Positions 1 through 64,000 of a DNA stretch of 64,000 nt are shown here, piece after piece; the first letter of the stretch is position 1; every line of letters begins with the position of its first letter. A model generated the notes under the pieces. That model did not search any database, was not told the DNA's origin, and saw nothing but the letters and a program-made list of their open reading frames with translations. A program made the position numbers and the translations under genes. The DNA lies in assembly GCF_017052655.1 (NCBI RefSeq), contig NZ_JAFIDC010000001.1:186001-250000 (forward strand), read 5' to 3'. The DNA is from Acholeplasma equirhinis (GTDB taxonomy: Bacteria; Bacillota_I; Bacilli_A; Acholeplasmatales; Acholeplasmataceae).

Positions 1-566
1 GACACAAGTTATTAAAAGATAAACAAGATGAAATGATGCGTAAATTCTTAGCTCAAATTGAATCATATAAACAACTTAGAACTAAAGTTGAACAACGTTT
101 CTTACAAGTTGTTGATGATTTTTCATATGCCAAATCATTCCATACAAAAGAAGAACTAAAAGATAAGTTTATGATTCCATCTACTGAAGCTAAACTTCAA
201 GTTGGTACCGTATCAGTGATGAGTGTTCCTGTTCCTGAAATCAAAATTGAAAGTTTAAGTGATTTTGAACTAACCTATGGTTTCCTTGGGACAAACCCAA
301 TCCTAGATCAAATTGTATTAAACTTATCTGACTTACTTCCTGATTTGATTCTACTCGCAGCATCTGATAAGAAAAATCGTATTCTAATTAAAGAAATTGA
401 AAAAACTAAACGTCGTGTAAACGCGATTGAACATATTTTAATTCCTGAAATTGAAGAAAACATTAAAACTGTTAAGATGAAAATTTCTGATGCTGAACGT
501 AGTAATACAGTGCGTGTCATGAAGTCTAAAGATTTAATCATTAAAAAAAACTTAAAGAAACAGTAA
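1..566 (+). CDS. atpD: V-type ATP synthase subunit D, 5' truncated
   Basis: Central-stalk subunit D of the V/A-type ATPase, which transmits rotation between the catalytic A3B3 head and the membrane ring. The reading frame (codons starting at base 3) is open to the window edge; residues THKLLKDKQDEMMRKF before and across the first internal ATG (33) match the conserved N-terminal helix of subunit D (HKLLKDKRDEL type), so the true start lies upstream of the window. The C-terminal half carries the family pattern KRRVNAIEHILIPEIEENI, and the protein ends in a basic tail. It is probably the last gene of the V-ATPase operon because a strong terminator follows at 573. The ion coupled (H+ or Na+) cannot be told from this subunit. 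Confidence 0.93.
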   Translation, partial: HKLLKDKQDEMMRKFLAQIESYKQLRTKVEQRFLQVVDDFSYAKSFHTKEELKDKFMIPSTEAKLQVGTVSVMSVPVPEIKIESLSDFELTYGFLGTNPILDQIVLNLSDLLPDLILLAASDKKNRILIKEIEKTKRRVNAIEHILIPEIEENIKTVKMKISDAERSNTVRVMKSKDLIIKKNLKKQ

Positions 567-572
567 AAAATT

Positions 573-598
573 AAGGTGAGCAAATGCTCACCTTTTTT
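573..598. terminator. Bidirectional rho-independent terminator
   Basis: Perfect 9-bp stem AAGGTGAGC (573-581) / GCTCACCTT (586-594) with an AAAT loop and T-run to 598; an A-run lies on the other side (565-570). It serves the V-ATPase operon on the plus strand and the converging ABC permease gene on the minus strand. Confidence 0.9.
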
Positions 599-1412
599 AT
601 ATACTTAAATCACGTTTATTAAATAAGTGGAAAGTTAAGAATGTTAGAAGTATTGTCATTACAATAAGCACACCATTGAAAATAAAACTTAATGGATCAT
701 AGGTAATAATATAATCTGTATTAAATAGTGAGAATGGTGTGAAATATTTGAAGACTTCATAATCCCCACCTAAATTACCGATCATTTGTAGGAAGAAGAA
801 GAATACAGGTACACCAACTGAGAGTCCAAATGAAAGTTTACCTTCAAAGATACTTGATGCAAAGACATTAAATGAACCTAATGCAAACATCAATAATAAA
901 TAAGAGAAGTTTAAATATAGGAGTTTCAATGGGTCAACATAATCTGGATATTGAATCATTCCACCTAATGTGACAACTAGAAACATAATAAGTGCTAATA
1001 AAAATTGAAATGTACCTAAGACTTTAATTTGTGTAAACAAAATTTGAGTTCTTGAATGCGGTGTTGAATGTAAATAGACAAAACTACCTTTATCTAAATA
1101 TTTGAAAATTAGTTTATTAGAAAGTAGAATTGCGAATATGAGGCCAAATAAGAGGAATAACATACCATATAAATAACCTGAAATAAATAATTGGTAATTT
1201 GTAAAATCCGCAATATTAAATCCAATTAAATCCATCATTTCAGGATAGGTTTCAATAATGAAATCTAACCATCCAGCTTCTGCAGGATCTGGATTAAATA
1301 ATGTAACAACAATAAATCCATACATTAAAATTAATCCAACAAAAATACCAAATAACATTGCTTGAGATTTTAATTCTTTTTTAAAGAGTGGCCAAATCAC
1401 ATTAATCACCAT
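597..1412 (-). CDS. ABC-2 type transporter permease
   Basis: Integral membrane partner of the ATPase encoded just upstream (1402-2280). 271 residues with about six hydrophobic segments (near residues 15-38, 75-100, 125-150, 165-185, 195-215, 240-262), the usual layout of ABC-2 exporter permeases. The start ATG overlaps the end of the ATPase gene by 11 bases, so translation is probably coupled; no strong Shine-Dalgarno is seen. It sits in an operon with a TetR repressor, typical of drug or lipid exporters. The substrate cannot be inferred. Confidence 0.85.
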   Translation of the reverse strand: MVINVIWPLFKKELKSQAMLFGIFVGLILMYGFIVVTLFNPDPAEAGWLDFIIETYPEMMDLIGFNIADFTNYQLFISGYLYGMLFLLFGLIFAILLSNKLIFKYLDKGSFVYLHSTPHSRTQILFTQIKVLGTFQFLLALIMFLVVTLGGMIQYPDYVDPLKLLYLNFSYLLLMFALGSFNVFASSIFEGKLSFGLSVGVPVFFFFLQMIGNLGGDYEVFKYFTPFSLFNTDYIITYDPLSFIFNGVLIVMTILLTFLTFHLFNKRDLSI

Positions 1413-2280
1413 AATATTGCATAAAGATTTCTTCTAGAATCATATCTTTTCTTGCAATATCCCTTACATCATATTGAGTTAAATTTTTTAATAATGTATT
1501 CAAATCATGATCTAAATTATAGATACAACTTAATTCAGTTTTAATTGTAACTTGATGGTCTTTTGAAAAAGAAGTTAAATCTTTAGAGTTTCCAAATGTA
1601 ATTTCATACGCTTTTAGACGTTGTTGTTTCAAATCACTAATTGGTTTATCTGTTATGATTTTTCCGGTTTTAATCATAATGACTCGCGTACAGGTTTTTT
1701 CAACTTCTTCAAAGATATGACTGGATAAGAAAATCGTTGCACCATTTTTCTTATGCTCTAAAATTAAATCAATTAAGGATTGTTGCATGAGTGGATCGAG
1801 TCCTGATGAAGGTTCATCTAAAATTAATATTTCAGGTTTCGTAAAGAATGCAAGCACGATGCCTAATTTTTGTTTCATTCCTTTACTCATCTTTTTAATG
1901 GGTTGTTTAGGTTCTAAACTAAATCGCTTAAGTAGGCTGTCTGCATAGGATAAATCATGAATGTTTTTCATATCTGCAATTAACTTTATCAGTTGATAAC
2001 CATCAAGGTCGTCTAGAAAGTTAATTTCACCTGGTAGATATCCAATGAGTTTTTGGATTTCTATTTGATCCTTTTTTGAATTATATGTTGAAATTAATGA
2101 TTCACCTGCATGGTTTTTAATTAAACCTAAAAGTACACGAATCGTAGTAGTCTTACCTGCACCATTCGGTCCTAAAAAACCTACAATTTCACCTTTCTCA
2201 ATTGAAAAATTTAAATCAAATATACCTTTACCCTGACCGTAATCCATTGTAAGGTTTTTTACTTCAATGACTTTTGACAT
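1402..2280 (-). CDS. ABC transporter ATP-binding protein
   Basis: Cytoplasmic ATPase that drives the permease encoded downstream. 292 residues: Walker A GPNGAGKTTT (about residue 37), ABC signature MSKGMKQKLG (about 130), Walker B ILILDEPSSGLDP followed by an H-loop region (LSSHIFEEVE). The signature is SKGMKQ rather than SGGQ, common in this exporter class (CcmA/YhaQ-like). About 80 residues follow the ATPase core, the usual regulatory tail. A strong GGGGGT ribosome site precedes ATG 2280. Lies between tetR and the permease gene in one minus-strand operon. Confidence 0.93.
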   Translation of the reverse strand: MSKVIEVKNLTMDYGQGKGIFDLNFSIEKGEIVGFLGPNGAGKTTTIRVLLGLIKNHAGESLISTYNSKKDQIEIQKLIGYLPGEINFLDDLDGYQLIKLIADMKNIHDLSYADSLLKRFSLEPKQPIKKMSKGMKQKLGIVLAFFTKPEILILDEPSSGLDPLMQQSLIDLILEHKKNGATIFLSSHIFEEVEKTCTRVIMIKTGKIITDKPISDLKQQRLKAYEITFGNSKDLTSFSKDHQVTIKTELSCIYNLDHDLNTLLKNLTQYDVRDIARKDMILEEIFMQYYGD

Positions 2281-2294
2281 TTACTTACCCCCTT

Positions 2295-2894
2295 TTATTT
2301 ACTAAAGTTTTCTTTGACAGTATCAAAGAATGTTATCAGTTGTTTCATAAGTTTTTCTTTGTTTGGATGATCTGGATACATAGTGATGAATCCAGTAGAT
2401 ACAAATGTTTGCCAGGTAATAAAATCTTCTATAGAAATTGAATTCTTTAATGTTGAGTAGTCTATCTTTTGATAGAGGAATGTTTGACTTGATTCATAAT
2501 GTTTTAATAAATCTAAAATACCTTTTTCCTGAAGCAATGCTTTATTATCCCTAATCGAACGGATTAAAAAACTCATCATATAAGGATATTTTTCAAGTGT
2601 TTTAAGTTTCTGCATTGTAATATAGGGTAAAAAATCAAACACATGATAACTGGTGACACTTTTTAAGTCAATTGCATCATTTAATTTATTAAGCGTTGTT
2701 TCAAAAGCATAGATAAATAAGTTTTCTTTATTCCCAAAATAGTGGAAGAGTGCACCTTTTGAAATGCCTCCTTTTTCACATATCAAATCAGTTGGTGCTT
2801 GTTGATAACCATATTTTGAGAAAACTTCGTAGGCTGCATTAAGGATAATTTCTTGTTTATCCGCTTTTAAGTTTAAAAATTTTTCGTATGTCAT
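2295..2894 (-). CDS. TetR/AcrR family transcriptional regulator
   Basis: Likely repressor of its own ABC exporter operon. The N-terminus has the TetR helix-turn-helix (QEIILNAAYEVFSKYGY then ISKGALFHYFGNKENLF); the rest is an all-helical ligand-binding domain. A longer reading from a TTG at 2930 is possible, but that TTG lies inside the -35 box and operator of the gene's own promoter, so ATG 2894 (199 residues) is chosen. The gene is 14 bases upstream of the ABC ATPase gene. Confidence 0.9.
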   Translation of the reverse strand: MTYEKFLNLKADKQEIILNAAYEVFSKYGYQQAPTDLICEKGGISKGALFHYFGNKENLFIYAFETTLNKLNDAIDLKSVTSYHVFDFLPYITMQKLKTLEKYPYMMSFLIRSIRDNKALLQEKGILDLLKHYESSQTFLYQKIDYSTLKNSISIEDFITWQTFVSTGFITMYPDHPNKEKLMKQLITFFDTVKENFSK

Positions 2895-2900
2895 ACGTTT

Positions 2901-2931
2901 ATTGTAACTCTTATTGACTGAAATAGTCAAT
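2901..2931 (-). promoter_or_regulatory. tetR-ABC operon promoter with palindromic operator
   Basis: On the minus strand -35 TTGACT (2930-2925) and -10 TACAAT (2906-2901) are 18 bases apart. The -35 is embedded in a perfect inverted repeat ATTGACT-N5-AGTCAAT (2913-2931), a plausible TetR autoregulatory operator. Transcription would start near 2894, i.e. at or next to the ATG, suggesting a leaderless or nearly leaderless transcript. Sites are seen; binding by this TetR is inferred. Confidence 0.75.
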
Positions 2932-2945
2932 TAAAATACATAGAT

Positions 2946-2976
2946 AAAAAAAGAGATACAGCGTAAACTGTATCTC
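2946..2976 (-). terminator. Rho-independent terminator of the tetR-side/nqr region
   Basis: Stem GAGATACAG (2953-2961) / CTGTATCTC (2968-2976), loop of six, followed on the minus strand by seven Ts (2952-2946). It ends the minus-strand nqr operon just after nqrF and insulates the tetR promoter. Confidence 0.92.
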
Positions 2977-2986
2977 AAATGAGTAA

Positions 2987-4063
2987 TTAGAATTTGTCGA
3001 AGTAGATATGCTCTTCTGGCATACCTTTTTCTTTTAAGACTTTAATACATGCATCAATCATACCAGGTGAACCACAAAGATAAGCTTCATGTCCTGATAG
3101 ATCATCTGTGTGTCTAGAAACAACTTCAGTGATTAATCCAATATCTAAATCCCAGTTATCTTCTGGAAGTGGAGTAGATAATGCAGGGATATATTTAAAG
3201 TTTGGATATTTCTTAGCAATTTCTAAGAAGTATTCAGTATAATATAAATCCTTTTTAGTTCTTGCACCAAAGAAGTAGGTAGCTTTTCTTGGGAAGCCTT
3301 GATCCATTAATTTATAGATAATTGAACGGATTGGTGCCTTACCTGATCCACCTGCAATCATAATGATTGGACGAGTTGATTTTTCTTGTAAGAAGAAGTC
3401 ACCAAACGGACCAGTGATTTTAATATTGTCACCAACCATCATTGCTCTGTGAACAAACTTAGTAGCAACACCACCAGGAACTAATCTAATGATCACTTCT
3501 GGATGATATAAATCTTTTGAGTCCGATGCGATTGAGTAAGCACGAGTTGTTTCAATACCTGGAACTTGGATTTGTAAATATTGTCCAGGTTTAAATGGGA
3601 ATTCTTCCTTCATTTCAAAACGAATACGTTTGATATCATGAGTTAATTGTTCAATCTCAACAACTTTCGCCATGAAAGGTTTAACATTTAAAACAGATTC
3701 TGGGACTTGTACTTCGATATCTTGCGTTACTTTAACTTGGCAAGATAAACGAACACCTTCTTCAATTTCATCTTTTGATAAGAATGGAAGTTCAGTTGGT
3801 TTTGGTGGTTCATGCCAGTCAACGAGTCTGAATTTACATGTTCCACAAGTAGCTTTACCACCACATGATGATGGTAAGAAAATTTTGTTATTTGTTAATG
3901 CATTTAATGCTGTGTCATCACCGGTAATAGTGACAACATTGTTTTTGTTAACAGTGATTTTTCTTTCACCGCCGCCACCTAGAAGTTTATCAACTAAAAT
4001 GACTAAAAGTGTAACGATAATAAGTACACTAATTAAAATAATGGGTGTCCATAGATAATCCAT
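2987..4063 (-). CDS. nqrF: Na+-NQR subunit F, NADH dehydrogenase flavoprotein
   Basis: Electron entry subunit of the NQR complex: oxidises NADH with FAD and passes electrons through a [2Fe-2S] centre. Layout: one N-terminal membrane anchor (residues 5-27), plant-type ferredoxin domain with the cysteine pattern SSCGGKATCGTC plus a distal RLSC, then a ferredoxin-reductase module with the FAD motif RAYSIAS and the NAD motif AGGSGKAPIRS, ending in HIYFDKF. 358 residues against about 400 in Vibrio NqrF. ATG 4063 has a clear AGGAGG site. It is the last gene of the nqrBCDEF operon. The combined ferredoxin/FAD layout is that of NqrF, not of RnfB or RnfC. Confidence 0.95.
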   Translation of the reverse strand: MDYLWTPIILISVLIIVTLLVILVDKLLGGGGERKITVNKNNVVTITGDDTALNALTNNKIFLPSSCGGKATCGTCKFRLVDWHEPPKPTELPFLSKDEIEEGVRLSCQVKVTQDIEVQVPESVLNVKPFMAKVVEIEQLTHDIKRIRFEMKEEFPFKPGQYLQIQVPGIETTRAYSIASDSKDLYHPEVIIRLVPGGVATKFVHRAMMVGDNIKITGPFGDFFLQEKSTRPIIMIAGGSGKAPIRSIIYKLMDQGFPRKATYFFGARTKKDLYYTEYFLEIAKKYPNFKYIPALSTPLPEDNWDLDIGLITEVVSRHTDDLSGHEAYLCGSPGMIDACIKVLKEKGMPEEHIYFDKF

Positions 4064-4072
4064 GATGTCCTC

Positions 4073-4660
4073 CTAGAAGTTAACTCTACCGATACCGGTA
4101 AATCCGATAAACGCTAGAGCTAAGATACCTAAGATTAAGAATGCAATTGCACGGCCTCTTAAACCTTTAGGAATATTTGATACGCGATACATTTTTTGAC
4201 GTACACCAGCAAGTAAGATCATCGCGAGAGTCCAACCAATAGAAGAACCTAAGGCAAATACTGTAGTTTGAGCAAAATCATAATTTCTTGTTTGGAAGAA
4301 AATTGAGACTGCTAAGACGATACAGTTAACTGTAATCAGTGGTAAGAAAATACCAAATGCGTCATAGATTTTTGGAGCTAATTTAGCGAGGAACATTTCT
4401 AAGAATTGTACGAATGTCGCAATAACGATGATGAATACTAATAATGATAATTGAGTCGTACCAGTCGCTTTGAGTAATTCATAAATTGGCCAGTTAATCA
4501 TTGCAGTTGCAGTAACAACAAAGATAACCGCAACACCCATGTTAACTGAGTTTTTAATTGAAGTAGAAATTGCAATTAATGAACACATACCTAAGATGAA
4601 GATCAGAGCGATGTTATTTGAAAGCATTGAAGCTAAGAATAATTCAATAAGTTGTAACAT
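4073..4660 (-). CDS. nqrE: Na+-NQR subunit E, integral membrane
   Basis: One of the two inverted-topology membrane subunits that hold the intramembrane iron centre between NqrD and NqrE. 195 residues, six hydrophobic helices. The two conserved cysteines are present: C26 in LGMCSLIAIS and C113 in VNCIVLAV, both at the positions expected for iron ligands. AGGAGG site before ATG 4660. Gene order D-E-F with short gaps (about 10 bases) indicates one transcript. RnfA is the homologue in RNF complexes, but the neighbouring nqrF makes NqrE the better name. Confidence 0.94.
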   Translation of the reverse strand: MLQLIELFLASMLSNNIALIFILGMCSLIAISTSIKNSVNMGVAVIFVVTATAMINWPIYELLKATGTTQLSLLVFIIVIATFVQFLEMFLAKLAPKIYDAFGIFLPLITVNCIVLAVSIFFQTRNYDFAQTTVFALGSSIGWTLAMILLAGVRQKMYRVSNIPKGLRGRAIAFLILGILALAFIGFTGIGRVNF

Positions 4661-4671
4661 GTTTTTTCCTC

Positions 4672-5328
4672 CTAATCTTCTTCATATTGTCCCATGAGGG
4701 ATCTTAGTAACCAAGCAAACATTGTTAAGACAAAGAATCCGCCTGGTGCAAGTGCCATGATGTTCCAGTTGATCCATTCAGACATGAATGGTGCTTGATA
4801 TCCAAAGAATGTACCAAATGCTAATGGTTCACGTACTGCAGCAATTGCAATTAATACAAATGTATAGCCTAAACCATTTGCTAAACCATCGATTACAGTG
4901 TAATGAACAGGGTTTTTAATTGCAAATGCTTCTGCACGACCCATAACAATACAGTTTGTAATGATTAAGCTTGTATATGCACCTAAGTTGGCTGCGACTG
5001 TTGGTACGTATGCTTGAAGTAGCATTTGTACGACAATCGTGAAGATTGAGATGATAACCATGTAGGCAACCATTCTAACTTTAGGTGGAATTAAGTTTCT
5101 TAAGAGCGATACAATCGCACTTGAAGCCATAATAACGAATGTTACACCAATACCCATGAAAACAGCATTTTCAACACGGTTTGTAACGGCTAATGATGAA
5201 CAGATACCTAAGACTGTTACGACAATTGGGTTTTCTTCAGTTAAACCCTTCTTTAAAATTAAGAACCATTTCTTGTATTGGAGACGTAACCAAGTACTTG
5301 GTTTTTTAGTTGTTTCTTGTTCTTGCAT
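4672..5328 (-). CDS. nqrD: Na+-NQR subunit D, integral membrane
   Basis: Membrane partner of NqrE. 218 residues with a roughly 30-residue cytoplasmic N-terminus and six hydrophobic helices. Iron-ligand cysteines C43 (LGICSSLAVTNRVENA) and C126 (ITNCIVMGRAEAFA) are present. The start ATG overlaps the stop of nqrC by one base (TAATG), so translation is coupled to nqrC. RnfE is the RNF homologue. Confidence 0.94.
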   Translation of the reverse strand: MQEQETTKKPSTWLRLQYKKWFLILKKGLTEENPIVVTVLGICSSLAVTNRVENAVFMGIGVTFVIMASSAIVSLLRNLIPPKVRMVAYMVIISIFTIVVQMLLQAYVPTVAANLGAYTSLIITNCIVMGRAEAFAIKNPVHYTVIDGLANGLGYTFVLIAIAAVREPLAFGTFFGYQAPFMSEWINWNIMALAPGGFFVLTMFAWLLRSLMGQYEED

Positions 5329-7337
5329 TATTCATTACCTCCAAACGCTTCAAAATATTCTGCATAAGCAGCATTCATAGAATCTAAGAATCCGTTTCTA
5401 GTTCCTGTAACACCAGTTAAACCATCAATTAATACTTCACTATCATTTGAAGGTTCAGCAACCATTGTAACTGATGGATTAAACTTAGCTCCAGTGAATA
5501 CAGCTAATACTGAAGGGTCTGTTTGAATCTTAGCTCCACCTTTTTCATTTTGATGGTAAACAGCTACTTTTAAAATTGTTTGAAAATCAGATTCTAATGT
5601 TAATACAGATTTAATAATTGAGAATTGACCTTGACCTTCGAATAAGAAGCTTACTGAACCAGTAGTTTTGTGAACATAAAGTGTTAAGCCACCTTCTGAT
5701 TCAATATTGAATGTTTCATCAAATAAAGATTGATAATTTTCTGAAGTTGATTCAATACCATTGTTTGCAAGCATTGCTTGTTTCATAGGTTGTTCAATAA
5801 ATAATTGATAATAAGCTGCATAAGTCTCATTAATACTGTTTAAGAAACCATTTCTTGTAGAAGTAACACCAGTTAAACCATCGATTACTTCACTGTCATT
5901 TGAAGGTTCAGGGACCATTGAGACAGTTGGATTGAACTTAGCTCCAATGAAAGCCTCTAAAATTGATGGATCTGTTTGAATCTTAGCACCAGCTTTTTCT
6001 GTTTGTTCGTAAACAACAACTTTTTTAATTGTTTGGAAATCTTGTTCTAATGAAAGAACTGATTTGATAGGTCCCCAAGCACCTTGTCCTTCAACTAAGA
6101 AGTTATAAGAGAAGTTTGTCTTGTGGATATAAACTGTTAAATCACCTTTTGTTAATACATTAAATGATGAAGTAAATAAAGTTGCAAAATTATCATTTGT
6201 TGAGTCAATACCATTATTTGATAACATTGCTTGTTTCCAAACCATTGTAGGATCAACTTCAGGTTCTTCAATTTCTTCATCCAAGAAGAATAAAGTATAA
6301 ATTTCAGCTTGAGTTTCGTTTAATCCTTCAGTGAATTTAGATTTAGTTGTCGTTGCAGCAGCAAATCCATCTAAACCTTGGTTATCAGCAGTAGGGTTAG
6401 TTACGAATTCAATTGTAGGATTGAATTTCTTACCAATTAATGAGTCAAGAATTGGACGTTCTGCAACGACTGCACCTTGAACTTCACTATTTGATGTAAC
6501 TGTAATATTCACAATCGTAATAAAGTCATCTTCAAGTGTTAAGATACCAGTAATTGGACCATTTAATCCACCTGTTTCAAAGATGAAACTTACATTACCA
6601 TTTGTTTTATTCTTGTAAATAGTTCTGTCTTGTTTTGTTAAAACATCAAATGTTTCATCAAATAATGAGATATAAGTAGAATTATTAAATGAAACGTTGT
6701 TATGCGAAAGCATAGCTTTCTTCCAAATTGCATCAGGATCAACATCACTAAATGCATAAATGTATTTACGGTAGTTCGCAGTCAATAAGTTACCAAAAGC
6801 GTTTGATGTACCAGTAGCACCAGTAATCGCATCAACTTCATAGTTTTCAACAGCAACACCTTTAATAATTTTGATTTCTAAATCTTCGTTAAATTCTTTT
6901 CCAACAAAGTTGTCTAAGTATTTTCTTTCAGCAACACGACCACCAAGACCAGGAGTTTCAGCTTGTTTTGTTACAGTGATTTTAACAATAGTTTTCCAGT
7001 CTGGTTCGAAAGTTATTACACCTTCAATTGTGTCCCATAAACCCATCCCATAAAAACGGAATGACATTTGGCCTGTTTCATTGTTTGTATATAAAGTTAA
7101 TAATTCTTCAGCATCTTCAGGAGTTGTTGAAACTTCAAATGATGCATCAAAGATCTCTACGAAGTCTGTTTGAGTGTGCGCAATTTCATGATGATCAAGA
7201 ATTGCAGATTTCCAAACAAATTCTGAGTTTTTTGCAATTAATTCATTAGTTAATAAATCTGCTCCCATAAGTACACCGACTGAAACTGTACCCATGATTA
7301 CAACGAATAGAAGCATTGATAAGTATTTCTTCATCAT
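5328..7337 (-). CDS. nqrC: NqrC-like subunit with four tandem FMN-binding domains
   Basis: Extracytoplasmic flavoprotein subunit of NQR. A normal NqrC (about 260 residues) has one membrane anchor and one covalent FMN domain; this one has 669 residues, one N-terminal anchor (MMKKYLSMLLFVVIM region) and four FMN_bind domains (about residues 42-195, 205-350, 367-508, 517-660). Each has the flavinylation-type motif ending in Thr: TGATGT, AAATTT, TGVTST, TGVTGT (Thr 177, 331, 494, 646). Domains 3 and 4 are the most alike, also at DNA level. Start ATG 7337 is chosen over 7355 because GGAGGAAG lies at the right distance and 7355 is inside nqrB. The flavins would be attached by an ApbE transferase, not in this window. 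Four Thr sites are seen; four bound flavins are inferred. Confidence 0.9.
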   Translation of the reverse strand: MMKKYLSMLLFVVIMGTVSVGVLMGADLLTNELIAKNSEFVWKSAILDHHEIAHTQTDFVEIFDASFEVSTTPEDAEELLTLYTNNETGQMSFRFYGMGLWDTIEGVITFEPDWKTIVKITVTKQAETPGLGGRVAERKYLDNFVGKEFNEDLEIKIIKGVAVENYEVDAITGATGTSNAFGNLLTANYRKYIYAFSDVDPDAIWKKAMLSHNNVSFNNSTYISLFDETFDVLTKQDRTIYKNKTNGNVSFIFETGGLNGPITGILTLEDDFITIVNITVTSNSEVQGAVVAERPILDSLIGKKFNPTIEFVTNPTADNQGLDGFAAATTTKSKFTEGLNETQAEIYTLFFLDEEIEEPEVDPTMVWKQAMLSNNGIDSTNDNFATLFTSSFNVLTKGDLTVYIHKTNFSYNFLVEGQGAWGPIKSVLSLEQDFQTIKKVVVYEQTEKAGAKIQTDPSILEAFIGAKFNPTVSMVPEPSNDSEVIDGLTGVTSTRNGFLNSINETYAAYYQLFIEQPMKQAMLANNGIESTSENYQSLFDETFNIESEGGLTLYVHKTTGSVSFLFEGQGQFSIIKSVLTLESDFQTILKVAVYHQNEKGGAKIQTDPSVLAVFTGAKFNPSVTMVAEPSNDSEVLIDGLTGVTGTRNGFLDSMNAAYAEYFEAFGGNE
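5346..6239 (-). repeat. Tandem duplication of FMN-binding domains 3 and 4 in nqrC
   Basis: Two consecutive modules of about 440 bases (5802-6239 and 5346-5789) encode very similar domains: KQAMLSNNGIDST / KQAMLANNGIEST at the beginning, AKIQTDPS, GAKFNP and EPSNDSEV in the middle, and the DGLTGVT motif near the end. The likeness persists in nucleotide sequence, so this looks like the most recent duplication in the gene. Confidence 0.8.
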
Positions 7338-7338
7338 G

Positions 7339-8289
7339 TTATGCTTCCTCCACAACTAAAGGAACATCTTTAACTTTTGGAACTGTCCAAACGTCAATTA
7401 AACCAACAACTGCATTCATGAAAGTAATTGAGTAAATAATACCATCAGTATTTGGAGCAGAAGGGTTAAATAACCAGATGTTTTGAATAATCCAAGTTAC
7501 AAAACCTAATAAGACACCATAAATGAGTCTACCTTTGAAATATAAAGGTTGAGTTTGTGGATCAACTGCAACAAACATAGCTGCAAATAATAAATGACCC
7601 ATAAAGATTGAATATCCTGAATATACGAAAGCATCACCAAATGCAATTCCTTTTGATAAGTAATTGATTAGTGAGAATACAAAATATGTACCTAAGAATG
7701 TTACAGGAATTTTCCAATCAGAGATTTTTAATACCATGAGCAGTAAACCTAAGATAAGAATACCTAATTTAAAGGTTGTTCCTAATCCACCGGCATAATT
7801 TCCAAGGAGTAAGTCCATGAATTGGAATCCTTGAACAATCACACCAGGATTACTCTTAAAGGTTACTGCTGGAGTAACTGTTGTTGCTAATTGTGCAACT
7901 GGATCGAAGAAGTTTAATACATAAACCGGGAAAGAAAGTGCAATAAAGATGAGACCTACTGTCGCAGGGTTAAATACGTTTTTGCCTTCTCCACCCCAAA
8001 TTGCTTTGGCGAAGAATACCCCAAAGCCTGTTGCTACGGCAACCATCCATACTTGATCAATAATGGTTGGTGTTGTAAGTAGCGTTATAATCAATGGTGT
8101 AATCCAGAAAGTTGTCCAGTCAAACTTTTCTTTTCTGGCAACACTATTGAGAAATTCTATAATGAATGATGTCGCGATTGCTACTAAGCCAATAATAAAT
8201 ACGGTTGGTCCAAAGATAAAGGATGCCGCTATTAAAAGCAGAAATAGAGAACTCGCAACAATTATTCTGTTACGTTGTGCAATATTCAT
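7339..8289 (-). CDS. nqrB: Na+-NQR subunit B, membrane flavoprotein
   Basis: Core membrane subunit of NQR/RNF (NqrB/RnfD family). 316 residues, about ten hydrophobic segments, with the family pattern GGEGKNVFNPA (about residue 98). A Thr-Pro motif in LATTVTPAVTF (about residue 136-146) sits where family members carry the covalent FMN Thr. Shorter than Vibrio NqrB (about 410), mainly at the N-terminus, closer to RnfD length. AGAGAGGTAG ribosome site before ATG 8289. It is the first gene of the operon: the expected upstream nqrA is absent, the next gene upstream being a divergent mgtE. Confidence 0.92.
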   Translation of the reverse strand: MNIAQRNRIIVASSLFLLLIAASFIFGPTVFIIGLVAIATSFIIEFLNSVARKEKFDWTTFWITPLIITLLTTPTIIDQVWMVAVATGFGVFFAKAIWGGEGKNVFNPATVGLIFIALSFPVYVLNFFDPVAQLATTVTPAVTFKSNPGVIVQGFQFMDLLLGNYAGGLGTTFKLGILILGLLLMVLKISDWKIPVTFLGTYFVFSLINYLSKGIAFGDAFVYSGYSIFMGHLLFAAMFVAVDPQTQPLYFKGRLIYGVLLGFVTWIIQNIWLFNPSAPNTDGIIYSITFMNAVVGLIDVWTVPKVKDVPLVVEEA

Positions 8290-8761
8290 TTTGTCTACCT
8301 CTCTGTATCGTTATTACTATTCTAACATAAATTTACGCTAAATCTATAAAGATTTACACACAATATTATATATTTTTCTGCTGAAAAAACTGTTTATTTG
8401 ATTTGATATAAAAATCGTGTTATTTTTTGATAAAAAATGTGATGAGAATATATAGAAAATGCATATATATTTTATTTTAGGAACAGCATAAATGCTGTTC
8501 GATTGAATATACACTGCTTAATAGAGTAAATAATAAGATTTTTAAAATTGCAGTATCGACATGCATACACTGTTAGTAATCTTCAATTAGTTTCGAATTT
8601 ATATAATTTTTTCAATAATCAAATTTATGTAAATTCTCTTAAAATTGGGACTAATCAATAAATTAATTTTATTTCTAAAGGAAATGTTATTTTTTAATTT
8701 ATTAATTAAAGATGTTACAATGAAATTGGAGATATTTATTTTTTTATAAAGGGGGTATAAC
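8290..8761. other. Intergenic region between divergent nqrB and mgtE
   Basis: 472 bases, very AT-rich, holding both promoters. A perfect hairpin GAACAGCA-TAAA-TGCTGTTC (8481-8500) stands in the middle without a T-run on either strand, so it is not an obvious terminator. An extended -10 for mgtE is at 8713-8721. No nqrA fragment was recognised. I looked for the conserved core of an M-box Mg2+ riboswitch and did not find one. Confidence 0.7.
8713..8721 (+). promoter_or_regulatory. Extended -10 promoter of the mgtE pair
   Basis: TGTTACAAT, an extended -10 (TGn before TACAAT), 41 bases before the first mgtE ATG, with no clear -35. A strong AAAGGGGG ribosome site follows at about 8749. Confidence 0.6.
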
Positions 8762-10090
8762 ATGCTTAAAACATTACTTGATTCACAAGCGTCAAAAGAA
8801 GAAATACTAAAAGTATTAGAAGATACCCATGCTTATGATCTGGCTAAAATGTTTTCTGAATTATCAGAAGATGAACAGGAGAAAATTTTCTCATTTTTAG
8901 ATAGTGATAAAGTTGCAGAAATTTTAGCATATTTAAACCCGGTCGATGCTGCTGATTTATTTCAAACACTTTCAATTGAAGAACAAAAAGAAGTTGTTGA
9001 AGAATTGGAACCGGATGATGCTGCTGATATTATCAATGAACTTCCTGATGAAGATCGTGTGGAATTAATTAAAGTCTTAGATCAAGATGAAGATGTTTTA
9101 TCTTTAATCAATTATGAAGAATTTACAGCTGGTTCGTATATGACGAACGAGTTTTTGGTTGTAAAAGAATCTGATGATGTTAAAGATGCAACTAAAAAAG
9201 TTATTAAAGATGCAGATTTTGCATCTTCTATACAAACGATATTTGTTGTTGATGACAATAATCATTATGTTGGACAAGTAACACTTAAAGATTTAATTAA
9301 ATCTAGATCACCGAAGGTTATTTCTGAAATTATGGAAATAGAACCTACAGTTTTAGTTACTGATGAAGTTGATACACTGGTTAAACATATGAAACACTAT
9401 GGTGGTTATGACCTTGCTGTATTAGATGAAACAGGTACGCTTTTAGGTGCTATCACAATGGATGATATCTTAGATATCTATAAAGAAGAAGCAATTGAAG
9501 ACTTAGAAAAACTATCAGCTTTACCAGATACAGATTTTAATGAAAATCTATTTAAAAGTGCATTCCATCGTTTGCCTTGGTTAATCATATTAATGTTGTT
9601 ATCACTACCGATTGCATTTGTTACATCTCAGTTTGAGGAAATTCTTGCAAGTGTTGTTATTCTTGCATTATTCCAACCATTAATTCTTGACTCAGGTGGT
9701 GACGTTGCTTCTCAAACACTTGCAGTAACATTAATTTCCTTGACTCAAAAAGATTCTAAACCAGCTAAAAATGGTTTCAAAGAAATTATTTCTGGTATGA
9801 TGTCAGGTTTTGTGATGGGACTACTTGCATTTGTTGCAACTGTCGCAGTGGGATATATCATGGGTCTTGATCATATTTATGCAATTTCGTTTGTTGTTGG
9901 AGGTGCACTCTTTATAACGGTTGCACTCGCACCAATTTTAGGTTTTTTAGTACCGTATATTCTAAAACTCCTTAAATTAGACCCTGCTGTTGCGTCAGGT
10001 CCATTTATTACAACAATGATTGATATTATATCGGTAATTGTATATTTTGGACTTGCAACACTTGTTTTAGGAGGTGTGATTAATGGCTAA
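8762..10090 (+). CDS. mgtE: Magnesium transporter MgtE (paralogue 1)
   Basis: Dimeric Mg2+ channel gated by cytosolic Mg2+. 442 residues: helical MgtE_N domain (1-125), two CBS domains (about 130-250, beginning GSYMTNEFLVV), a plug helix and five membrane helices (about 275-440). Pore motif LILDSGGDVASQT and, in the last helices, PFITTMIDIISVIVYF with the conserved pore Asp. The usual GGN of the pore is GGD here. Its end overlaps paralogue 2 by 8 bases. Confidence 0.93.
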   Translation: MLKTLLDSQASKEEILKVLEDTHAYDLAKMFSELSEDEQEKIFSFLDSDKVAEILAYLNPVDAADLFQTLSIEEQKEVVEELEPDDAADIINELPDEDRVELIKVLDQDEDVLSLINYEEFTAGSYMTNEFLVVKESDDVKDATKKVIKDADFASSIQTIFVVDDNNHYVGQVTLKDLIKSRSPKVISEIMEIEPTVLVTDEVDTLVKHMKHYGGYDLAVLDETGTLLGAITMDDILDIYKEEAIEDLEKLSALPDTDFNENLFKSAFHRLPWLIILMLLSLPIAFVTSQFEEILASVVILALFQPLILDSGGDVASQTLAVTLISLTQKDSKPAKNGFKEIISGMMSGFVMGLLAFVATVAVGYIMGLDHIYAISFVVGGALFITVALAPILGFLVPYILKLLKLDPAVASGPFITTMIDIISVIVYFGLATLVLGGVING

Positions 10091-11405
10091 ATCAATTCGT
10101 TTAACCAATCAAGCACTTAAATTAAAACTATCTAAGATCCATGAATCAGATATTGCAACTATCTTTGAAGAATATCCAAATGACCAACTTAGAATTTTTA
10201 CACTTTTAGGTGTAATGAAATTTTCAGAAGTATTCATACTTCTTGATGAAGATATTCAAAAAGTTTTTTATCAAACATTATCAATTGAACAAAAGAAGTC
10301 ATTATTAAAAGCACTTGAAGTGGATGATTTAAAAACATTCATTGAACTATTCCCAGTTAAAGACCATTTATCAATTCTTAATCTGTTAAGTAAAAATACT
10401 AAACTTGCAGTTGAAAAACTGTTAAGTTACGATGTTGGTTCAGCAGGTTCGATTTCATCACCTCACTTTATTGCATTAACGATTGATACAACTGTCAAAG
10501 AAGCGACTCACTTTGTTACAACTGAATCTACAGAAAAAGATGAAGTTGATGTTATTTTCTTTTATGATGAACATAAAGTGTATAAAGGAGCAATCCGTCT
10601 TCAAGAGTTAATTCTTGCAAGAGCAAACCAAAATTTAAGCAAACTTATTGATGATACATATCCATATGTTCATGAAAATGATGATATGCAAATAGCCTTA
10701 AAAAAGATTCAGGACTATGACCTTGATATGATTCCTGTTTTAAATAAGGAAAAACATATTGTAGGTGTCATTACTGCAGATGATGCTTTAGTCTTAATGG
10801 AAGAATTTCATTTAGATACAGTTGCTGAACTTGTTAAAGTTCATGAAGTCGATGAAGATGATTCTCCATTGAAAAGAACGATTGTTCGATTACCTTGGTT
10901 ATTAATTTCAGCAATATTGAATATTGCGATTGCATCTCTGCTGGCAGTCTTTCAAGGAACGCTTGAAGCACATGTTGCACTGATTTTATTCCAACCTTTA
11001 ATTTTGGGTATGGCAGGTAATATTGGTACACAAAGTATTTCTGTAACGATTTTGGGCTTACATCAAAATCAAATTGAAGCAAAAAAACATATTGGTAAAG
11101 AACTTGCAATTGGTGCAATTAATTCATTAGTTGCTGGACTTGTTGGTATGGGTCTTGTTTATGTATTCTTAATGATCTTACCAAGTCAAACCGATACGAT
11201 GATTGAACTGGCATTAACTGTTGGTATCAGTTTATTCTTTGCAATGTTCATCTCAGCATTAGCTGGGGTCTTATTACCATTTATTTTAAAGAAATTTGGA
11301 GCAGACGAAAAAGCTGCATCTGGACCACTCATTTCAACAATTAATGACTTTACTGCACTAGGGGTTTATTTCTTAGTTGCAACCATCATCTTGATGTTAA
11401 TCTAA
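10083..11405 (+). CDS. mgtE: Magnesium transporter MgtE (paralogue 2)
   Basis: Second MgtE-family channel, 440 residues, same layout: N-domain, CBS pair, five membrane helices with GMAGNIGTQS and PLISTINDFTALGVYF (pore Asp kept). It is clearly diverged from paralogue 1, especially in the N-domain and CBS parts, so the pair is old. The two genes overlap by 8 bases and must be co-translated, which fits a heterodimer, but two separate homodimers are equally possible from sequence. Confidence 0.92.
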   Translation: MAKSIRLTNQALKLKLSKIHESDIATIFEEYPNDQLRIFTLLGVMKFSEVFILLDEDIQKVFYQTLSIEQKKSLLKALEVDDLKTFIELFPVKDHLSILNLLSKNTKLAVEKLLSYDVGSAGSISSPHFIALTIDTTVKEATHFVTTESTEKDEVDVIFFYDEHKVYKGAIRLQELILARANQNLSKLIDDTYPYVHENDDMQIALKKIQDYDLDMIPVLNKEKHIVGVITADDALVLMEEFHLDTVAELVKVHEVDEDDSPLKRTIVRLPWLLISAILNIAIASLLAVFQGTLEAHVALILFQPLILGMAGNIGTQSISVTILGLHQNQIEAKKHIGKELAIGAINSLVAGLVGMGLVYVFLMILPSQTDTMIELALTVGISLFFAMFISALAGVLLPFILKKFGADEKAASGPLISTINDFTALGVYFLVATIILMLI

Positions 11406-11436
11406 TCAATATGTAGTAAATTAAAATTTAAAAAAG

Positions 11437-11442
11437 TATAAT
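11437..11442 (+). promoter_or_regulatory. Promoter -10 of gnd-zwf
   Basis: TATAAT at 11437-11442, 54 bases before the gnd ATG; the -35 region is AT-rich without a clear TTGACA. Confidence 0.5.
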
Positions 11443-11495
11443 AGAGTAAACTATCTTTATTTAAAGATAAATGATTCATCTAAAAGGAGTCAAAT

Positions 11496-12395
11496 ATGAG
11501 AATACATTTAATTGGTTTAGGTAAAATGGGTGCAAACCTTGCCTTAAACTTAAAAGATCATGGTCATGAAGTCATCGGCTTTGATTTAAATGATTCTGCT
11601 AGAGCAGAACTTACTAAACAAGGTATTGAAACACATGATGAATTAACAACATTTTTAACACGTAAGAAAAACGATAGATTTGTTGTATGGTTACTCGTAC
11701 CTGATAAGATTGTTGACAATGTAATTGACCAAATTACACCATATTTAAAAGAAAAAGATATCATCATTGATGGTGGTAATTCAAACTATAAAAAATCTTT
11801 AGCACGTTTTGAAAAACTAAAAGAACTAGATATTGAATTTGTAGACGTTGGTACATCAGGTGGAACATTTGGTGCTAGAAATGGTGCTTGTTTGATGATA
11901 GGTGGTACAAAAGAGGCTTATCAATATTTAGAACAAGTCTATAAAGATATTTCAGTTAAAGATGGCTTTGGTTACATGGGAGGACCTGGTGCAGGTCATT
12001 TCGTTAAAATGGTTCATAACGGTATTGAATACGGTATGATGCAAGCCATTGGTGAAGGTTTCGAATTAATGGAAAAATCACCATTTGATATTGATTATGC
12101 GAAAGTTGCTGATGTATGGAATAATGGTTCAATTATTGAATCTGCATTGATTAATTACACTAAAAATGCTTTCTTAAAAGATGCTAAATTAGATGAAATT
12201 GAAGGTCGAATTGATGATTCTGGTGAAGGTAAATGGATGATTCAAGAAGCACTTGATTTTGGTGTTGCAATTCCTGTAATTGGTGCATCTTTATTTACAC
12301 GTTATAAATCAAGAGATGAAGAAAAATTCAGTGAAAAAGTTGTTGCAGCTATGAGAAGGGAATTTGGCGGTCACGCTGTTTATAAGAAAAAATGA
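11496..12395 (+). CDS. gnd: 6-phosphogluconate dehydrogenase, decarboxylating (short form)
   Basis: Converts 6-phosphogluconate to ribulose 5-phosphate, CO2 and NAD(P)H. 299 residues, the short YqeC/GntZ-like form rather than the 470-residue classical enzyme. Rossmann motif GLGKMGANLALNL at the N-terminus with Asp (FDLN) after strand 2, suggesting NAD rather than NADP preference; substrate motif DVGTSGG and GPGAGHFVKMVHNGIEYG with the catalytic Lys/Asn. AAAGGAG site before ATG 11496. The stop overlaps the zwf start by 4 bases (ATGA). Confidence 0.93.
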   Translation: MRIHLIGLGKMGANLALNLKDHGHEVIGFDLNDSARAELTKQGIETHDELTTFLTRKKNDRFVVWLLVPDKIVDNVIDQITPYLKEKDIIIDGGNSNYKKSLARFEKLKELDIEFVDVGTSGGTFGARNGACLMIGGTKEAYQYLEQVYKDISVKDGFGYMGGPGAGHFVKMVHNGIEYGMMQAIGEGFELMEKSPFDIDYAKVADVWNNGSIIESALINYTKNAFLKDAKLDEIEGRIDDSGEGKWMIQEALDFGVAIPVIGASLFTRYKSRDEEKFSEKVVAAMRREFGGHAVYKKK

Positions 12396-13735
12396 AAAAA
12401 GATTTAGTGATTACAATATTTGGTTCAACAGGGGACTTAACAGCTAGAAAGTTATTACCTGCAATTGCCAAACTGTATAAAAATAAATTAATACCGAAAA
12501 ATGTAGAAGTGGTTGCGCTTGGTAGAAGAGACTATCAAACAGATAGTTATCTTGATGCGATGCAAAATCTAACGACAAAAGTACTTGATTTAGAAACACT
12601 CAAATCAATTGTCACCTACTACAAAATTCAAATTACTGAACCGAACGCTTATGAGGCTTTTTCAAAATATATTCAATCGATTTCTCATGAAAACACGAAA
12701 CACATTTATTATTTAGCAATTGGTCCTGAACTTTTAGGTTCTGTTGCTAAAAATATCAGTGAAGCGAAGTTAATTGAAAAGAATAATGCCAATCAAGTTC
12801 TAGTCTTTGAAAAACCATTTGGTCATGATTTAGATTCAGCAAAAGCAGTTAATCAAATGTTGTGGCAATATTATGATGAAAAACAAATTTATCGTATTGA
12901 TCACTACTTAGGTAAAGAAATGATTCAAAACCTTATGACAGTTCGTTTTGCAAATCGTATATTCGAAGATACTTGGGATTCAAAATCAATTGAATCAGTA
13001 AAGATTTTTGTAAAAGAAAAAGAAGGTATCTTAAACCGTGCTGGTTATTACGATACATCTGGTGCATTAAAGGATATGGTACAATCACATCTACTCCAAA
13101 TCCTTTGTTTAGTTGCTATGGATCCACCAAAAGAATATAATTCCGATTACATTAAAGATGAAAAGATCAAAGTACTAAGAAGTTTATCAATTGATGAATC
13201 ATCTGTCTTATTTGGACAATATGATGGATATCTAGAAGAACCTAATATTCCAAGTGATTCAAAAACTGAAACATTTGTTTATTTTAAATGCTATGTAAAT
13301 ACACCAAGATTTAGAGGTGTACCGTTTGAAATCTTAACAGGTAAGAAATTAAAAGAAAAGAAATCTTATATAGAAATCACTTATTTTCCAACAACTGAAC
13401 AAGAAAAGTGGAACTTACCAATTGAAAGAAATAAACTAATTATTAAGATTGCACCTAAAGATGGTGTTGACTTAACAATTAATTCAAAGAAACCAGGGCT
13501 AAAAGAAAACTTAGAACAAATTTCACTTTCATTTAAAATGAGTGAATCTGTTGAAGGGAATATTCCAGAAGCATATGAAAAGTTATTACTTGATATTTAT
13601 CAAGGTTCTAAGACGCTCTTTACAAGATGGGATGAAATTGAAGCTTCTTGGCAATTCATCGATCAAATTAAGAAGTGTCCACATAATTTAGTATCCTACA
13701 AAACAGAAAAAGATATCATGAAACTTATAAAGTAA
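12392..13735 (+). CDS. zwf: Glucose-6-phosphate 1-dehydrogenase
   Basis: First enzyme of the oxidative pentose-phosphate path, oxidising glucose 6-phosphate to the lactone. 447 residues: nucleotide motif GSTGDLTARKL, active-site signature RIDHYLGKE (catalytic His). Translationally coupled to gnd. 6-phosphogluconolactonase, the step between, is not in this window; the lactone also opens spontaneously. Together with gnd this gives NAD(P)H and pentose phosphates. Confidence 0.95.
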   Translation: MKKDLVITIFGSTGDLTARKLLPAIAKLYKNKLIPKNVEVVALGRRDYQTDSYLDAMQNLTTKVLDLETLKSIVTYYKIQITEPNAYEAFSKYIQSISHENTKHIYYLAIGPELLGSVAKNISEAKLIEKNNANQVLVFEKPFGHDLDSAKAVNQMLWQYYDEKQIYRIDHYLGKEMIQNLMTVRFANRIFEDTWDSKSIESVKIFVKEKEGILNRAGYYDTSGALKDMVQSHLLQILCLVAMDPPKEYNSDYIKDEKIKVLRSLSIDESSVLFGQYDGYLEEPNIPSDSKTETFVYFKCYVNTPRFRGVPFEILTGKKLKEKKSYIEITYFPTTEQEKWNLPIERNKLIIKIAPKDGVDLTINSKKPGLKENLEQISLSFKMSESVEGNIPEAYEKLLLDIYQGSKTLFTRWDEIEASWQFIDQIKKCPHNLVSYKTEKDIMKLIK

Positions 13736-13762
13736 AAGATGGCCAACTAAGGCCATCTTTTA
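13735..13762. terminator. Bidirectional terminator between zwf and hsp20
   Basis: Perfect 10-bp stem AAAGATGGCC (13735-13744) / GGCCATCTTT (13751-13760) with loop AACTAA; usable on both strands for the converging genes. Confidence 0.9.
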
Positions 13763-14173
13763 TTTAAGTTCAAGATATTTTCTTTCAGTTAATTGTTTGT
13801 TTTCTTTAGGGATTTCTAAATGTAGAATACCATTCTCAAAGGAACCTTTAATATCGTCTAAATTAATATCACCGACATAGTAGTTACGACGCATTGATCC
13901 ATAATATCTTTCTTGACGAATGAACTTACCGTCTTTCTTCTCGTTGTGTTCATTCTTAGTTTCAGCCTCAATTTCTATGTAACCATCATTTAAGCTGACT
14001 TTGATGTCTTCCTTTTTAAATCCTGGAAGTTCAATATCGAGATGATATCCATTTTCTTTTTCTATGATGTCGGTTTTCATTAATTTAGTGGTTGATTGGA
14101 ATGGCCATGCATTGTTGAAATCATCGAAGAAACTGTCGAAAATATCTTTGTCTCTGCGGAATAAACTTAGCAT
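13760..14173 (-). CDS. Small heat shock protein Hsp20/IbpA
   Basis: ATP-independent holdase chaperone. 137 residues: short N-terminal arm with LFRRDKDIFDSFFDDF, alpha-crystallin domain (about 35-128) containing ELPGFKKEDIKVSL and the ending signature ENGILHLEIPK. An AGGAAGGGG ribosome site precedes ATG 14173. It is driven by a consensus promoter overlapped by a CIRCE element, so HrcA control and heat induction are likely. Small heat shock proteins of this type are known in Acholeplasma. Confidence 0.94.
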   Translation of the reverse strand: MLSLFRRDKDIFDSFFDDFNNAWPFQSTTKLMKTDIIEKENGYHLDIELPGFKKEDIKVSLNDGYIEIEAETKNEHNEKKDGKFIRQERYYGSMRRNYYVGDINLDDIKGSFENGILHLEIPKENKQLTERKYLELK

Positions 14174-14201
14174 ATTACCCCTTCCTTTCTGTTACAACTC
14201 T

Positions 14202-14244
14202 ATTATAAATCAGTGATTTGGCACTGTCAAGTATAGAGTGCTAA
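14202..14244 (-). promoter_or_regulatory. hsp20 promoter with CIRCE operator
   Basis: On the minus strand a perfect consensus promoter, TTGACA (14230-14225), 17-base spacer, TATAAT (14207-14202). Overlapping its upstream part is a CIRCE-type repeat at 14218-14244: TTGGCACTG-N9-GAGTGCTAA, one arm perfect and the other with two mismatches to the HrcA consensus. HrcA repression is inferred from this; hrcA is not in the window. Confidence 0.88.
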
Positions 14245-14557
14245 TTTAATATAAATGTAAGAAAAATCCTACAATTATTTACTATGTTAGACGAATGTTT
14301 GCAAATATATTTTTAGTAACTAATTAAGAAATGGAATAATTAATATTTTATCGACTAATGATTGATGGTTAAAAATGATAAATTAGATCACCATTTAAAA
14401 TCTATTTAATTATGGAGATTAAAACATTCAAAAACTTAAACAATAACCAATCTAACCGAAAATATCACAATTGTGACCGCTTTTCTATGAAAAATCAACT
14501 AAATTATGCCTTAAAGTGATATAATTGTAAGGAATAAATATAAGAGAGGTATAACTT
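14245..14557 (+). promoter_or_regulatory. Intergenic region with pepM32 promoter and palindrome
   Basis: Between the CIRCE element and the carboxypeptidase gene. An extended -10 TGATATAAT ends at 14525. A perfect 12-bp palindrome TCACAATTGTGA lies at 14465-14476, about 45 bases upstream of the -10, possibly an operator. The rest (14245-14460) is AT-rich with no recognisable gene. Confidence 0.55.
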
Positions 14558-16045
14558 ATGCAAACCTATTTAGATACATATAAAAGCATGCGTGAACGTT
14601 TAACTGCGTTTAATTATGCTATGTGGGTTTTATCATGGGATTTAGAAACCGAAGCTCCCATCGGTTCAATGGAATATCGTAGTAAACAAATTGAAGGCTT
14701 AACTAAAGAAATTTACGCACTTGAAACAGACAAAGCATATTTAGAAGCAATTGATTATTTATACGCAAATAGAAATCAACTGGACGAATTAATGAGAAGA
14801 GAAATTGAAAAAGTTGAAAAAGAAATGCGTCTCATTAAGAAAATGCCTAAAGAAGAGTATATTGACTTTCAAGTACTTATTGCACAAGCATCAACAGTTT
14901 GGGCAGAAGCTAAAAAGAATAACGACTTCGAAGCTTATGCACCAACTTTAGAAAAGATTGTTGCTTATGTTAGAAAGATGACTAAATATCTTTCAACACC
15001 TGAACTTAAAGGTTATGATGTTTTACTTGATATGTTTGAAGAAGGTATGACTCAAAAAGAATATGATCATTTTTTTGAACAATTAAGAACTGAACTTGTT
15101 CCATTTGTTTTATCTGCAACGGCAAGTAAAAAACCACATCCAAAGAGATTAACTAAAGGTATTTTCCCAAAAGATAAACAAAAGGCATTTTCTGAATATT
15201 TAACAGGTGTCTTTTCATATGATATGAATCATGCTGTCTTAAAAGAAAGTGCGCATCCATTCACATCAAATGCATCTTCAACAGATGTTAGAATCACAAC
15301 ACGATATATTGAAAATATTTTAGAATCATCAATTTTCTCAACAATTCATGAAATGGGACATGCTATTTATGAACAACAAGTTTCACCTGAATTATTAGGC
15401 ACACGCCTTGGTGGTGGTGCTTCAATGGGTATTCATGAATCACAATCAAGAATGTATGAAAACATGATTGGTCGTTCATATGCATTCTGGGAAGTTCACT
15501 TTGATAAATTAAAAGAAGTGTTCCCTAAAGAATTAAAAGGTGTAACATTACTGGATTTCTACAAATATATTAATCGTGCTGAACGTTCATTAATTAGAAC
15601 AGAAGCAGATGAATTAACTTACCCATTACACATTATGGTTCGTTATGAAATTGAAAAACTTTTAATTTCTGGCAAACTTAAAGTTAAAGATTTACCAAAG
15701 AAATGGCGTAAACTTTATCAACAATACGTTGGTGTTAGACCTAAAAATGATGCTGAAGGTGTGTTACAAGACATTCATTGGTCTGGAGCATCATTTGGAT
15801 ACTTCCCAACTTATGCATTAGGTTCAGCTTATGCAGCACAAATCTATCATGCAATGAATAAGGATTTTAATATTGAAAATGCAATTTCAAATAATGAAAT
15901 CCATAAGATTAATGCATGGTTAAAAGAAAAGATTCACATTTATGGTCAAACAAAAACTCCAAAAGAGTTAATGTTAATTGCAACGGGTGAACCTTTTAAT
16001 CCAAATTATTATATTGATTATTTAAAACGTAAATTCTCAAACTAA
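14558..16045 (+). CDS. Carboxypeptidase M32 family (Taq-type)
   Basis: Cytosolic zinc metallocarboxypeptidase that trims amino acids from peptide C-termini. 495 residues, the usual length. Zinc motif HEMGH (about residue 264-268) followed by the third ligand Glu in ESQSRMYEN; family motifs GTRLGGGASMGIHESQSR and VRITTRY are present. AGAGAGG ribosome site. It leads a plus-strand operon with galE and the rRNA methyltransferase (gaps of 10 and 1 bases). Likely used for peptide nutrition. Confidence 0.94.
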   Translation: MQTYLDTYKSMRERLTAFNYAMWVLSWDLETEAPIGSMEYRSKQIEGLTKEIYALETDKAYLEAIDYLYANRNQLDELMRREIEKVEKEMRLIKKMPKEEYIDFQVLIAQASTVWAEAKKNNDFEAYAPTLEKIVAYVRKMTKYLSTPELKGYDVLLDMFEEGMTQKEYDHFFEQLRTELVPFVLSATASKKPHPKRLTKGIFPKDKQKAFSEYLTGVFSYDMNHAVLKESAHPFTSNASSTDVRITTRYIENILESSIFSTIHEMGHAIYEQQVSPELLGTRLGGGASMGIHESQSRMYENMIGRSYAFWEVHFDKLKEVFPKELKGVTLLDFYKYINRAERSLIRTEADELTYPLHIMVRYEIEKLLISGKLKVKDLPKKWRKLYQQYVGVRPKNDAEGVLQDIHWSGASFGYFPTYALGSAYAAQIYHAMNKDFNIENAISNNEIHKINAWLKEKIHIYGQTKTPKELMLIATGEPFNPNYYIDYLKRKFSN

Positions 16046-16055
16046 GGAGATACCT

Positions 16056-17030
16056 ATGAATGTTTTAGTTGTTGGTGGTGCAGGTTATATCGGATCACAT
16101 ACTGTGTATGAATTACTTCGTGCAGGCAATCAAGTTTCTGTGATGGACAATTTATCAACAGGTGAAAGATTCTTTGTTCCAAAACAGGTACCACTTTATA
16201 TTGGTGATATTAGAAAAAAAGAAGATGTTTTAAAAGTTTTAGATGATCAAAAGTTTGATGTTGTGATGCATTTTGCTGCAAAACTTATCGTACCTGAATC
16301 TGTAAAAAAACCTTTAGATTACTACCATAATAATGTTGAAGGTGTTAGAACCTTATTAGAAGCTATGGTAGAAAAGAATGTTAAAAATATCGTCTTTTCA
16401 TCAACAGCTGCAGTTTATGGCGAACCAACAGAATCTGTGGTTAAAGAAGATTCTTTTAAAGAACCAATCAACCCATATGGTGAATCCAAACTTGCTTGTG
16501 AGAAGTTAATTCACTGGACTGCTCAGGCACATGATTTAAACTATGTGATCTTTAGATACTTTAATGTCGCTGGTGCAGATTCAAGTTTAGAAATTGGTTT
16601 AAAGAAACAACAATTAACACACTTGATCCCCGTGACAATTGAAGCTGCACTTGGATTAAGAAAAGAACTCGTGATCTTTGGTGATGATTACGAAACTAAA
16701 GATGGCACGAACATTCGTGACTATATCCATGTCACTGACTTAGCAATCGCTCATGTTGTTGGTGCTAAATATTTAATGGATGGTGGTAAGTCAGATATCT
16801 TTAATCTTGGCTCTGCAAAGGGATATTCCAACCTTGAGGTTGCAAATACAGTATCTAAATTCTTACCAGTTCCATTTAGATTTGGACCACGTCGTGAAGG
16901 TGACCCTGCAATTTTAATTGCGGATGCTTCAAAAGCAAAACGTGTTTTAGGTTGGCAAACCTTCTTAACGTTAGAAGATATTATTACATCAGACTTAGCT
17001 TATAGAGAAAAAATTAGTAAAGAAAGATAA
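16056..17030 (+). CDS. galE: UDP-glucose 4-epimerase
   Basis: Interconverts UDP-glucose and UDP-galactose, probably for glycolipid or surface polysaccharide synthesis. 324 residues: NAD motif GGAGYIGSH, catalytic Ser-Tyr-Lys set with SSTAAVYG and YGESK, and RYFNVAGA, all typical of GalE. AAGGAG site before ATG 16056. Ten bases after the carboxypeptidase gene. Confidence 0.95.
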   Translation: MNVLVVGGAGYIGSHTVYELLRAGNQVSVMDNLSTGERFFVPKQVPLYIGDIRKKEDVLKVLDDQKFDVVMHFAAKLIVPESVKKPLDYYHNNVEGVRTLLEAMVEKNVKNIVFSSTAAVYGEPTESVVKEDSFKEPINPYGESKLACEKLIHWTAQAHDLNYVIFRYFNVAGADSSLEIGLKKQQLTHLIPVTIEAALGLRKELVIFGDDYETKDGTNIRDYIHVTDLAIAHVVGAKYLMDGGKSDIFNLGSAKGYSNLEVANTVSKFLPVPFRFGPRREGDPAILIADASKAKRVLGWQTFLTLEDIITSDLAYREKISKER

Positions 17031-17031
17031 A

Positions 17032-18312
17032 ATGAACTTAGAAATTGGAAAAACAATTGAAGTAACAGCCCATGAGGTCGATCGATTCGCTCAAGGGGTA
17101 TCTAGAGTTGAGGATGTGGTTGTTTTTACACATGGCTTATTAGCAGGTGAAAAAGCACTTGTAACCATTACTCAAGTCAAGAAAAACTTCGTTAAAGCAA
17201 AAATTAAAAAACTACTTACACAATCACCTTTAAGAAAAACCATGCCATCAAGACTCGGAGCACTGGATTTATTCCATTTAAAAGATGATGAACAAGATAA
17301 GTGGCAATATGAAACAACAAAAGAACAAGTTAAAAGAAATCTTGGATTAGAAGATGTTGTTGAAGCGACATTAAGTGATGAGAATAAACTACGTTACCGA
17401 AACAAAGTTGTGTACCATGTCTTAAATGATTCAATGATGAGATTAGGACTCTATACACAAGAACCAATTGAACTCGTTGAAGTGCATACCTTCTTGATTA
17501 ACAGTTTAGCAATTCAAAGGTGTATTGCAAAAATCCAACAACAATCCATTGAAATTGACCCTGAAGTCTTTAAACATGTTGTTTTAAGAAGTAATGAAAA
17601 AGAAGAAGTCTTAGTGACACTCGTTGCATATAAAAAAGACTTTAAAGGGCTTAAAGAACTCATTGATGTCATTAAGACATTCAAAGAAGTTGTTGGTTTA
17701 ACTTTAAATATTAAACCAAATGAAACAACCATTCTTGGTCGTGAAAGTATTGTACTTTTTGGTAAAAATGAGTTAGAGTTTTCTTTAGGTGAATTAAAAC
17801 TTAAAGTCAATGATCAATCCTTTATGCAAGTTAACACTTCAATGATGAATAAAGTCTATGATGAAATCAAAAAAGAAGTTGAAGGTGAAACCTTGATTGA
17901 TGCCTACTCAGGTATTGGTTCAATTGGATTTTATGTTGGTTCAAATGCAAAGAAAGTCATCATGATTGAGAACAATCTTAAAAACATTGAAGTTGCTAAT
18001 GAATTAAAACATAAAGTTAAAGGTAATTATGAAGTTATCTATGGTGATGCTAAAAACTTTATTCCAAAGTTTAATGCAGATACACTTGTTGTTGACCCAC
18101 CTAGAGCAGGACTCCATGAATCTTTATTAGCAACTTTAAAAGAGAAACATTTCAAAAAGATTATTTATCTATCATGTGAACTCAATACATTAATAAGGGA
18201 TTTAAAAGTATTAACTGAAACATATAGAATTAAACGTATTGTTCCAGTTAGAATGTTCCCTCAAACAACAGCAATTGAAACATTAACGATATTAGATAGA
18301 AAGGCCCTATAA
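17032..18312 (+). CDS. RlmD/RumA-type rRNA (uracil-C5) methyltransferase
   Basis: SAM-dependent m5U methyltransferase of the TrmA/RumA/RlmCD family acting on rRNA or tRNA. 426 residues: N-terminal TRAM domain (about 1-60), middle domain, SAM fold with DAYSGIGSIGFYVG (about 290), VDPPRAGL (about 354) and catalytic Cys in LSCELNT (about 381; most relatives have SCNP). The four cysteines that normally hold a [4Fe-4S] cluster after the TRAM domain are absent (SPLRKTMPSRLGALDLFHL there). One base after galE. Its stop codon lies inside the first 19-base repeat of the adjoining IS region. Confidence 0.88.
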   Translation: MNLEIGKTIEVTAHEVDRFAQGVSRVEDVVVFTHGLLAGEKALVTITQVKKNFVKAKIKKLLTQSPLRKTMPSRLGALDLFHLKDDEQDKWQYETTKEQVKRNLGLEDVVEATLSDENKLRYRNKVVYHVLNDSMMRLGLYTQEPIELVEVHTFLINSLAIQRCIAKIQQQSIEIDPEVFKHVVLRSNEKEEVLVTLVAYKKDFKGLKELIDVIKTFKEVVGLTLNIKPNETTILGRESIVLFGKNELEFSLGELKLKVNDQSFMQVNTSMMNKVYDEIKKEVEGETLIDAYSGIGSIGFYVGSNAKKVIMIENNLKNIEVANELKHKVKGNYEVIYGDAKNFIPKFNADTLVVDPPRAGLHESLLATLKEKHFKKIIYLSCELNTLIRDLKVLTETYRIKRIVPVRMFPQTTAIETLTILDRKAL

Positions 18313-18386
18313 AAAATTTGGAGGTTAATCCAAATTAGGCTATAAAAAATATGGAGGTATCATCCACCTGTAAAAAATGTGGAGGT
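18307..18386 (+). repeat. Left cluster of 19-base repeats
   Basis: Three direct copies at 18307-18325, 18340-18358 and 18368-18386, differing from each other at two or three places, with spacings of 33 and 28 bases. Each is followed by a partial reverse complement of its GGAGGT end, so each unit can fold; the third reads GGAGGTACCTCC followed by Ts. Confidence 0.85.
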
Positions 18387-18418
18387 ACCTCCTTTTTTGT
18401 TGCTGTAACAGTCAATAA

Positions 18419-19711
18419 TTAGTTTTTGAATGGTACATATTTATTAATTGAGTACATAATTTTATTTCTCAATCGATAAAAGTTTTGAATGCCATTTGAT
18501 GTTTTAATGATTGTTTTAATTCTTGAATTAGTTGCTTCTATAGGACCGTTAGATATGCGTCTTCCACTTGAAGTTAGGAATGAGTTTTTAATCTCTTTAC
18601 GCCAGTTTTTAAGCATTCTACCAAACTCTCTAAATTCACTCACCGGATTTGATATAAACTCATCAATGAGTTCATCCAGTTCTTGATCACAGGTTTCATA
18701 TTCAGTTGTTAAGTTAAAATATCGATAGCGTTCTTTTAATTTGAAACATCTAGTCAAAGTTTCATCAATGCTTAATAGATAATCTAAAATGGTTGTTTTA
18801 TCCCAGTGTGTATCCAGTTTTTGAATATATACCGGTTTGAAATCTCTTAAGCGATCGAGGTCAATTTTAAAGAAGAAATGAAATTTCTTTAACATGTAAT
18901 AATATATATCATTATTGATTAGTTTGGTTCTATTTAATCTAAATCGATTCATGGTATCAATTCTGATTCGATCCATTGCTCGATTTAGATTTGCTATCAC
19001 GTGAAATGAATCTACAGCTATTAATGCTTTTGGGAAATTTGCTTGAATAACGTCTTTATAACTTTCTCACATATCAATGATAAAGACCTCCACTTGATCT
19101 TTTTCCTCGATGGGTATGCGTAAGAAGTATTGATTCAAATAATGTTTATGTCTGGTTGAAATGACATCAATGATTTTACGTCTATCAAAATCATACAGTA
19201 CACAGGCATATGGTGAACCTTTTCTCTTACTGATAAAAACCTCATCCATACAGATTGTTTTCCCTAAGGGTAATCGCTTGGCATCAATTGTTTGATCAAA
19301 TATATTTATCACCGTTTGACTGGATACATGATGCTGCAATGCGATATCTTTAAAGGTTCTTTCTGGTTCCTTTAATACTTCTAGAATGGATCTTTTAGTC
19401 AAGTTTGAAAGGTTCTTATGTTTGTTTGTAAATGGATTTCTTTCACTGATATATTTCTTACACAATGGACATTTATATCTTCTTGAATGATAAATAACTT
19501 GATATGATTCTTGACCATGTAAACTGTACTTGATTTGTTTTAAGCGGTAGCTGTGAAACTTAGTTTGTGCTTGGCAGACAGGACAATTTAAACTTTCCTT
19601 TTTGAGTTTTATTTCAATTCTTAAAACTTGATTGACTCTTTCCACTTCTAATTGTTCAATTCTATTTTTAATTGTGTCTAAGTATAAAAGATGTATAATA
19701 TTATCATACAT
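18419..19711 (-). pseudogene. ISL3-family transposase interrupted by one TGA
   Basis: A single frame of 431 codons from ATG 19711 (AAGGAGA ribosome site) to 18419, open except for a TGA at 19069-19067 (codon 215). The N-part has a zinc-ribbon (CPVC...CPLC) and helix-turn-helix; DDE residues are all present: Asp in ICMDEVF, Asp in FIIDM just before the TGA, Glu in GPIEATNSRIK after it. The TGA falls where ISL3 transposases carry Trp (DMW.. followed by Tyr); TGG to TGA is one base change. Other Trp codons of the gene are TGG, so a nonsense mutation is more likely than import from a UGA=Trp genome. Downstream text continues in frame as ESYKDVIQANFPKA.. VDSFHVI. Confidence 0.88.
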
Positions 19712-19790
19712 AGGGTCTCCTTATCTTTGATTGTTACAGTCACTTTCAATTATAAGCGAGATCTTTTATTTTTTTCTCCAAACAAATCAC

Positions 19791-19859
19791 CTATCAAAAA
19801 TATGGAGGTCTACCTCCAAATATTTGATTGGGTATCATTTACCTCCAGATATTTTATAT
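19791..19859. repeat. Right cluster of the same 19-base repeat
   Basis: One plus-strand copy CTATCAAAAATATGGAGGT (19791-19809, one mismatch to the second left copy) faces two minus-strand copies (19812-19830 and 19841-19859). The first two form a near-perfect palindrome centred at 19810. Confidence 0.8.
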
Positions 19860-19867
19860 ACCTGATA

Positions 19868-19901
19868 GAAAAAACTGAGTCAATTTCTAGACTCAGTTTT
19901 A
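19868..19901. terminator. Bidirectional terminator after the MBL gene
   Basis: Perfect 11-bp stem AAAACTGAGTC (19871-19881) / GACTCAGTTTT (19890-19900) with A- and T-runs on both sides; it overlaps the last codon of the MBL hydrolase gene. Confidence 0.9.
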
Positions 19902-20516
19902 TTTTTCGTTTTCTTCAATTGGTCTTACAATTGGATTATGTAGTTTTTCATGTCCAATGGTTGTAGGTTTTCCATGTCCTGGATACACAAATGTTTCATC
20001 AGGTAAAATAAATAATTTAGTTTTAATTGAATCAACTAAAACTTCATGGTTTGAGAAGGGAATATCTGTTCTACCAATTGTTTCATAAAATAAAGTATCA
20101 CCACTAAATAAATATGGTGCACAATATAATGATGTTGAACCTTCACTATGACCAGGTGTTTCAATCACTCTAAAGACATATTTTCCAAAGTCGATTTCAT
20201 CATCTTCAATAACGAATTGGTCAACAGGGATGTCATAAGGCCAGTAGTTATAAATAGTGTCTGTCATCCAGATTTTATCTTTGAGTGGTGCGTACACTGG
20301 AATATGATAAAGGTCTTTAAGTTGTTTAACACCACCATTGTGGTCGTGATGTCCGTGCGTAATGTATATAAATTGAGGTTCTAGTTTTCTTGAACGAATG
20401 TAATCAATGATTGCAGTCGCTTCAAAACCAGGGTCAATAATAAAACATTCTTTGCCTTCTGATACGACATAAGCATTAGAACGTACATTACCTAGTTTTA
20501 ATCCTATTATTTCCAT
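19899..20516 (-). CDS. MBL-fold hydrolase, glyoxalase II-like
   Basis: Cytosolic dinuclear metal hydrolase of the YqgX/GloB-like group. 205 residues: metal motif THGHHDHNGG (HxHxDH), second ligand His in ETPGHSEGSTS, bridging Asp in FSGDTLF, last His in VYPGHGKPT. The C-terminal helical domain of full glyoxalase II is missing, as in the YqgX group, so thioester substrate is uncertain. It lies between the IS element and secG, on its own. Confidence 0.9.
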   Translation of the reverse strand: MEIIGLKLGNVRSNAYVVSEGKECFIIDPGFEATAIIDYIRSRKLEPQFIYITHGHHDHNGGVKQLKDLYHIPVYAPLKDKIWMTDTIYNYWPYDIPVDQFVIEDDEIDFGKYVFRVIETPGHSEGSTSLYCAPYLFSGDTLFYETIGRTDIPFSNHEVLVDSIKTKLFILPDETFVYPGHGKPTTIGHEKLHNPIVRPIEENEK

Positions 20517-20675
20517 AAATTCACCATATCACATTATACTATATTGTCGGGTAATAGACAAATAGAGAATATATGAAAACGCTATGTGAAATCAGTCAAA
20601 TTTGTTTTCATACGTCTAATATCTTATGATATTATAGATACTGTAGTGTAATATTTGCATAAATGTCGTAAAACC

Positions 20676-20705
20676 TTGACAATTTATGTGTGTTTTTGTT
20701 ACAAT
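20676..20705 (+). promoter_or_regulatory. secG promoter
   Basis: TTGACA (20676-20681), 18-base spacer, TACAAT (20700-20705), with TGT before the -10. Confidence 0.8.
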
Positions 20706-20735
20706 GAATGAGATTTCAAAGGAGTAATGATAATT

Positions 20736-20975
20736 ATGATGTTTCCAGACTATGTAATTTTAGTATTAAGTTTATTAATGATATTTGTATCAGCTATCTC
20801 ATCTTCAAAAGAAGATGTCATGGAAGCTTTCACAGGATCAAATCAAGATTTATTTAAAAACCGTAAACAAATCGGTGCAGAAGCTATTTTAAGCAATGCA
20901 ATGATGATTATGGGAGCATTATTCTTCATAATGATCCTCTGGAGTAACACGTTCGACCGTTTCTTCAACATCTAA
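20736..20975 (+). CDS. secG: Preprotein translocase subunit SecG
   Basis: Small auxiliary membrane subunit of the SecYEG export channel. About 79 residues with two hydrophobic segments and the family's central polar stretch (FTGSNQDLFKNRKQIGAEAIL), corresponding to the LFG..G.d..L pattern. Three start ATGs (20727, 20736, 20739) follow GGAG at 20721-20724; 20727 is only 2 bases away, so 20736 is preferred. Monocistronic or weakly linked to rsmE because a terminator lies between. Short and diverged, so the name rests on size, topology and motif. Confidence 0.75.
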   Translation: MMFPDYVILVLSLLMIFVSAISSSKEDVMEAFTGSNQDLFKNRKQIGAEAILSNAMMIMGALFFIMILWSNTFDRFFNI

Positions 20976-20982
20976 AAACTTG

Positions 20983-21011
20983 AGTATTCCTTACGGGATA
21001 CTTATTTTTTT
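20983..21011 (+). terminator. Terminator between secG and rsmE
   Basis: 8-bp stem AGTATTCC (20983-20990) / GGGATACT (20995-21002) with one G-T pair, loop TTAC, T-run 21003-21011. Confidence 0.82.
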
Positions 21012-21029
21012 CAAGTAAAAGAGGATTAT

Positions 21030-21698
21030 ATGCAAAGATACTTTTTAAATAAAGAAAATCAAATTGAAAATGACGACTTACACCATATTTTAAACGTGAT
21101 GCGGTTTAAAGATCAAACTGAGGTTGAAGTATGTTTTGGAGGTAAGTGTTATTTAGCAAAACTAAATATCAATGGTAAAAGTGTTTCTTATGAAACAATT
21201 TCTGAAATTGATTCGAATGAACCGAAGCAAGTGCATTTAATTCAAGGGTTACCAAAAGGAGACAAAATTGAAACTGTAAGTAAGTTTGCGACAATTTTTG
21301 GAGCTGAAGAAATCATCTTTGTTCCAATGGTAAGAAGTATTGCTAAACTTGCAAATACTGACCATAAACTTGATCGACTTAAAAAGATTTCTAAAGAAGC
21401 AGCAGAACTTTCAAAACACTCAAGTTTACCTGAAATCAACTTCTTCGAATCTTTAAAAGCGTTGAACTTAGAAGGCAAAACAATTGTTGTCTTAGATGAA
21501 AATGAAAAGACAGTACACATTGATGAAGTTTTACCAAAATTAAAGAATACTGCAATTTATGTGATAGTTGGTCCTGAAGGTGGTATTGATGATAAAGAAA
21601 GATCACTATTTTCTAAGTTGAATGCACACTTTGTCACACTAGGTAAGACAATTTATCCAACAGAACTTGCACATATTCCATTTTTAACCAAATTATGA
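21030..21698 (+). CDS. rsmE: 16S rRNA (uracil-1498-N3) methyltransferase RsmE
   Basis: SPOUT-class enzyme that methylates U1498 of 16S rRNA in the small subunit. 222 residues: N-terminal PUA-like domain (HHILNVMRFK), then the trefoil-knot domain with IQGLPKGDKIE, FVPMVRS, VGPEGGIDDKE and the C-terminal LGKTIYPTELA that stands for the usual LG.RILRTETA. The last motif is altered, but the rest is clear. AGAGGA site before ATG 21030. Confidence 0.92.
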   Translation: MQRYFLNKENQIENDDLHHILNVMRFKDQTEVEVCFGGKCYLAKLNINGKSVSYETISEIDSNEPKQVHLIQGLPKGDKIETVSKFATIFGAEEIIFVPMVRSIAKLANTDHKLDRLKKISKEAAELSKHSSLPEINFFESLKALNLEGKTIVVLDENEKTVHIDEVLPKLKNTAIYVIVGPEGGIDDKERSLFSKLNAHFVTLGKTIYPTELAHIPFLTKL

Positions 21699-21717
21699 AC
21701 ACAAATCTAAAAATATT

Positions 21718-21746
21718 TTGACATCTTGCGAAAATTGTTTTATAAT
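21718..21746 (+). promoter_or_regulatory. rpsU consensus promoter
   Basis: Perfect TTGACA (21718-21723), 17-base spacer, TATAAT (21741-21746): a strong promoter for a ribosomal protein gene. Confidence 0.93.
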
Positions 21747-21788
21747 ATATGAGGTTTGAGATATCAAACGTGTGGAAGGAGGGCAGAC

Positions 21789-21962
21789 ATGCCTAAAACG
21801 GAAGTACGCAAAGGTGAATCTTTAGAAGAAACTTTAAAGCGTTTTAAACGTAACGTCTCTAAGGATGGCACTCTCGCAGAAGCACGTAAACGCGAATTCT
21901 ACGTAAAACCAGGCGTAGATCGTCGTATGAGAGCAAAAGCAGCTAAGTCTAAAAAGCGCTAA
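21789..21962 (+). CDS. rpsU: 30S ribosomal protein S21
   Basis: Small basic ribosomal protein, 57 residues: [19 protein letters not shown] at the start and [12 protein letters not shown] in the middle, ending in KKR. Start ATG 21789 is chosen because GGAAGGAGGG lies just upstream; the frame's earlier ATG 21756 falls only ten bases after the -10 and has no ribosome site. Confidence 0.96.
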
Positions 21963-21986
21963 TTTTGTGAGTAACGAATTGAAAAT

Positions 21987-22011
21987 GCACCTTCAAAAAA
22001 GGTGCTTTTTT
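21987..22011 (+). terminator. rpsU terminator
   Basis: 7-bp stem GCACCTT (21987-21993) / AAGGTGC (21999-22005), loop CAAAA, followed by six Ts. Confidence 0.9.
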
Positions 22012-22021
22012 ATCGCTTAAT

Positions 22022-22030
22022 TGGTATAAT
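22022..22030 (+). promoter_or_regulatory. Extended -10 promoter of the phoH-ybeY-cdd-era cluster
   Basis: TGGTATAAT (22022-22030), an extended -10, 26 bases upstream of the phoH ATG. Confidence 0.65.
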
Positions 22031-22055
22031 AGTTATGATACTGGGAGGATACTTA

Positions 22056-23009
22056 ATGAAATTAAACATCAAAGTTAATCATGTAGAAACATTACAATTA
22101 TTAGTCGGTGTTGAAGATCGTAATTTACTCGTCTTTAAAGCGCATTTTGGATTTAATGTTTCTGTTCACGGTAATGAAATAGTCGTAGACGCTGACGAGT
22201 CTAAAAAAACATTACTTGAAGAAATTTTTAATACACTTGTCACGCTTGCAGAACATAAAGTTTTACTAACTGAACGTGATGTCTTATACATCATCAAAAT
22301 GGCAGAAAACAATTCACTCGATGACATTCTTGATTTGTATAAATCGCAAAAGAAGATTTTAATTTCAGATCAAGGTAAAGCTATTGTTGCAAAAACTTTT
22401 AATCAAAAAGTTTACAGTGAAGCTTTATCGAAATATCCACTTGTCTTTGGTATCGGACCTGCTGGTACAGGTAAAACCTATTTAGCAGTTGCACACGCAG
22501 TAGCAGCATTAAAATCTGGAAGAGTTAAGAAATTAATTCTAACAAGACCCGCTGTTGAAGCAGGTGAGTCACTAGGATTTTTACCAGGTGATTTAAAAGA
22601 AAAGGTAGACCCTTACTTAATTCCACTGTATGATGCACTTTATGAATTCTTAGGAGTTGCACAAACAAATGCACTTCTAGAACGTGGTGTCATTGAAATT
22701 GCACCACTTGCATATATGCGTGGACGCACATTAGAAAATGCCTACATCATTTTAGATGAGGCACAAAATACAACAAAGACTCAAATGAAGATGTTCTTAA
22801 CACGTTTAGGATTCTCATCTTACATGGTTGTTACAGGTGACCCATCACAGGTTGACTTAGGACACAGAATTGAGTCTGGGTTAAAAGAAGCACTTGAAAT
22901 TTTAAAAGATGTTGAAGATTGTAAATTTATCTATTTCGACAAAGTGGATGTCATCCGTCACCCGCTTGTACAAAAAATATTAGAAAGATACGAAAACAAT
23001 GGTCGTTGA
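22056..23009 (+). CDS. phoH: PhoH-like ATPase (YbeZ type)
   Basis: Cytosolic P-loop ATPase that accompanies YbeY in ribosome RNA quality control. 317 residues: N-terminal RNA-binding-like part, then Walker [11 protein letters not shown] (about residue 133) and Walker [23 protein letters not shown] is the PhoH signature. Start ATG 22056 has GGGAGGA in front; an upstream ATG at 22002 sits inside the rpsU terminator. Its end overlaps ybeY by 11 bases. Confidence 0.94.
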
Positions 23010-23412
23010 ATATCACAATCAAACAACTGAAAATGTTGATCAAGTAGAAATCTTAATTGATTCAATCTTTGAGACAATCGAAGAAACAAAAAACATGCAA
23101 GTGATTTTTGTTACAAATGATGAAATTAAAGAAATCAATAAAACTTATCGTGATAAAGATTACGCAACTGATGTCATCTCATTTCCAAATGATGAAGACC
23201 CTGAGAGTTTTGGTGATATCTTTATCAGTTTAGAAAAAGCAAGAGAACAAGCTGCATCATACGGTCATAGTTTTGATCGTGAAGTAGGTTTCTTAGCAGT
23301 ACACGGATATCTTCATCTAAAGGGCTATGATCATCATACACCAGAAGAAGAAAAAGAAATGTTTACACTCCAAGAAGAAATTCTTCAAAGAGCAAATTTA
23401 AAAAGGGGTTAA
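22999..23412 (+). CDS. ybeY: Endoribonuclease YbeY (rRNA maturation)
   Basis: Zinc metalloprotein that matures the 3' end of 16S rRNA. 137 residues with the hallmark [13 protein letters not shown] (three His zinc ligands) and ATDVISFP upstream of it. The start overlaps the end of phoH, the standard gene pair. Confidence 0.95.
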
Positions 23413-23417
23413 AAGAT

Positions 23418-23804
23418 ATGGACTTTAAAGCTGTAAAACTTGCACAATCTCGTGCATATGCACCATATTCAAATTTTAAAGTAGGGGCAGCAATCCTTAT
23501 GAAGGATGGCACGATTGTCCATGGATGTAATGTTGAAAATGCAAGTTATGGTTTATCTAATTGTGCAGAGCGCAGTGCTTTATTCTCGCTAGTGTCTCAA
23601 GGATTAAACCCAAAAGACATTGTCTCTATTACAGTAATTGGTGATACAGATGGTCCAATCTCACCATGTGGTGCATGCCGCCAAGTCATGTATGAACTTT
23701 TACCTAAGGATGCTAAAGTCATTCTAACTAATCAAAAAGGTGATGTTCTAGAAATGACTAAAGATAGTCTCTTACCTTATGGATTTGACTTAAAAGAAAG
23801 ATAA
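23418..23804 (+). CDS. cdd: Cytidine deaminase
   Basis: Deaminates cytidine and deoxycytidine to uridine for pyrimidine salvage. 128 residues: NVENASYGLSNCAERSA (catalytic Glu and first zinc Cys) and CGACRQVMYE (two zinc Cys). AAAAGGGG ribosome site. Located between ybeY and era as in many Firmicutes, but without dgkA. Confidence 0.95.
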   Translation: MDFKAVKLAQSRAYAPYSNFKVGAAILMKDGTIVHGCNVENASYGLSNCAERSALFSLVSQGLNPKDIVSITVIGDTDGPISPCGACRQVMYELLPKDAKVILTNQKGDVLEMTKDSLLPYGFDLKER

Positions 23805-23806
23805 TT

Positions 23807-24694
23807 ATGCAAACAAAATCAGGATTTATTACAATCGTTGGTAAGCCAAATGTTGGTAAATCAACACTTTTAAACGCACTGATTGGTGAAAAGATTGCGA
23901 TCACATCACCAAAAGTACAAACTACCCGTTTTAGAATTACGGGTATTTTAACGGAAGAAGATGCTCAATTTGTCTTTATTGATACACCAGGGATGCACAA
24001 ACCCATTCATGGATTAGGCAAACTTATGGACAAATCTGCAGAAAATGCAATGCAAGACGTAGATATTATTTGTTGGGTCGTTGATCAACCTTACAGAAAA
24101 TCAGATGAATTTATTTTAGAGCGTATTAAAAATGCAGGACTTCCAACCATTTTAGTTATCAATAAAATTGATGAATTACCATCAAAAGGTGACATTGATA
24201 AAATTATTGTTTCATATCTTTCTAAAATGGAATTTGAAAGTGTTGTACCAATTAGTGCTAAAGACAAAACACACTTAGAACACTTGAAAAAAGCAGTTAA
24301 AGAACATTTAATTGAAGGGCCACTCTTCTACCCAGAAGATTATATTACTGACCAATCACAAGAATCACGTATGGGTGAACTCATTCGTGAACGAATTCTT
24401 TACTATACAGAACAAGAAGTGCCACATAGTGTTGCTGTTGTCATTGAATCAATGAAACATAATGAAGAAATTGGTACACTTGATGTTGATGCTTTAATCA
24501 TTGTTGAACGTGATTCTCAAAAAGGTATTTTAATTGGTAAAGGTGGCGAAAAATTAAAACGCATTGGTACAGAAGCAAGAAAAGCAATGAACCAAATTTT
24601 TGATTTAAAAGTCCATTTAACATTATGGGTTAAAGTTCAAAAGGATTGGCGGAACAATCCAAACGTCATTTCAAAATATGGGTATGGTGAATAA
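23807..24694 (+). CDS. era: GTPase Era
   Basis: Ribosome assembly GTPase that binds 16S rRNA. 295 residues: G1 GKPNVGKST, G2 region with QTTRFRI, G3 DTPGMH, G4 NKID, G5 SAKD, then a KH RNA-binding domain with LIGKGGEKLKRIG. Two bases after cdd; followed closely by recO, the normal order. Confidence 0.96.
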   Translation: MQTKSGFITIVGKPNVGKSTLLNALIGEKIAITSPKVQTTRFRITGILTEEDAQFVFIDTPGMHKPIHGLGKLMDKSAENAMQDVDIICWVVDQPYRKSDEFILERIKNAGLPTILVINKIDELPSKGDIDKIIVSYLSKMEFESVVPISAKDKTHLEHLKKAVKEHLIEGPLFYPEDYITDQSQESRMGELIRERILYYTEQEVPHSVAVVIESMKHNEEIGTLDVDALIIVERDSQKGILIGKGGEKLKRIGTEARKAMNQIFDLKVHLTLWVKVQKDWRNNPNVISKYGYGE

Positions 24695-24699
24695 AGCTT

Positions 24700-25350
24700 A
24701 TGGAAGGTATTGTTACTAAAGTTCAGAGTTACTTAGAAAATGACCGATTAGTCTACGTTTACACGCCTTTAGGTTTTAGAACCTTGATTGCAAAGGGTAG
24801 TCAAAAACTCACATCTAACTCAAGAATTTTAGCACAATACTTAACACATATTGAATTCAAAGAAACCCCGAATAAAAACATGTTTATTTTATCTGAGGGT
24901 AAAATATTAAATCTTTATGAATCAATTAAAAAAGACTATAAACTTATCAACGATGCATCGATTATGTTTGATTTAGTTGAAATCTTTTTAACGACTGAAG
25001 AAAATCATAAAGACATTTATCAACTCTTAAAAGATGCATTAGAAAATTTTAAAAAAGAATCTGCATTATCATTTTCCTTTAAGTTATTAAGATATTTAGG
25101 TTATCCTTTGAACTTAAAACCTGATGGCAGAAAAGTTAAAGGTTTCTCAATTAGAGAAGCTAAAATCATCTATGTGGGAGAAAATCTACAATGTGATTTA
25201 AATTTAACTTTGACAACAATTTTATTAAAACTTACGCACTTACCTTATGATAAAATAGATGAGATAGAAGAAGCGTATTTTAATAAATTAAAATCTTTTA
25301 TGTATCAGTATTACGAATATCACACAGACACATTAATTAAGCGCAAATAA
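24700..25350 (+). CDS. recO: DNA repair protein RecO
   Basis: Helps load RecA onto gapped DNA (RecFOR pathway). 216 residues: N-terminal OB fold ([35 protein letters not shown] region) and a helical part with [11 protein letters not shown]. Shorter than the usual 240-260 and without the zinc-finger cysteines (only one Cys, near residue 166). Assigned on fold pattern and its place between era and glyQS. Confidence 0.85.
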
Positions 25351-25367
25351 GAAGGAGATTTACAACG

Positions 25368-26738
25368 ATGGTCACATTAGATTACTTAGTACAGTATGCA
25401 AAACAAACTGGATTTATTTTCCAAGGTTCAGAAATCTATGGTGGATTAGCGAACACTTGGGATTACGGTCCATTAGGTGTACTCTTAAAAAACAACATTA
25501 AACAAGCGTGGTTTAAAAAGTTTGTTCGTCAAGGACCGAATGTTGTTGGTCTTGATTCATCTATTTTATTAAACACTGAGGTTTGGAAAGCATCAGGTCA
25601 TATTGGTGGTTTTTCTGATCCTTTAATTGAAAACAAAACATCTAATCAAAGATATCGTGCAGATAAACTCATTCTTGAACATGATCCAACACAAAAACCA
25701 GATGGTTGGACATTAGAACAAATGTATCAATATATCGTTGATAACAAAATTAAAGACCCAGTATCAGGTACAACAGATTGGTTACCAATTAGAAAGTTCA
25801 ACATGATGTTTAAAACTTTCCAAGGTGTTGTTGAAGACACTGCAAGTGAAGTTTACTTACGACCTGAAACTGCACAAGGTATTTTTATTAACTTTAAAAA
25901 TTTAGTAAGAACAACTCGTAAAAAGATTCCATTTGGTGTTGGTCAAATCGGTAAATCATTTAGAAATGAAATTACTCCAGGTAACTTCATCTTTAGAACA
26001 CGTGAATTTGAACAAATGGAATTAGAATTCTTCTGTAAACCAGGTACTGAACTTGAATGGTTCAACTTCTGGTTAGCATATATGCAAAAATTCTTAACTG
26101 ATTTAGGTATTCGTCCTGAATATTTAAGAGCAGAACCACACGCTAAAGAAGCATTAAGTCACTATTCAAATGCAACCACTGATATTGAATTCCAATATCC
26201 ATGGGGATTTGATGAATTATGGGGTTTAGCATCTCGTACATCATTTGACTTAACACAACATCAAAATCTTTCAAAAGAAGATATGAGTTATTTAGACCCT
26301 GAAACTAATGAACGTTATATTCCATATGTTGTTGAACCAGCAGTTGGGGTTGAACGTTTATTACTGATCTTCTTATTAAATGGTTTAGAAGAAGAACAAC
26401 TTGGTGAAGGGGATTCTAGACAACTACTTAAAATTCATCCAGCACTTGCACCTTATAAAGCTGCAATCTTACCACTTGTTAAAAAAGAACATGCTGGTAA
26501 AGCAAATGAAATTTATGATATGCTCAGAGAAAACTTTGACGTCGTTTATGATGAAACTCAAAACATTGGTAAACGTTATAGAAGACAAGATGCAATTGGT
26601 ACACCATTCTGTATCACAGTTGACCATCAAACAATGGAAGACAATACAGTTACACTACGTTTCCGCGATTCAATGGAACAAATCAGATTATCTGTTGATG
26701 AATTAGAAAACTTTATCCGCAAAGCTGTTAAATTCTAG
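25368..26738 (+). CDS. glyQS: Glycyl-tRNA synthetase (homodimeric type)
   Basis: Class II aminoacyl-tRNA synthetase charging tRNA-Gly. 456 residues; motifs: [21 protein letters not shown], motif 2 [23 protein letters not shown], motif 3 [10 protein letters not shown], and C-terminal anticodon domain. AGAAGGAG site before ATG 25368. Only 17 bases separate it from recO, leaving no room for a T-box. Confidence 0.96.
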
Positions 26739-26746
26739 GAGGATAC

Positions 26747-28504
26747 ATGGATCAAGCGCTCCTTACCCAAATAATTGAACAAACCGATATTGTGGCACTT
26801 GCATCTGAGTTCATGTCACTTACAAAACGTGGTAAGAACTATATGGGACTATGCCCTTTTCACGATGAAAAAACACCATCGTTTTCGGTTTCTCCAGAAA
26901 AACATTTGGCAAAATGTATGGGATGCGGTAAAGGTGGCAACACCATTCAATTCTATTCTCAAATTAAAAACATTCCATTTGAGGAAGCAGTAATTGAACT
27001 TGGTGACCGTCTTGGACTGAATGTTAAAAAAGTTAAAGTCCAAAAAGATCCAAATGATAAACTTTATGCATTAATGGAAGATGCATCAAGTTTCTACCGC
27101 TTTGCACTTAAAAATAGTGAAGCAGGTAGTAAAGCACTTGAATATCTTAAAAAACGTGATTTAAGTGAAGATGATATTGAACACTTTGAAATTGGATATG
27201 CACCAAATCAAAGCGATGCACTATATCAACTCTTAAAATCTAAAAATTATACTGTAACTGACATGATGAACTTAGGTCTTGTTAAACAAGCTCCAGATGG
27301 TTCATATTATGATGTCTTTAGAGCAAGAATTACATTCCCTGTTAAAAGTGAAAAGGGTCGCATTATTGGATTTAGTGCAAGAACCTTAAATCCAAAAGAA
27401 GTTGCAAAATATGTCAACTCACCTGAAAGTAAAATCTTTAGGAAGGGTGAGGTTGTATATCACTTTCAAGAATCATTAACACCAGCAATCAAACAAAAAC
27501 ATGTTATCTTACATGAAGGTTTCTTTGATGTTATTGCATCTTATAAAGCTGGTTTAAAATCAGTTGTTGCTACAATGGGAACAGCTTTAACGCAACAACA
27601 GGCAAACTTAATTAAACGTATTTCAAATCATGTTGTTATTGCATATGATGGTGATGATGCAGGGCAAAAAGCGACTTTAAAAGCAATCCCACATCTAAGA
27701 AGTGCTGGTCTTCAAATTTCAGTCTTAGCACTACCAAATAAACTTGACCCAGATGAATACGTTAAAAAGCACGGTTTAGAAAAGTATGCTAACCTTTATG
27801 AAAGATTGCAAGATCCATATCAATTTGGATATGAAATCTTTAAGAAAAATAAAAACTTTGAACGTGCAGATGATATTACACTCTTTAAAAAAGAAATGGA
27901 TTCAATCCTAAGAGGTGCAAACCAAACCGTCCTAGCTTTTTATCAAAAGAAAGTTAAAGAAGAATTAGGTATTGATTTATTTTTAACCAAAAATAACAAT
28001 CAAAAAATTGGTGATCTCTTACCAAAGAAACAAGAAATTTCTAAGGTCATTGTATCTAAAGCTGAACGTTCAATCGATTTACTTTTAATTGATCTTTTGA
28101 AAACAAGAAATATTTTAAAACTTGTACAAAAACATTTAGATTTAACTAGAATATCTACAGTAGGTACAAATGAACAAGTCACTTTGTATAAAGCACTGAT
28201 TAAATATTATGTTATGACAGGTGAAAATGAACTAGATATAGATATCTTTAAAAAGGGTTATGCTGAAGGACTTCAATTACTAGATACACTTATCAATAAG
28301 CCCGAATTTAAGAAAAGAGTAGATTTTATCATTGATGATAAAGTTTTCAAAGAAAATCTTAAAGCAATCGAATCATTTGAGTATGAATTAGAAGTCAATC
28401 ACTATAAACATTTAATTAACCAAAATTTAAATGGTGAGAATGTTGAAACATATGCCAAGAAATTGGATGAATTAACAAGAAAGAAGAGAGGGATGAAATC
28501 ATGA
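26747..28504 (+). CDS. dnaG: DNA primase
   Basis: Makes RNA primers at the replication fork. 585 residues: N-terminal zinc domain CPFH...CMGCG (residues about 40-64), RNA-polymerase domain, TOPRIM with [13 protein letters not shown] and YDGDDAG, and a diverged C-terminal helicase-binding part. Together with rpoD it forms the classical macromolecular-synthesis operon; the stop overlaps rpoD by 4 bases. Confidence 0.96.
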
Positions 28505-29760
28505 ACATGAAAGAAATAGTTGATGTTTTAGTTAAAAAAGCAGGGAAAAAGAAAGTACTTCAACAAAGTGATGTCGAAGGCTACTTCCCATACGGTTCAG
28601 AAGATTATTTTGAATTAGAAAAAGAACTTGCTTCATTTGAAATCGATGTCCTTTTAGATGATGAAGAAGAGGAAGTAGAAAAAGAAGTTGAAGCTCCAGC
28701 ATTTGATCTTGATGAAGATGATTTTGATATTGAACCTGATGAACCAGATGAGTTTTCACTTTCTTCACTTGAAGTTGAAGATATTAAAGAAGATGAACTT
28801 TTAAACATTGATGAAATCCCAGCTTCAATAAAAGTTGATGACCCAGTACGTATGTACTTGAAAGAAATTGGTCAAATTCCACTCCTTAATATTGATGATG
28901 AAAAGAAATATGCAATTTGGGTTGCAGAAGGTCGTCAATCTCAAGAACAACTGGATTTAATTAAAGCTGGTGATTTAGAAGTTTCACCAGAAGACTTATT
29001 TGCACTTGAAGAATCTGTTAGAAAAGCAGGTATTGCTAAAGAACGCTTAGTTGAAGCTAACTACCGTTTAGTTGTTTCTATAGCTAAAAAGTACACTCAA
29101 AGAGGTTTATTATTCCTTGATTTAATTCAAGAAGGTAATATGGGCTTAATGAGAGCTGTTGATAAGTTTGATCATGAAAAAGGATTTAAATTCTCAACAT
29201 ATGCAACATGGTGGATTCGTCAAGCAATTACACGTGCTGTTGCAAACCAAGCAAGAACAATTCGTATTCCAGTACACATGGTTGAAACAATCAATAAAAT
29301 GATTCGTATTCAACGTCAACTTGTACAAGAATTAGGTAGAGAAGCAACTGTTGATGAAATTGCTGAAAAGATGGGTATTTCACCTGAAAAAGTTCAAAAT
29401 ATTCAACGTATTGCAAAAGAACCTATTTCACTCGAAGCACCAGTTGGTGAAGAAGAAGATTCATCACTTGGAGATTTCATTTCTGATCCAAATGCACTAA
29501 ACCCACATGACTTTATGATGCAAGAAATGGTAAAGAAAACTTTAGATGAAGTTTTAGAAACATTAACTGATCGTGAAGAAAAAGTGCTTCGTCTACGTTA
29601 TGGTCTACTTGATGGTAAGACACATACATTAGAAGAAGTTGGTCGTGAATTTGGTGTTACAAGAGAACGTATTCGTCAAATTGAAGCGAAAGCATTAAGA
29701 AAATTACGTTCACCTCAACGTCAAAATAAATTGAAGGAATTCTACGTTGCAAGAAAATGA
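28501..29760 (+). CDS. rpoD: Primary RNA polymerase sigma factor RpoD/SigA
   Basis: Housekeeping sigma-70. 419 residues: N-terminal region 1.1-like domain, a strongly acidic linker (about residues 50-105), region 1.2 [11 protein letters not shown], region 2 [12 protein letters not shown] and [16 protein letters not shown], region 3, and region 4.2 [29 protein letters not shown] 28501 overlaps the end of dnaG. Its many extended -10 targets in this window fit a region 2.5/3.0 that reads TGn. Confidence 0.97.
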
Positions 29761-30389
29761 AACGCATAGACTTTATCGTAGAACTTATTAAAGGTTATGA
29801 TACTGTTGCAGATATCGGAACTGACCATGGGTTAGTTTTAAAGAAAGCGTTTAATTTAGGATACATTAAAAAAGGCTACGCAACAGACATTAATCCTGGT
29901 CCACTTAAATCTAGTCAAAAAACTCTTACTGGTTACCCAGTAGAGTTTTATTTATCGGACGGTTTCAAAGGGCTTAAAAAGCCCTTTGATCTCGCTGTAA
30001 TTTGTGGCATGGGGGCTTATTTAATTGCAGATATCTTAAAAGATGCACCAGATAATGCTCACTTTTTACTTGGTGCACATGACAATCTTGAGTTTTTAAG
30101 AGCATATCTTTCAAAAAATAATTTTGAAATATTTGATGAATATGTGATGTTAGATAAATTCTATTATGTTTTTTTAAAGGTAAGATCTGGAAAAATGGAG
30201 CTAACAGAAGAAGCACTGTATACAGGTAGTTATCTAAGAGATAAAATAACATCCCTACCATACTTTAAACATCAAATGGATCATTTCAAAAATTTATCCT
30301 TAAAAGCTAAAGGTGAAAATAAAGTGAAATATGAAAAGATTTTTACATATTTCAAAAATGCTTATGAACACAGTTCAAGTTTAAAGTAA
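29757..30389 (+). CDS. trmK: tRNA (adenine22-N1)-methyltransferase TrmK
   Basis: SAM-dependent enzyme that makes m1A22 in tRNA. 210 residues: SAM motif [22 protein letters not shown], and the catalytic loop [13 protein letters not shown] (usual GMGG is GMGA). Overlaps rpoD by 4 bases (ATGA), the standard rpoD-trmK pair; the usual third gene (nif3-like) is missing here. Confidence 0.92.
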
Positions 30390-30403
30390 TTAAAATTCAA
30401 AAG

Positions 30404-30412
30404 TGTTATAAT
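30404..30412 (+). promoter_or_regulatory. Extended -10 promoter of the ABC exporter pair
   Basis: TGTTATAAT (30404-30412), 34 bases before the first exporter ATG, with no clear -35. Confidence 0.7.
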
Positions 30413-30446
30413 TTTTAATAGTTTATTAAAAGAAAGAAGATGTGAA

Positions 30447-32201
30447 ATGATTAAATCATTTAGATATTTAAAACCATACATATGGTCCGTCATCTTAATC
30501 TTAATTCTAGTAAGTATAAGAGCATATTTTAACCTAATCATCCCGCAATTAATCGGGTTTATTTTAAATGACATGCTCAGTCAAACTTTAACGGAAGCAG
30601 AAAAAATATCATCGATTATCACAAATTCGATATGGATGTTTGTATCAACAGTGGTTGGTATTGGTGTCATTATCTTATCTGGATATTTTGAATCTAAAAC
30701 TGCAACAGCTTATGGAAAAAGTTTAAGAGAAGCATTATACAACAAGGTTCAACAATTTTCCATGAATGAAATGGATAAATTTACCACCTCATCCTTAATT
30801 ACCAGAACGACAAATGATATTCAATCCTTACAAGGATCTGTAGCAATGTTACTTAGAATGGCTATCATGGCACCAATTATGGCTGTTGGTAGTTTAATTA
30901 TGGCCTATGAAACAAGTCCTGAGATTTCAACAGTATTGATCTTTACGATTTTAATGGTCATTGGTTCACTTGGTACAATCTTTTTAATAGCAATGCCTAA
31001 GTTTAAATTAATTCAACGTTTAGTTGATAAGATGAACTTAGTGACTAGAGAAAACCTTTCTGGTTTACGTGTTGTACGTGCATTTAATACACAAAATGTT
31101 CAAATTGAAAAATCGAAAAAAGTTGCTAAAGAATCGATGGACAGAAACATCTTTGTTAATAGATTGTTTACAGCAATGTGGCCAACACTTGGCTTCATTA
31201 TGCAATTAACGACTGTTGGAATGTATTTTGTTGCAGTGTACTTTGGATTTATAAAACCAGGATCAACCTTAGAACCTGGAGATTTATCAACACTTGTTCA
31301 ATATGGAACATCCACCGTCATGAGTTTCATGAACATTACTATGATCTTTATTATGATTCCAAGAGCTTCAATTTCTGCAAGACGTATTATGGATGTTATT
31401 GATTCAGATGTTTTAATTCAAAATCCATATCAACCTGTTGAATTAGATGATGTCAAAGGGGAAATCACTTTTGACAATGTCTCATTCTATTATCCTGGAT
31501 CTGATGAACCAGTTTTAAGAAACATTAATTTTACTGCTAAACCTGGAGAGGTAACCGCATTTATCGGTTCAACAGGTTCAGGTAAATCAACATTAATTAA
31601 TTTGGTTCCTAGATTTTATGATCCAACTGAAGGTAGAATTACCGTCGATGGCATTGATTTAAAAACAGTTACTCAAGAAGCATATTTAAAATATATTGGT
31701 TATGTACCTCAAAAGGGTAACCTATTTAAAGGAACGATTAAATCAAATATTGGTTTTGGTCAAGAAACTTTAAATGAAGCAGTTATTGAACAAGCAGCAA
31801 GAATTGCACAAGCTGCTGACTTTATTAATAAGTTTGAGTATGGATATGATTCACCAATTACCCAAGGTGGTACAAACGTTTCCGGTGGTCAACGCCAAAG
31901 ATTATCGATTGCAAGAGCGATCGCTAAACAACCAAAAATTTATATCTTTGATGATTCATTCTCAGCACTTGATTATAAAACTGACCAACGATTAAGAAAA
32001 GCATTAGCAGATGAAGTTAAGGATGCAACAGTCTTAATTGTTGCACAACGTATTAACACAATCAGAAATGCTGATCAAATTGTTGTCTTAGATAAAGGTG
32101 AAGTTGTTGGTATAGGAAACCATGATGATTTAATGAAATCATGTGCGGTATACCAAGAAATTGCTGAATCACAATTAAGTAAGGAGGAACTCGCACGATG
32201 A
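30447..32201 (+). CDS. Heterodimeric ABC exporter, subunit 1 (degenerate site)
   Basis: Half-exporter of the LmrC/BmrC type: six membrane helices (about 1-320) and ATPase domain (about 340-584). Walker A GSTGSGKST, intact signature NVSGGQRQRL, but Walker B ends FDDSFSALD, i.e. Asp where the catalytic Glu should be, so its own ATP site is the non-catalytic one. It overlaps the partner gene by 4 bases. Substrate unknown; drugs or lipids are usual for the family. Confidence 0.93.
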   Translation: MIKSFRYLKPYIWSVILILILVSIRAYFNLIIPQLIGFILNDMLSQTLTEAEKISSIITNSIWMFVSTVVGIGVIILSGYFESKTATAYGKSLREALYNKVQQFSMNEMDKFTTSSLITRTTNDIQSLQGSVAMLLRMAIMAPIMAVGSLIMAYETSPEISTVLIFTILMVIGSLGTIFLIAMPKFKLIQRLVDKMNLVTRENLSGLRVVRAFNTQNVQIEKSKKVAKESMDRNIFVNRLFTAMWPTLGFIMQLTTVGMYFVAVYFGFIKPGSTLEPGDLSTLVQYGTSTVMSFMNITMIFIMIPRASISARRIMDVIDSDVLIQNPYQPVELDDVKGEITFDNVSFYYPGSDEPVLRNINFTAKPGEVTAFIGSTGSGKSTLINLVPRFYDPTEGRITVDGIDLKTVTQEAYLKYIGYVPQKGNLFKGTIKSNIGFGQETLNEAVIEQAARIAQAADFINKFEYGYDSPITQGGTNVSGGQRQRLSIARAIAKQPKIYIFDDSFSALDYKTDQRLRKALADEVKDATVLIVAQRINTIRNADQIVVLDKGEVVGIGNHDDLMKSCAVYQEIAESQLSKEELAR

Positions 32202-34003
32202 ATAGAGGCGGACACTTCAAAGTACCTCAAAAAGCAACAAACTTTTGGGGCACGCTAAAGAGATTGATTTCTTACTTAAATAAAGATGCATATGTTATGA
32301 TTATTTCTGCAATTCTTGCAAGTATTGCAGCATTACTTTCTGTTTTCACACCATTTGTTGCAGGTAAGGTTCTAACCTCACTTACTGAAATTTGGCAAGG
32401 CAATAGCGGAGTTATTTCAGTCGTTCCTGGTTATGAGATGGACTTTTATGGACTCCTGATCCTAACACTTGGTTCTGCACTCATAACATCTGCACTTAAT
32501 TACACACAAGGTTATATCTTAATTGGTATTACACAAAAATTAACCTATAAAATGCGTAGTGATTTAGCAGTTAAAATCAATCAATTACCACTTAATTTCT
32601 TTGACAAATATAAATTTGGTGATGTCTTATCACGTGTTACAAATGACGTTGATACCATTAACCAAACCTTAACTCAAAGTTTATCAGATATGTTTAGATC
32701 ATTTACATTGATCTTCGCAATTCTGATTATTATGTTCGTTATGAACTGGCAACTTGCACTTATTACAACGCTCTGTACATTGATTTCTCTTTGGGTTGCA
32801 GGACGTTTTGTTAAAATTTCTCAAAAATACTTTATTCAAGCTGCACAAAACAGTGGTGATATGAATGGACATGTTGAAGAAGTTTATCATGGACACCAAG
32901 TTGTTAAAGTATTCAATCACCAAGCAAAAGCAAAAGCTGAATTTACAGAAATCAACGAAAGAATTTATCAAACTAGCTGGAAATCACAATTCATCTCATC
33001 GATTATGATTCCAGTACAATTCTTTTTCTCAAACCTTTCATATATTGGTATTGCCGCGATCGGTGGTTACCTCTTAATGAAAGGTGAACTAGAAATTGGA
33101 TTCATTATGTCATATATTATGTATGCAAGACTTGTTGCTGCACCGGTTCAATCCATTGGGCAATCAGCAACTGTACTGCAACAAACAGCTGCATCTGCAG
33201 AACGTATTTTCTTCCTACTTGATGCGAAAGCAGAAGAGGATGAATCTCACAAACCCAAGATGTTAGAAAAAGTTAAAGGACATGTTACATTTAAAGATGT
33301 TCACTTTAGTTACGTACCTGAAACACCAGTTATCCAAGGTTTCAGTGCGGATATTAAACCTGGTCAAATGGTTGCGATTGTTGGACCAACCGGTGCAGGT
33401 AAAACTACCATTGTAAATCTTTTAATGCGTTTCTATGAAATTAATCGTGGTGAAATCTTAATTGATGGTGTAAACATTAAAGATATGAAACGAGAAGAAG
33501 TTAGAGATTATTTTGGTATGGTATTACAAGATACTTGGATCTTTGAAGGTACAATCTTAGAAAACATTAAATACGGTAGTGAAAATGCGACATTTGAAGA
33601 TGTTGAACGCGCTGCGATTGCTGCACAAACACATCATTTCATTCACTCATTACCTGATAACTACAACTTCATGTTAAGTGAAGATGGTCTAAATATCTCT
33701 GCAGGTCAACGTCAGTTAATTACAATCAGCCGTGCGATGTTAAGAGATAATCCAATGTTGATTTTAGATGAAGCAACATCATCTGTTGATACCCGTACAG
33801 AAATCCTCATTCAAAAAGCTATGGATGAGTTAATGAAAGGTCGTACAGCATTTGTTATTGCACACAGATTATCAACAATTAAAAACGCAGATATTATCTT
33901 TGTTATGCGAAATGGTAACATCGTTGAACAAGGAAATCATGAAGAATTGTTAAAACAAAATGGGTATTATGCCGAACTTTACAATTCTCAATTTGATGAA
34001 TAA
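32198..34003 (+). CDS. Heterodimeric ABC exporter, subunit 2 (catalytic site)
   Basis: Partner half-exporter, 601 residues: N-terminal elbow, six membrane helices, ATPase domain from about 360. Walker A GPTGAGKTT, Walker B LILDEATSSVD with the catalytic Glu and the H-loop IAHRLST, but the signature is ISAGQRQ rather than SGGQ. Paired with subunit 1 this gives one active composite site (Walker of 2, signature of 1) and one degenerate site. AAGGAGG site before ATG 32198. Confidence 0.94.
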   Translation: MNRGGHFKVPQKATNFWGTLKRLISYLNKDAYVMIISAILASIAALLSVFTPFVAGKVLTSLTEIWQGNSGVISVVPGYEMDFYGLLILTLGSALITSALNYTQGYILIGITQKLTYKMRSDLAVKINQLPLNFFDKYKFGDVLSRVTNDVDTINQTLTQSLSDMFRSFTLIFAILIIMFVMNWQLALITTLCTLISLWVAGRFVKISQKYFIQAAQNSGDMNGHVEEVYHGHQVVKVFNHQAKAKAEFTEINERIYQTSWKSQFISSIMIPVQFFFSNLSYIGIAAIGGYLLMKGELEIGFIMSYIMYARLVAAPVQSIGQSATVLQQTAASAERIFFLLDAKAEEDESHKPKMLEKVKGHVTFKDVHFSYVPETPVIQGFSADIKPGQMVAIVGPTGAGKTTIVNLLMRFYEINRGEILIDGVNIKDMKREEVRDYFGMVLQDTWIFEGTILENIKYGSENATFEDVERAAIAAQTHHFIHSLPDNYNFMLSEDGLNISAGQRQLITISRAMLRDNPMLILDEATSSVDTRTEILIQKAMDELMKGRTAFVIAHRLSTIKNADIIFVMRNGNIVEQGNHEELLKQNGYYAELYNSQFDE

Positions 34004-34010
34004 AATATAC

Positions 34011-34039
34011 TTTACTTTCAGTAATGTTTCAGTTATAAT
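34011..34039 (+). promoter_or_regulatory. tRNA-Arg promoter
   Basis: TTTACT (34011-34016), 17-base spacer, TATAAT (34034-34039), 20 bases upstream of the tRNA. Confidence 0.75.
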
Positions 34040-34059
34040 AAAACGTGCTGAAAGAAAGT

Positions 34060-34136
34060 GTCCGAATAGCTCAGCTGGATAGAGCAATAGCCTTCTAAGC
34101 TATCGGTCGGGGGTTCGAATCCCTCTTCGGACGCCA
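34060..34136 (+). tRNA. tRNA-Arg (anticodon TCT)
   Basis: 77 bases with encoded CCA. Acceptor stem GTCCGAA / TTCGGAC, D-arm GCTC..GAGC, anticodon loop CTTCTAA with TCT at 34094-34096, T-arm GGGGG-TTCGAAT-CCCTC. Reads AGA/AGG, the dominant Arg codons in this AT-rich genome. Confidence 0.97.
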
Positions 34137-34152
34137 TTTAGTAAATAATTTA

Positions 34153-34180
34153 TGCCACCCTTAAGGGGGGCATTTTTTTA
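34153..34180 (+). terminator. tRNA-Arg terminator
   Basis: Stem TGCCACCC (34153-34160) / GGGGGGCA (34165-34172) with one A-G mismatch, loop TTAA, then a long T-run. Confidence 0.82.
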
Positions 34181-34209
34181 TTTAGTATGTTTTAAAACTA
34201 AAAATAAAA

Positions 34210-34218
34210 TGTTATAAT
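34210..34218 (+). promoter_or_regulatory. Extended -10 promoter of the following membrane protein
   Basis: TGTTATAAT (34210-34218) with a leader of about 125 bases before ATG 34352. Confidence 0.6.
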
Positions 34219-34351
34219 GAAATTAGACAAAACAAAAATATAATAAATTAAACATAAAGAAGTATTATAGACTTTAATATAAAGTTTAATTGTTTTTGTA
34301 AGTCAAAATGAATTTTCGTGGGAAAATTAAAAAATTAAAAGGGGACATTAA

Positions 34352-34987
34352 ATGAACTATCAAAAAGCAGCAAAACATTTATTAACACAAGCATTTAAAG
34401 ATAATCGCTTTAAAGGGATGGATAGATGGTTACAAGTAATTATTAAAATTGGATTAATTCCATTATACATAATGACATTCTTTTCATTAGCTTGGTACTA
34501 CGTAATTTTATTCTTCTATAGTGGTCTAACAGCTCCAGTAGAATACCTTCATAGAATTATTAAAGATGAAGCAAAGGATGTTAAACATGCAACTCAATTT
34601 GCAATATATTGGATAGCATTCCCGTTTGTTTTCTTCTTATATGTTCTTAAGTCAATGGCTTCAATAATGTTTTATTTCTTATGGTTTAGTCTAATGTTAT
34701 GCGTTTATCTTGTAACATTAGGTGGAGTTAGATTCCAACCATTCTTAACAGATGTAACATTTGAAGAAGAAAATTATGATTTAATTAAAAAACCTGGTTT
34801 AGTTGGTACTATGGTATTTACAGGAATACTTTATTTCTTTTATCTATTATTCTTAGTGGGAGTAATTGTTCCTCAAATTATGCCTATTGGCTTATTTGGA
34901 ATGCAAATAATGTTACTAATTGTTAATCCTATAGTGTTTAGAAAAAAACCAGTAACAAACCCATTTGATTCAGAAGATCTAATTTAA
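34352..34987 (+). CDS. Unrecognised multi-pass membrane protein
   Basis: 211 residues, no family recognised. Four to five hydrophobic segments (about 28-52, 78-118 as one or two helices, 150-172, 176-196) between a basic N-terminus (NYQKAAKHLLTQAFKDNRFKG) and a short polar tail. No cysteines in a motif; no catalytic pattern seen. AAAGGGG site before ATG 34352. It stands alone, with a 539-base stretch before the next large gene. Expression signals look normal, so it is probably real. Confidence 0.75.
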   Translation: MNYQKAAKHLLTQAFKDNRFKGMDRWLQVIIKIGLIPLYIMTFFSLAWYYVILFFYSGLTAPVEYLHRIIKDEAKDVKHATQFAIYWIAFPFVFFLYVLKSMASIMFYFLWFSLMLCVYLVTLGGVRFQPFLTDVTFEEENYDLIKKPGLVGTMVFTGILYFFYLLFLVGVIVPQIMPIGLFGMQIMLLIVNPIVFRKKPVTNPFDSEDLI

Positions 34988-35000
34988 TTTAAATAATATA

Positions 35001-35059
35001 AAAGAGTAAGTAATGTAAAATCTCCCCCCCGAAATTACAATAAAAACTTACTCTTTTTG
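35001..35059 (+). terminator. Long-loop hairpin after the membrane-protein gene
   Basis: Arms AAAGAGTAAGT (35001-35011) and ACTTACTCTTT (35047-35057) pair perfectly over 11 bases, followed by Ts. The 35-base loop has inner arms GTAA/TTAC and a run of seven Cs (35024-35030). Acts as a terminator by form, but the long loop is unusual. Confidence 0.65.
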
Positions 35060-35115
35060 ACTATAGTAATACTTATCATTATAATATTCCTAAATCAATA
35101 CTGGTATACGGGAAT

Positions 35116-35262
35116 ATGGAAAATGAAATAACAAATGAAGTTGATATTGATATAGTTAGAAAAAACTTAAATATTATCAGGTATAATAATAAAGATTTAA
35201 TTATCATGACTTATAATGAAATTCTTGAAAGAATTGATCTAATATTAAAAACCGAAAAATAG
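35116..35262 (+). CDS. Possible small protein, 48 residues
   Basis: ATG 35116 to TAG 35262 encodes an acidic/hydrophobic peptide (begins MENEITNEVDIDIVRKNL, ends ERIDLILKTEK) with coding-like composition and an amphipathic C-terminal helix. Only a weak ribosome site (ACGGGAAT). No family recognised; it may be a remnant of a larger gene. The flanking 35059-35115 and 35263-35356 hold nothing recognisable. Confidence 0.35.
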   Translation: MENEITNEVDIDIVRKNLNIIRYNNKDLIIMTYNEILERIDLILKTEK

Positions 35263-35356
35263 TGTTTATTATCAAGATATTAATGTGTAGCAAAATCAAC
35301 ACATCAAGTGGAAAATTTGTAGCATTTCATTTACAGCAAGACATAATTAAAAATTG

Positions 35357-35385
35357 AAAACTACCTCCACGGTAGTTTTTTATTT
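35357..35385 (+). terminator. Terminator before the zinc-ribbon gene
   Basis: 9-bp stem AAAACTACC (35357-35365) / GGTAGTTTT (35371-35379), loop TCCAC, followed by a T-run. It presumably ends the small-ORF transcript. Confidence 0.85.
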
Positions 35386-35410
35386 TTCTCCATATGTTTT
35401 ATTAAATAAT

Positions 35411-35419
35411 TGATATAAT
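35411..35419 (+). promoter_or_regulatory. Extended -10 promoter of the zinc-ribbon gene
   Basis: TGATATAAT (35411-35419), about 108 bases before ATG 35527; the leader is AT-rich without an evident structure. Confidence 0.6.
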
Positions 35420-35526
35420 AAAGTTAAACAACACGATATGACTTAAGGGGATAAAAACAGGTAACATACATAAAAACTATGTATTTTTATTCTATTCATC
35501 AATTTAAAAAACTTGGGGAGGTTTTA

Positions 35527-37170
35527 ATGATGAAATGTATTAAATGCGGATATGAAATGAAGAAGATTTCGACTTTTTGTCCTGATTGTGGATGGGATCA
35601 GAGAAAAGATCCAATTGTAGACGTAAAAAATGATTTCGTGAAAGAACCAATTGAACAATCTATCAAAGAAGAAATTGAAATCATAGAAATAAAACAAGAA
35701 GTGATTGAAACAAAAACTAAACCAATCATGATAAAGAATCAAGATCGTTACCTAATCATTAATCATTTATATGGGTTAAGATTGAATCAATTGATGGTCT
35801 ATGATTTATATAAGCGTCACAAAAAATTTCAATCGATTTTAAACGATGTGTATAGAATCAAAAAACTTCAATTAGAACATAATGTTAAAGTAGCAGGTTT
35901 ATTCAAAGAATTAAAACAAACATATAATAGAGAAATTTTAGATAAAACGACTGATTCTATTTTTCCATCTCATGAGATAAATAATTCCAGTAATTCATTA
36001 AGCAGTGAAAGTGCGTATCAATCACCATTTAAATATAAAGCTCAAAAGAACGTTAAAATCATATCGATTATATTAGCTCTCGTATTGGCATTTATTGGTT
36101 TATTCGTTGCTTTAATTACGTTTGCCTATGTAACGGGTAGAATCAATTCATTTTCATATTTTGAACTCGATCGATATTTAGACAATCCAGATGATCAAAT
36201 GAATATTGTTGGGCAATTTATTATTACTGGTAGTTTGATTTCAATATATATTTTCTATAAAATATTTCAAGCCTTACTTTTGCCTAGGTTATATAAAGGT
36301 GGTGGACATAAAAATTATGGAACTTGGTATTTGAACCTTAGAAGATTTAATCAACAAATGATTGAAAAAAGGTTAAAAACAGATGAAGATTTCCAATTGT
36401 ATCTCATGATAGATATAGAATCTAAAAGAAAAAACTTTTCTAAAGGTAAGAAATATTCAGAAAGTAAAATTAGAAAACTTGCAAAGAAAAACAAACTTGA
36501 GAAGTATCCATATAATTTTGACGCTCAATTCAGTAAGATTATATTAGATTATGAACTAGAGCATGATTTGAAAAGGGTTGTAAAAGATGCTAGGGATGAT
36601 TTAGAAAGCATTAACCAAAAAACAGCTTTAATTTACAGTTTAGAAACTACAATTCTTGATACGATTCAAATTTATAAAACAGAAATTAAAGAGATGTATA
36701 AAAAAATTGAAGATACATATAAAGAAATCCTACATCCAACAGATTGGGAAAGTGTGGATACAATTATCTTCTATCTTGAAACTGGAAGAGCTGAAAATCT
36801 AAAAGAAGCTTTAATTCTTTTACAACACAGACAAAATGCTGAAATGATTGCAGATGTGATACGTCAATCTGCTGAATACATAAGTCAACAGCTTTCAATT
36901 AAAATTAATCAACTAGAAAATAATATTTTAGATGCACTTGAAGAACAACGCGCTTATATTTCAAATCGATTTGATGAAATCGATGGTAGAATAACTGAAA
37001 TGTTTTATGCTTTTTCTTACATTGAACAATCTGTTGAAGAAGCAGGAAGAACAGTTGCTGCCTCAGTACATTCAGCATCTATAGATATTAATCAACATTT
37101 GACACAACTCGCATATTCAAACAGTGAATCATCAAAAGAAATTGTATCAGCTGTTAGATCTGTACAATAA
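35527..37170 (+). CDS. Unrecognised zinc-ribbon membrane protein with coiled-coil tail
   Basis: 547 residues. N-terminal zinc ribbon (two CxxC pairs in MMKCIKCGYEMKK and FCPDCGWD), a polar Glu/Lys-rich linker, then two hydrophobic helices (about 178-203 and 225-250), and a long helical cytoplasmic C-part (about 290-547) rich in coiled-coil pattern (NQLENNILDALEEQRAYI, NRFDEIDGRITEMF). The tail looks like a signalling or scaffold coiled coil, but no domain is recognised. ATG 35527 is preferred because GGGGAGG (35515-35521) precedes it at proper distance. Monocistronic, closed by a strong terminator. Confidence 0.8.
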   Translation: MMKCIKCGYEMKKISTFCPDCGWDQRKDPIVDVKNDFVKEPIEQSIKEEIEIIEIKQEVIETKTKPIMIKNQDRYLIINHLYGLRLNQLMVYDLYKRHKKFQSILNDVYRIKKLQLEHNVKVAGLFKELKQTYNREILDKTTDSIFPSHEINNSSNSLSSESAYQSPFKYKAQKNVKIISIILALVLAFIGLFVALITFAYVTGRINSFSYFELDRYLDNPDDQMNIVGQFIITGSLISIYIFYKIFQALLLPRLYKGGGHKNYGTWYLNLRRFNQQMIEKRLKTDEDFQLYLMIDIESKRKNFSKGKKYSESKIRKLAKKNKLEKYPYNFDAQFSKIILDYELEHDLKRVVKDARDDLESINQKTALIYSLETTILDTIQIYKTEIKEMYKKIEDTYKEILHPTDWESVDTIIFYLETGRAENLKEALILLQHRQNAEMIADVIRQSAEYISQQLSIKINQLENNILDALEEQRAYISNRFDEIDGRITEMFYAFSYIEQSVEEAGRTVAASVHSASIDINQHLTQLAYSNSESSKEIVSAVRSVQ

Positions 37171-37171
37171 A

Positions 37172-37202
37172 AAAAGTGGTAACCGCAATGGTTACCACTT
37201 TT
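37172..37202. terminator. Bidirectional terminator
   Basis: Perfect 13-bp stem AAAAGTGGTAACC (37172-37184) / GGTTACCACTTTT (37190-37202), loop GCAAT; serves the converging zinc-ribbon and YwaF genes. Confidence 0.92.
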
Positions 37203-37212
37203 GATTTATAAA

Positions 37213-38022
37213 TTAATTTTGATATGCAAGTTGTTGTTTCTTAGTTTTTAAAGTTGCTAGTTTTCTAATGCCGTTGGCACTAAAGTGAACTAGACTTGCA
37301 ACAAATGTAAATCCAAATACATATACGATTAAGAAGACAACATGTGGGACAACCGGTTCAATTAAGGATAGTACTGGAATTTCTGTACCAAATCTATGAT
37401 TAATAAAGAACATATTGAATGTACCTTCCATACCAGAAAGGTTAAAGATCGTGTTCATTCCATAAGCAATTGCAGATAATGTTACAAATGTGATAACACC
37501 TCTTACAAACATTTTCATATCCATTTTATTTCGAACTAGTAATGCAACACCGATTGCACCAATGAGTCCATGGTGAACCATTGTTTGAATGTTGATACCA
37601 ACAAGACTGATAAATACAGAAGATGGATAAGCCATAACTGCTAATCCTGCGAATGTGCCATAAGTTGCAAGGAATGCAACAATATAACTATCTAAGGTTT
37701 TATTTCTAGAAAGACCTAAAACCAAGAAGAGATACATTGGTGTTGAGCAAAATTGGAATGGGAATGCATACCATTGATAATAACCTGCTTGATATGTGAA
37801 GATCCATTGTTTGTAAATTTCACATACAACCATGACGATACCAGCAATGAGAATCGTTCTTTTAAATTGCTTATCAGTCGCTTTTTTGAATTTAACAATA
37901 AGATACACAATAACTGCAACTAAAACTAGAAGTGATACATAATGAAACCAAGAAGTTTCAAATGGTGAATACGCAACGGGTGTTGGCATAGTCGACTCGA
38001 AAAAATCAATAATACCTTGCAT
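37213..38022 (-). CDS. YwaF family integral membrane protein
   Basis: Conserved TIGR02206/YwaF-type membrane protein of unknown function. 269 residues from ATG 38022, seven or so hydrophobic helices; family marks include the FPFQFCSTPMYLF stretch and the late NHRFGTE/VPHVVFL regions. Start 38022 has AAAGGAGA six bases upstream; the longer start at 38058 would place that site inside the gene. Divergent from the symporter gene. Confidence 0.82.
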   Translation of the reverse strand: MQGIIDFFESTMPTPVAYSPFETSWFHYVSLLVLVAVIVYLIVKFKKATDKQFKRTILIAGIVMVVCEIYKQWIFTYQAGYYQWYAFPFQFCSTPMYLFLVLGLSRNKTLDSYIVAFLATYGTFAGLAVMAYPSSVFISLVGINIQTMVHHGLIGAIGVALLVRNKMDMKMFVRGVITFVTLSAIAYGMNTIFNLSGMEGTFNMFFINHRFGTEIPVLSLIEPVVPHVVFLIVYVFGFTFVASLVHFSANGIRKLATLKTKKQQLAYQN

Positions 38023-38305
38023 TTTTGTCTCCTTTGACATTTGACAATCAATCAGCAATTAAAGTGAATATAAAAAACCTATATAGACCAGATATATATT
38101 AATAATATATATACTTGCATTATGACTGTATTTTATATGATTGTTTAATCGTCAAAGTTTGGAGGTTTTTATGTGAAAAAAACACAAACTAACGCATATA
38201 TTGTATCAAAAATTTAGAATATTTCGATTTAGAAGCAATAATTAAGTAAGAAAAAGCACATTTTAGTATGATAATTAGGATGTTTCACATCGGAGGAATG
38301 GTATT
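38023..38305. other. Divergent intergenic region with a minimal ORF
   Basis: Holds promoters for YwaF (minus) and the symporter (plus). GGAGG at 38161 is followed at proper distance by ATG TGA (38171-38176), a start directly before a stop; the overlapping GTG at 38173 opens a 14-codon reading frame ending TAG 38217. Either a leader peptide or debris. An A/T palindrome lies near 38090-38110. Confidence 0.5.
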
Positions 38306-39664
38306 ATGTTTGATAATTACATAATTGATAGTTGGCAAAAAGGTGTTTTATATATCACTGCGATTGCTGTATTATCATTAATATTTTTAACAGGGAAATT
38401 AAAATGGAAATTTAGTTTCAAAGTATTGCTTGCAATGGGATTAGGTTTAATTGTTGGTTTTTTATTTGGAGGCACAAAAACAATTATTGATGGCAAAGAA
38501 GCAAGCATCATCGCAACAATTCGTCCAATAGGACAGCTTTATACAAGATTAATTCAAATGATTGTTGTACCATTAGTTTTAACTGCAGTTATTAAATCTT
38601 TTACATCATTAGAAACTACAGATAAACTAAAAACTATTGGTTTAAAAACACTTTTTTGGTTACTTGCAACAACAACTGTTGCAGCAGCAATCGGATTCTT
38701 CTATGCATCAATCACTGGTCTTGGTAATGCATTCGAACCAATTGGTGAATATACAAAAACAATTACACCAATTGAAAAAGCAATTTTAGATTTCTTCCCA
38801 ACAAATGTGGTTTCAGCAATGGGTGGAAGTGTTGTGATGCCAGTGATCACTTTTGCATTATTTGTCTCAATTGCAGTGATTGTTGAAAATAAGAGACATA
38901 AAGAAAGAACTCAACCATTTATTGATTTTAATAATTCATTAAATACAATCATGACTAGAATTACTAGGTTTGTTATGAAATTAACACCTTATGCAGTTTT
39001 CTCATTCATGGCTTATGCAGTTGGTAGAAGTGATTTTGATTCAATTATGCAACTTGGTTTCTATATTTTAATTATGTATGCTGCGATGTTAACACATTTT
39101 GTTTTTATACAAATGGGTTCATTAGCAATAAATGGAATTAATCCATTCAAGTTCATTCAGAAATTCTCGCCTGCAATGTTCGTAGCGTTTACTACTCAAA
39201 GTAGTTATGGCACATTACCAGTTACTATGGAATCACTAACTAAACGTGTTGGTGTATCTGATCGAGTTGCAAATTTTGTTGGACCTTTAAGTGCAAATGT
39301 AGGTATGAATGCATGCGGTGGAATTTTCCCTGCTGTTGTTGCAGTATTAACAGCAAATGCTTATAATATTCCATTTGGACCATGGGAATTCATTTTATTA
39401 CTCATTGTGACAACTGTTTCAGCAATTGGTATTGCTGGTGTTCCAGGGATTGCAACTATCGCAGCAGCAGTTGTATTATCTTCATTAGGACTTCCAATTG
39501 AAGGTATCGCATTAATTATTGCGGTTGATCCACTTGTTGATATGGGTCGTACACTCATTAACGTTATCGGTGGTGGTGTCGCTGCTACAATCGTTGCAAA
39601 ACGTGAAAAAGAACTTGATTATGAAATGTTAAATAGTCAAGATACACAAGCTTTAAACGAATAA
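38306..39664 (+). CDS. Dicarboxylate/amino acid:cation symporter (DAACS)
   Basis: Na+- or H+-coupled uptake of glutamate, aspartate or C4-dicarboxylates (GltP/GltT/DctA group). 452 residues, about eight helices and two re-entrant loops; the hairpin motif SSYGTLPVT (about residue 299) stands for the Ser-rich signature, and helix 8 has AGVPGIATIAAAVV and DPLVDMGRTLINVIGG with the substrate-binding Asp, Arg and Asn region. CGGAGGA ribosome site. Substrate class is certain; exact substrate is not. Confidence 0.93.
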   Translation: MFDNYIIDSWQKGVLYITAIAVLSLIFLTGKLKWKFSFKVLLAMGLGLIVGFLFGGTKTIIDGKEASIIATIRPIGQLYTRLIQMIVVPLVLTAVIKSFTSLETTDKLKTIGLKTLFWLLATTTVAAAIGFFYASITGLGNAFEPIGEYTKTITPIEKAILDFFPTNVVSAMGGSVVMPVITFALFVSIAVIVENKRHKERTQPFIDFNNSLNTIMTRITRFVMKLTPYAVFSFMAYAVGRSDFDSIMQLGFYILIMYAAMLTHFVFIQMGSLAINGINPFKFIQKFSPAMFVAFTTQSSYGTLPVTMESLTKRVGVSDRVANFVGPLSANVGMNACGGIFPAVVAVLTANAYNIPFGPWEFILLLIVTTVSAIGIAGVPGIATIAAAVVLSSLGLPIEGIALIIAVDPLVDMGRTLINVIGGGVAATIVAKREKELDYEMLNSQDTQALNE

Positions 39665-39672
39665 TAAACTTT

Positions 39673-39700
39673 AAGACCAGAGAATTTCTCTGGTCTTTTT
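39673..39700 (+). terminator. Symporter terminator
   Basis: 11-bp stem AAGACCAGAGA (39673-39683) / TCTCTGGTCTT (39687-39697) with a three-base loop, followed by Ts. Confidence 0.9.
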
Positions 39701-40138
39701 ATTTATGTAATTTTTAATCACCAACAATATATTAGATTCTACTTCCCAAATAATGGAGAAACAGACTTTGTTATCATATTTAATGATAATATTAGATACT
39801 TTATTATTCCTATTCTCGTATTAGCAGGTATTGACTTTGCCAATGATTTATATAAGATGACACTAGGCAGAAAAACTCAATTAACTGTTGCAATTACAAC
39901 AGCTAATTCACTTTTACAAATTCTTTTATTACAAGTCATCTTGACAACAAAAGCAATTATCAATCCTGAATTTTTCGCAAAACTTGCAGATATTTTCGAA
40001 ACAGACCTATCAACAGTAATGAGTAACTATGAACTTGCATTACCTGCAATTCATGCCACTATGTTATTTGTTTGTGTGATTGTATTAACTGCACAACTCA
40101 TTGAATTTTTTGAAGTGAGAAAATTATCCAGAGCATAA
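39701..40138 (+). pseudogene. 5'-truncated membrane protein remnant
   Basis: The frame is open from 39668 to 40138 and reads like protein from just after the symporter terminator (YVIFNHQQYIRFYFPNNG, then NDNIRYFIIPILVLAGIDFAND), but there is no usable start before ATG 39857, which lies in the middle of the apparent domain, has no Shine-Dalgarno, and would give only 93 residues. Three hydrophobic helices remain (about 39800-39850, 39885-39960, 40045-40115). I read it as the C-terminal end of a lost membrane protein. Confidence 0.65.
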
Positions 40139-40140
40139 AA

Positions 40141-40170
40141 ATAAGGACTTCAGCAGAAGTCCTTATATTT
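40141..40170. terminator. Bidirectional terminator before degV
   Basis: 11-bp stem ATAAGGACTTC (40141-40151) / GAAGTCCTTAT (40156-40166), loop AGCA, with A/T runs on both sides. Confidence 0.9.
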
Positions 40171-40171
40171 T

Positions 40172-41020
40172 TTAATCATTAATTTTAACTGCGATACCTA
40201 AAGCTTCAGGTCCAGTATGGATTGCTAAAGCTGGAGTGATATTTGAAACTTCTATGTTTCTTACCTTAGGTAATGCTTCTTTAATTTGATTTTGAAGCTT
40301 TTCTAAATCAAGTTTAGAATCTGCATTCATTAAGCTCAAGTCATAAGAAGATGCATCACCTACGAACTCTGAAACTAAATTAATTAATTGTTTAACAGCT
40401 TGTTCATAACCACGTTGTTTTTTAACACTATAGTAGACTCCATCTTCATTACATGTAATCACTGGTTTAATTTTTAATAGGTCAGCAATGGTTGCTGAAA
40501 CTAAACCAATTCTACCACCACGTTTTAAGTAAATCAGTTTATCAACTGTAAAGAAAACTTTCTTTAATGTTAATCTCGTATTGATTGCATCAACAATTTC
40601 TGAATAAGATTTACCTTGTTCAATCATTTCAAGTGCTTCAATAGAAGAATATCCACTTGCCATCGAAATGTTTTTAGTATCGATAATGCTAATTTCTAAG
40701 CCTTCATAGTCTTCAACAATCGTTCTAATGACATTCATCGTACCACTTAAACCTTTAGAAATTGGAATGACGATAACATGTGTGAATCCATCTGCTTTAA
40801 TTTGATCAAGTGTTGATTCAATGTCTTTTGGACTAGGCAGAGAAGTTGTTACTTTATGTGTATCTAGTTTGCTTAAAACCTCAGTTAATGAAATTTCTTT
40901 CTTATCAATATATTCAACACCATCGATGACGATTCTAAGTGGCAGAATATAAAGCGGAGATCCTTTTTTAAAATTATTGATGTCAGACCCTGAGTCTGCA
41001 AGGATTGCTATTTTTTGCAC
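40172..41020 (-). CDS. DegV family fatty-acid-binding protein
   Basis: Cytosolic carrier that presents fatty acids to the FakA kinase (FakB role). 282 residues: ADSGSDI at the N-terminus, TSLPSP and a SGTMNV loop that bind the carboxylate, KRGGRIG in the middle. Start codon is GTG 41020 with AAAGGAG upstream. Pairs with the DUF1836 gene 13 bases upstream, probably one transcript. FakA is not in the window. Confidence 0.92.
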   Translation of the reverse strand: MQKIAILADSGSDINNFKKGSPLYILPLRIVIDGVEYIDKKEISLTEVLSKLDTHKVTTSLPSPKDIESTLDQIKADGFTHVIVIPISKGLSGTMNVIRTIVEDYEGLEISIIDTKNISMASGYSSIEALEMIEQGKSYSEIVDAINTRLTLKKVFFTVDKLIYLKRGGRIGLVSATIADLLKIKPVITCNEDGVYYSVKKQRGYEQAVKQLINLVSEFVGDASSYDLSLMNADSKLDLEKLQNQIKEALPKVRNIEVSNITPALAIHTGPEALGIAVKIND

Positions 41021-41033
41021 GTATTTTCTCCTT

Positions 41034-41570
41034 TTATTTTTTTATTTTCGAGAATAAGTATCTCGATAACATGCTGGATGCGAACGCAATTGTCGCGGTT
41101 TTTAACGGTAGAAGGTCAATTGATACAGCCTTTTCATAGAAAGTTCCATCTGGTTTTTCAAGTAATTCATTTTTAACTGAGTGAAGTGATGTTTCCAAAA
41201 AATCAATAAAAGTATCAAATGCTTGTTCTTTTCCTAATACGGTTCTCAAGTGTGTAATGCCACCATGCACATCTTTTAAATTACCAACTTGTTTCAGTAT
41301 TGTAATTGTAAAGATGAATGCGATATGTGCTTGATAATATTTTTTCTTCACAGGAGGCACCATGATTTTATGTTTAACATAATTATTAATCATAGAAGCA
41401 GTGACAAAAAAATCTTCAGGTTCTTTACTATCTAAGAAAATTGAACTTAAGTGCTCATTGACATAGTATAAAACTTGTTCAAAATAAAGACCTATGTTTG
41501 GTAAGTCATCCCATCTAGGAAGTTTTAACTGATCGATTTTATCAATCCATGATTTAATTTCTAAATCCAT
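41034..41570 (-). CDS. DUF1836 family protein
   Basis: 178-residue cytosolic helical protein of the DUF1836 family, often adjacent to degV. Family marks: LPRWDDLPNIGLYFEQV, MINNYVKHKIMVPPVKKKYY and ITILKQVGNLKDV. It resembles a MerR-like DNA-binding arrangement, but the function is unknown. Start ATG 41570 is preferred because GGAGG lies between it and the longer start at 41582. Confidence 0.85.
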   Translation of the reverse strand: MDLEIKSWIDKIDQLKLPRWDDLPNIGLYFEQVLYYVNEHLSSIFLDSKEPEDFFVTASMINNYVKHKIMVPPVKKKYYQAHIAFIFTITILKQVGNLKDVHGGITHLRTVLGKEQAFDTFIDFLETSLHSVKNELLEKPDGTFYEKAVSIDLLPLKTATIAFASSMLSRYLFSKIKK

Positions 41571-41669
41571 AATTACCTCCATCTAGTAATTGAAACTAGA
41601 TTAACACGTTTTTAAAACAATTTCCATGTATTTGCAATAATTCATTGAATTATGTACTTATTCAAATAA

Positions 41670-41678
41670 TGTTATAAT
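41670..41678 (+). promoter_or_regulatory. Extended -10 promoter
   Basis: TGTTATAAT (41670-41678), 75 bases upstream of the following membrane protein gene. Confidence 0.65.
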
Positions 41679-41752
41679 TTTTATATAGATGATATCTAAT
41701 ATTTTGATTTATATTTAAAGCATTAAAAAAATTAGCAAAGGTGAAATAATAA

Positions 41753-42613
41753 ATGTTAATTCTACACATTTCAATATTTATATGTATGATTGGTTTTTTA
41801 CTTTATATGCAATTTGGAAAATTTAAAAAGATAGAAGGTAAAATATCACATTTAAATCAACGTGTAGAAAATGCACTGAGTCTTTATCCTGAAGAAACCA
41901 CAAAGTCTGCTAAAAAACTTGAAATTATTAATGTTATAATTTGTTTCCTGCTTATGATGGTTTTGTATATACTTCCTGGTATCTTGGACTATTTTATTAA
42001 ACCAGATGATTCATATACCTATTTAGAACTTGATCGACAAGCATGGCCATTGATTTCTGTGATGTTTTTAATGATTGGCATTATCGGTTTAACTTTTTAT
42101 CCAATTTATTCAAAAAAATATTTAGTAAGAAAATGTACGATTAAAAGTAAAAATAAGCAGGTTATTAACACATATCGCTTGAGTGAATTAGCTAAAGAAA
42201 TCAACACATTATATTGGTTGGCATTTGTTACAGTAATGCTATGTTATCCAATATACATTATGGGGTTAAATCAAAAGGCTTACTATAATTCAAATGAAAT
42301 ATTTATACAAGATGTGTTTGATGCTGAACCAAAAATTTATACGTATAGTGATTTGATTGATGTAAAGCGAGTTTTCAACTATAACTACCAAGGTAATGTT
42401 TCATCTGTTTCTTATATATTAGTTTTTGATGGACATGAAGAAGATATTCTATTTGGAGATAACTGGAATCAAACACTAGAAATACATTTATGGTTAACTC
42501 AATTAAAACCAGAATTATTCGATGATCATATAGAGATTACACCTGCGATGAAAACATACATCGATAAAAAGATAGAAGCATATCAAAATGCATTGTACAT
42601 TATCTTTAATTAG
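41753..42613 (+). CDS. Unrecognised membrane protein, 286 residues
   Basis: Four hydrophobic segments (about 2-22, 60-82, 98-120, 152-172) with a soluble C-terminal part (about 185-286) that contains repeated beta-like stretches (KIYTYSDLIDVKRVF, VSSVSYILVFDG) resembling a PH-like domain of small bacterial membrane proteins (bPH); this is only a guess from pattern. AAAGGTG ribosome site. The lipoprotein gene follows after 74 bases. Confidence 0.72.
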   Translation: MLILHISIFICMIGFLLYMQFGKFKKIEGKISHLNQRVENALSLYPEETTKSAKKLEIINVIICFLLMMVLYILPGILDYFIKPDDSYTYLELDRQAWPLISVMFLMIGIIGLTFYPIYSKKYLVRKCTIKSKNKQVINTYRLSELAKEINTLYWLAFVTVMLCYPIYIMGLNQKAYYNSNEIFIQDVFDAEPKIYTYSDLIDVKRVFNYNYQGNVSSVSYILVFDGHEEDILFGDNWNQTLEIHLWLTQLKPELFDDHIEITPAMKTYIDKKIEAYQNALYIIFN

Positions 42614-42687
42614 GCAATCTCATGTAAATTGTAAGTGATTATTTTATGGTAAAATCTTAATGAAAATCTCAGAGGTGATTGTACTTT

Positions 42688-43266
42688 ATGAAAAAGCTTC
42701 TTAATCTGTTCTTATTAAGTTTTATATTAATAGGTTGTAACAATAAATTTTCGGATACAGAATTTGATTCAAGATTATTTTCAGATATAGAAATAGTAGA
42801 AGAAATGTTAGCGTCAAATGCTTTTTTTGCATATAAAACTGAAAAGTTTGGTACAGAATTTGTTCAAGAAATCTATATTTGGGATAATCAATTAAGAATC
42901 GATTTGCACACTGATTTATCTGTAATATATGAAAGATTAGAATCAGAACCAGCAATTAAATCAGTATCATTTGAAAATTATGAGATGTTTATTGAAGGGA
43001 GTTTAATTGATATTCCTTATAGTTCAGAACTCTCTCGTGAAGTTTTTCATTTAATGTTTCCAAGAAACTTTAATGTGGAGCAGTTATTATTTAAAAATAG
43101 AATTATTGGAATGATTGTACGCTTAGAAACTTTAGAGGAATTTGGAGATACAGAAGTCATCGTTTTAGAAACCAAAACAACCGTTTCAATGCGCACTAAA
43201 AATTTAGAAACAGAAACTATTTATTATTTTGATGGTAGTGAACACTCTATGTTATGGAATGATTAA
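42688..43266 (+). CDS. Lipoprotein of unknown function
   Basis: 192 residues with a lipoprotein signal peptide (KKLLNLFLLSFILIGC, Cys about residue 17). The mature part is acidic and beta-rich with no recognised domain. ATG 42688 is chosen; a TTG at 42679 touches the GAGGTGA ribosome site and cannot be the start. Confidence 0.75.
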   Translation: MKKLLNLFLLSFILIGCNNKFSDTEFDSRLFSDIEIVEEMLASNAFFAYKTEKFGTEFVQEIYIWDNQLRIDLHTDLSVIYERLESEPAIKSVSFENYEMFIEGSLIDIPYSSELSREVFHLMFPRNFNVEQLLFKNRIIGMIVRLETLEEFGDTEVIVLETKTTVSMRTKNLETETIYYFDGSEHSMLWND

Positions 43267-43286
43267 ATTCCAAGAAAGAATATCCT

Positions 43287-43781
43287 ATGAAACTTGTTAA
43301 ATTAACGAAAGAAAATTACCCACTTGTCGTTGAGATGATGGATGAGTGGACAAATGTAGAAAAAGATATTACACCATGGGCAATTGTTAGAAGTGATTAT
43401 CATGATTTTGAAAACTACAAAGTCAGTTTAGAAAATGGATTTAAACCAATTGATGAGTCGACTTTCTTTTTATATGATGAAGTTGAAAACATCATGCTTG
43501 GGGCAATTAATATTCGACATGATTTAAGTGAATTGATGCTCTTAAAGACTGGACATATTGGTTATGGCATTCGACCAAACATGCGTGGAAAAGGTTACGG
43601 GACAACTCAACTAAATATGTCACTCATTGAATCTAAAAAATTAGGACTTAGTAAAGTGTTACTTATATGTGACCCGAATAATCTAGCATCTAAACATACC
43701 ATTATTGCATGTGGTGGCGTATTTGAAAATGAAATCACATATAATGAATATCAATACCAAAGATATTGGATTACATTGTAA
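43287..43781 (+). CDS. GNAT family N-acetyltransferase
   Basis: Acetyl-CoA-dependent acetyltransferase of unknown substrate. 164 residues; the acetyl-CoA loop GYGIRPNMRGKGYGTTQLNM is clear, as are the later strand ICDPNNLASKHTI and the C-terminal WITL. Similar to the broad GNAT group that includes YoaA/AAC-like enzymes. Twenty bases after the lipoprotein gene and directly abutting the YdeI-like gene. Confidence 0.92.
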   Translation: MKLVKLTKENYPLVVEMMDEWTNVEKDITPWAIVRSDYHDFENYKVSLENGFKPIDESTFFLYDEVENIMLGAINIRHDLSELMLLKTGHIGYGIRPNMRGKGYGTTQLNMSLIESKKLGLSKVLLICDPNNLASKHTIIACGGVFENEITYNEYQYQRYWITL

Positions 43782-44339
43782 ATGGAAATCATAAATGTAT
43801 TAGATGTTAAAACTAAAGAAGATTTTAGAAGTTGGTTACAACAAAACTATAAAACTGAAAAAGCATGTTTTGTTGCGCTTTCTAGAAAAAAAGATAGTGA
43901 TAAAATCTATTACATTGATGCAGTTTATGAAGCGCTTTGTTTTGGGTGGATTGATTCAACACTTATGCCTATAGATGGTCAAAGTTATCAAAGATTCTCA
44001 CCACGCTCTAAAAATAGTCCTTGGACTGAACTCAATAAAGCACGTGTTAGAAAATTAAGAGAACTTGGATTGATGACAGAAGAAGGATTAAAAGTTGTTC
44101 CAGGTTTAGATGATCCGTTCATAATTGATGTTGATATCATTGAAGCGATAAAAAGTGATGATGAAACATATCAAAACTTTTTAAAATTACCTGAACTTTA
44201 TATAAGAGTCCGAATTGATAACATTCAAAGAATAAGAAAAGATCAAGTAACTTTCCAGAAAAGACTCAATAAATTTTTAGAAAATACAAAACAAAATATC
44301 ATCTTTGGTGATTGGCACGATGATGGTAAATTATTATAA
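43782..44339 (+). CDS. YdeI/OmpD-associated family protein
   Basis: 185-residue cytosolic protein of the YdeI family (bacteriocin-protection-like in some genomes; molecular function unknown). Family marks: FRSWLQQNY, YIDAVYEALCFGWIDS, RFSPRSKNSPWTELNKAR. Its ATG directly follows the GNAT stop with no ribosome site, so it depends on coupling. Confidence 0.88.
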   Translation: MEIINVLDVKTKEDFRSWLQQNYKTEKACFVALSRKKDSDKIYYIDAVYEALCFGWIDSTLMPIDGQSYQRFSPRSKNSPWTELNKARVRKLRELGLMTEEGLKVVPGLDDPFIIDVDIIEAIKSDDETYQNFLKLPELYIRVRIDNIQRIRKDQVTFQKRLNKFLENTKQNIIFGDWHDDGKLL

Positions 44340-44459
44340 TCAATTAAAGTAAACCACCTAAAATTAGCTGGTTTTTATATATTTAACTGAAAAATCACCA
44401 AAAATATTACATATTAAAGGTTAATATAATATTAAATTAATAAAACATAAGGTAAAAAG

Positions 44460-44634
44460 ATGAAGAAAATTTCATTTTTGATGAGTTTAGTTAGCTTTCT
44501 TTTTTACTTACAGTATGTGAACAAATTCCAAGTAATTCTAATAAACCAGACCCTACTGAGGAAATTATTATAACAATTTATCATATCTACCTACATTGAC
44601 ACTTTATACAAAATGGGAAAACATTGAAGCATAA
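44460..44634 (+). pseudogene. Frameshifted lipoprotein remnant with InlB-type repeat end
   Basis: ATG 44460 starts a lipoprotein signal (KKISFLMSLVSFLF) that shifts frame in a T-run (about 44502-44508) to continue as LLTVCEQIPSNSNKPDPTEE, a lipobox and spacer, then shifts again to YLPTLTLYTKWENIEA, the usual end of an InlB/Flg_new B-repeat. No frame spans all three, so the gene is dead and internally deleted. The rest of 44340-44668 is AT-rich without a gene. Confidence 0.6.
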
Positions 44635-44636
44635 AA

Positions 44637-44663
44637 AAACCACCGCTATTGGTGGTATTTTTT
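44637..44663. terminator. Bidirectional terminator
   Basis: 6-bp stem ACCACC (44639-44644) / GGTGGT (44651-44656), loop GCTATT, A-run before and T-run after. Confidence 0.75.
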
Positions 44664-44668
44664 AATCT

Positions 44669-45058
44669 TTATTTTGTAAAAGCACACACTTCAAAATGAT
44701 GATCATCTAAATCCTTGAAGGTTCTAATATACATGAAGTCATAAATATCTGGTTTAGAGATTTCCCCACCAAATTGTTTAACTTTATCACAGATTCTATC
44801 AACATCTTCTTTAGTTTCAACTTCAAACGTGAAGAGTGCTTCATTTGCGTGTTTTGAATTTGTTAGTTCTTTCTTCGTGAAACCTTTAAATTTATCTGGA
44901 GTCATCAGCATGATATATAAATTTTCACCAGCTTTTAAGCATGAGTTCGAATCATCTGAAAATTCCTTAACTAATTCTAAACCTAAACCAACAAAAAAAG
45001 CTCTTGATTTTTGCACATCATTTGTAGCTAAATTAATGAAAACACCTTTTGCATTCAT
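44669..45058 (-). CDS. VOC family protein (glyoxalase/bleomycin-resistance fold)
   Basis: 129-residue metalloenzyme-fold protein of the vicinal oxygen chelate superfamily. Marks: VFINLATNDVQKSRAFFVGLGLE at the N-terminus and the closing DLDDHHFEV. The metal-ligand set is partial, so the reaction is unknown; relatives act in aldehyde or drug detoxification. TGGAGG ribosome site before ATG 45058. Confidence 0.88.
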   Translation of the reverse strand: MNAKGVFINLATNDVQKSRAFFVGLGLELVKEFSDDSNSCLKAGENLYIMLMTPDKFKGFTKKELTNSKHANEALFTFEVETKEDVDRICDKVKQFGGEISKPDIYDFMYIRTFKDLDDHHFEVCAFTK

Positions 45059-45187
45059 AATAAAACCTCCAATTTAATATATCCTTATTCTATTACTATG
45101 GGATATATCATGCACAGTATTTACATTTCTATTATTTATAAATAAGTCATTTAGTGATATACTCTAAATATATTTAGAGGTATCTAT

Positions 45188-46096
45188 ATGGTTTATGATA
45201 GATTAAAGGAAGCATTTGATATTGTGGGTTGTATCGATGCAGATAGATATTTAAAGAAGAAGTTTGATGCAAATCTTATTGGATACGAATCCATTTTTGT
45301 TGTTGGACTTGGATATCCAAATGTTTATCTTAAACAAGAAAAAGATAAACTTTTAGCCTCTATGTATACATATGGATATGATTATCATGATGTCATCAAA
45401 ACACTGATGCATGAATCACTTAAAGATTTAGATATAGAATATAAAGTTTTAGTTGATAATCATACCATCAGTGAACGTAAATGTTTAGAAATGACTGGAC
45501 TTGCTTTTCATGGTAAAAACAACTTAATGATCAATAAAGATTTAGGTAGTTATTTCTTTATCGGTTTAGTTTTAACCAAAGAAAAATTTCCTGAAGTGAT
45601 TGAAGAAAATACACTTTCTTGTGGAGAATGCGATATTTGTATCAAAGCATGCCCAGTTGGTGCCTTAACTGATGGTTTTGATTGGGATAAGTGTATGAGT
45701 GGATATAATCAAGAAAAACGTTCTTTAACCGATTATGAAATTGAAAAGAACATGTACTTACTTGGTTGTGATATATGTCAACGTGTGTGTCCATTTAATA
45801 AAGGCGTTCAATCAGATCATGTTGAAGCCTTTAGAGCAAAACCTACAGCTTATGTGATTATCCAGGATTTATTTGATTTAACAAATAAAGAATTTATGGC
45901 TAAGTACGGAAAACATGCATATACGTGGCGAGGTAAAACAATTCTATTAAGAAATGCACTTACTTTATTACTTAGACAAAAAAATCCAAAATATAACGAA
46001 GATATTAAAAAGACATTGAATGATCCAAAATATCCGGAATGGTATAAAAAGGATGCGTCAAATATTTTAGAGAAATTAGATAAATTTGAAATATAA
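45188..46096 (+). CDS. queG: Epoxyqueuosine reductase QueG
   Basis: Last step of queuosine synthesis in tRNA, reducing epoxyqueuosine with cobalamin and two [4Fe-4S] clusters. 302 residues: cluster motifs CGECDICIKACPVGAL and CDICQRVCPFN with C in DKCMSGYNQ; no C-terminal HEAT extension apart from the last 60 residues. Shorter than E. coli QueG (about 380) at the N-terminus. No other queuosine gene is nearby. Confidence 0.92.
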   Translation: MVYDRLKEAFDIVGCIDADRYLKKKFDANLIGYESIFVVGLGYPNVYLKQEKDKLLASMYTYGYDYHDVIKTLMHESLKDLDIEYKVLVDNHTISERKCLEMTGLAFHGKNNLMINKDLGSYFFIGLVLTKEKFPEVIEENTLSCGECDICIKACPVGALTDGFDWDKCMSGYNQEKRSLTDYEIEKNMYLLGCDICQRVCPFNKGVQSDHVEAFRAKPTAYVIIQDLFDLTNKEFMAKYGKHAYTWRGKTILLRNALTLLLRQKNPKYNEDIKKTLNDPKYPEWYKKDASNILEKLDKFEI

Positions 46097-46119
46097 CTAC
46101 CTGAACACAGGTAGTTTTT
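46095..46119 (+). terminator. queG terminator
   Basis: 9-bp stem AACTACCTG (46095-46103) / CAGGTAGTT (46108-46116), loop AACA, then Ts. Confidence 0.88.
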
Positions 46120-46255
46120 ATTTAACAATTTATTATCAAAAAAAATTCTGATTTCAACTATTAAGTGACCATTCACACGGTTATTTTTTTTATGCAATCT
46201 TTCTTTGAAAAAACCGAATCTTAAGTATAATAGGTATACGAATGGAGGGCTGGAA

Positions 46256-46627
46256 ATGACAAACTTTACTTATCCTGCTAACTGTGGCAATTCTCCTAAA
46301 TTACTTAGAGTAATCGAAATTGTGGATCGATACTTTAAAGGTATGCCAATTGATTTCGAAAGTTACTTTGAACCAACATGTATCATTGAAGTTACAAAAG
46401 AGATTATTTTTGGTGGTATTGAACAAATTAGAGAAAGTACTTCAAAGTTTAATTCGAAATTATCAAGTGTTGAGTTTATAGATTTGTTGTCTCATGGTAA
46501 TTTAGTTTCAGTGTTTGGGAAATTAGAACTAAATGATTTAACTTACGAGTTTGGGTTACTAGCTAGATACAAAGGTCATAAATCAGGTTCTAAATTAAGT
46601 TATGTTAAACTATATTTAGTTAAATGA
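46256..46627 (+). CDS. NTF2-like (SnoaL-fold) protein
   Basis: 123-residue protein matching the cone-shaped NTF2-like fold pattern: NCGNSPK at the N-terminus (a mark of this Firmicute group), a helix, then FEPTCIIEV..GGIEQIRE. Catalytic residues cannot be assigned and the function is unknown. ATG 46256 is chosen because GGAGGG precedes it; upstream codons in the frame cover the promoter (-10 TATAAT 46226-46231). Confidence 0.75.
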   Translation: MTNFTYPANCGNSPKLLRVIEIVDRYFKGMPIDFESYFEPTCIIEVTKEIIFGGIEQIRESTSKFNSKLSSVEFIDLLSHGNLVSVFGKLELNDLTYEFGLLARYKGHKSGSKLSYVKLYLVK

Positions 46628-46640
46628 AAGGAAGATTGAA

Positions 46641-47339
46641 ATGACAATTGAAGTATGGAGTGATTTTGTATGTCCGTTTTGTTATATTGGGAAAAGAAAA
46701 TTAGAAAAGGCACTCAGTCAATTTTCAAGAAAAAATGAAGTTAAAGTCATTTTTAAAGCATATGAACTGAATCCTAATGCACCAAAACATAATGATAAAG
46801 TTGGATATGAAGCATTCGCTTCATTAAAAGGTGTATCTCTTGCAGAAGCAAAACGCATGAATGATTATGTCACACAAATGGCTGCAGATTATGATCTTTT
46901 CTATCAAATGGATAAAGCGCATTTAACTTCAAGTTTTGATGCACATCGTTTAGCTAAATGGGCAAGAACTTACAATAAAGAAAAAGCTTTAACAGAAAAG
47001 TTTATGGATGCATATTTTACCAAGGGTGAAAATCTTGCTGATTACAGCACTTTAGCTAAACTTGTAGGTGAAGTCGGACTGAATACCGATGAAGCTTTAA
47101 ATGTACTTAATAATGGTGACTTTGAAGATGTTGTTGAAGAAGAAATCGGAATGGCTGAAAGTTTTGGAATTCGTGGTGTACCATTCTTTGTCTTTAATAG
47201 AAAATATGCAATATCTGGTGCGCAACCGGATTCACAATTCCTTCTAGCTTTAAATAAAATGGCAGAAGATACACCAAAATTTGAATCCTTAGACACAGAT
47301 GAAGAAATGTTATGTACAGATGAAGGGTGCGAGATTTAA
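46641..47339 (+). CDS. DsbA family oxidoreductase, FrnE-like
   Basis: Cytosolic thioredoxin-fold protein of the FrnE group, acting on disulfides, often in oxidative stress. 232 residues: active site CPFC at residues 11-14 (SDFVCPFCYIGK), helical insert, cis-Pro loop RGVPFFVFN, and a C-terminal pair C-x4-C (CTDEGC) like the second redox motif of FrnE. AAAGGAAG site. Follows the NTF2-like gene by 13 bases. Confidence 0.93.
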   Translation: MTIEVWSDFVCPFCYIGKRKLEKALSQFSRKNEVKVIFKAYELNPNAPKHNDKVGYEAFASLKGVSLAEAKRMNDYVTQMAADYDLFYQMDKAHLTSSFDAHRLAKWARTYNKEKALTEKFMDAYFTKGENLADYSTLAKLVGEVGLNTDEALNVLNNGDFEDVVEEEIGMAESFGIRGVPFFVFNRKYAISGAQPDSQFLLALNKMAEDTPKFESLDTDEEMLCTDEGCEI

Positions 47340-47357
47340 TGCTTGCATCCTTTTTTT
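47323..47357 (+). terminator. Terminator overlapping the frnE stop
   Basis: 11-bp stem AAGGGTGCGAG (47323-47333) / CTTGCATCCTT (47342-47352) with two G-T pairs, then Ts; the upstream arm encodes the last residues of the gene. Confidence 0.75.
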
Positions 47358-47430
47358 ATCTCTAGAAATGGATTATCATTGTATAATAAATTTAACGATT
47401 CATTACTATTTATAAAAGGAAACCATTCAT

Positions 47431-48726
47431 ATGAAGAAAGTTAATTTATTTTTCACTGCAATGATTTTGTTTTTGCTTGTTGCATGTACTGAAAAAAGTT
47501 ATGCATATGTCATTGATAAATCTAATTATCAAGACTTTATTAAAGTTATTGTAACAACTTATAATTTTGAACTTAAAATTGAAGTCTCTGCTAGAGATGA
47601 GTTTATGATTGATGATCTAGAATTAGATTTAAGCGTTAATTTAAAAAGTGACTTCTTCGGTAATAGTACAAGAAATTATCACATTACATTTACAAATGCT
47701 AAAGAAGAAATCATCATTGAAAGTACTTTAGCTAATTATCAATCACATACTGTGAATGTATTATTTGGTGTGGTAAGTTCTGAGACATATCAAAATGATG
47801 CTTTAATAGAATCACAAAAGACATTACTTGATTTGTTTTACCAAACAAAACCATTTAGAGATGCGAATAATTCTAAAATGGTGATGGAATTAGATTCATC
47901 AGTAATGGAAATGTCTACAACGACGATTCTACAAAAAGAACCTTTTTATCTTGCATCATTTATGTATGATCAAGCAGTCATTGTAGAATCAATTGACGAT
48001 ACAATCATTGAACGTACATTTGATTTCATTGAAGGAAATAATCAAAATAAAGTCTTTTATCAGTACATCAATGATTATAGTGAAATGAATCCCAAAGTAA
48101 TTGATTATTTAATTCAACAAAATTCATTCTCTCTACTTGGCTTTACTACTAACTTGGAGTACTCATATCAAAATAATCAATTTATTATTAAAGGAGACAT
48201 TAGAAATCTTTTAAATGAGATGATCGATGATCCCGATATGATTGAAATGATTGAATCTATGTTTAAAGAAACAGGCATCGAATTTAAAATAACTGTTTCA
48301 AACACGTTAAAAATAGAAATAATGATGGATTTTGATGTTATAGATATAAATATCAATATGACATATGACAAAGGTTATAGCGAAAAATTTGATACGACTA
48401 AATATATTGAATTTACATATTTAGAACAATTTGCTAAATTACTTGAATTGGGTAAAGAATATGATTCTGAATTAATTGTTTCAGGTATTGGTAGTGTATT
48501 TCAAATTGAGGTACCAGTTGAAGGTCAATATGAAATTACGATGCCTATGAATTTAAATCACTCGATTTCAGGTAATCATAGATTTGATGAAATTACTGAA
48601 GATCTTGAAAATAATACCTTTACATATACATATACATTTTTTGGTGAAGATAAATTTTACATGAATGTTGCAAGTTTTTATGAGTATTATGTATTTGGTT
48701 ACTTTAAAATTGAAAAAGTACAATAA
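47431..48726 (+). CDS. Lipoprotein of unknown function
   Basis: 431 residues with a lipoprotein signal (KKVNLFFTAMILFLLVAC, Cys about residue 19). The mature chain is acidic and mostly beta, with an amphipathic stretch around NEMIDDPDMIEMIESMF. Size and pattern resemble large surface lipoproteins of acholeplasmas, but no domain is recognised. AAAAGGAAA site before ATG 47431; monocistronic. Confidence 0.78.
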   Translation: MKKVNLFFTAMILFLLVACTEKSYAYVIDKSNYQDFIKVIVTTYNFELKIEVSARDEFMIDDLELDLSVNLKSDFFGNSTRNYHITFTNAKEEIIIESTLANYQSHTVNVLFGVVSSETYQNDALIESQKTLLDLFYQTKPFRDANNSKMVMELDSSVMEMSTTTILQKEPFYLASFMYDQAVIVESIDDTIIERTFDFIEGNNQNKVFYQYINDYSEMNPKVIDYLIQQNSFSLLGFTTNLEYSYQNNQFIIKGDIRNLLNEMIDDPDMIEMIESMFKETGIEFKITVSNTLKIEIMMDFDVIDININMTYDKGYSEKFDTTKYIEFTYLEQFAKLLELGKEYDSELIVSGIGSVFQIEVPVEGQYEITMPMNLNHSISGNHRFDEITEDLENNTFTYTYTFFGEDKFYMNVASFYEYYVFGYFKIEKVQ

Positions 48727-48780
48727 ATGATAAAATATATTTAAGTATTTTTTAGATGAATTTGTTAACTTTTGATAGGG

Positions 48781-48809
48781 TTGACAATAAAGATGAATTC
48801 ATCTATAAT
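48781..48809 (+). promoter_or_regulatory. Consensus promoter of the EIIA gene
   Basis: Perfect TTGACA (48781-48786), 17-base spacer, TATAAT (48804-48809). Confidence 0.92.
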
Positions 48810-48834
48810 CTATGCGTTATCAAAGAAGGTATAT

Positions 48835-49275
48835 ATGAAAACTTTAGAATTAAAGCATATTGAATTAAATATTAAATTAAATACAAAAGATGAAATTTTT
48901 GATTTTCTAGCAACTAAAATGTATTCACTCGCTAGAATTACAAGCATTGATGATTTTGAAAAAGCATTATTAAAACGTGAAAAAGAAATTACAACAGGTA
49001 TTGGGGAAGGGATTGCAATCCCGCATACTAAAGATATCTCTGTTTTATTCCCAACACTTTTATATTTAAGACTGGATAAACCTATTGATTATGATGCACT
49101 CGATAAACTTCCTGTGACAGATATCTTTTTAATCGCAATGCCTAACTCTTATCAAAAAGAACATTTAGAAATGTTAAGTAAGATTGCAACTATGCTCCTT
49201 GAAAAGAAAGAAGCACTGTTAAAACTTACAGATAAGCAAGAAATTTTTGATTTAATCAATACATCGATCAAATAA
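48835..49275 (+). CDS. PTS sugar transporter EIIA (fructose/mannitol type)
   Basis: Phosphocarrier domain of the PEP-dependent sugar PTS, or its regulatory PtsN relative. 146 residues with the phospho-His motif GIAIPHTK and the family's LPVTDIFLIAMP stretch. A longer frame from 48772 would start before the consensus promoter, so ATG 48835 (AGAAGG site) is chosen. It stands alone without EIIB/EIIC, which suggests either regulation or service to a distant permease; ptsI in this window (58249) would phosphorylate HPr for it. Confidence 0.9.
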   Translation: MKTLELKHIELNIKLNTKDEIFDFLATKMYSLARITSIDDFEKALLKREKEITTGIGEGIAIPHTKDISVLFPTLLYLRLDKPIDYDALDKLPVTDIFLIAMPNSYQKEHLEMLSKIATMLLEKKEALLKLTDKQEIFDLINTSIK

Positions 49276-49280
49276 CAAAT

Positions 49281-49307
49281 AAGGAACTTTCAAGGTTCCT
49301 TTTCTTT
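49281..49307 (+). terminator. EIIA terminator
   Basis: 7-bp stem AAGGAAC (49281-49287) / GTTCCTT (49295-49301), followed by a T-rich run. Confidence 0.75.
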
Positions 49308-49345
49308 TTAGTCTGTCGATGTGTTAAAATAAATTTGAGGTACTT

Positions 49346-49855
49346 ATGAGAATAGATTTTTGGTTTGATTTTAATAAAGATTCTTATCAAACATTGATAA
49401 ATTTGAATGATGCATTAGATAGTTTCAGACATCAAGCAGATGTCTCTGTTTTTTATCGTTCAAGTGTAAAGGATGAAAAGAATTTCTATCTTCATGCAAT
49501 CTACCACTACGGTCGTAAAAAAGAACTTGATAAAAGTTTTATGATTAAACTTTTTGAACTTGCAATACTTGAAAAAAGTAAAGAAGAAATCATAGCGGTT
49601 CTTTCAGTGACTTATCAATTAAATCTAAAAGATTTATCTTTAGCACCACTTGATGAAAAATACAAAAAGATTGTTTTAAATCAAATGGAACATGCAGCAT
49701 TAAATAAAATAAATATCACACCAACGTTAACTTTTAGTCATGGTTTAAGACTAACTGGTTTAAATAACAAAGATGAGATTAAAAATGTACTCATTGCTAT
49801 GTATGAAAAAGAGATGGGAATTGAGTATTGTGACTCTGGAGATTGTGAAAGATGA
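49346..49855 (+). CDS. Degenerate DsbA/FrnE-like protein lacking the active CxxC
   Basis: 169 residues that align in outline with the FrnE-like protein at 46641: RIDFWFDF at the start matches TIEVWSDF, but the following CPFC is replaced by NKDSY; the cis-Pro region NITPTLTFSHGLRLTG and the C-terminal pair C-x4-C (CDSGDC, same spacing) are kept. So the N-terminal redox site is lost while the tail cysteines remain. Possibly a regulator or a chaperone-like paralogue. GAGG ribosome site before ATG 49346. Confidence 0.72.
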   Translation: MRIDFWFDFNKDSYQTLINLNDALDSFRHQADVSVFYRSSVKDEKNFYLHAIYHYGRKKELDKSFMIKLFELAILEKSKEEIIAVLSVTYQLNLKDLSLAPLDEKYKKIVLNQMEHAALNKINITPTLTFSHGLRLTGLNNKDEIKNVLIAMYEKEMGIEYCDSGDCER

Positions 49856-49875
49856 TGTGATATGCATCTTTTTTT
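49848..49875 (+). terminator. Terminator overlapping the gene end
   Basis: 7-bp stem AAAGATG (49848-49854) / CATCTTT (49865-49871) followed by Ts. Confidence 0.75.
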
Positions 49876-49954
49876 GTATTATTCATTAAATAATTTTCTT
49901 TTGTGGTATACTTAACAAGGTTTAAAAAACAAATTTATTGTAAAAAGGATTATT

Positions 49955-51565
49955 ATGTCGATTTTATTTCAAGATTTTCAAATTAGAACTTCAACTAAAG
50001 AAGCATTAGCTGCTTTAGGATTTGATGTTCCAACCCCTATTCAAGAAAAAGCTATTCCTGTAATTTTAGAAGGTTTAGATATTATTGGTCAAGCACAAAC
50101 TGGGACTGGGAAGACTTTTGCGTATGCAATTCCAATGGTGGAACGCATCGATCCAAAAGTCAACAAAATTCAAGGGTTGATTTTAACACCAACCAGAGAA
50201 TTAAGTATGCAAGTTTACAAAGAGATTTTAAAACTTATTAAATTCTATCCAAGTTTAAAAGCTACAACAATTGTTGGTGGTGAATCTTATGACCGTCAAT
50301 TTAGAGCTTTAAGTCAAAATCCACACATCATTGTTGGTACACCAGGTCGTATCATTGACCATATCAACCGTGCGACAGTTGATTTTTCACACTTATCTAT
50401 GCTTGCATTAGATGAAGCTGATGAAATGTTAAAAATGGGTTTCCAAGAAGACTTAGAAACTATTTTAAAAACTACACCAACATCACGTCAAACTGTTTTA
50501 TTTTCAGCAACCATGCCACCGTTTATTAAAAAGATTGCTAAGGTTTATCAAAAGGACCCACAATCAATTAAAATTGAAGCGGAAAGTTTAACTGTTGAAA
50601 ACATTGAACAATCATACTTTATTGTTAAAGATGATGATAAAGCTAAATTACTTAAGCGTTTAATTGATTTAGAAAATCCTAAATCAGCAATCATTTTCTG
50701 TAATACAAAAGCAGATGTTGATAGAATTGCTTTAGCGCTACAAGATGAAAGATATAATGTCGATAGTTTACATGGTGATTTAAAACAATCACAACGTAAC
50801 TATGTTATGTCTCGTTTCCGTAACAAACAACTTGCAATCTTAATTGCAACCGATGTTGCTGCACGTGGTCTTGATGTTTCTGATGTTGAAGTTGTCATCA
50901 ACTATGACTTACCACAACAAGATGAAGTGTATGTCCATAGAATTGGTCGTACAGGACGTGCAGGTAAGAAAGGTAAAGCTTATTCATTCGTAACACCACG
51001 TAAACAAAGAAACTTAAAGATGTTAGAAGTGTTTACAGGTAAAGAAATTAAGAAATTAGCTATTCCTGATCAAGATGCAATCTATCTAGAAAGATTAAAA
51101 CGTTTCAAACATGATTTAAAGATTTCAATTAAAAAAGAAGTGCCTAATCATGTGTTATTGCTTTCTGATTTCATCAATGATGAAGAAACATTAAAACAAT
51201 TAATTAATCATTTATTAGATAATTCAATGCCTAAGATGAAGACTTACGATGATATCGAAGTTATCCAAGATAAAAAAGATAGAAATCGTCGTGAAGAAAG
51301 AGCGATGCCTGGTCAATCAGGTAGAACGGGTTATGACACATTTATGATCACACTTGGTCGTAAGGATGGTTTAAATCCACAAGGCTTATTTAAAGTCTTA
51401 GAAAAAGAATATGGTATCTATTCAAAACATGTTGGTGATATCAAACATATGAATAATGAAACCATCTTCGACTTAAAGAAAGATACTGCACACAGATTAA
51501 AACTAGGTAAAGTATTTAAACATCAAGGTAAAAATGTTAAAGTTTCCGCTTATCATAAGAAGTAA
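49955..51565 (+). CDS. DEAD-box RNA helicase with DbpA-type C-domain
   Basis: ATP-dependent RNA helicase for ribosome assembly or mRNA turnover (CshA/DbpA group). 536 residues: Q motif, AQTGTGKT, PTRELSMQV, TPGRI, DEADEML, SATM, and HRIGRTGRAG; a C-terminal RNA-binding domain (about 440-536, FMITLGRKDGLNPQGLFKVL) of the DbpA/DeaD type. Monocistronic. Confidence 0.94.
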   Translation: MSILFQDFQIRTSTKEALAALGFDVPTPIQEKAIPVILEGLDIIGQAQTGTGKTFAYAIPMVERIDPKVNKIQGLILTPTRELSMQVYKEILKLIKFYPSLKATTIVGGESYDRQFRALSQNPHIIVGTPGRIIDHINRATVDFSHLSMLALDEADEMLKMGFQEDLETILKTTPTSRQTVLFSATMPPFIKKIAKVYQKDPQSIKIEAESLTVENIEQSYFIVKDDDKAKLLKRLIDLENPKSAIIFCNTKADVDRIALALQDERYNVDSLHGDLKQSQRNYVMSRFRNKQLAILIATDVAARGLDVSDVEVVINYDLPQQDEVYVHRIGRTGRAGKKGKAYSFVTPRKQRNLKMLEVFTGKEIKKLAIPDQDAIYLERLKRFKHDLKISIKKEVPNHVLLLSDFINDEETLKQLINHLLDNSMPKMKTYDDIEVIQDKKDRNRREERAMPGQSGRTGYDTFMITLGRKDGLNPQGLFKVLEKEYGIYSKHVGDIKHMNNETIFDLKKDTAHRLKLGKVFKHQGKNVKVSAYHKK

Positions 51566-51592
51566 TCAATCTTAAAATAGGGGGGGGGTAAT

Positions 51593-52174
51593 TTGAGTAG
51601 AGTCATTCTGTACTTGGCAATGTCACTTGATGGTTATATTGCTGATAAAAATGAAGGATATAGTTTTTTAGAAAATTATTCTGATCCTGAGGTCTATGAT
51701 TTTGATTGTTTTATGAACCAAATTGGAACGATTATTATGGAGCGAGTAAGTTATCAGCAAATGTTAGAAAATTATGAAACATGGCCTTATAAGAATTACA
51801 AAACGTACGTTTACACAAAACAAACAGATTTAGTTGATCCTAATGTAGAATTTATTCAAAAAGACCCAAAAGTCTTATTGGATGAAATCAAACAAAATGA
51901 AACTAAAGATATCTGGTTATTTGGTGGTTCTCAAATTATTGATCTCTTTATTAAAGAGAACCTTGTTGATGCATATTGGATTTATTATGTACTAGAAGTT
52001 TTAGGGAAGGGTATTCCTTTATTCAAAAGACCACTACTTGATCAATTAGAAGTAGAGTCAACTAAAACTTATGGTCAAATTGTTGAGATTAAATTAAAAC
52101 CAAAAAAAAATAAAACCACTTTCGAGAGTGGTTTTTTTATCATCAATTATTGTCTTGCTACAATTCTTAATTGA
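51593..52174 (+). CDS. Dihydrofolate reductase-like (RibD C-domain) protein with suspect 3' end
   Basis: RibD C-terminal/DHFR-like reductase, YyaP-type. Marks: LYLAMSLDGYIA, GTIIMERVSYQQM, IWLFGGSQI. Starts at TTG 51593 behind a run of nine Gs (51580-51588) that may serve as the ribosome site. The frame runs through its own terminator (52111-52138) into the opposite gene; one extra A in the A-run at 52102-52110 would create a TAA just before the hairpin, giving about 172 residues, so the last 20 or so codons are probably not real (slippage, mutation or sequencing error). Function unknown. Confidence 0.8.
   Translation: MSRVILYLAMSLDGYIADKNEGYSFLENYSDPEVYDFDCFMNQIGTIIMERVSYQQMLENYETWPYKNYKTYVYTKQTDLVDPNVEFIQKDPKVLLDEIKQNETKDIWLFGGSQIIDLFIKENLVDAYWIYYVLEVLGKGIPLFKRPLLDQLEVESTKTYGQIVEIKLKPKKNKTTFESGFFIINYCLATILN
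52111..52138. terminator. Terminator inside the apparent reading-frame end
   Basis: 9-bp stem AAAACCACT (52111 region) / AGTGGTTTT with loop TTCGAG, then seven Ts. It lies between converging genes. Confidence 0.85.
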
Positions 52175-52638
52175 AACGTTATGTTTTTACCTGAAATTGC
52201 ATGAAATGCTTCCTCATCTTCAGGTTCAATTAATCTAACTTCAACCGTGATTTTCTCTAAATCTTCATCAATTTCAATATGATTTTCAACGATTGTAATT
52301 GATACAAGATTTGAATATAAGTCACTATCACCAATTTGAATATTTAAAGCTTCAGCGGTTAATGTAATATTTTGGTTTTTTAATTCTGAAACATCAATTG
52401 AGTAAGTTAAAGTGACAACCTCAGTTTGTCCTTTAAAAATTGCATAACCTTCAGGAACTAATTTTTCATTCGTTGATGTTGAAGGTGTTACATTTAATAT
52501 AATGGATTGATTTTTATATGAAAGTTTATTTTCACTTATACGTTGGGTTGATTGATGATCATCAAATGCTTTGAATCCAAAAGCAATTGACCCTGCAATA
52601 ATGGTAAGGATTACCATTATACTGAATATTTTTCTCAT
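52147..52638 (-). CDS. Secreted TasA/camelysin-like protein under a c-di-GMP riboswitch
   Basis: 163 residues: N-terminal signal or anchor helix (MRKIFSIMVILTIIAGSIAFG), then a beta-rich extracellular domain. The order of strands and the close, with VEVRLIEPEDEEAFHAISGKNITFQLRIVA, resembles the TasA/camelysin (CalY) fold of biofilm matrix proteins; that is a pattern resemblance, not a proven homology. The gene is preceded by a c-di-GMP-I riboswitch (52712-52790) and its ribosome site lies within a hairpin (52647-52666). Both argue for control by c-di-GMP, as in surface or matrix genes of other bacteria. Confidence 0.75.
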   Translation of the reverse strand: MRKIFSIMVILTIIAGSIAFGFKAFDDHQSTQRISENKLSYKNQSIILNVTPSTSTNEKLVPEGYAIFKGQTEVVTLTYSIDVSELKNQNITLTAEALNIQIGDSDLYSNLVSITIVENHIEIDEDLEKITVEVRLIEPEDEEAFHAISGKNITFQLRIVARQ

Positions 52639-52646
52639 GATTGATA

Positions 52647-52666
52647 CCTCATCTTTAAAAATGAGG
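52647..52666 (-). promoter_or_regulatory. Hairpin over the ribosome-binding site
   Basis: CCTCAT (52661-52666 on the minus-strand reading) pairs with ATGAGG, which contains the GAGG ribosome site eight bases before ATG 52638. It may hide the site and link the riboswitch to translation. Confidence 0.5.
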
Positions 52667-52711
52667 GCGACGAAATAATTTAATCTTTTTCCAACAAAAA
52701 AAGACTACTTT

Positions 52712-52790
52712 GAAGTTGCAACTGGCTGCCATTTCGTTTAGGCCCTATAGCTTTGCGTCCTTACGTTTCCGTAAGTTTGCCGATTTATCA
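52712..52790 (-). ncRNA. Cyclic di-GMP-I riboswitch (GEMM)
   Basis: On the minus strand the conserved core reads GGCAAAC, then a P2 stem CTTACG-GAAA-CGTAAG with GNRA tetraloop, GGACGCAAAGC, then TATAGGGCCTAAAC and finally TGGCAGCCAGTTGC: the standard order of the GEMM/c-di-GMP-I aptamer, including its ligand-binding junction GACGCAAAGC and the tetraloop receptor GGCCTAAA. A T-run follows the 3' side (52702-52696), suggesting a terminator-type expression platform in addition to the ribosome-site hairpin. A hairpin CAGAAG-ACAAG-CTTCTG stands on its 5' side. Confidence 0.95.
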
Positions 52791-52925
52791 GAAGCTTGTC
52801 TTCTGTCTTTAATAACATAATCCTACAGCCCGATTATATCATTATTATCAAGCGTTTTCATGAAAAAACGATAAATCTGATAATTATGGGAAAAAAATGT
52901 TGATTGCAAGGTAATAATTTGGTTC

Positions 52926-52961
52926 TTATAAATAGTATTTATAAAAAAATAATGTTACAAT
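52926..52961 (+). promoter_or_regulatory. jet operon promoter with palindromic operator
   Basis: Extended -10 TGTTACAAT (52953-52961). Overlapping the -35 position is a perfect 19-base palindrome TTATAAATAGTATTTATAA (52926-52944), a possible repressor site. It is A/T only, and such palindromes occur by chance in AT-rich DNA, so binding is a guess. Confidence 0.55.
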
Positions 52962-52990
52962 ATGGGGTATACCGACAAGGAGGATTTTTG

Positions 52991-54370
52991 GTGGCAAATT
53001 TATTTGATAAGATACCAGATACACTTTTTAATGTGCTATCCTCCCCTAATCGAAAGATATATGTTGATTGTTTATTCATCATATATGATGCTACAAACTC
53101 GATTGAAGATTCTTTCCAAGGGGAAAGAAATTATGTTATTGGAAAGTTAGTTGACTATTTCGATGAACTTAAGGACCCTTTCGAAGTTGATGATGAAGAT
53201 GAAGTTTCTACACCAAGACAAAAGAGTGTTGCGGTATTAAATGTACTTAAAAACAATGGTTGGTTAGGTGAAGAAGAGTTAGGGGATTATAAAACGTCTT
53301 TAAACCTCTTTGATTATTCAATTAAAATCATAGATATTTTAAAAAGAATTCAAATGGACGAACAAACTGAGTACACCGGTGAAATTTACACCGTTTACTC
53401 TCTTTTGTCGTCTTTTGACATTCAAGATGGTTTAACAATTATTGAACAAGCATATCGTAAAATTGATGATGTCTTAAGAAAGTTAAAGACATTAAAAGCA
53501 AATATTTATCGATATTATTATGATCTTGTTAAAAGACAAAGACAGGAAAAACTACAAGATGTTTTAGAAAAACTTTTAGTAGATTATAAAACGAATTTCT
53601 TTGATAGTGCATACTATCAATTAAAAACAACCGATTCACTACCACGTTATAAACGTGCAATCTTAGAAAAGATTGGTATGATTTATCAAAATGATCAATA
53701 TTTAGATGAAATGACCAATCAAGCAATCGAACAACGAAGAAAAATTGATTATAATGATGCATTCAACTATGTTGAAGAACGCATTCGCTATATAAAAGAC
53801 AGCGTGGACGCGATTGAATTTTTAATCAATGCAATTGATGAAAAGAATGAACTTTACATTAATGCAGCAGCATCAAAGATTATGTTCTTGACCAATACAT
53901 CAGATAACTTAGAGGGGTTATTAAATAGACTATTCAAGATTGTTCTAAAAGAAAAAGAGTTTGACTATACACCACTCTTTAACTTAGTAAGAGCAAGAAA
54001 CCTAGATGACAATTCACTTTATAAAGAACGTCGACAAAGAATTGATCCTGTTGCTGAGGAAGTCAATTACGAACAAGAAATTCCAGAAGATGTCAAAGAA
54101 AGAAAACTTGCATCTTTAATGAAAGCATCAATCTATACAAAATCAGAAATTAATCAACATGTTTTATATCTCTTAGGAGATTCAGACAAGATTAAAGCAT
54201 CTGAAATTCAAATCGAAACGAATGAAGATTATGTCAAATTAATCTTAATCTTCTTATTCTCAAAGAGTGTTGGTATGAAATATGATGTCAAACTCTTAAA
54301 TTATGATGTGAGAATTGGTGACATTAAGTTTAATGAATTTGAAATCTTTAGAAAGGGGTTAAAACGATGA
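52991..54370 (+). CDS. jetA: JetA: Wadjet-type kleisin subunit (DUF5716 family)
   Basis: MukF-like kleisin subunit of a Jet/Mks condensin-type complex. 459 residues from GTG 52991 (AAGGAGG site seven bases before; reads MANLFDKIPDTLFNVLSSPNRKIYVDCLFIIYD). N-terminal winged-helix region, acidic linker (VDDEDEVS), a long helical middle that would contact JetC, and a C-terminal winged helix (IYTKSEINQHVLYLL). The earlier ATG 52904 lies upstream of the promoter. Assignment rests on the family pattern and on the gene order A-B-C. Overlaps jetB by 4 bases. Confidence 0.85.
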   Translation: MANLFDKIPDTLFNVLSSPNRKIYVDCLFIIYDATNSIEDSFQGERNYVIGKLVDYFDELKDPFEVDDEDEVSTPRQKSVAVLNVLKNNGWLGEEELGDYKTSLNLFDYSIKIIDILKRIQMDEQTEYTGEIYTVYSLLSSFDIQDGLTIIEQAYRKIDDVLRKLKTLKANIYRYYYDLVKRQRQEKLQDVLEKLLVDYKTNFFDSAYYQLKTTDSLPRYKRAILEKIGMIYQNDQYLDEMTNQAIEQRRKIDYNDAFNYVEERIRYIKDSVDAIEFLINAIDEKNELYINAAASKIMFLTNTSDNLEGLLNRLFKIVLKEKEFDYTPLFNLVRARNLDDNSLYKERRQRIDPVAEEVNYEQEIPEDVKERKLASLMKASIYTKSEINQHVLYLLGDSDKIKASEIQIETNEDYVKLILIFLFSKSVGMKYDVKLLNYDVRIGDIKFNEFEIFRKGLKR

Positions 54371-55005
54371 GCGATAAAAAACAAGCAATCAAATTACTCA
54401 ACGATGAGTTTGTAAATTTAAAAGAAGCTGAAAAGCAAATCTTTTCTAGAATTGTTAATAAACTTTTCCAAGTAAACTACATTACAAGAAAAAAGATTGG
54501 TGATGCAAATGACTATCGTTTTATCTTAGCTTATAAAGATTTATTTCAAGCGTATTTTTCGATTGCAGACTTTGAATTAGAAATCAAACGTCATGAAGAA
54601 GTTGTCTTTATTAAAAATGTATCTTCATTCAATCATTTAAGATTAAAGAAAGAAGAATCCATTTTATTATTAGTTATTAGATTAATCTATCAAGCTAAAA
54701 TGGATGTCGTTACACTCGATGAAAATGTTGAAGTTTATTTATCAGATATTCATGCTGAACTTGCAAAAATAGGTTATTTAGATAATAAACGTATGACCAA
54801 AGATCGACTTAAACCAAGTTTACAACTTTTAAAGAATTATAACATCATAGATTACATGGATCAAAAACTCCGTGATGATGCAAGAATTAAAATTTATCCA
54901 ACCATTCTATTTGTTGTCAATATGGACTCTCTAAAAGAAGTCTTAGACCACTTAGATGAATACTTACAAGGAGGTAGTGACAATGAAGAGACTGACGAAG
55001 ATTAA
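54367..55005 (+). CDS. jetB: JetB: MukE-like subunit (DUF4194)
   Basis: Winged-helix (KITE) subunit that bridges JetA and JetC. 212 residues: DUF4194 marks such as the N-terminal helix pair, RLKKEESILLLVIRLIYQ and the closing IKIYPTILFVVNMDSLKEVLDHL, with a short acidic tail (DNEETDED). It overlaps jetA by 4 and jetC by 23 bases. Confidence 0.85.
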   Translation: MSDKKQAIKLLNDEFVNLKEAEKQIFSRIVNKLFQVNYITRKKIGDANDYRFILAYKDLFQAYFSIADFELEIKRHEEVVFIKNVSSFNHLRLKKEESILLLVIRLIYQAKMDVVTLDENVEVYLSDIHAELAKIGYLDNKRMTKDRLKPSLQLLKNYNIIDYMDQKLRDDARIKIYPTILFVVNMDSLKEVLDHLDEYLQGGSDNEETDED

Positions 55006-58000
55006 ACTCGTAAACTGGCACTTATTCTTTGACCAAACAATTGTGATTAATGATAATACATTAATTTCAGGTGAGAATGGTTCAGGTAAATCTACTTTAC
55101 TGGATGCACTGCAATATTTACTTGTCGGTGGTAAATCTGGTGCTAAATTCAATATTGCAGCAACAGATGAAGCTAAACGTTCACTCGAAGGTTATATTCG
55201 TGGACGTATTGGTGCTGAGAATAAAGAATATTTACGACCAGGTGATGTAATTTCTCACGTAGCACTCGAATTCTTTGATGAGCAAAACGATCAATTTGGA
55301 GTTATTGGGTGTATTTTAGAGTTGCCAAAAGGTGGCTCGTTAAAAGAAAGATTCTATTTACTAGATAATCTAAATATTCATGATGGTATCTTCTTGGATA
55401 AGAAAAAACCAAGAGATTACCGTTCAATGAAGGCGTATTTAAAGACGATTCAAGTTGAACTTGATCCATTCAATACACAAAAAGATTATCGTGATGCACT
55501 AGCAAAATACTTTGGTATTGATGCGAAAAAGTACGCAAAAATTTTACCAAAAGCATTAGCATTTAGACCGATTGATTTACAATCTTTCGTTTTTGAGTTT
55601 TTACTTGATGATGAACCAATTGATATTCAATCACTTAAAAACAATGTGACTCAATTAAAACGTGTTGAATCACAAATTAGACTTGATCGTGAAAAATTAG
55701 AAAAATTAGATAAAATTGTTAAACTCGGTGAAGCTTTAACATCAAATACAGATCAAATCAATATTAATGAAATGATTGAAAAAATGGCATTTATTGAAAA
55801 GAGAGAATTCTTCTTAGCACACGCACAAGAATCCATCGATAAAATAAACGCAAGATATGAAGTTTTAAAGAAAGATAAAGAAGATTTAGATAGCCAAGTT
55901 GAAGAAAACGATGAAGCAATCATTCAACTTGAACAAGCAAGAAATACAAATGATGTTGCAAGAACATTAATCAATCTTAAAGAACAATTAGAGAAAAAAG
56001 GTGAGCAATATAATGAACAAAAACGCATTGTATCTGACCTTAAAGACACTTTAAACAAAGAGTTAGAGATTTATCGTGACTTTGTTCAACTCAATCCAAA
56101 TACTGCAATTTCAGCGTTTATTAAGTATTATTCTGGACATGAAGAGAATTCAAATGTTTTAGAATTAACATCTTTCATGGAAGGTGCACATGCTGCAGCA
56201 AGTGGTTATTTATCTGCACTTCAAGTTGAGAAGATGGATTTAGAACGTGAAAGAACTAAACTTTTACAAGATCTTAATATTACTCAAGCAAGATTAAATG
56301 CACTTAAACGAAATGTTAAAACATATCCTAAAAATGTTCAACAATTAATCGAAGCAATTAATACAGATCTTTCCAATTATTATAAGAAAGAAGTCAGAGT
56401 GCGTCCTTTATGTGAACTCATTGAAGTTGCAGATGAATCTTGGCGTAATGCATTAGAAGGATATTTAGGTGGTCAAAGATTTGACTTAATCATTGATCCA
56501 TTGTATTTCAATGATGCACTAGAAGTTTATGATCGTGTTAAATCTGAACTTCAAATTTATGGTGTAGGTTTAGTTAATACTGCAAAACTTGGTGAATACA
56601 CAAATATTCTTCCAAACTCGCTTGCAGCTAAAGTTTCAACTGATCATCCACATGCTAAGAATTTCATCAATATGATTATGGGTCATGTTGTAACAGTTGA
56701 AAATATACAAGATTTAAAGAATTATTCTCGATCAATTACGAAAACTGCAATGACGTATTCAAACTATACAGCACGTCAAATCAATCCAAGAAACTATGAA
56801 GTTCCATATATTGGTCAACAAGCAACATCAATGCAAGTTGAACTCGATGAAAAATTAGTTAAACAACTACAATCAGACTTAGACCGATTATCAAAAGAAA
56901 TTGAAAGAAATCAAAAAGCAATTCGATTACTTTCACAATCAAGATTAAATCAAATACTTTCAACAAACCAAGTTCGCTTCTTTGAAACAGTCAAAGTCAT
57001 TAGAAGAGAGTTTATTGAATTAGAAGAAAAAGTAGGAAGCTTAGAAAAGAATCCTCAATTCAATGAACTTGAAGCTCAACTCCAAGATGAAAAGAATAAG
57101 AAAAGACAACTTAAACTTGATCTTGAACGTCTTGCAGATAAGATGGCAGATTTAAGAAGTGAAAAGACACGTATTCTTGAACAAATTGAAGAAACAAGAA
57201 CAAATCTTGATGAATACTTTGAAGAGCAAAAACAATTACACGCAAAGTATCCAACTTTAATCAATACAGCATATTCACAATTTAATGCATTAAAAGAAAA
57301 ATACTCAAGCAATTACGACCTAATTAGTCGTGATCTTGCACAAAGTACGGTTGCAATTAATGCACAAAATGCTAAAGCTGAAAACGAAGTGATTAACTTA
57401 ATGCGTGTATATATTGCAAACTACCACTTTGGAGCAGCTCCGGATATCAGTGAATTAATTCACTTCGAACGTGAAGCCAATCTGATTCGAGACAACAATT
57501 TAATGAAATATGAACAAGAGGCAATCGATCTACGTCGTGCTTCTGAAATTGGATTTAGAGAAGAATTTGTTGGTAAACTTCGTGCTTCAATTGAAGCAGC
57601 TCAAATTCAAATTGCTGAACTCAACATGGCACTTGAAGGTAAAAAGTTTGGTGTAGATAGTTACCAATTAATTACAAAACCTTCAGAAAATCCAGAATTT
57701 AAGACATATTACGACATTATTATGGGCAGTGAAGCGATCTTTAATCACACATTATTCACTGAAAACTTAACTAAGAAGAATGAAATTGTTTTAATGGAAC
57801 TCTTCAATAGAATTGCGTCATTTGATCCTGAAAATGATAAGTTTGCATTACAATTCTTAGATTATCGTTACTATATGAGTTACGATATTGAAGTAACTTC
57901 AGAAAACGGTAATAAATCTTACTTTTCAAAAGTTTCTAGAGAAAAATCTGGTGGTGAAACCCAAGTACCATTCTATATTGTTATTGCAGCTTCATTCCAA

Positions 58001-58249
58001 CAACTTTTAACTAAAAATAGAAGAGTGGATTCAGGTTGTATCGTATTATTTGACGAAGCATTCAATAACATGGATGAATCAAGAATTGATGCAATGATGA
58101 AGTTCTATAATTCACTTTCAATTCAATTATTCATTGCCGTACCACCACAACGTGTATCAAATATTATTAACTATGTAACAACATCACTTGCAATCGTTAA
58201 AGATAACGATTTTGCGATTGTAGAGGCATTCAATAGAGAGGTTATATAA
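54983..58249 (+). CDS. jetC: JetC: SMC-like ATPase
   Basis: SMC/MukB-like motor that would extrude or topologically hold DNA. 1088 residues from ATG 54983 (GGAGGT at 54970): head with Walker A SGENGSGKSTLLDAL (about residue 30), long coiled coils (about 230-440 and 640-760) around a hinge-like globular part (about 470-600), second half of the head with signature SREKSGGETQVP (about 985) and Walker B CIVLFDEAFNNMD (Asp about 1024). Overlaps jetB by 23 bases and ptsI by 1. JetD, the TOPRIM nuclease of Wadjet plasmid defence, does not follow. Confidence 0.9.
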   Translation: MKRLTKIKLVNWHLFFDQTIVINDNTLISGENGSGKSTLLDALQYLLVGGKSGAKFNIAATDEAKRSLEGYIRGRIGAENKEYLRPGDVISHVALEFFDEQNDQFGVIGCILELPKGGSLKERFYLLDNLNIHDGIFLDKKKPRDYRSMKAYLKTIQVELDPFNTQKDYRDALAKYFGIDAKKYAKILPKALAFRPIDLQSFVFEFLLDDEPIDIQSLKNNVTQLKRVESQIRLDREKLEKLDKIVKLGEALTSNTDQININEMIEKMAFIEKREFFLAHAQESIDKINARYEVLKKDKEDLDSQVEENDEAIIQLEQARNTNDVARTLINLKEQLEKKGEQYNEQKRIVSDLKDTLNKELEIYRDFVQLNPNTAISAFIKYYSGHEENSNVLELTSFMEGAHAAASGYLSALQVEKMDLERERTKLLQDLNITQARLNALKRNVKTYPKNVQQLIEAINTDLSNYYKKEVRVRPLCELIEVADESWRNALEGYLGGQRFDLIIDPLYFNDALEVYDRVKSELQIYGVGLVNTAKLGEYTNILPNSLAAKVSTDHPHAKNFINMIMGHVVTVENIQDLKNYSRSITKTAMTYSNYTARQINPRNYEVPYIGQQATSMQVELDEKLVKQLQSDLDRLSKEIERNQKAIRLLSQSRLNQILSTNQVRFFETVKVIRREFIELEEKVGSLEKNPQFNELEAQLQDEKNKKRQLKLDLERLADKMADLRSEKTRILEQIEETRTNLDEYFEEQKQLHAKYPTLINTAYSQFNALKEKYSSNYDLISRDLAQSTVAINAQNAKAENEVINLMRVYIANYHFGAAPDISELIHFEREANLIRDNNLMKYEQEAIDLRRASEIGFREEFVGKLRASIEAAQIQIAELNMALEGKKFGVDSYQLITKPSENPEFKTYYDIIMGSEAIFNHTLFTENLTKKNEIVLMELFNRIASFDPENDKFALQFLDYRYYMSYDIEVTSENGNKSYFSKVSREKSGGETQVPFYIVIAASFQQLLTKNRRVDSGCIVLFDEAFNNMDESRIDAMMKFYNSLSIQLFIAVPPQRVSNIINYVTTSLAIVKDNDFAIVEAFNREVI

Positions 58250-59964
58250 TGGAAAACAAAATCTATGGTATTTCAACATCAAATGGGATAGCAATTGCAC
58301 AGATTCATCATTTAAATGAAGTACCGCTGATTTCAGTAAGTAAACTTGGGAAAGGTCCTGAAATTGAAATAAATAGACTTAACGAAGCTTTAGAAAAATC
58401 AAAAAAGGAACTTCAAGAACTTTATCGTGATGTCGAGAAAAAAGTTGGACCGGATCAAGCTTCCATCTTCAATGCACAAAGTTTAATGCTAGAAGATCCG
58501 ATGCTAAGAGAAGAAACAGAAAAGAAAATTAAAGAAGATAATTATAGTGCAGATTATGCATTCCGTCAGTCAATCTCTGAAATGATTGATCTATTCGAAG
58601 CATCTGAAAATATGTATATTAAAGAGAGAGTTTCTGATCTTAAAGACATCATGAGACGTGTTCTTGGTGCACTTTCTGGTATGAAGTCTTTAAAGAGTCA
58701 AATCTTTAAAGATGTTATCTTAGTTGCTGAAGAGATTATGCCAAGTTTAACTGTTTCTTTAGATAAGAAATATATTAAAGGTATTATTACAACCTCAGGT
58801 TCAAAAACAAGTCACGCTGCGATACTTGCGCGTCACTTAGGTATTCCTGCAATCTCAGGTATTGATGTATCAAAATTACCTGAAAATACACTTGCTATTG
58901 TAGATGGTAAAAAAGGATTTGTAATTTTAAATCCAAATGATGATGAAATTACGCTTTTCATGGAAAAGCAAAAACAAATTTTAAAGGAACAACAAATTTA
59001 TCTACAACTTAAAAATCAAAATGGTAAAACATCAGATGGAAAAGAAGTTGGCATTCTTGCAAACATTTCTGAACTTCAAGATGTTGAAAATGCTAAAGAA
59101 GTTGGGGCCATGGGCGTTGGTTTATTAAGAACTGAAAACCAATATATGGAAAGCCAAGATTTCCCAACAGAAGAAGAACTTACAAACTTTTATAAAGAAG
59201 TATCTAAATCATTTTTCAATCAAAGTGTTACTTTACGAACACTAGATATCGGTGGTGACAAAGATTTACCATATCTTTCACATCGTAATGAATTAAATCC
59301 ATTTATGGGTAATCGTGCGATTAGATACTCACTTTCATTCCCTTCACTTTTTAGAACACAATTAAGAGCGGTGTTAAAAGCGAATTTATCTGGAAACATT
59401 CAACTGATGTTACCTATGGTAACAGTTAAAGAAGAAATTGATGAGGCTAAGAAGATATTAGATCTTGCAGTTTCTTCATTAAAAGAAGAATTTGTGGATG
59501 TAAATCTTCCAAAATTTGGTATCATGGTAGAGGTGCCTACTGCTGCACTACATATTGAAACTTTAATCAAGTATGTAGATTTTGTTTCTATTGGAACAAA
59601 TGATTTAATTCAATATTTATTTGCAGTTGACAGAACAAATGAAAAAGTAACGAATCTTTATCAACCGTATCATCCTGTGTTATTACAAACAATCAAACGA
59701 GTTGTGGATGTAGCACATAAAGCTGGTAAAAAAGTTTCTGTCTGTGGTGAGATGGCATCAAGTCCAAAACAATCATTACTTTTAGTAGGTTTAGGTGTCG
59801 ATGATCTATCGATGAATGCAAATGCAATTGCAGAGATTAAATACTTAATTAGTAAAGCAAGTTACAGTAAATTAGAAGCGATTGTAAATAAAGCATTAAC
59901 CTTAGAAACAAACAAAGAAGTACATGAACTTATTGAAGTATATTATAAAGAGCTAGCTGACTAG
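58249..59964 (+). CDS. ptsI: PTS enzyme I (PEP-protein phosphotransferase)
   Basis: Transfers phosphate from PEP to HPr, first step of all PTS uptake. 571 residues: active His in TSGSKTSHAAILARHLG, PEP-binding parts GLLRTE and LRTLDIGGDKDLPY, and catalytic Cys in SVCGEMASS. The start ATG shares one base with the jetC stop (TAATG) so it depends on the jet transcript or coupling. No ptsH is adjacent. Confidence 0.95.
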   Translation: MENKIYGISTSNGIAIAQIHHLNEVPLISVSKLGKGPEIEINRLNEALEKSKKELQELYRDVEKKVGPDQASIFNAQSLMLEDPMLREETEKKIKEDNYSADYAFRQSISEMIDLFEASENMYIKERVSDLKDIMRRVLGALSGMKSLKSQIFKDVILVAEEIMPSLTVSLDKKYIKGIITTSGSKTSHAAILARHLGIPAISGIDVSKLPENTLAIVDGKKGFVILNPNDDEITLFMEKQKQILKEQQIYLQLKNQNGKTSDGKEVGILANISELQDVENAKEVGAMGVGLLRTENQYMESQDFPTEEELTNFYKEVSKSFFNQSVTLRTLDIGGDKDLPYLSHRNELNPFMGNRAIRYSLSFPSLFRTQLRAVLKANLSGNIQLMLPMVTVKEEIDEAKKILDLAVSSLKEEFVDVNLPKFGIMVEVPTAALHIETLIKYVDFVSIGTNDLIQYLFAVDRTNEKVTNLYQPYHPVLLQTIKRVVDVAHKAGKKVSVCGEMASSPKQSLLLVGLGVDDLSMNANAIAEIKYLISKASYSKLEAIVNKALTLETNKEVHELIEVYYKELAD

Positions 59965-59974
59965 CTCTTTTGAT
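59947..59974 (+). terminator. Terminator after ptsI
   Basis: 10-bp stem AAAGAGCTAG (59947-59956) / CTAGCTCTTT (59961-59970), loop CTGA. The T-run is short (TTTTG) so it may be leaky into the tRNA. Confidence 0.7.
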
Positions 59975-60065
59975 GGAACAATACTCAAGTGGCTGAAGAG
60001 GCAGGCTTGGAAAGCTTGTAGGTCTGTAACAGGATGCGGGGGTTCAAATCCCCCTTGTTCCGCCA
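59975..60065 (+). tRNA. tRNA-Ser (anticodon GGA)
   Basis: 91 bases with a long variable arm and encoded CCA. Acceptor stem GGAACAA / TTGTTCC, anticodon loop TTGGAAA with GGA at 60009-60011, T-arm GGGGG-TTCAAAT-CCCCC. Reads UCC/UCU. Confidence 0.96.
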
Positions 60066-60075
60066 TATTGAATGC

Positions 60076-60093
60076 ATAGGTTTGATACAAAAG
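60076..60093 (+). repeat. Direct repeat copy 1 (left edge of accessory segment)
   Basis: ATAGGTTTGATACAAAAG, identical over 18 bases to 63508-63525; lies eleven bases after the end of tRNA-Ser. Confidence 0.85.
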
Positions 60094-60109
60094 TATCGGA
60101 CCTTTTTTT
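60079..60109 (+). terminator. tRNA-Ser terminator
   Basis: Stem GGTTTGATAC (60079-60088) / GTATCGGACC (60093-60102) with two G-T pairs, loop AAAA, then seven Ts. Its first half is the direct repeat found again at 63508. Confidence 0.85.
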
Positions 60110-60397
60110 CATGAAGAAAGGGAAGTTTTTCCTATATTCAGAAATCAGTTGAATTATTAAAATCGTTATTAAAACTATAAATCAGTTGATATTGTATACA
60201 TCATATATTTAGTAACACGATTATGGCCTTAAATACACGATTACATTTTAATTTTAAGTAGAGGTTTAAAATCGGTCATGGCGGATAATGGCAAATTTTA
60301 GATAATAATTATAATAAAAACAGGTATGTGTTTAAGTTTTCTTTGTCATTTGATAAAAAAGTGTTATAATTTTGACATAAACGTTGAGGTGATAACC
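60110..60397. other. AT-rich gap at the start of the accessory segment
   Basis: 288 bases without a gene. Contains two copies of ACACGATTA (about 60214 and 60235), two of AAATCAGTTGA, and an extended -10 TGTTATAAT (60362-60370) 28 bases before the XRE gene. Confidence 0.6.
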
Positions 60398-60586
60398 ATG
60401 ACATACGCTGAGGGGATTAAAGAATTAAGAAAAAAGCTCATTTTAACACAAACTGAGTTTGCCGAATTATTGGGAGTTTCCTTTCAATCTATCAATAGAT
60501 GGGAAAAAGGTAAACATGAACCTACCATTAAAGTTAAAAGAAAACTCGCAACATACTTTATCAAGCATGGAATTGAGGTGAATTAA
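60398..60586 (+). CDS. XRE-type helix-turn-helix regulator
   Basis: 62-residue single-domain DNA-binding protein: GIKELRKKLILTQTEFAELLGVSFQSINRWEKG. ATG 60398 has GAGGTGA upstream; longer starts run over the promoter. It sits four bases before the helicase-remnant gene. XRE genes of this form often lead SNF2/PLD-helicase modules in mobile islands. Confidence 0.9.
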   Translation: MTYAEGIKELRKKLILTQTEFAELLGVSFQSINRWEKGKHEPTIKVKRKLATYFIKHGIEVN

Positions 60587-60590
60587 CTTA

Positions 60591-60986
60591 ATGGAACTAT
60601 TGGATAATAAAACGAAGTTATTAGGTGATGATCTACGTAAGGAAATCATTCCTGGGAGTAAAATAAAAATTGTTGCATCATTTTTCTCTATTTATGCTTA
60701 TGAAACACTAAAAAAAGAACTTGAATCTGTAGAAGAACTAGAGTTCATTTTTCCTGCACCAACCTTTGTTAGTGAAGGTATTAAAGGCACCATCAATAAA
60801 GAAGATAAGGAGTTCTACATTCCTAAGCAACTTAGAGAAAGTTCATTGTATGGTACTGAGTTTGAGATTAGATTAAGAAATCAGCTTACTCAAAGAGTCA
60901 TCGCAAGAGAATGTGCTGAATGGATTAAAAACAAAGTAAAGTTTAAATCTAATATTACTGCAAGAGGTTTGCAGAACTTGAATTAA
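60591..60986 (+). pseudogene. N-terminal remnant of a PLD-domain DEAD/SNF2 helicase
   Basis: 131 residues that look like the start of the large helicases with an N-terminal phospholipase-D-like domain: LGDDLRKEIIPGSKIKIVASFFSIYAYETLKKEL, EFIFPAPTFV, EFYIPKQLRESSLYGTEFEIRLRNQL, VIARECAEWIKNKVKFKSN. Full-length relatives have about 900-1100 residues and continue with the PLD HxK and helicase motifs; here the frame ends at ARGLQNLN and no helicase motif follows. The truncated protein may still be made. Confidence 0.65.
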
Positions 60987-61070
60987 TTCATATTTATTTT
61001 ATTATTTGTATAAATCAACTAGTTAATATACAATAAGCTTATCGTATTAAATAACTGGAGGAAAGAACGA

Positions 61071-62306
61071 ATGAAGAAAATAGGTGTATTTGTTTTATTT
61101 TTATGTCTCATCACCGCATTAGCAGCATGTGAGCAGTCTAACAAAGCAGAACCAAAAACAATCAAAGAAGCCGTTAGTTTGTATTATGGTGAATTAAGTG
61201 AGCTTTTGATCGAAGACGATGAAAAAAGAAATAAATTAACAAGCACTCATCAAGAATCAACGATTAGTGATGATAAGTTTATTGCTCGCGAAACACTTTT
61301 AAACGTGTATGAAACATTAGATGATGACACGTTTGAAGTTAATTTATCGATGCATTTGTCCTATTACCAACGATTATTAAATCAACTTAGACTTAAATTA
61401 GAAAATGACACAACCACAAAGAAAACATTTGAAGGTAACTTAGAAACCAATCAAGGCACGACGGTTTTGTTTAAGTTGACTTTAACAGAGGGTGGCAACC
61501 TTGTTTTTGACTACAACGATGTCTTATCAAATGGTAAAGATGAAAATGCGTTTGTGGCTAGTATTAAGATGGGCTTTGATGATAACGATTTTTATCTAAA
61601 TGAATTAAGGCATATTGAGGAAATAAACAGCTACGACTACTTTGAGTTTATTGAGCAGCAGTCGATTCATCAAATCAGTTATTCAAATGAGAATAACTAT
61701 CAATATAAAGCAGATAACCTAAAAACCAATCAGTACGCCTCATTACTAGTTAGAGAGGACTTCAACAAAAATGTTGAGTCCACGATAGTTTGGATTAATA
61801 GCGATAATCAAACAAGAACAACCCTACGTAATGGTATTAATCAAACAAGACAACTGGCTTTATATAATGAACATGGCATGGTGTTTACCTACGCAGATGA
61901 ACTTGATGGACCAATTAATCTATGGTTTGAACTCTTAGAGGCAACCGGATGGGACCGTGCTTACTTTGAGACGAGTGACGATTTAAACGTAGGGGTATAT
62001 AAAGACGGGCTTCGCTTATTTAGTGAAGGACAATACAAAGACTTTAATTCTAATTTTGATGCATTAAACAAACAAGCAAGTTATGGGGTATTTATTGAGC
62101 TAGCAGAAAACGAGCTATCCAATGACATTTTAAATTTAAGCGCGTATCAACTAGCCTTTTATGACAATAAAGTGACAACCGAGTGGGTTTCATCGGTGCT
62201 TGATGGTGCTTATAGTGAGGCGTCCTCATTGATGGTTTATCAAGACGTCGATTTTACTAACGCAAGTACTATCCTAGCATTTTTTCAAGCCCTAACAAAC
62301 GAATGA
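61071..62306 (+). CDS. Lipoprotein of unknown function
   Basis: 411 residues with a lipoprotein signal (KKIGVFVLFLCLITALAAC, Cys about residue 20). Mature chain is acidic with Asn/Asp-rich beta stretches; no domain recognised. Codon use is somewhat richer in G/C third positions (for example GACGTC, ACGACG) than the neighbours, which fits a foreign origin. GGAGGA site before ATG 61071. Confidence 0.78.
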   Translation: MKKIGVFVLFLCLITALAACEQSNKAEPKTIKEAVSLYYGELSELLIEDDEKRNKLTSTHQESTISDDKFIARETLLNVYETLDDDTFEVNLSMHLSYYQRLLNQLRLKLENDTTTKKTFEGNLETNQGTTVLFKLTLTEGGNLVFDYNDVLSNGKDENAFVASIKMGFDDNDFYLNELRHIEEINSYDYFEFIEQQSIHQISYSNENNYQYKADNLKTNQYASLLVREDFNKNVESTIVWINSDNQTRTTLRNGINQTRQLALYNEHGMVFTYADELDGPINLWFELLEATGWDRAYFETSDDLNVGVYKDGLRLFSEGQYKDFNSNFDALNKQASYGVFIELAENELSNDILNLSAYQLAFYDNKVTTEWVSSVLDGAYSEASSLMVYQDVDFTNASTILAFFQALTNE

Positions 62307-62422
62307 TTTACCCTATCTTTTAATACAATATCACAATGTCTCACACTTATGAAATGTGATTGCAATCATTGTTAGGAAAACTGATATTCTGTAAATCGCT
62401 AAAGGCTTTAAAATTAACTTTT

Positions 62423-62671
62423 CTATATGTAAGAATCGTTAGAATAAATAAATAAATCTGATACAGTTACACTTAATAGATTTGCTATCAAGTTCAATTT
62501 ATCAACAGTAAAAGAGTGTAAACCTAATTCACACCTACCATAGTAAGCTCTAGAAATATTGCATTCTAGCGCAAAGGCTTCTTGAGAATATCCATTTTCC
62601 ACACGTAGTCTGGCAATATTTTGTCCGAGTCTATAATTTATATTGTTTGTATCAATATGTTTATTTTTCAT
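62423..62671 (-). CDS. XRE-type helix-turn-helix regulator
   Basis: 82-residue HTH protein: LGQNIARLRVENGYSQEAFALECNISRAYYGRCELG, then a short helical tail (VDKLNLIANLLSVTVSDLF). Encoded opposite to its neighbours. Probable regulator within the accessory segment. Confidence 0.88.
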   Translation of the reverse strand: MKNKHIDTNNINYRLGQNIARLRVENGYSQEAFALECNISRAYYGRCELGLHSFTVDKLNLIANLLSVTVSDLFIYSNDSYI

Positions 62672-62837
62672 GTACTAAATATATCACGTATCAATCAATA
62701 ACGCTATTTATGACGTTAACATATATCGTTTTTTTCTTGACTCACGAAATCGCATCATTGTGGATAATCTTTTATTGTTGTTAAAAACTGTATTACAAAT
62801 ATTGATCTTTCACCTATCAATTATAATTATAATTAAA

Positions 62838-62902
62838 AATGCCTTGGTACAAAGGGTAATGCAGGTTAATCCTGTGAAAAAAATGGCATTCACCAAAAGG
62901 AG
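62838..62902 (+). promoter_or_regulatory. Structured leader with alternative pairings before 62909
   Basis: AATGCC (62838-62843) pairs with GGCATT (62885-62890), enclosing CAGG-TTAAT-CCTG (62862-62874); TTGGT (62844-62848) can instead pair with ACCAA (62892-62896), which abuts the AAAGGAG ribosome site (62896-62902). The two long-range pairings cross, so it is either a pseudoknot or a two-state switch. No known riboswitch consensus is matched. Confidence 0.5.
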
Positions 62903-62908
62903 ATACTT

Positions 62909-63406
62909 ATGAAAAGTATTGAAATTAACGTACCAAGAAATTTGATTAAGAAGTTTTATCCTCACCCTGAACCTTATGGAGACGGGGGCTATGTTGTTGA
63001 TTTAATCAATGGCATGTACACTGATGTTTTTTATAGAGAAGAAGGAGACTTTGTCACCATTACAAATGACAGCAAATTGATCTCTTATCTTAAAAAGAAT
63101 CAGATTAAGTCAAGACATTATTTTTTCAGAAATGGAGTCTACTCATTACGTCTCAAAGAGGATATCGATAATAAAAATATGGAAGATTGGAAGCTAACTA
63201 CACCAATCCTTATTGAATTAGAAATACCTGAAGAACACAATCTACCTAATGTGTTTATGTTTTGTTTCTATTGGATTGAAGTTGGATATGCTACTATAAA
63301 AGATAGAACAATGACGCTTAGAGTTTATGAAATAGATCTGATCCACATGATCGATATTGGTGTTGCAGTCGATTTACTTGTTGAAGCTATAAAAAAAGAT
63401 AGTTAA
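62909..63406 (+). CDS. Unrecognised protein, 165 residues
   Basis: No family recognised. Mixed alpha/beta soluble protein beginning KSIEINVPRNLIKKFYPHP, no signal peptide, no clear catalytic motif. Strong AAAGGAG site before ATG 62909, in a leader with two alternative structures. In the tRNA-Ser-adjacent accessory segment. Confidence 0.7.
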   Translation: MKSIEINVPRNLIKKFYPHPEPYGDGGYVVDLINGMYTDVFYREEGDFVTITNDSKLISYLKKNQIKSRHYFFRNGVYSLRLKEDIDNKNMEDWKLTTPILIELEIPEEHNLPNVFMFCFYWIEVGYATIKDRTMTLRVYEIDLIHMIDIGVAVDLLVEAIKKDS

Positions 63407-63455
63407 TAATCATATAGAATATTGGTTGACTATTTGCATAGGGTGCTAAAAATCA

Positions 63456-63483
63456 TACAGGGGTGCTAAATGGTATCCCTGTA
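63456..63483 (+). other. Hairpin with repeated GGGTGCTAAA
   Basis: TACAGGG (63456-63462) and CCCTGTA (63477-63483) pair perfectly over 7 bases. GGGTGCTAAA occurs just before it (63441-63450) and again in it (63461-63470). No T-run follows. Confidence 0.5.
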
Positions 63484-63507
63484 AGTTCTTTACCACATTT
63501 AGAAATT

Positions 63508-63525
63508 ATAGGTTTGATACAAAAG
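63508..63525 (+). repeat. Direct repeat copy 2 (right edge of accessory segment)
   Basis: ATAGGTTTGATACAAAAG, identical to 60076-60093. Confidence 0.85.
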
Positions 63526-63561
63526 CGAATTACAATTCGCTCTAAGTGTCAGACCTTTTTT
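63511..63561 (+). terminator. Branched terminator related to the tRNA-Ser terminator
   Basis: Outer stem GGTTTGATAC (63511-63520) / GTGTCAGACC (63546-63555) with G-T pairs, inner stem GCGAATT (63525-63531) / AATTCGC (63534-63540), T-run 63556-63561. It looks like the tRNA-Ser terminator with an inserted inner hairpin. Confidence 0.75.
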
Positions 63562-63613
63562 ATTTAAATTTACTTGGCTCTTTTTGAAGAGAATTAATCA
63601 AATCATAAAGATA

Positions 63614-63622
63614 TGCTATAAT
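63614..63622 (+). promoter_or_regulatory. Extended -10 promoter of the LRR lipoprotein gene
   Basis: TGCTATAAT (63614-63622). The leader of about 130 bases holds two hairpins (AATTCTAG/CTAGGAATT near 63653-63684 and TTAAGT/ACTTAA near 63704-63723). No other gene is seen in 63562-63758. Confidence 0.6.
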
Positions 63623-63758
63623 TAAGTAATTAACCTAAACATCAAATTATCAAATTCTAGTCCAAGTAGATTTTGCTAGGAATTACGAATAATAGATAAG
63701 ATTTTAAGTAACGCATCACTTAAGTTATTATAAGATAAATTATAAGAGGGGATTTGAA

Positions 63759-64000
63759 TTGAAGAAAATCATGATTTGTTGTTTTTCGGTATTAATTATT
63801 GTTCTTTCAGGTTGCAGTCCTAAAGAAAATTTATTGGAGTCCGAATTGTTTTTTTATACTCTATATGCCGAGGAAGTTACAATTATGGGGTTAACAGAGG
63901 CTGGACAATCATTAGAGACACTCATCATACCCATTGAGATAGATGGTTATATGGTAACTAGCATAGGTAAGGAACCATCATTTATGTCAACTGGAGGAGG
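63759..64000 (+). CDS. BspA-type leucine-rich-repeat lipoprotein, 3' truncated
   Basis: Starts at TTG 63759 (AGAGGGG at 63745-63751, seven bases before) with a lipoprotein signal ending LSGC (Cys about residue 19). The mature part enters the LRR_5 repeat pattern VTIMGLTEAGQSLETLIIPIEIDGYMVTSIG typical of BspA-like surface proteins. The gene runs off the window. ATG 63771 is within the signal peptide and less likely. Confidence 0.8.
   Translation, partial: MKKIMICCFSVLIIVLSGCSPKENLLESELFFYTLYAEEVTIMGLTEAGQSLETLIIPIEIDGYMVTSIGKEPSFMSTGG

Follow-up and report, generated by a model that had tools for sequence, protein, structure and literature searches.

Respiration is usually drawn with quinones linking an NADH dehydrogenase to a terminal oxidase. 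Among the described relatives of the Na+-translocating NADH:quinone oxidoreductase (Na+-NQR), NqrBCDEF complexes that lack nqrA were noted in Pseudothermotoga (PMC4148951), and for the nqrA-less NQR of Clostridium ultunense it has been proposed that FMN is the last carrier and that the acceptor is something other than a quinone (PMC5924567). Izimaplasma ZiA1 has been listed with NqrBCDEF, and Acholeplasma palmae named as a carrier of NQR (PMC6256511). Multi-flavinylated RnfG proteins and one-way NQR/RNF-like systems have also been proposed (PMC8238504, PMC10979944), and for a purified three-FMN protein of this class, which O2 reoxidises, the Em is -184 mV (PMC10339131). As for the seat of ion transport, both the NqrD/E [2Fe-2S] cluster, with alternating access, and NqrB/RnfD have been put forward (PMC12174285).

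Here we describe an nqr operon of the wall-less bacterium Acholeplasma equirhinis, located in a stretch of 64,000 nucleotides (the window, to which coordinates refer unless stated otherwise) of a 1.45 Mb genome that is 99.75% complete. A sequence-only reading of this DNA had drawn attention to the missing nqrA and to a multi-domain NqrC; it had taken no account of an RNF partner encoded in the same genome, of the decay of the flavin site in NqrB, or of operons in which relatives carry cytochrome bd genes. Taking these together, we consider that the operon probably encodes an outward, Na+-coupled NADH-to-surface-flavin pump that would keep only the outward half of an out-and-back path. We found no description in the open-access literature of the reciprocal erosion of NQR and RNF or of the cyd-flavin-nqr operon reported below.

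Results

An nqr operon without nqrA

The genes nqrB-C-D-E-F are contiguous, in standard order and all on the minus strand, touching or nearly so, just as the sequence-only reading had it: nqrB (7339..8289, 316 aa), nqrC (5328..7337, 669 aa), nqrD (4672..5328, 218 aa), nqrE (4073..4660, 195 aa) and nqrF (2987..4063, 358 aa), with a terminator-like hairpin and T run on the same strand just past nqrF (2953..2976). Of 160 genomes searched across the order, 55 encode NqrF. Within Acholeplasma it is present in all eight genomes, and the order nqrB-C-D-E-F is seen in each of the seven with an unbroken locus, a pattern beyond chance; genomes within one genus are, to be sure, not independent.

The neighbor upstream of nqrB is a divergent mgtE (8762-10090), as had been noted, and the 472 bp spacer between them (8290..8761) contains no nqrA. 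A genome-wide search with PF05896 found no NqrA: the sole match was weak (20.2 bits against a cut-off of 25) and is a biotin-carboxyl-carrier-type protein, which removes the candidate for a hidden NqrA elsewhere in the genome and with it the finding that was to have overturned the earlier reading. The operon does not encode the six subunits, NqrA included, that characterize Na+-NQR. Real as it is, the absence is not peculiar to this operon, since a true NqrA occurs in none of the 160 genomes of the order (all matches fell below the cut-off) and nqrA-less complexes were published earlier for other phyla (PMC4148951, PMC5924567).

Several features of the surroundings may be recorded. Two different mgtE-type Mg2+ transporter genes stand in tandem, the second at 10083-11405, and an open reading frame of 563 aa (35479-37170) has no Pfam match at an E-value of 1e-6. 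Close to the operon is a gene for subunit D of the V-type ATPase (33-566), and V-ATPase genes directly adjoin nqrF in several Acholeplasma species (flanks of loci L060, L111 and L112); this proximity is weak evidence for ion-based bioenergetics.

Conserved NqrD, NqrE and NqrF, and a four-domain NqrC

In alignments, Cys43 and Cys126 of NqrD and Cys26 and Cys113 of NqrE (numbered by hand) fall in the [2Fe-2S] ligand columns shared by NQR and RNF, bearing out the iron-ligand cysteines claimed for both subunits, and all four are kept in every aligned NQR. NqrF is complete, as claimed, with an N-terminal helix followed by the Fer2 (2Fe-2S), FAD and NAD domains expected of the Na+-NQR subunit, and its Cys67, Cys73, Cys76 and Cys108 are invariant among relatives. 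Mean pairwise identity among six genomes of the genus is 81% for NqrD, 88% for NqrE and 82% for NqrF, with pairwise values over the genus ranging from 76 to 91%.

Read from the ATG at 7337, NqrC opens with an N-terminal helix, behind which come four FMN_bind domains. A family HMM finds four repeats about 152-163 residues apart; a Pfam scan of the genome (PF04205) gave four FMN_bind matches, all inside NqrC, the RnfG and second FMN-type protein described below being divergent and missed by this first scan; and an AlphaFold model (mean pLDDT 83.5, pTM 0.44) contains four copies of one order of elements, its pTM implying that the relative placement of the domains is not fixed by the model. The three agree on the four domains that had been read from the sequence. 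The best PDB match of the model is the NqrC of Vibrio cholerae, with the Shewanella and V. harveyi NqrC close behind. With its four FMN_bind domains behind an N-terminal helix, NqrC has the layout of the multi-flavinylated extracytosolic proteins, in which several such domains share a single exported chain.

Searching for the motif D-x-x-[TA]-[GA]-[AV]-T, with 669-aa numbering and codon coordinates worked out by hand, we predict a flavinylated threonine in each domain: Thr175 in domain 1 (DAITGAT; minus-strand codon 6813..6815, as for those that follow), Thr329 in domain 2 (DGFAAAT; 6351..6353), Thr492 in domain 3 (DGLTGVT; 5862..5864) and Thr644 in domain 4 (DGLTGVT; 5406..5408). The residues had earlier been given as Thr 177, 331, 494 and 646, each two too high. 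While the claim of a threonine in every flavin site stands, only domain 1 has the motif expected of a covalent FMN site; those of domains 2-4 are not canonical, and flavinylation there is therefore best called probable.

The motif threonine of the extra domains is kept throughout Acholeplasma. NqrC has one FMN_bind domain in most of the order and two, four or five in Acholeplasma, so that the multi-domain NqrC is not unique to this species. The protein reaches 847 aa, with weak extra repeats, in one relative (genome G015) and has 531 aa in another (G147).

An eroded flavin site in NqrB

NqrB lacks about 90 residues of the usual N-terminus, giving it an RnfD-like length. Its flavin site reads QLATTVTP in place of D-x-x-[ST]-G-A-T, and GNxPGSxGE appears as GNYAGGLGTT. 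The covalent FMN site is thus degenerate, a single threonine, Thr139, remaining in alignment with the motif threonine. The motif is degenerate in all Acholeplasma, where its Asp and Gly-Ala are gone, and in other Mollicute genera the whole loop is deleted; the six nqrA-bearing loci have it intact, as do most loci without nqrA in Spirochaetes and Clostridia. This retention by other nqrA-less NQRs counts against an outward pump, as does the want of an acceptor gene beside the operon, and NqrB may still take some part in electron transfer, because the protein is about 70% identical within the genus and has a threonine near the motif.

The same observations bear on an alternative in which another cytosolic acceptor replaces NqrA and quinone, with electrons returning through NqrB (via riboflavin, perhaps via FMN on Thr139) and the extra NqrC domains merely storing electrons. 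The maintenance of NqrB, the alignment of Thr139 and the motif kept in Spirochaetes and Clostridia would all suit it, but the loss of the Asp and Gly-Ala, the deleted loop of other Mollicutes and the lack of any acceptor gene adjoining the operon make it improbable. The eroded motif, in a small genome, might instead mark the operon as a decaying relic devoid of electron-transfer function. This we find scarcely credible: the frames are intact, NqrD, NqrE and NqrF are conserved to the degree given above, and NqrC has grown from one to two, four and five domains with its motifs kept.

Quinone synthesis, flavin attachment and acceptors

Three kinds of gene whose presence or absence the sequence-only reading had thought decisive or worth seeking were followed up. 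The genome encodes one ApbE, with a lipoprotein-like signal, and so does not show the lack of ApbE that would have told against covalent flavins. The prenyltransferase UbiA is absent from the genome by a search that matched in 14 of 14 control genomes, and a convincing UbiA occurs in only one genome of the whole order; Acholeplasma could nevertheless scavenge quinones. A fumarate-reductase-type flavoprotein, the suggested acceptor, did not materialize, since PF00890 matched only short N-terminal Rossmann stretches in the genome and no full-length FAD_binding_2 protein. CydA (PF01654) was not found within the approximately 400 kb of this genome that were examined.

The proposal that NADH electrons are taken up, Na+ pumped and electrons passed along surface flavins to a non-quinone acceptor thus gains from the missing NqrA and UbiA, the ApbE, the retained threonines of the extra NqrC domains and the operons of relatives, and loses the fumarate-reductase-type acceptor.

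A companion RNF complex lacking RnfB and the membrane iron-sulfur ligands

About 1.1 Mb from the nqr operon, the same genome carries the RNF locus rnfC-D-G-X-E-A-apbE (C1:1294234-1300675, equivalent to L057:5235-11676), from which RnfB is missing. Typical features of RNF are kept in two subunits: RnfC has a Nuo51-type FMN domain and two 4Fe-4S sites, and RnfD has an intact flavinylation motif (DAAAGATPLS). RnfG carries TGATS, and X, the second FMN-type protein after RnfG, carries DGAAGAT in most relatives and DGAAGGT here. RnfB (PF04060) was found in none of the eight Acholeplasma genomes and is absent too from genera g2 and g5, whereas a true RnfC is accompanied by RnfB in nearly every other genome that has one. 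In the aligned columns, RnfE and RnfA of the RnfB-less genomes (Acholeplasma, g2, g5) have none of the four membrane [2Fe-2S] cysteines left, while every other RNF of the aligned set has all four. Mean pairwise identity among six genomes of the genus is 39% for RnfE, 51% for RnfA and 84% for RnfC.

Each of the eight Acholeplasma genomes shows a reciprocal erosion of the two complexes: RnfB and the cluster cysteines are gone from RNF, which keeps RnfC-D-G, while NQR keeps its cysteines but is without NqrA and a canonical NqrB motif. From the motifs retained and lost, NQR holds a path out (NqrF, NqrD/E, NqrC) and RNF a path back (RnfG, RnfD, RnfC). The two could accordingly be halves of a split circuit, in which electrons leave through NqrF, NqrD/E and NqrC, are handed by NqrC to RnfG and the second FMN protein, and are carried back by RnfD and RnfC to an acceptor in the cytosol, the pair acting as a Na+-coupled redox balancer or transhydrogenase. 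Such a circuit would explain the complementary halves in eight of eight genomes and the retained RnfC and RnfD cofactor sites, and in some relatives cysteine-free RnfE/A-type genes share an operon with nqrBCDEF. It is nevertheless unlikely, as nothing would drive electrons from NADH to NAD+ without the participation of another nucleotide or of ferredoxin, and the two operons lie far apart here. Stripped RNF also occurs without NQR (genus g2 and genomes G014 and G016), and genus g14 has NQR without a clear RnfC (in genomes 67-85% complete); since each occurs alone in relatives, the NQR and RNF halves are not obligate partners.

Three other accounts were discarded. The case of g14, incomplete as its genomes are, speaks against RnfC as a substitute for NqrA. 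A rule that multi-domain NqrC occurs only where RNF has lost its Fe-S half holds in eight of eight assessable genomes with both, and is contradicted by G147, whose 531-aa NqrC stands beside an RNF with the cysteines and RnfB; the association is therefore merely a trend, among relatives that are also not independent. A single loss of the RNF Fe-S half does not agree with the RnfC tree, which requires two changes with moderate support, and long branches leave the RnfE tree unresolved.

Operons joining cytochrome bd, flavin domains and NQR in relatives

A comparison of nqr loci in relatives, recommended by the sequence-only reading, yielded operon neighborhoods that point to a non-quinone acceptor. 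In four genomes the genes cydA-cydB-[RnfD/FMN fusion]-rnfE*-rnfA*-nqrB-C-D-E-F lie on one strand, the part directly upstream of nqrBCDEF being at L224:1585-8966 in G037, L070:2002-9813 in G039, L225:874-6732 in G032 and L219:15807-9581 in G083. The RnfD fusion carries one to four FMN_bind domains, the RnfE*/RnfA* proteins are cysteine-free, and UbiA is absent from all four genomes. In genus g9 (L073:4889, L124:3489, L074, L128), a lipoprotein-like protein of amino-acid-binding type and a membrane protein are encoded 3' of nqrF on the same strand.

By E. coli numbering, the CydA of the cyd-nqr relatives keeps His19, Glu99, Glu107, His186, Lys252 and Glu445, but Glu257 is replaced by Thr or Asn and most of the Q-loop is missing; Met393 could not be confidently placed. 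Short Q-loops are also present in quinol-using bd oxidases, so that loop length alone is no proof. According to a review, the Q-loop Glu and Lys of bd oxidase are essential for quinol oxidation (PMC8951039), whereas in a 2026 structure Glu257 and the Lys are structural, holding the Q-loop, rather than catalytic (PMC13189123). The placement of cydAB, the RnfD-FMN fusion and cysteine-free RnfE/A ahead of nqrBCDEF suggests a quinone-free chain that would run from NADH through surface flavins to O2.

Discussion

The mechanism that we infer from gene content, the conservation and loss of ligands and motifs, the absence of NqrA and UbiA and the operon associations makes predictions about flavin occupancy, direction, Na+ coupling and acceptor. 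NADH would reduce the FAD and 2Fe-2S cluster of NqrF, from which the electron would cross the membrane by way of the NqrD/NqrE [2Fe-2S] cluster and end outside the cell on up to four covalent FMN groups of NqrC, presumably attached by the single ApbE. There would be no return through NqrB and NqrA to quinone. Export of Na+ should be powered by the passage through NqrD/E; of the two proposed seats of ion transport, the NqrD/E [2Fe-2S] is the part conserved here. Measured against the -184 mV of the purified three-FMN protein, NADH at -320 mV would leave a drop of about 0.14 V per electron, which could be enough for approximately one Na+ per electron. From the surface flavins of NqrC, electrons may then go to an acceptor outside the cytosol. 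For some relatives this is probably a cytochrome bd oxidase to which additional flavin domains lead; for Acholeplasma our first guess is that O2 is most likely used directly, with other external acceptors possible. The RNF without RnfB and the membrane [2Fe-2S] would retain the other half of the path, from RnfG through RnfD and RnfC to NAD(H).

The NADH oxidase of Acholeplasma is membrane-bound, and the enzyme purified from A. laidlawii in 1981 was reportedly a flavoprotein containing iron-sulfur, its subunits measuring about 65, 40 and 19 kDa, as would suit NqrC, NqrF and NqrD/E. Were that match true, the genes behind an enzyme first studied decades ago would be known. A wider and more tentative picture, which we put forward as possible rather than probable, is that Mollicutes of this order have a quinone-free respiratory chain in which an nqrA-less NQR would pump Na+ and pass electrons through multi-flavin proteins to O2 (in Acholeplasma, as the old NADH oxidase) or to a bd oxidase with a damaged quinol site, with RNF and NQR having shared out the two halves of their ancestral circuit. 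In organisms that give no hint of making quinones, a predicted pump and surface flavins stand together, joined in relatives by a terminal oxidase. The RNF/NQR machine also appears here in naturally dissected form, one complex holding only the Fe-S half and the other only the flavin half, so that which half pumps ions becomes testable in cultivable Acholeplasma.

Compared with Na+-NQR of the Vibrio cholerae type (NqrABCDEF), the operon shares the B-C-D-E-F order, an NqrF with FAD and 2Fe-2S, the four NqrD/E ligands, the motif of NqrC domain 1 and a genomic ApbE; it differs in having no NqrA, no UbiA, an NqrB without the N-terminal extension or canonical flavin motif, and a four-domain NqrC. With the nqrA-less NqrBCDEF of Pseudothermotoga, Clostridium ultunense and Izimaplasma ZiA1 it has in common the five genes and the lack of nqrA, but a multi-domain NqrC, an eroded NqrB motif and a stripped RNF are undescribed there (PMC4148951, PMC5924567, PMC6256511).

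Tandem FMN_bind domains outside the membrane, as proposed carriers to external acceptors, are shared with multi-flavinylated RnfG and free multi-FMN proteins (PMC8238504, PMC10339131), although in the present operon it is the NqrC of an NQR that carries them. The one-way systems akin to NQR and RNF (PMC8238504, PMC10979944) resemble this one in that electrons are proposed to run in a single direction, from NAD(P)H to an FMN domain on the outside, and in that the NqrB-type site is without the flavinylated Thr motif. They consist of two genes, with NqrB fused to an NAD domain and no D/E Fe-S pair, whereas here NqrB is a PF03116-only protein, NqrF is separate and the Fe-S pair would be the path. 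Finally, the companion locus matches RNF (RnfCDGEAB) in having rnfC, D, G, E, A and apbE in order, and departs from it in the loss of RnfB and of all four [2Fe-2S] cysteines and in the extra FMN-type protein that follows RnfG.
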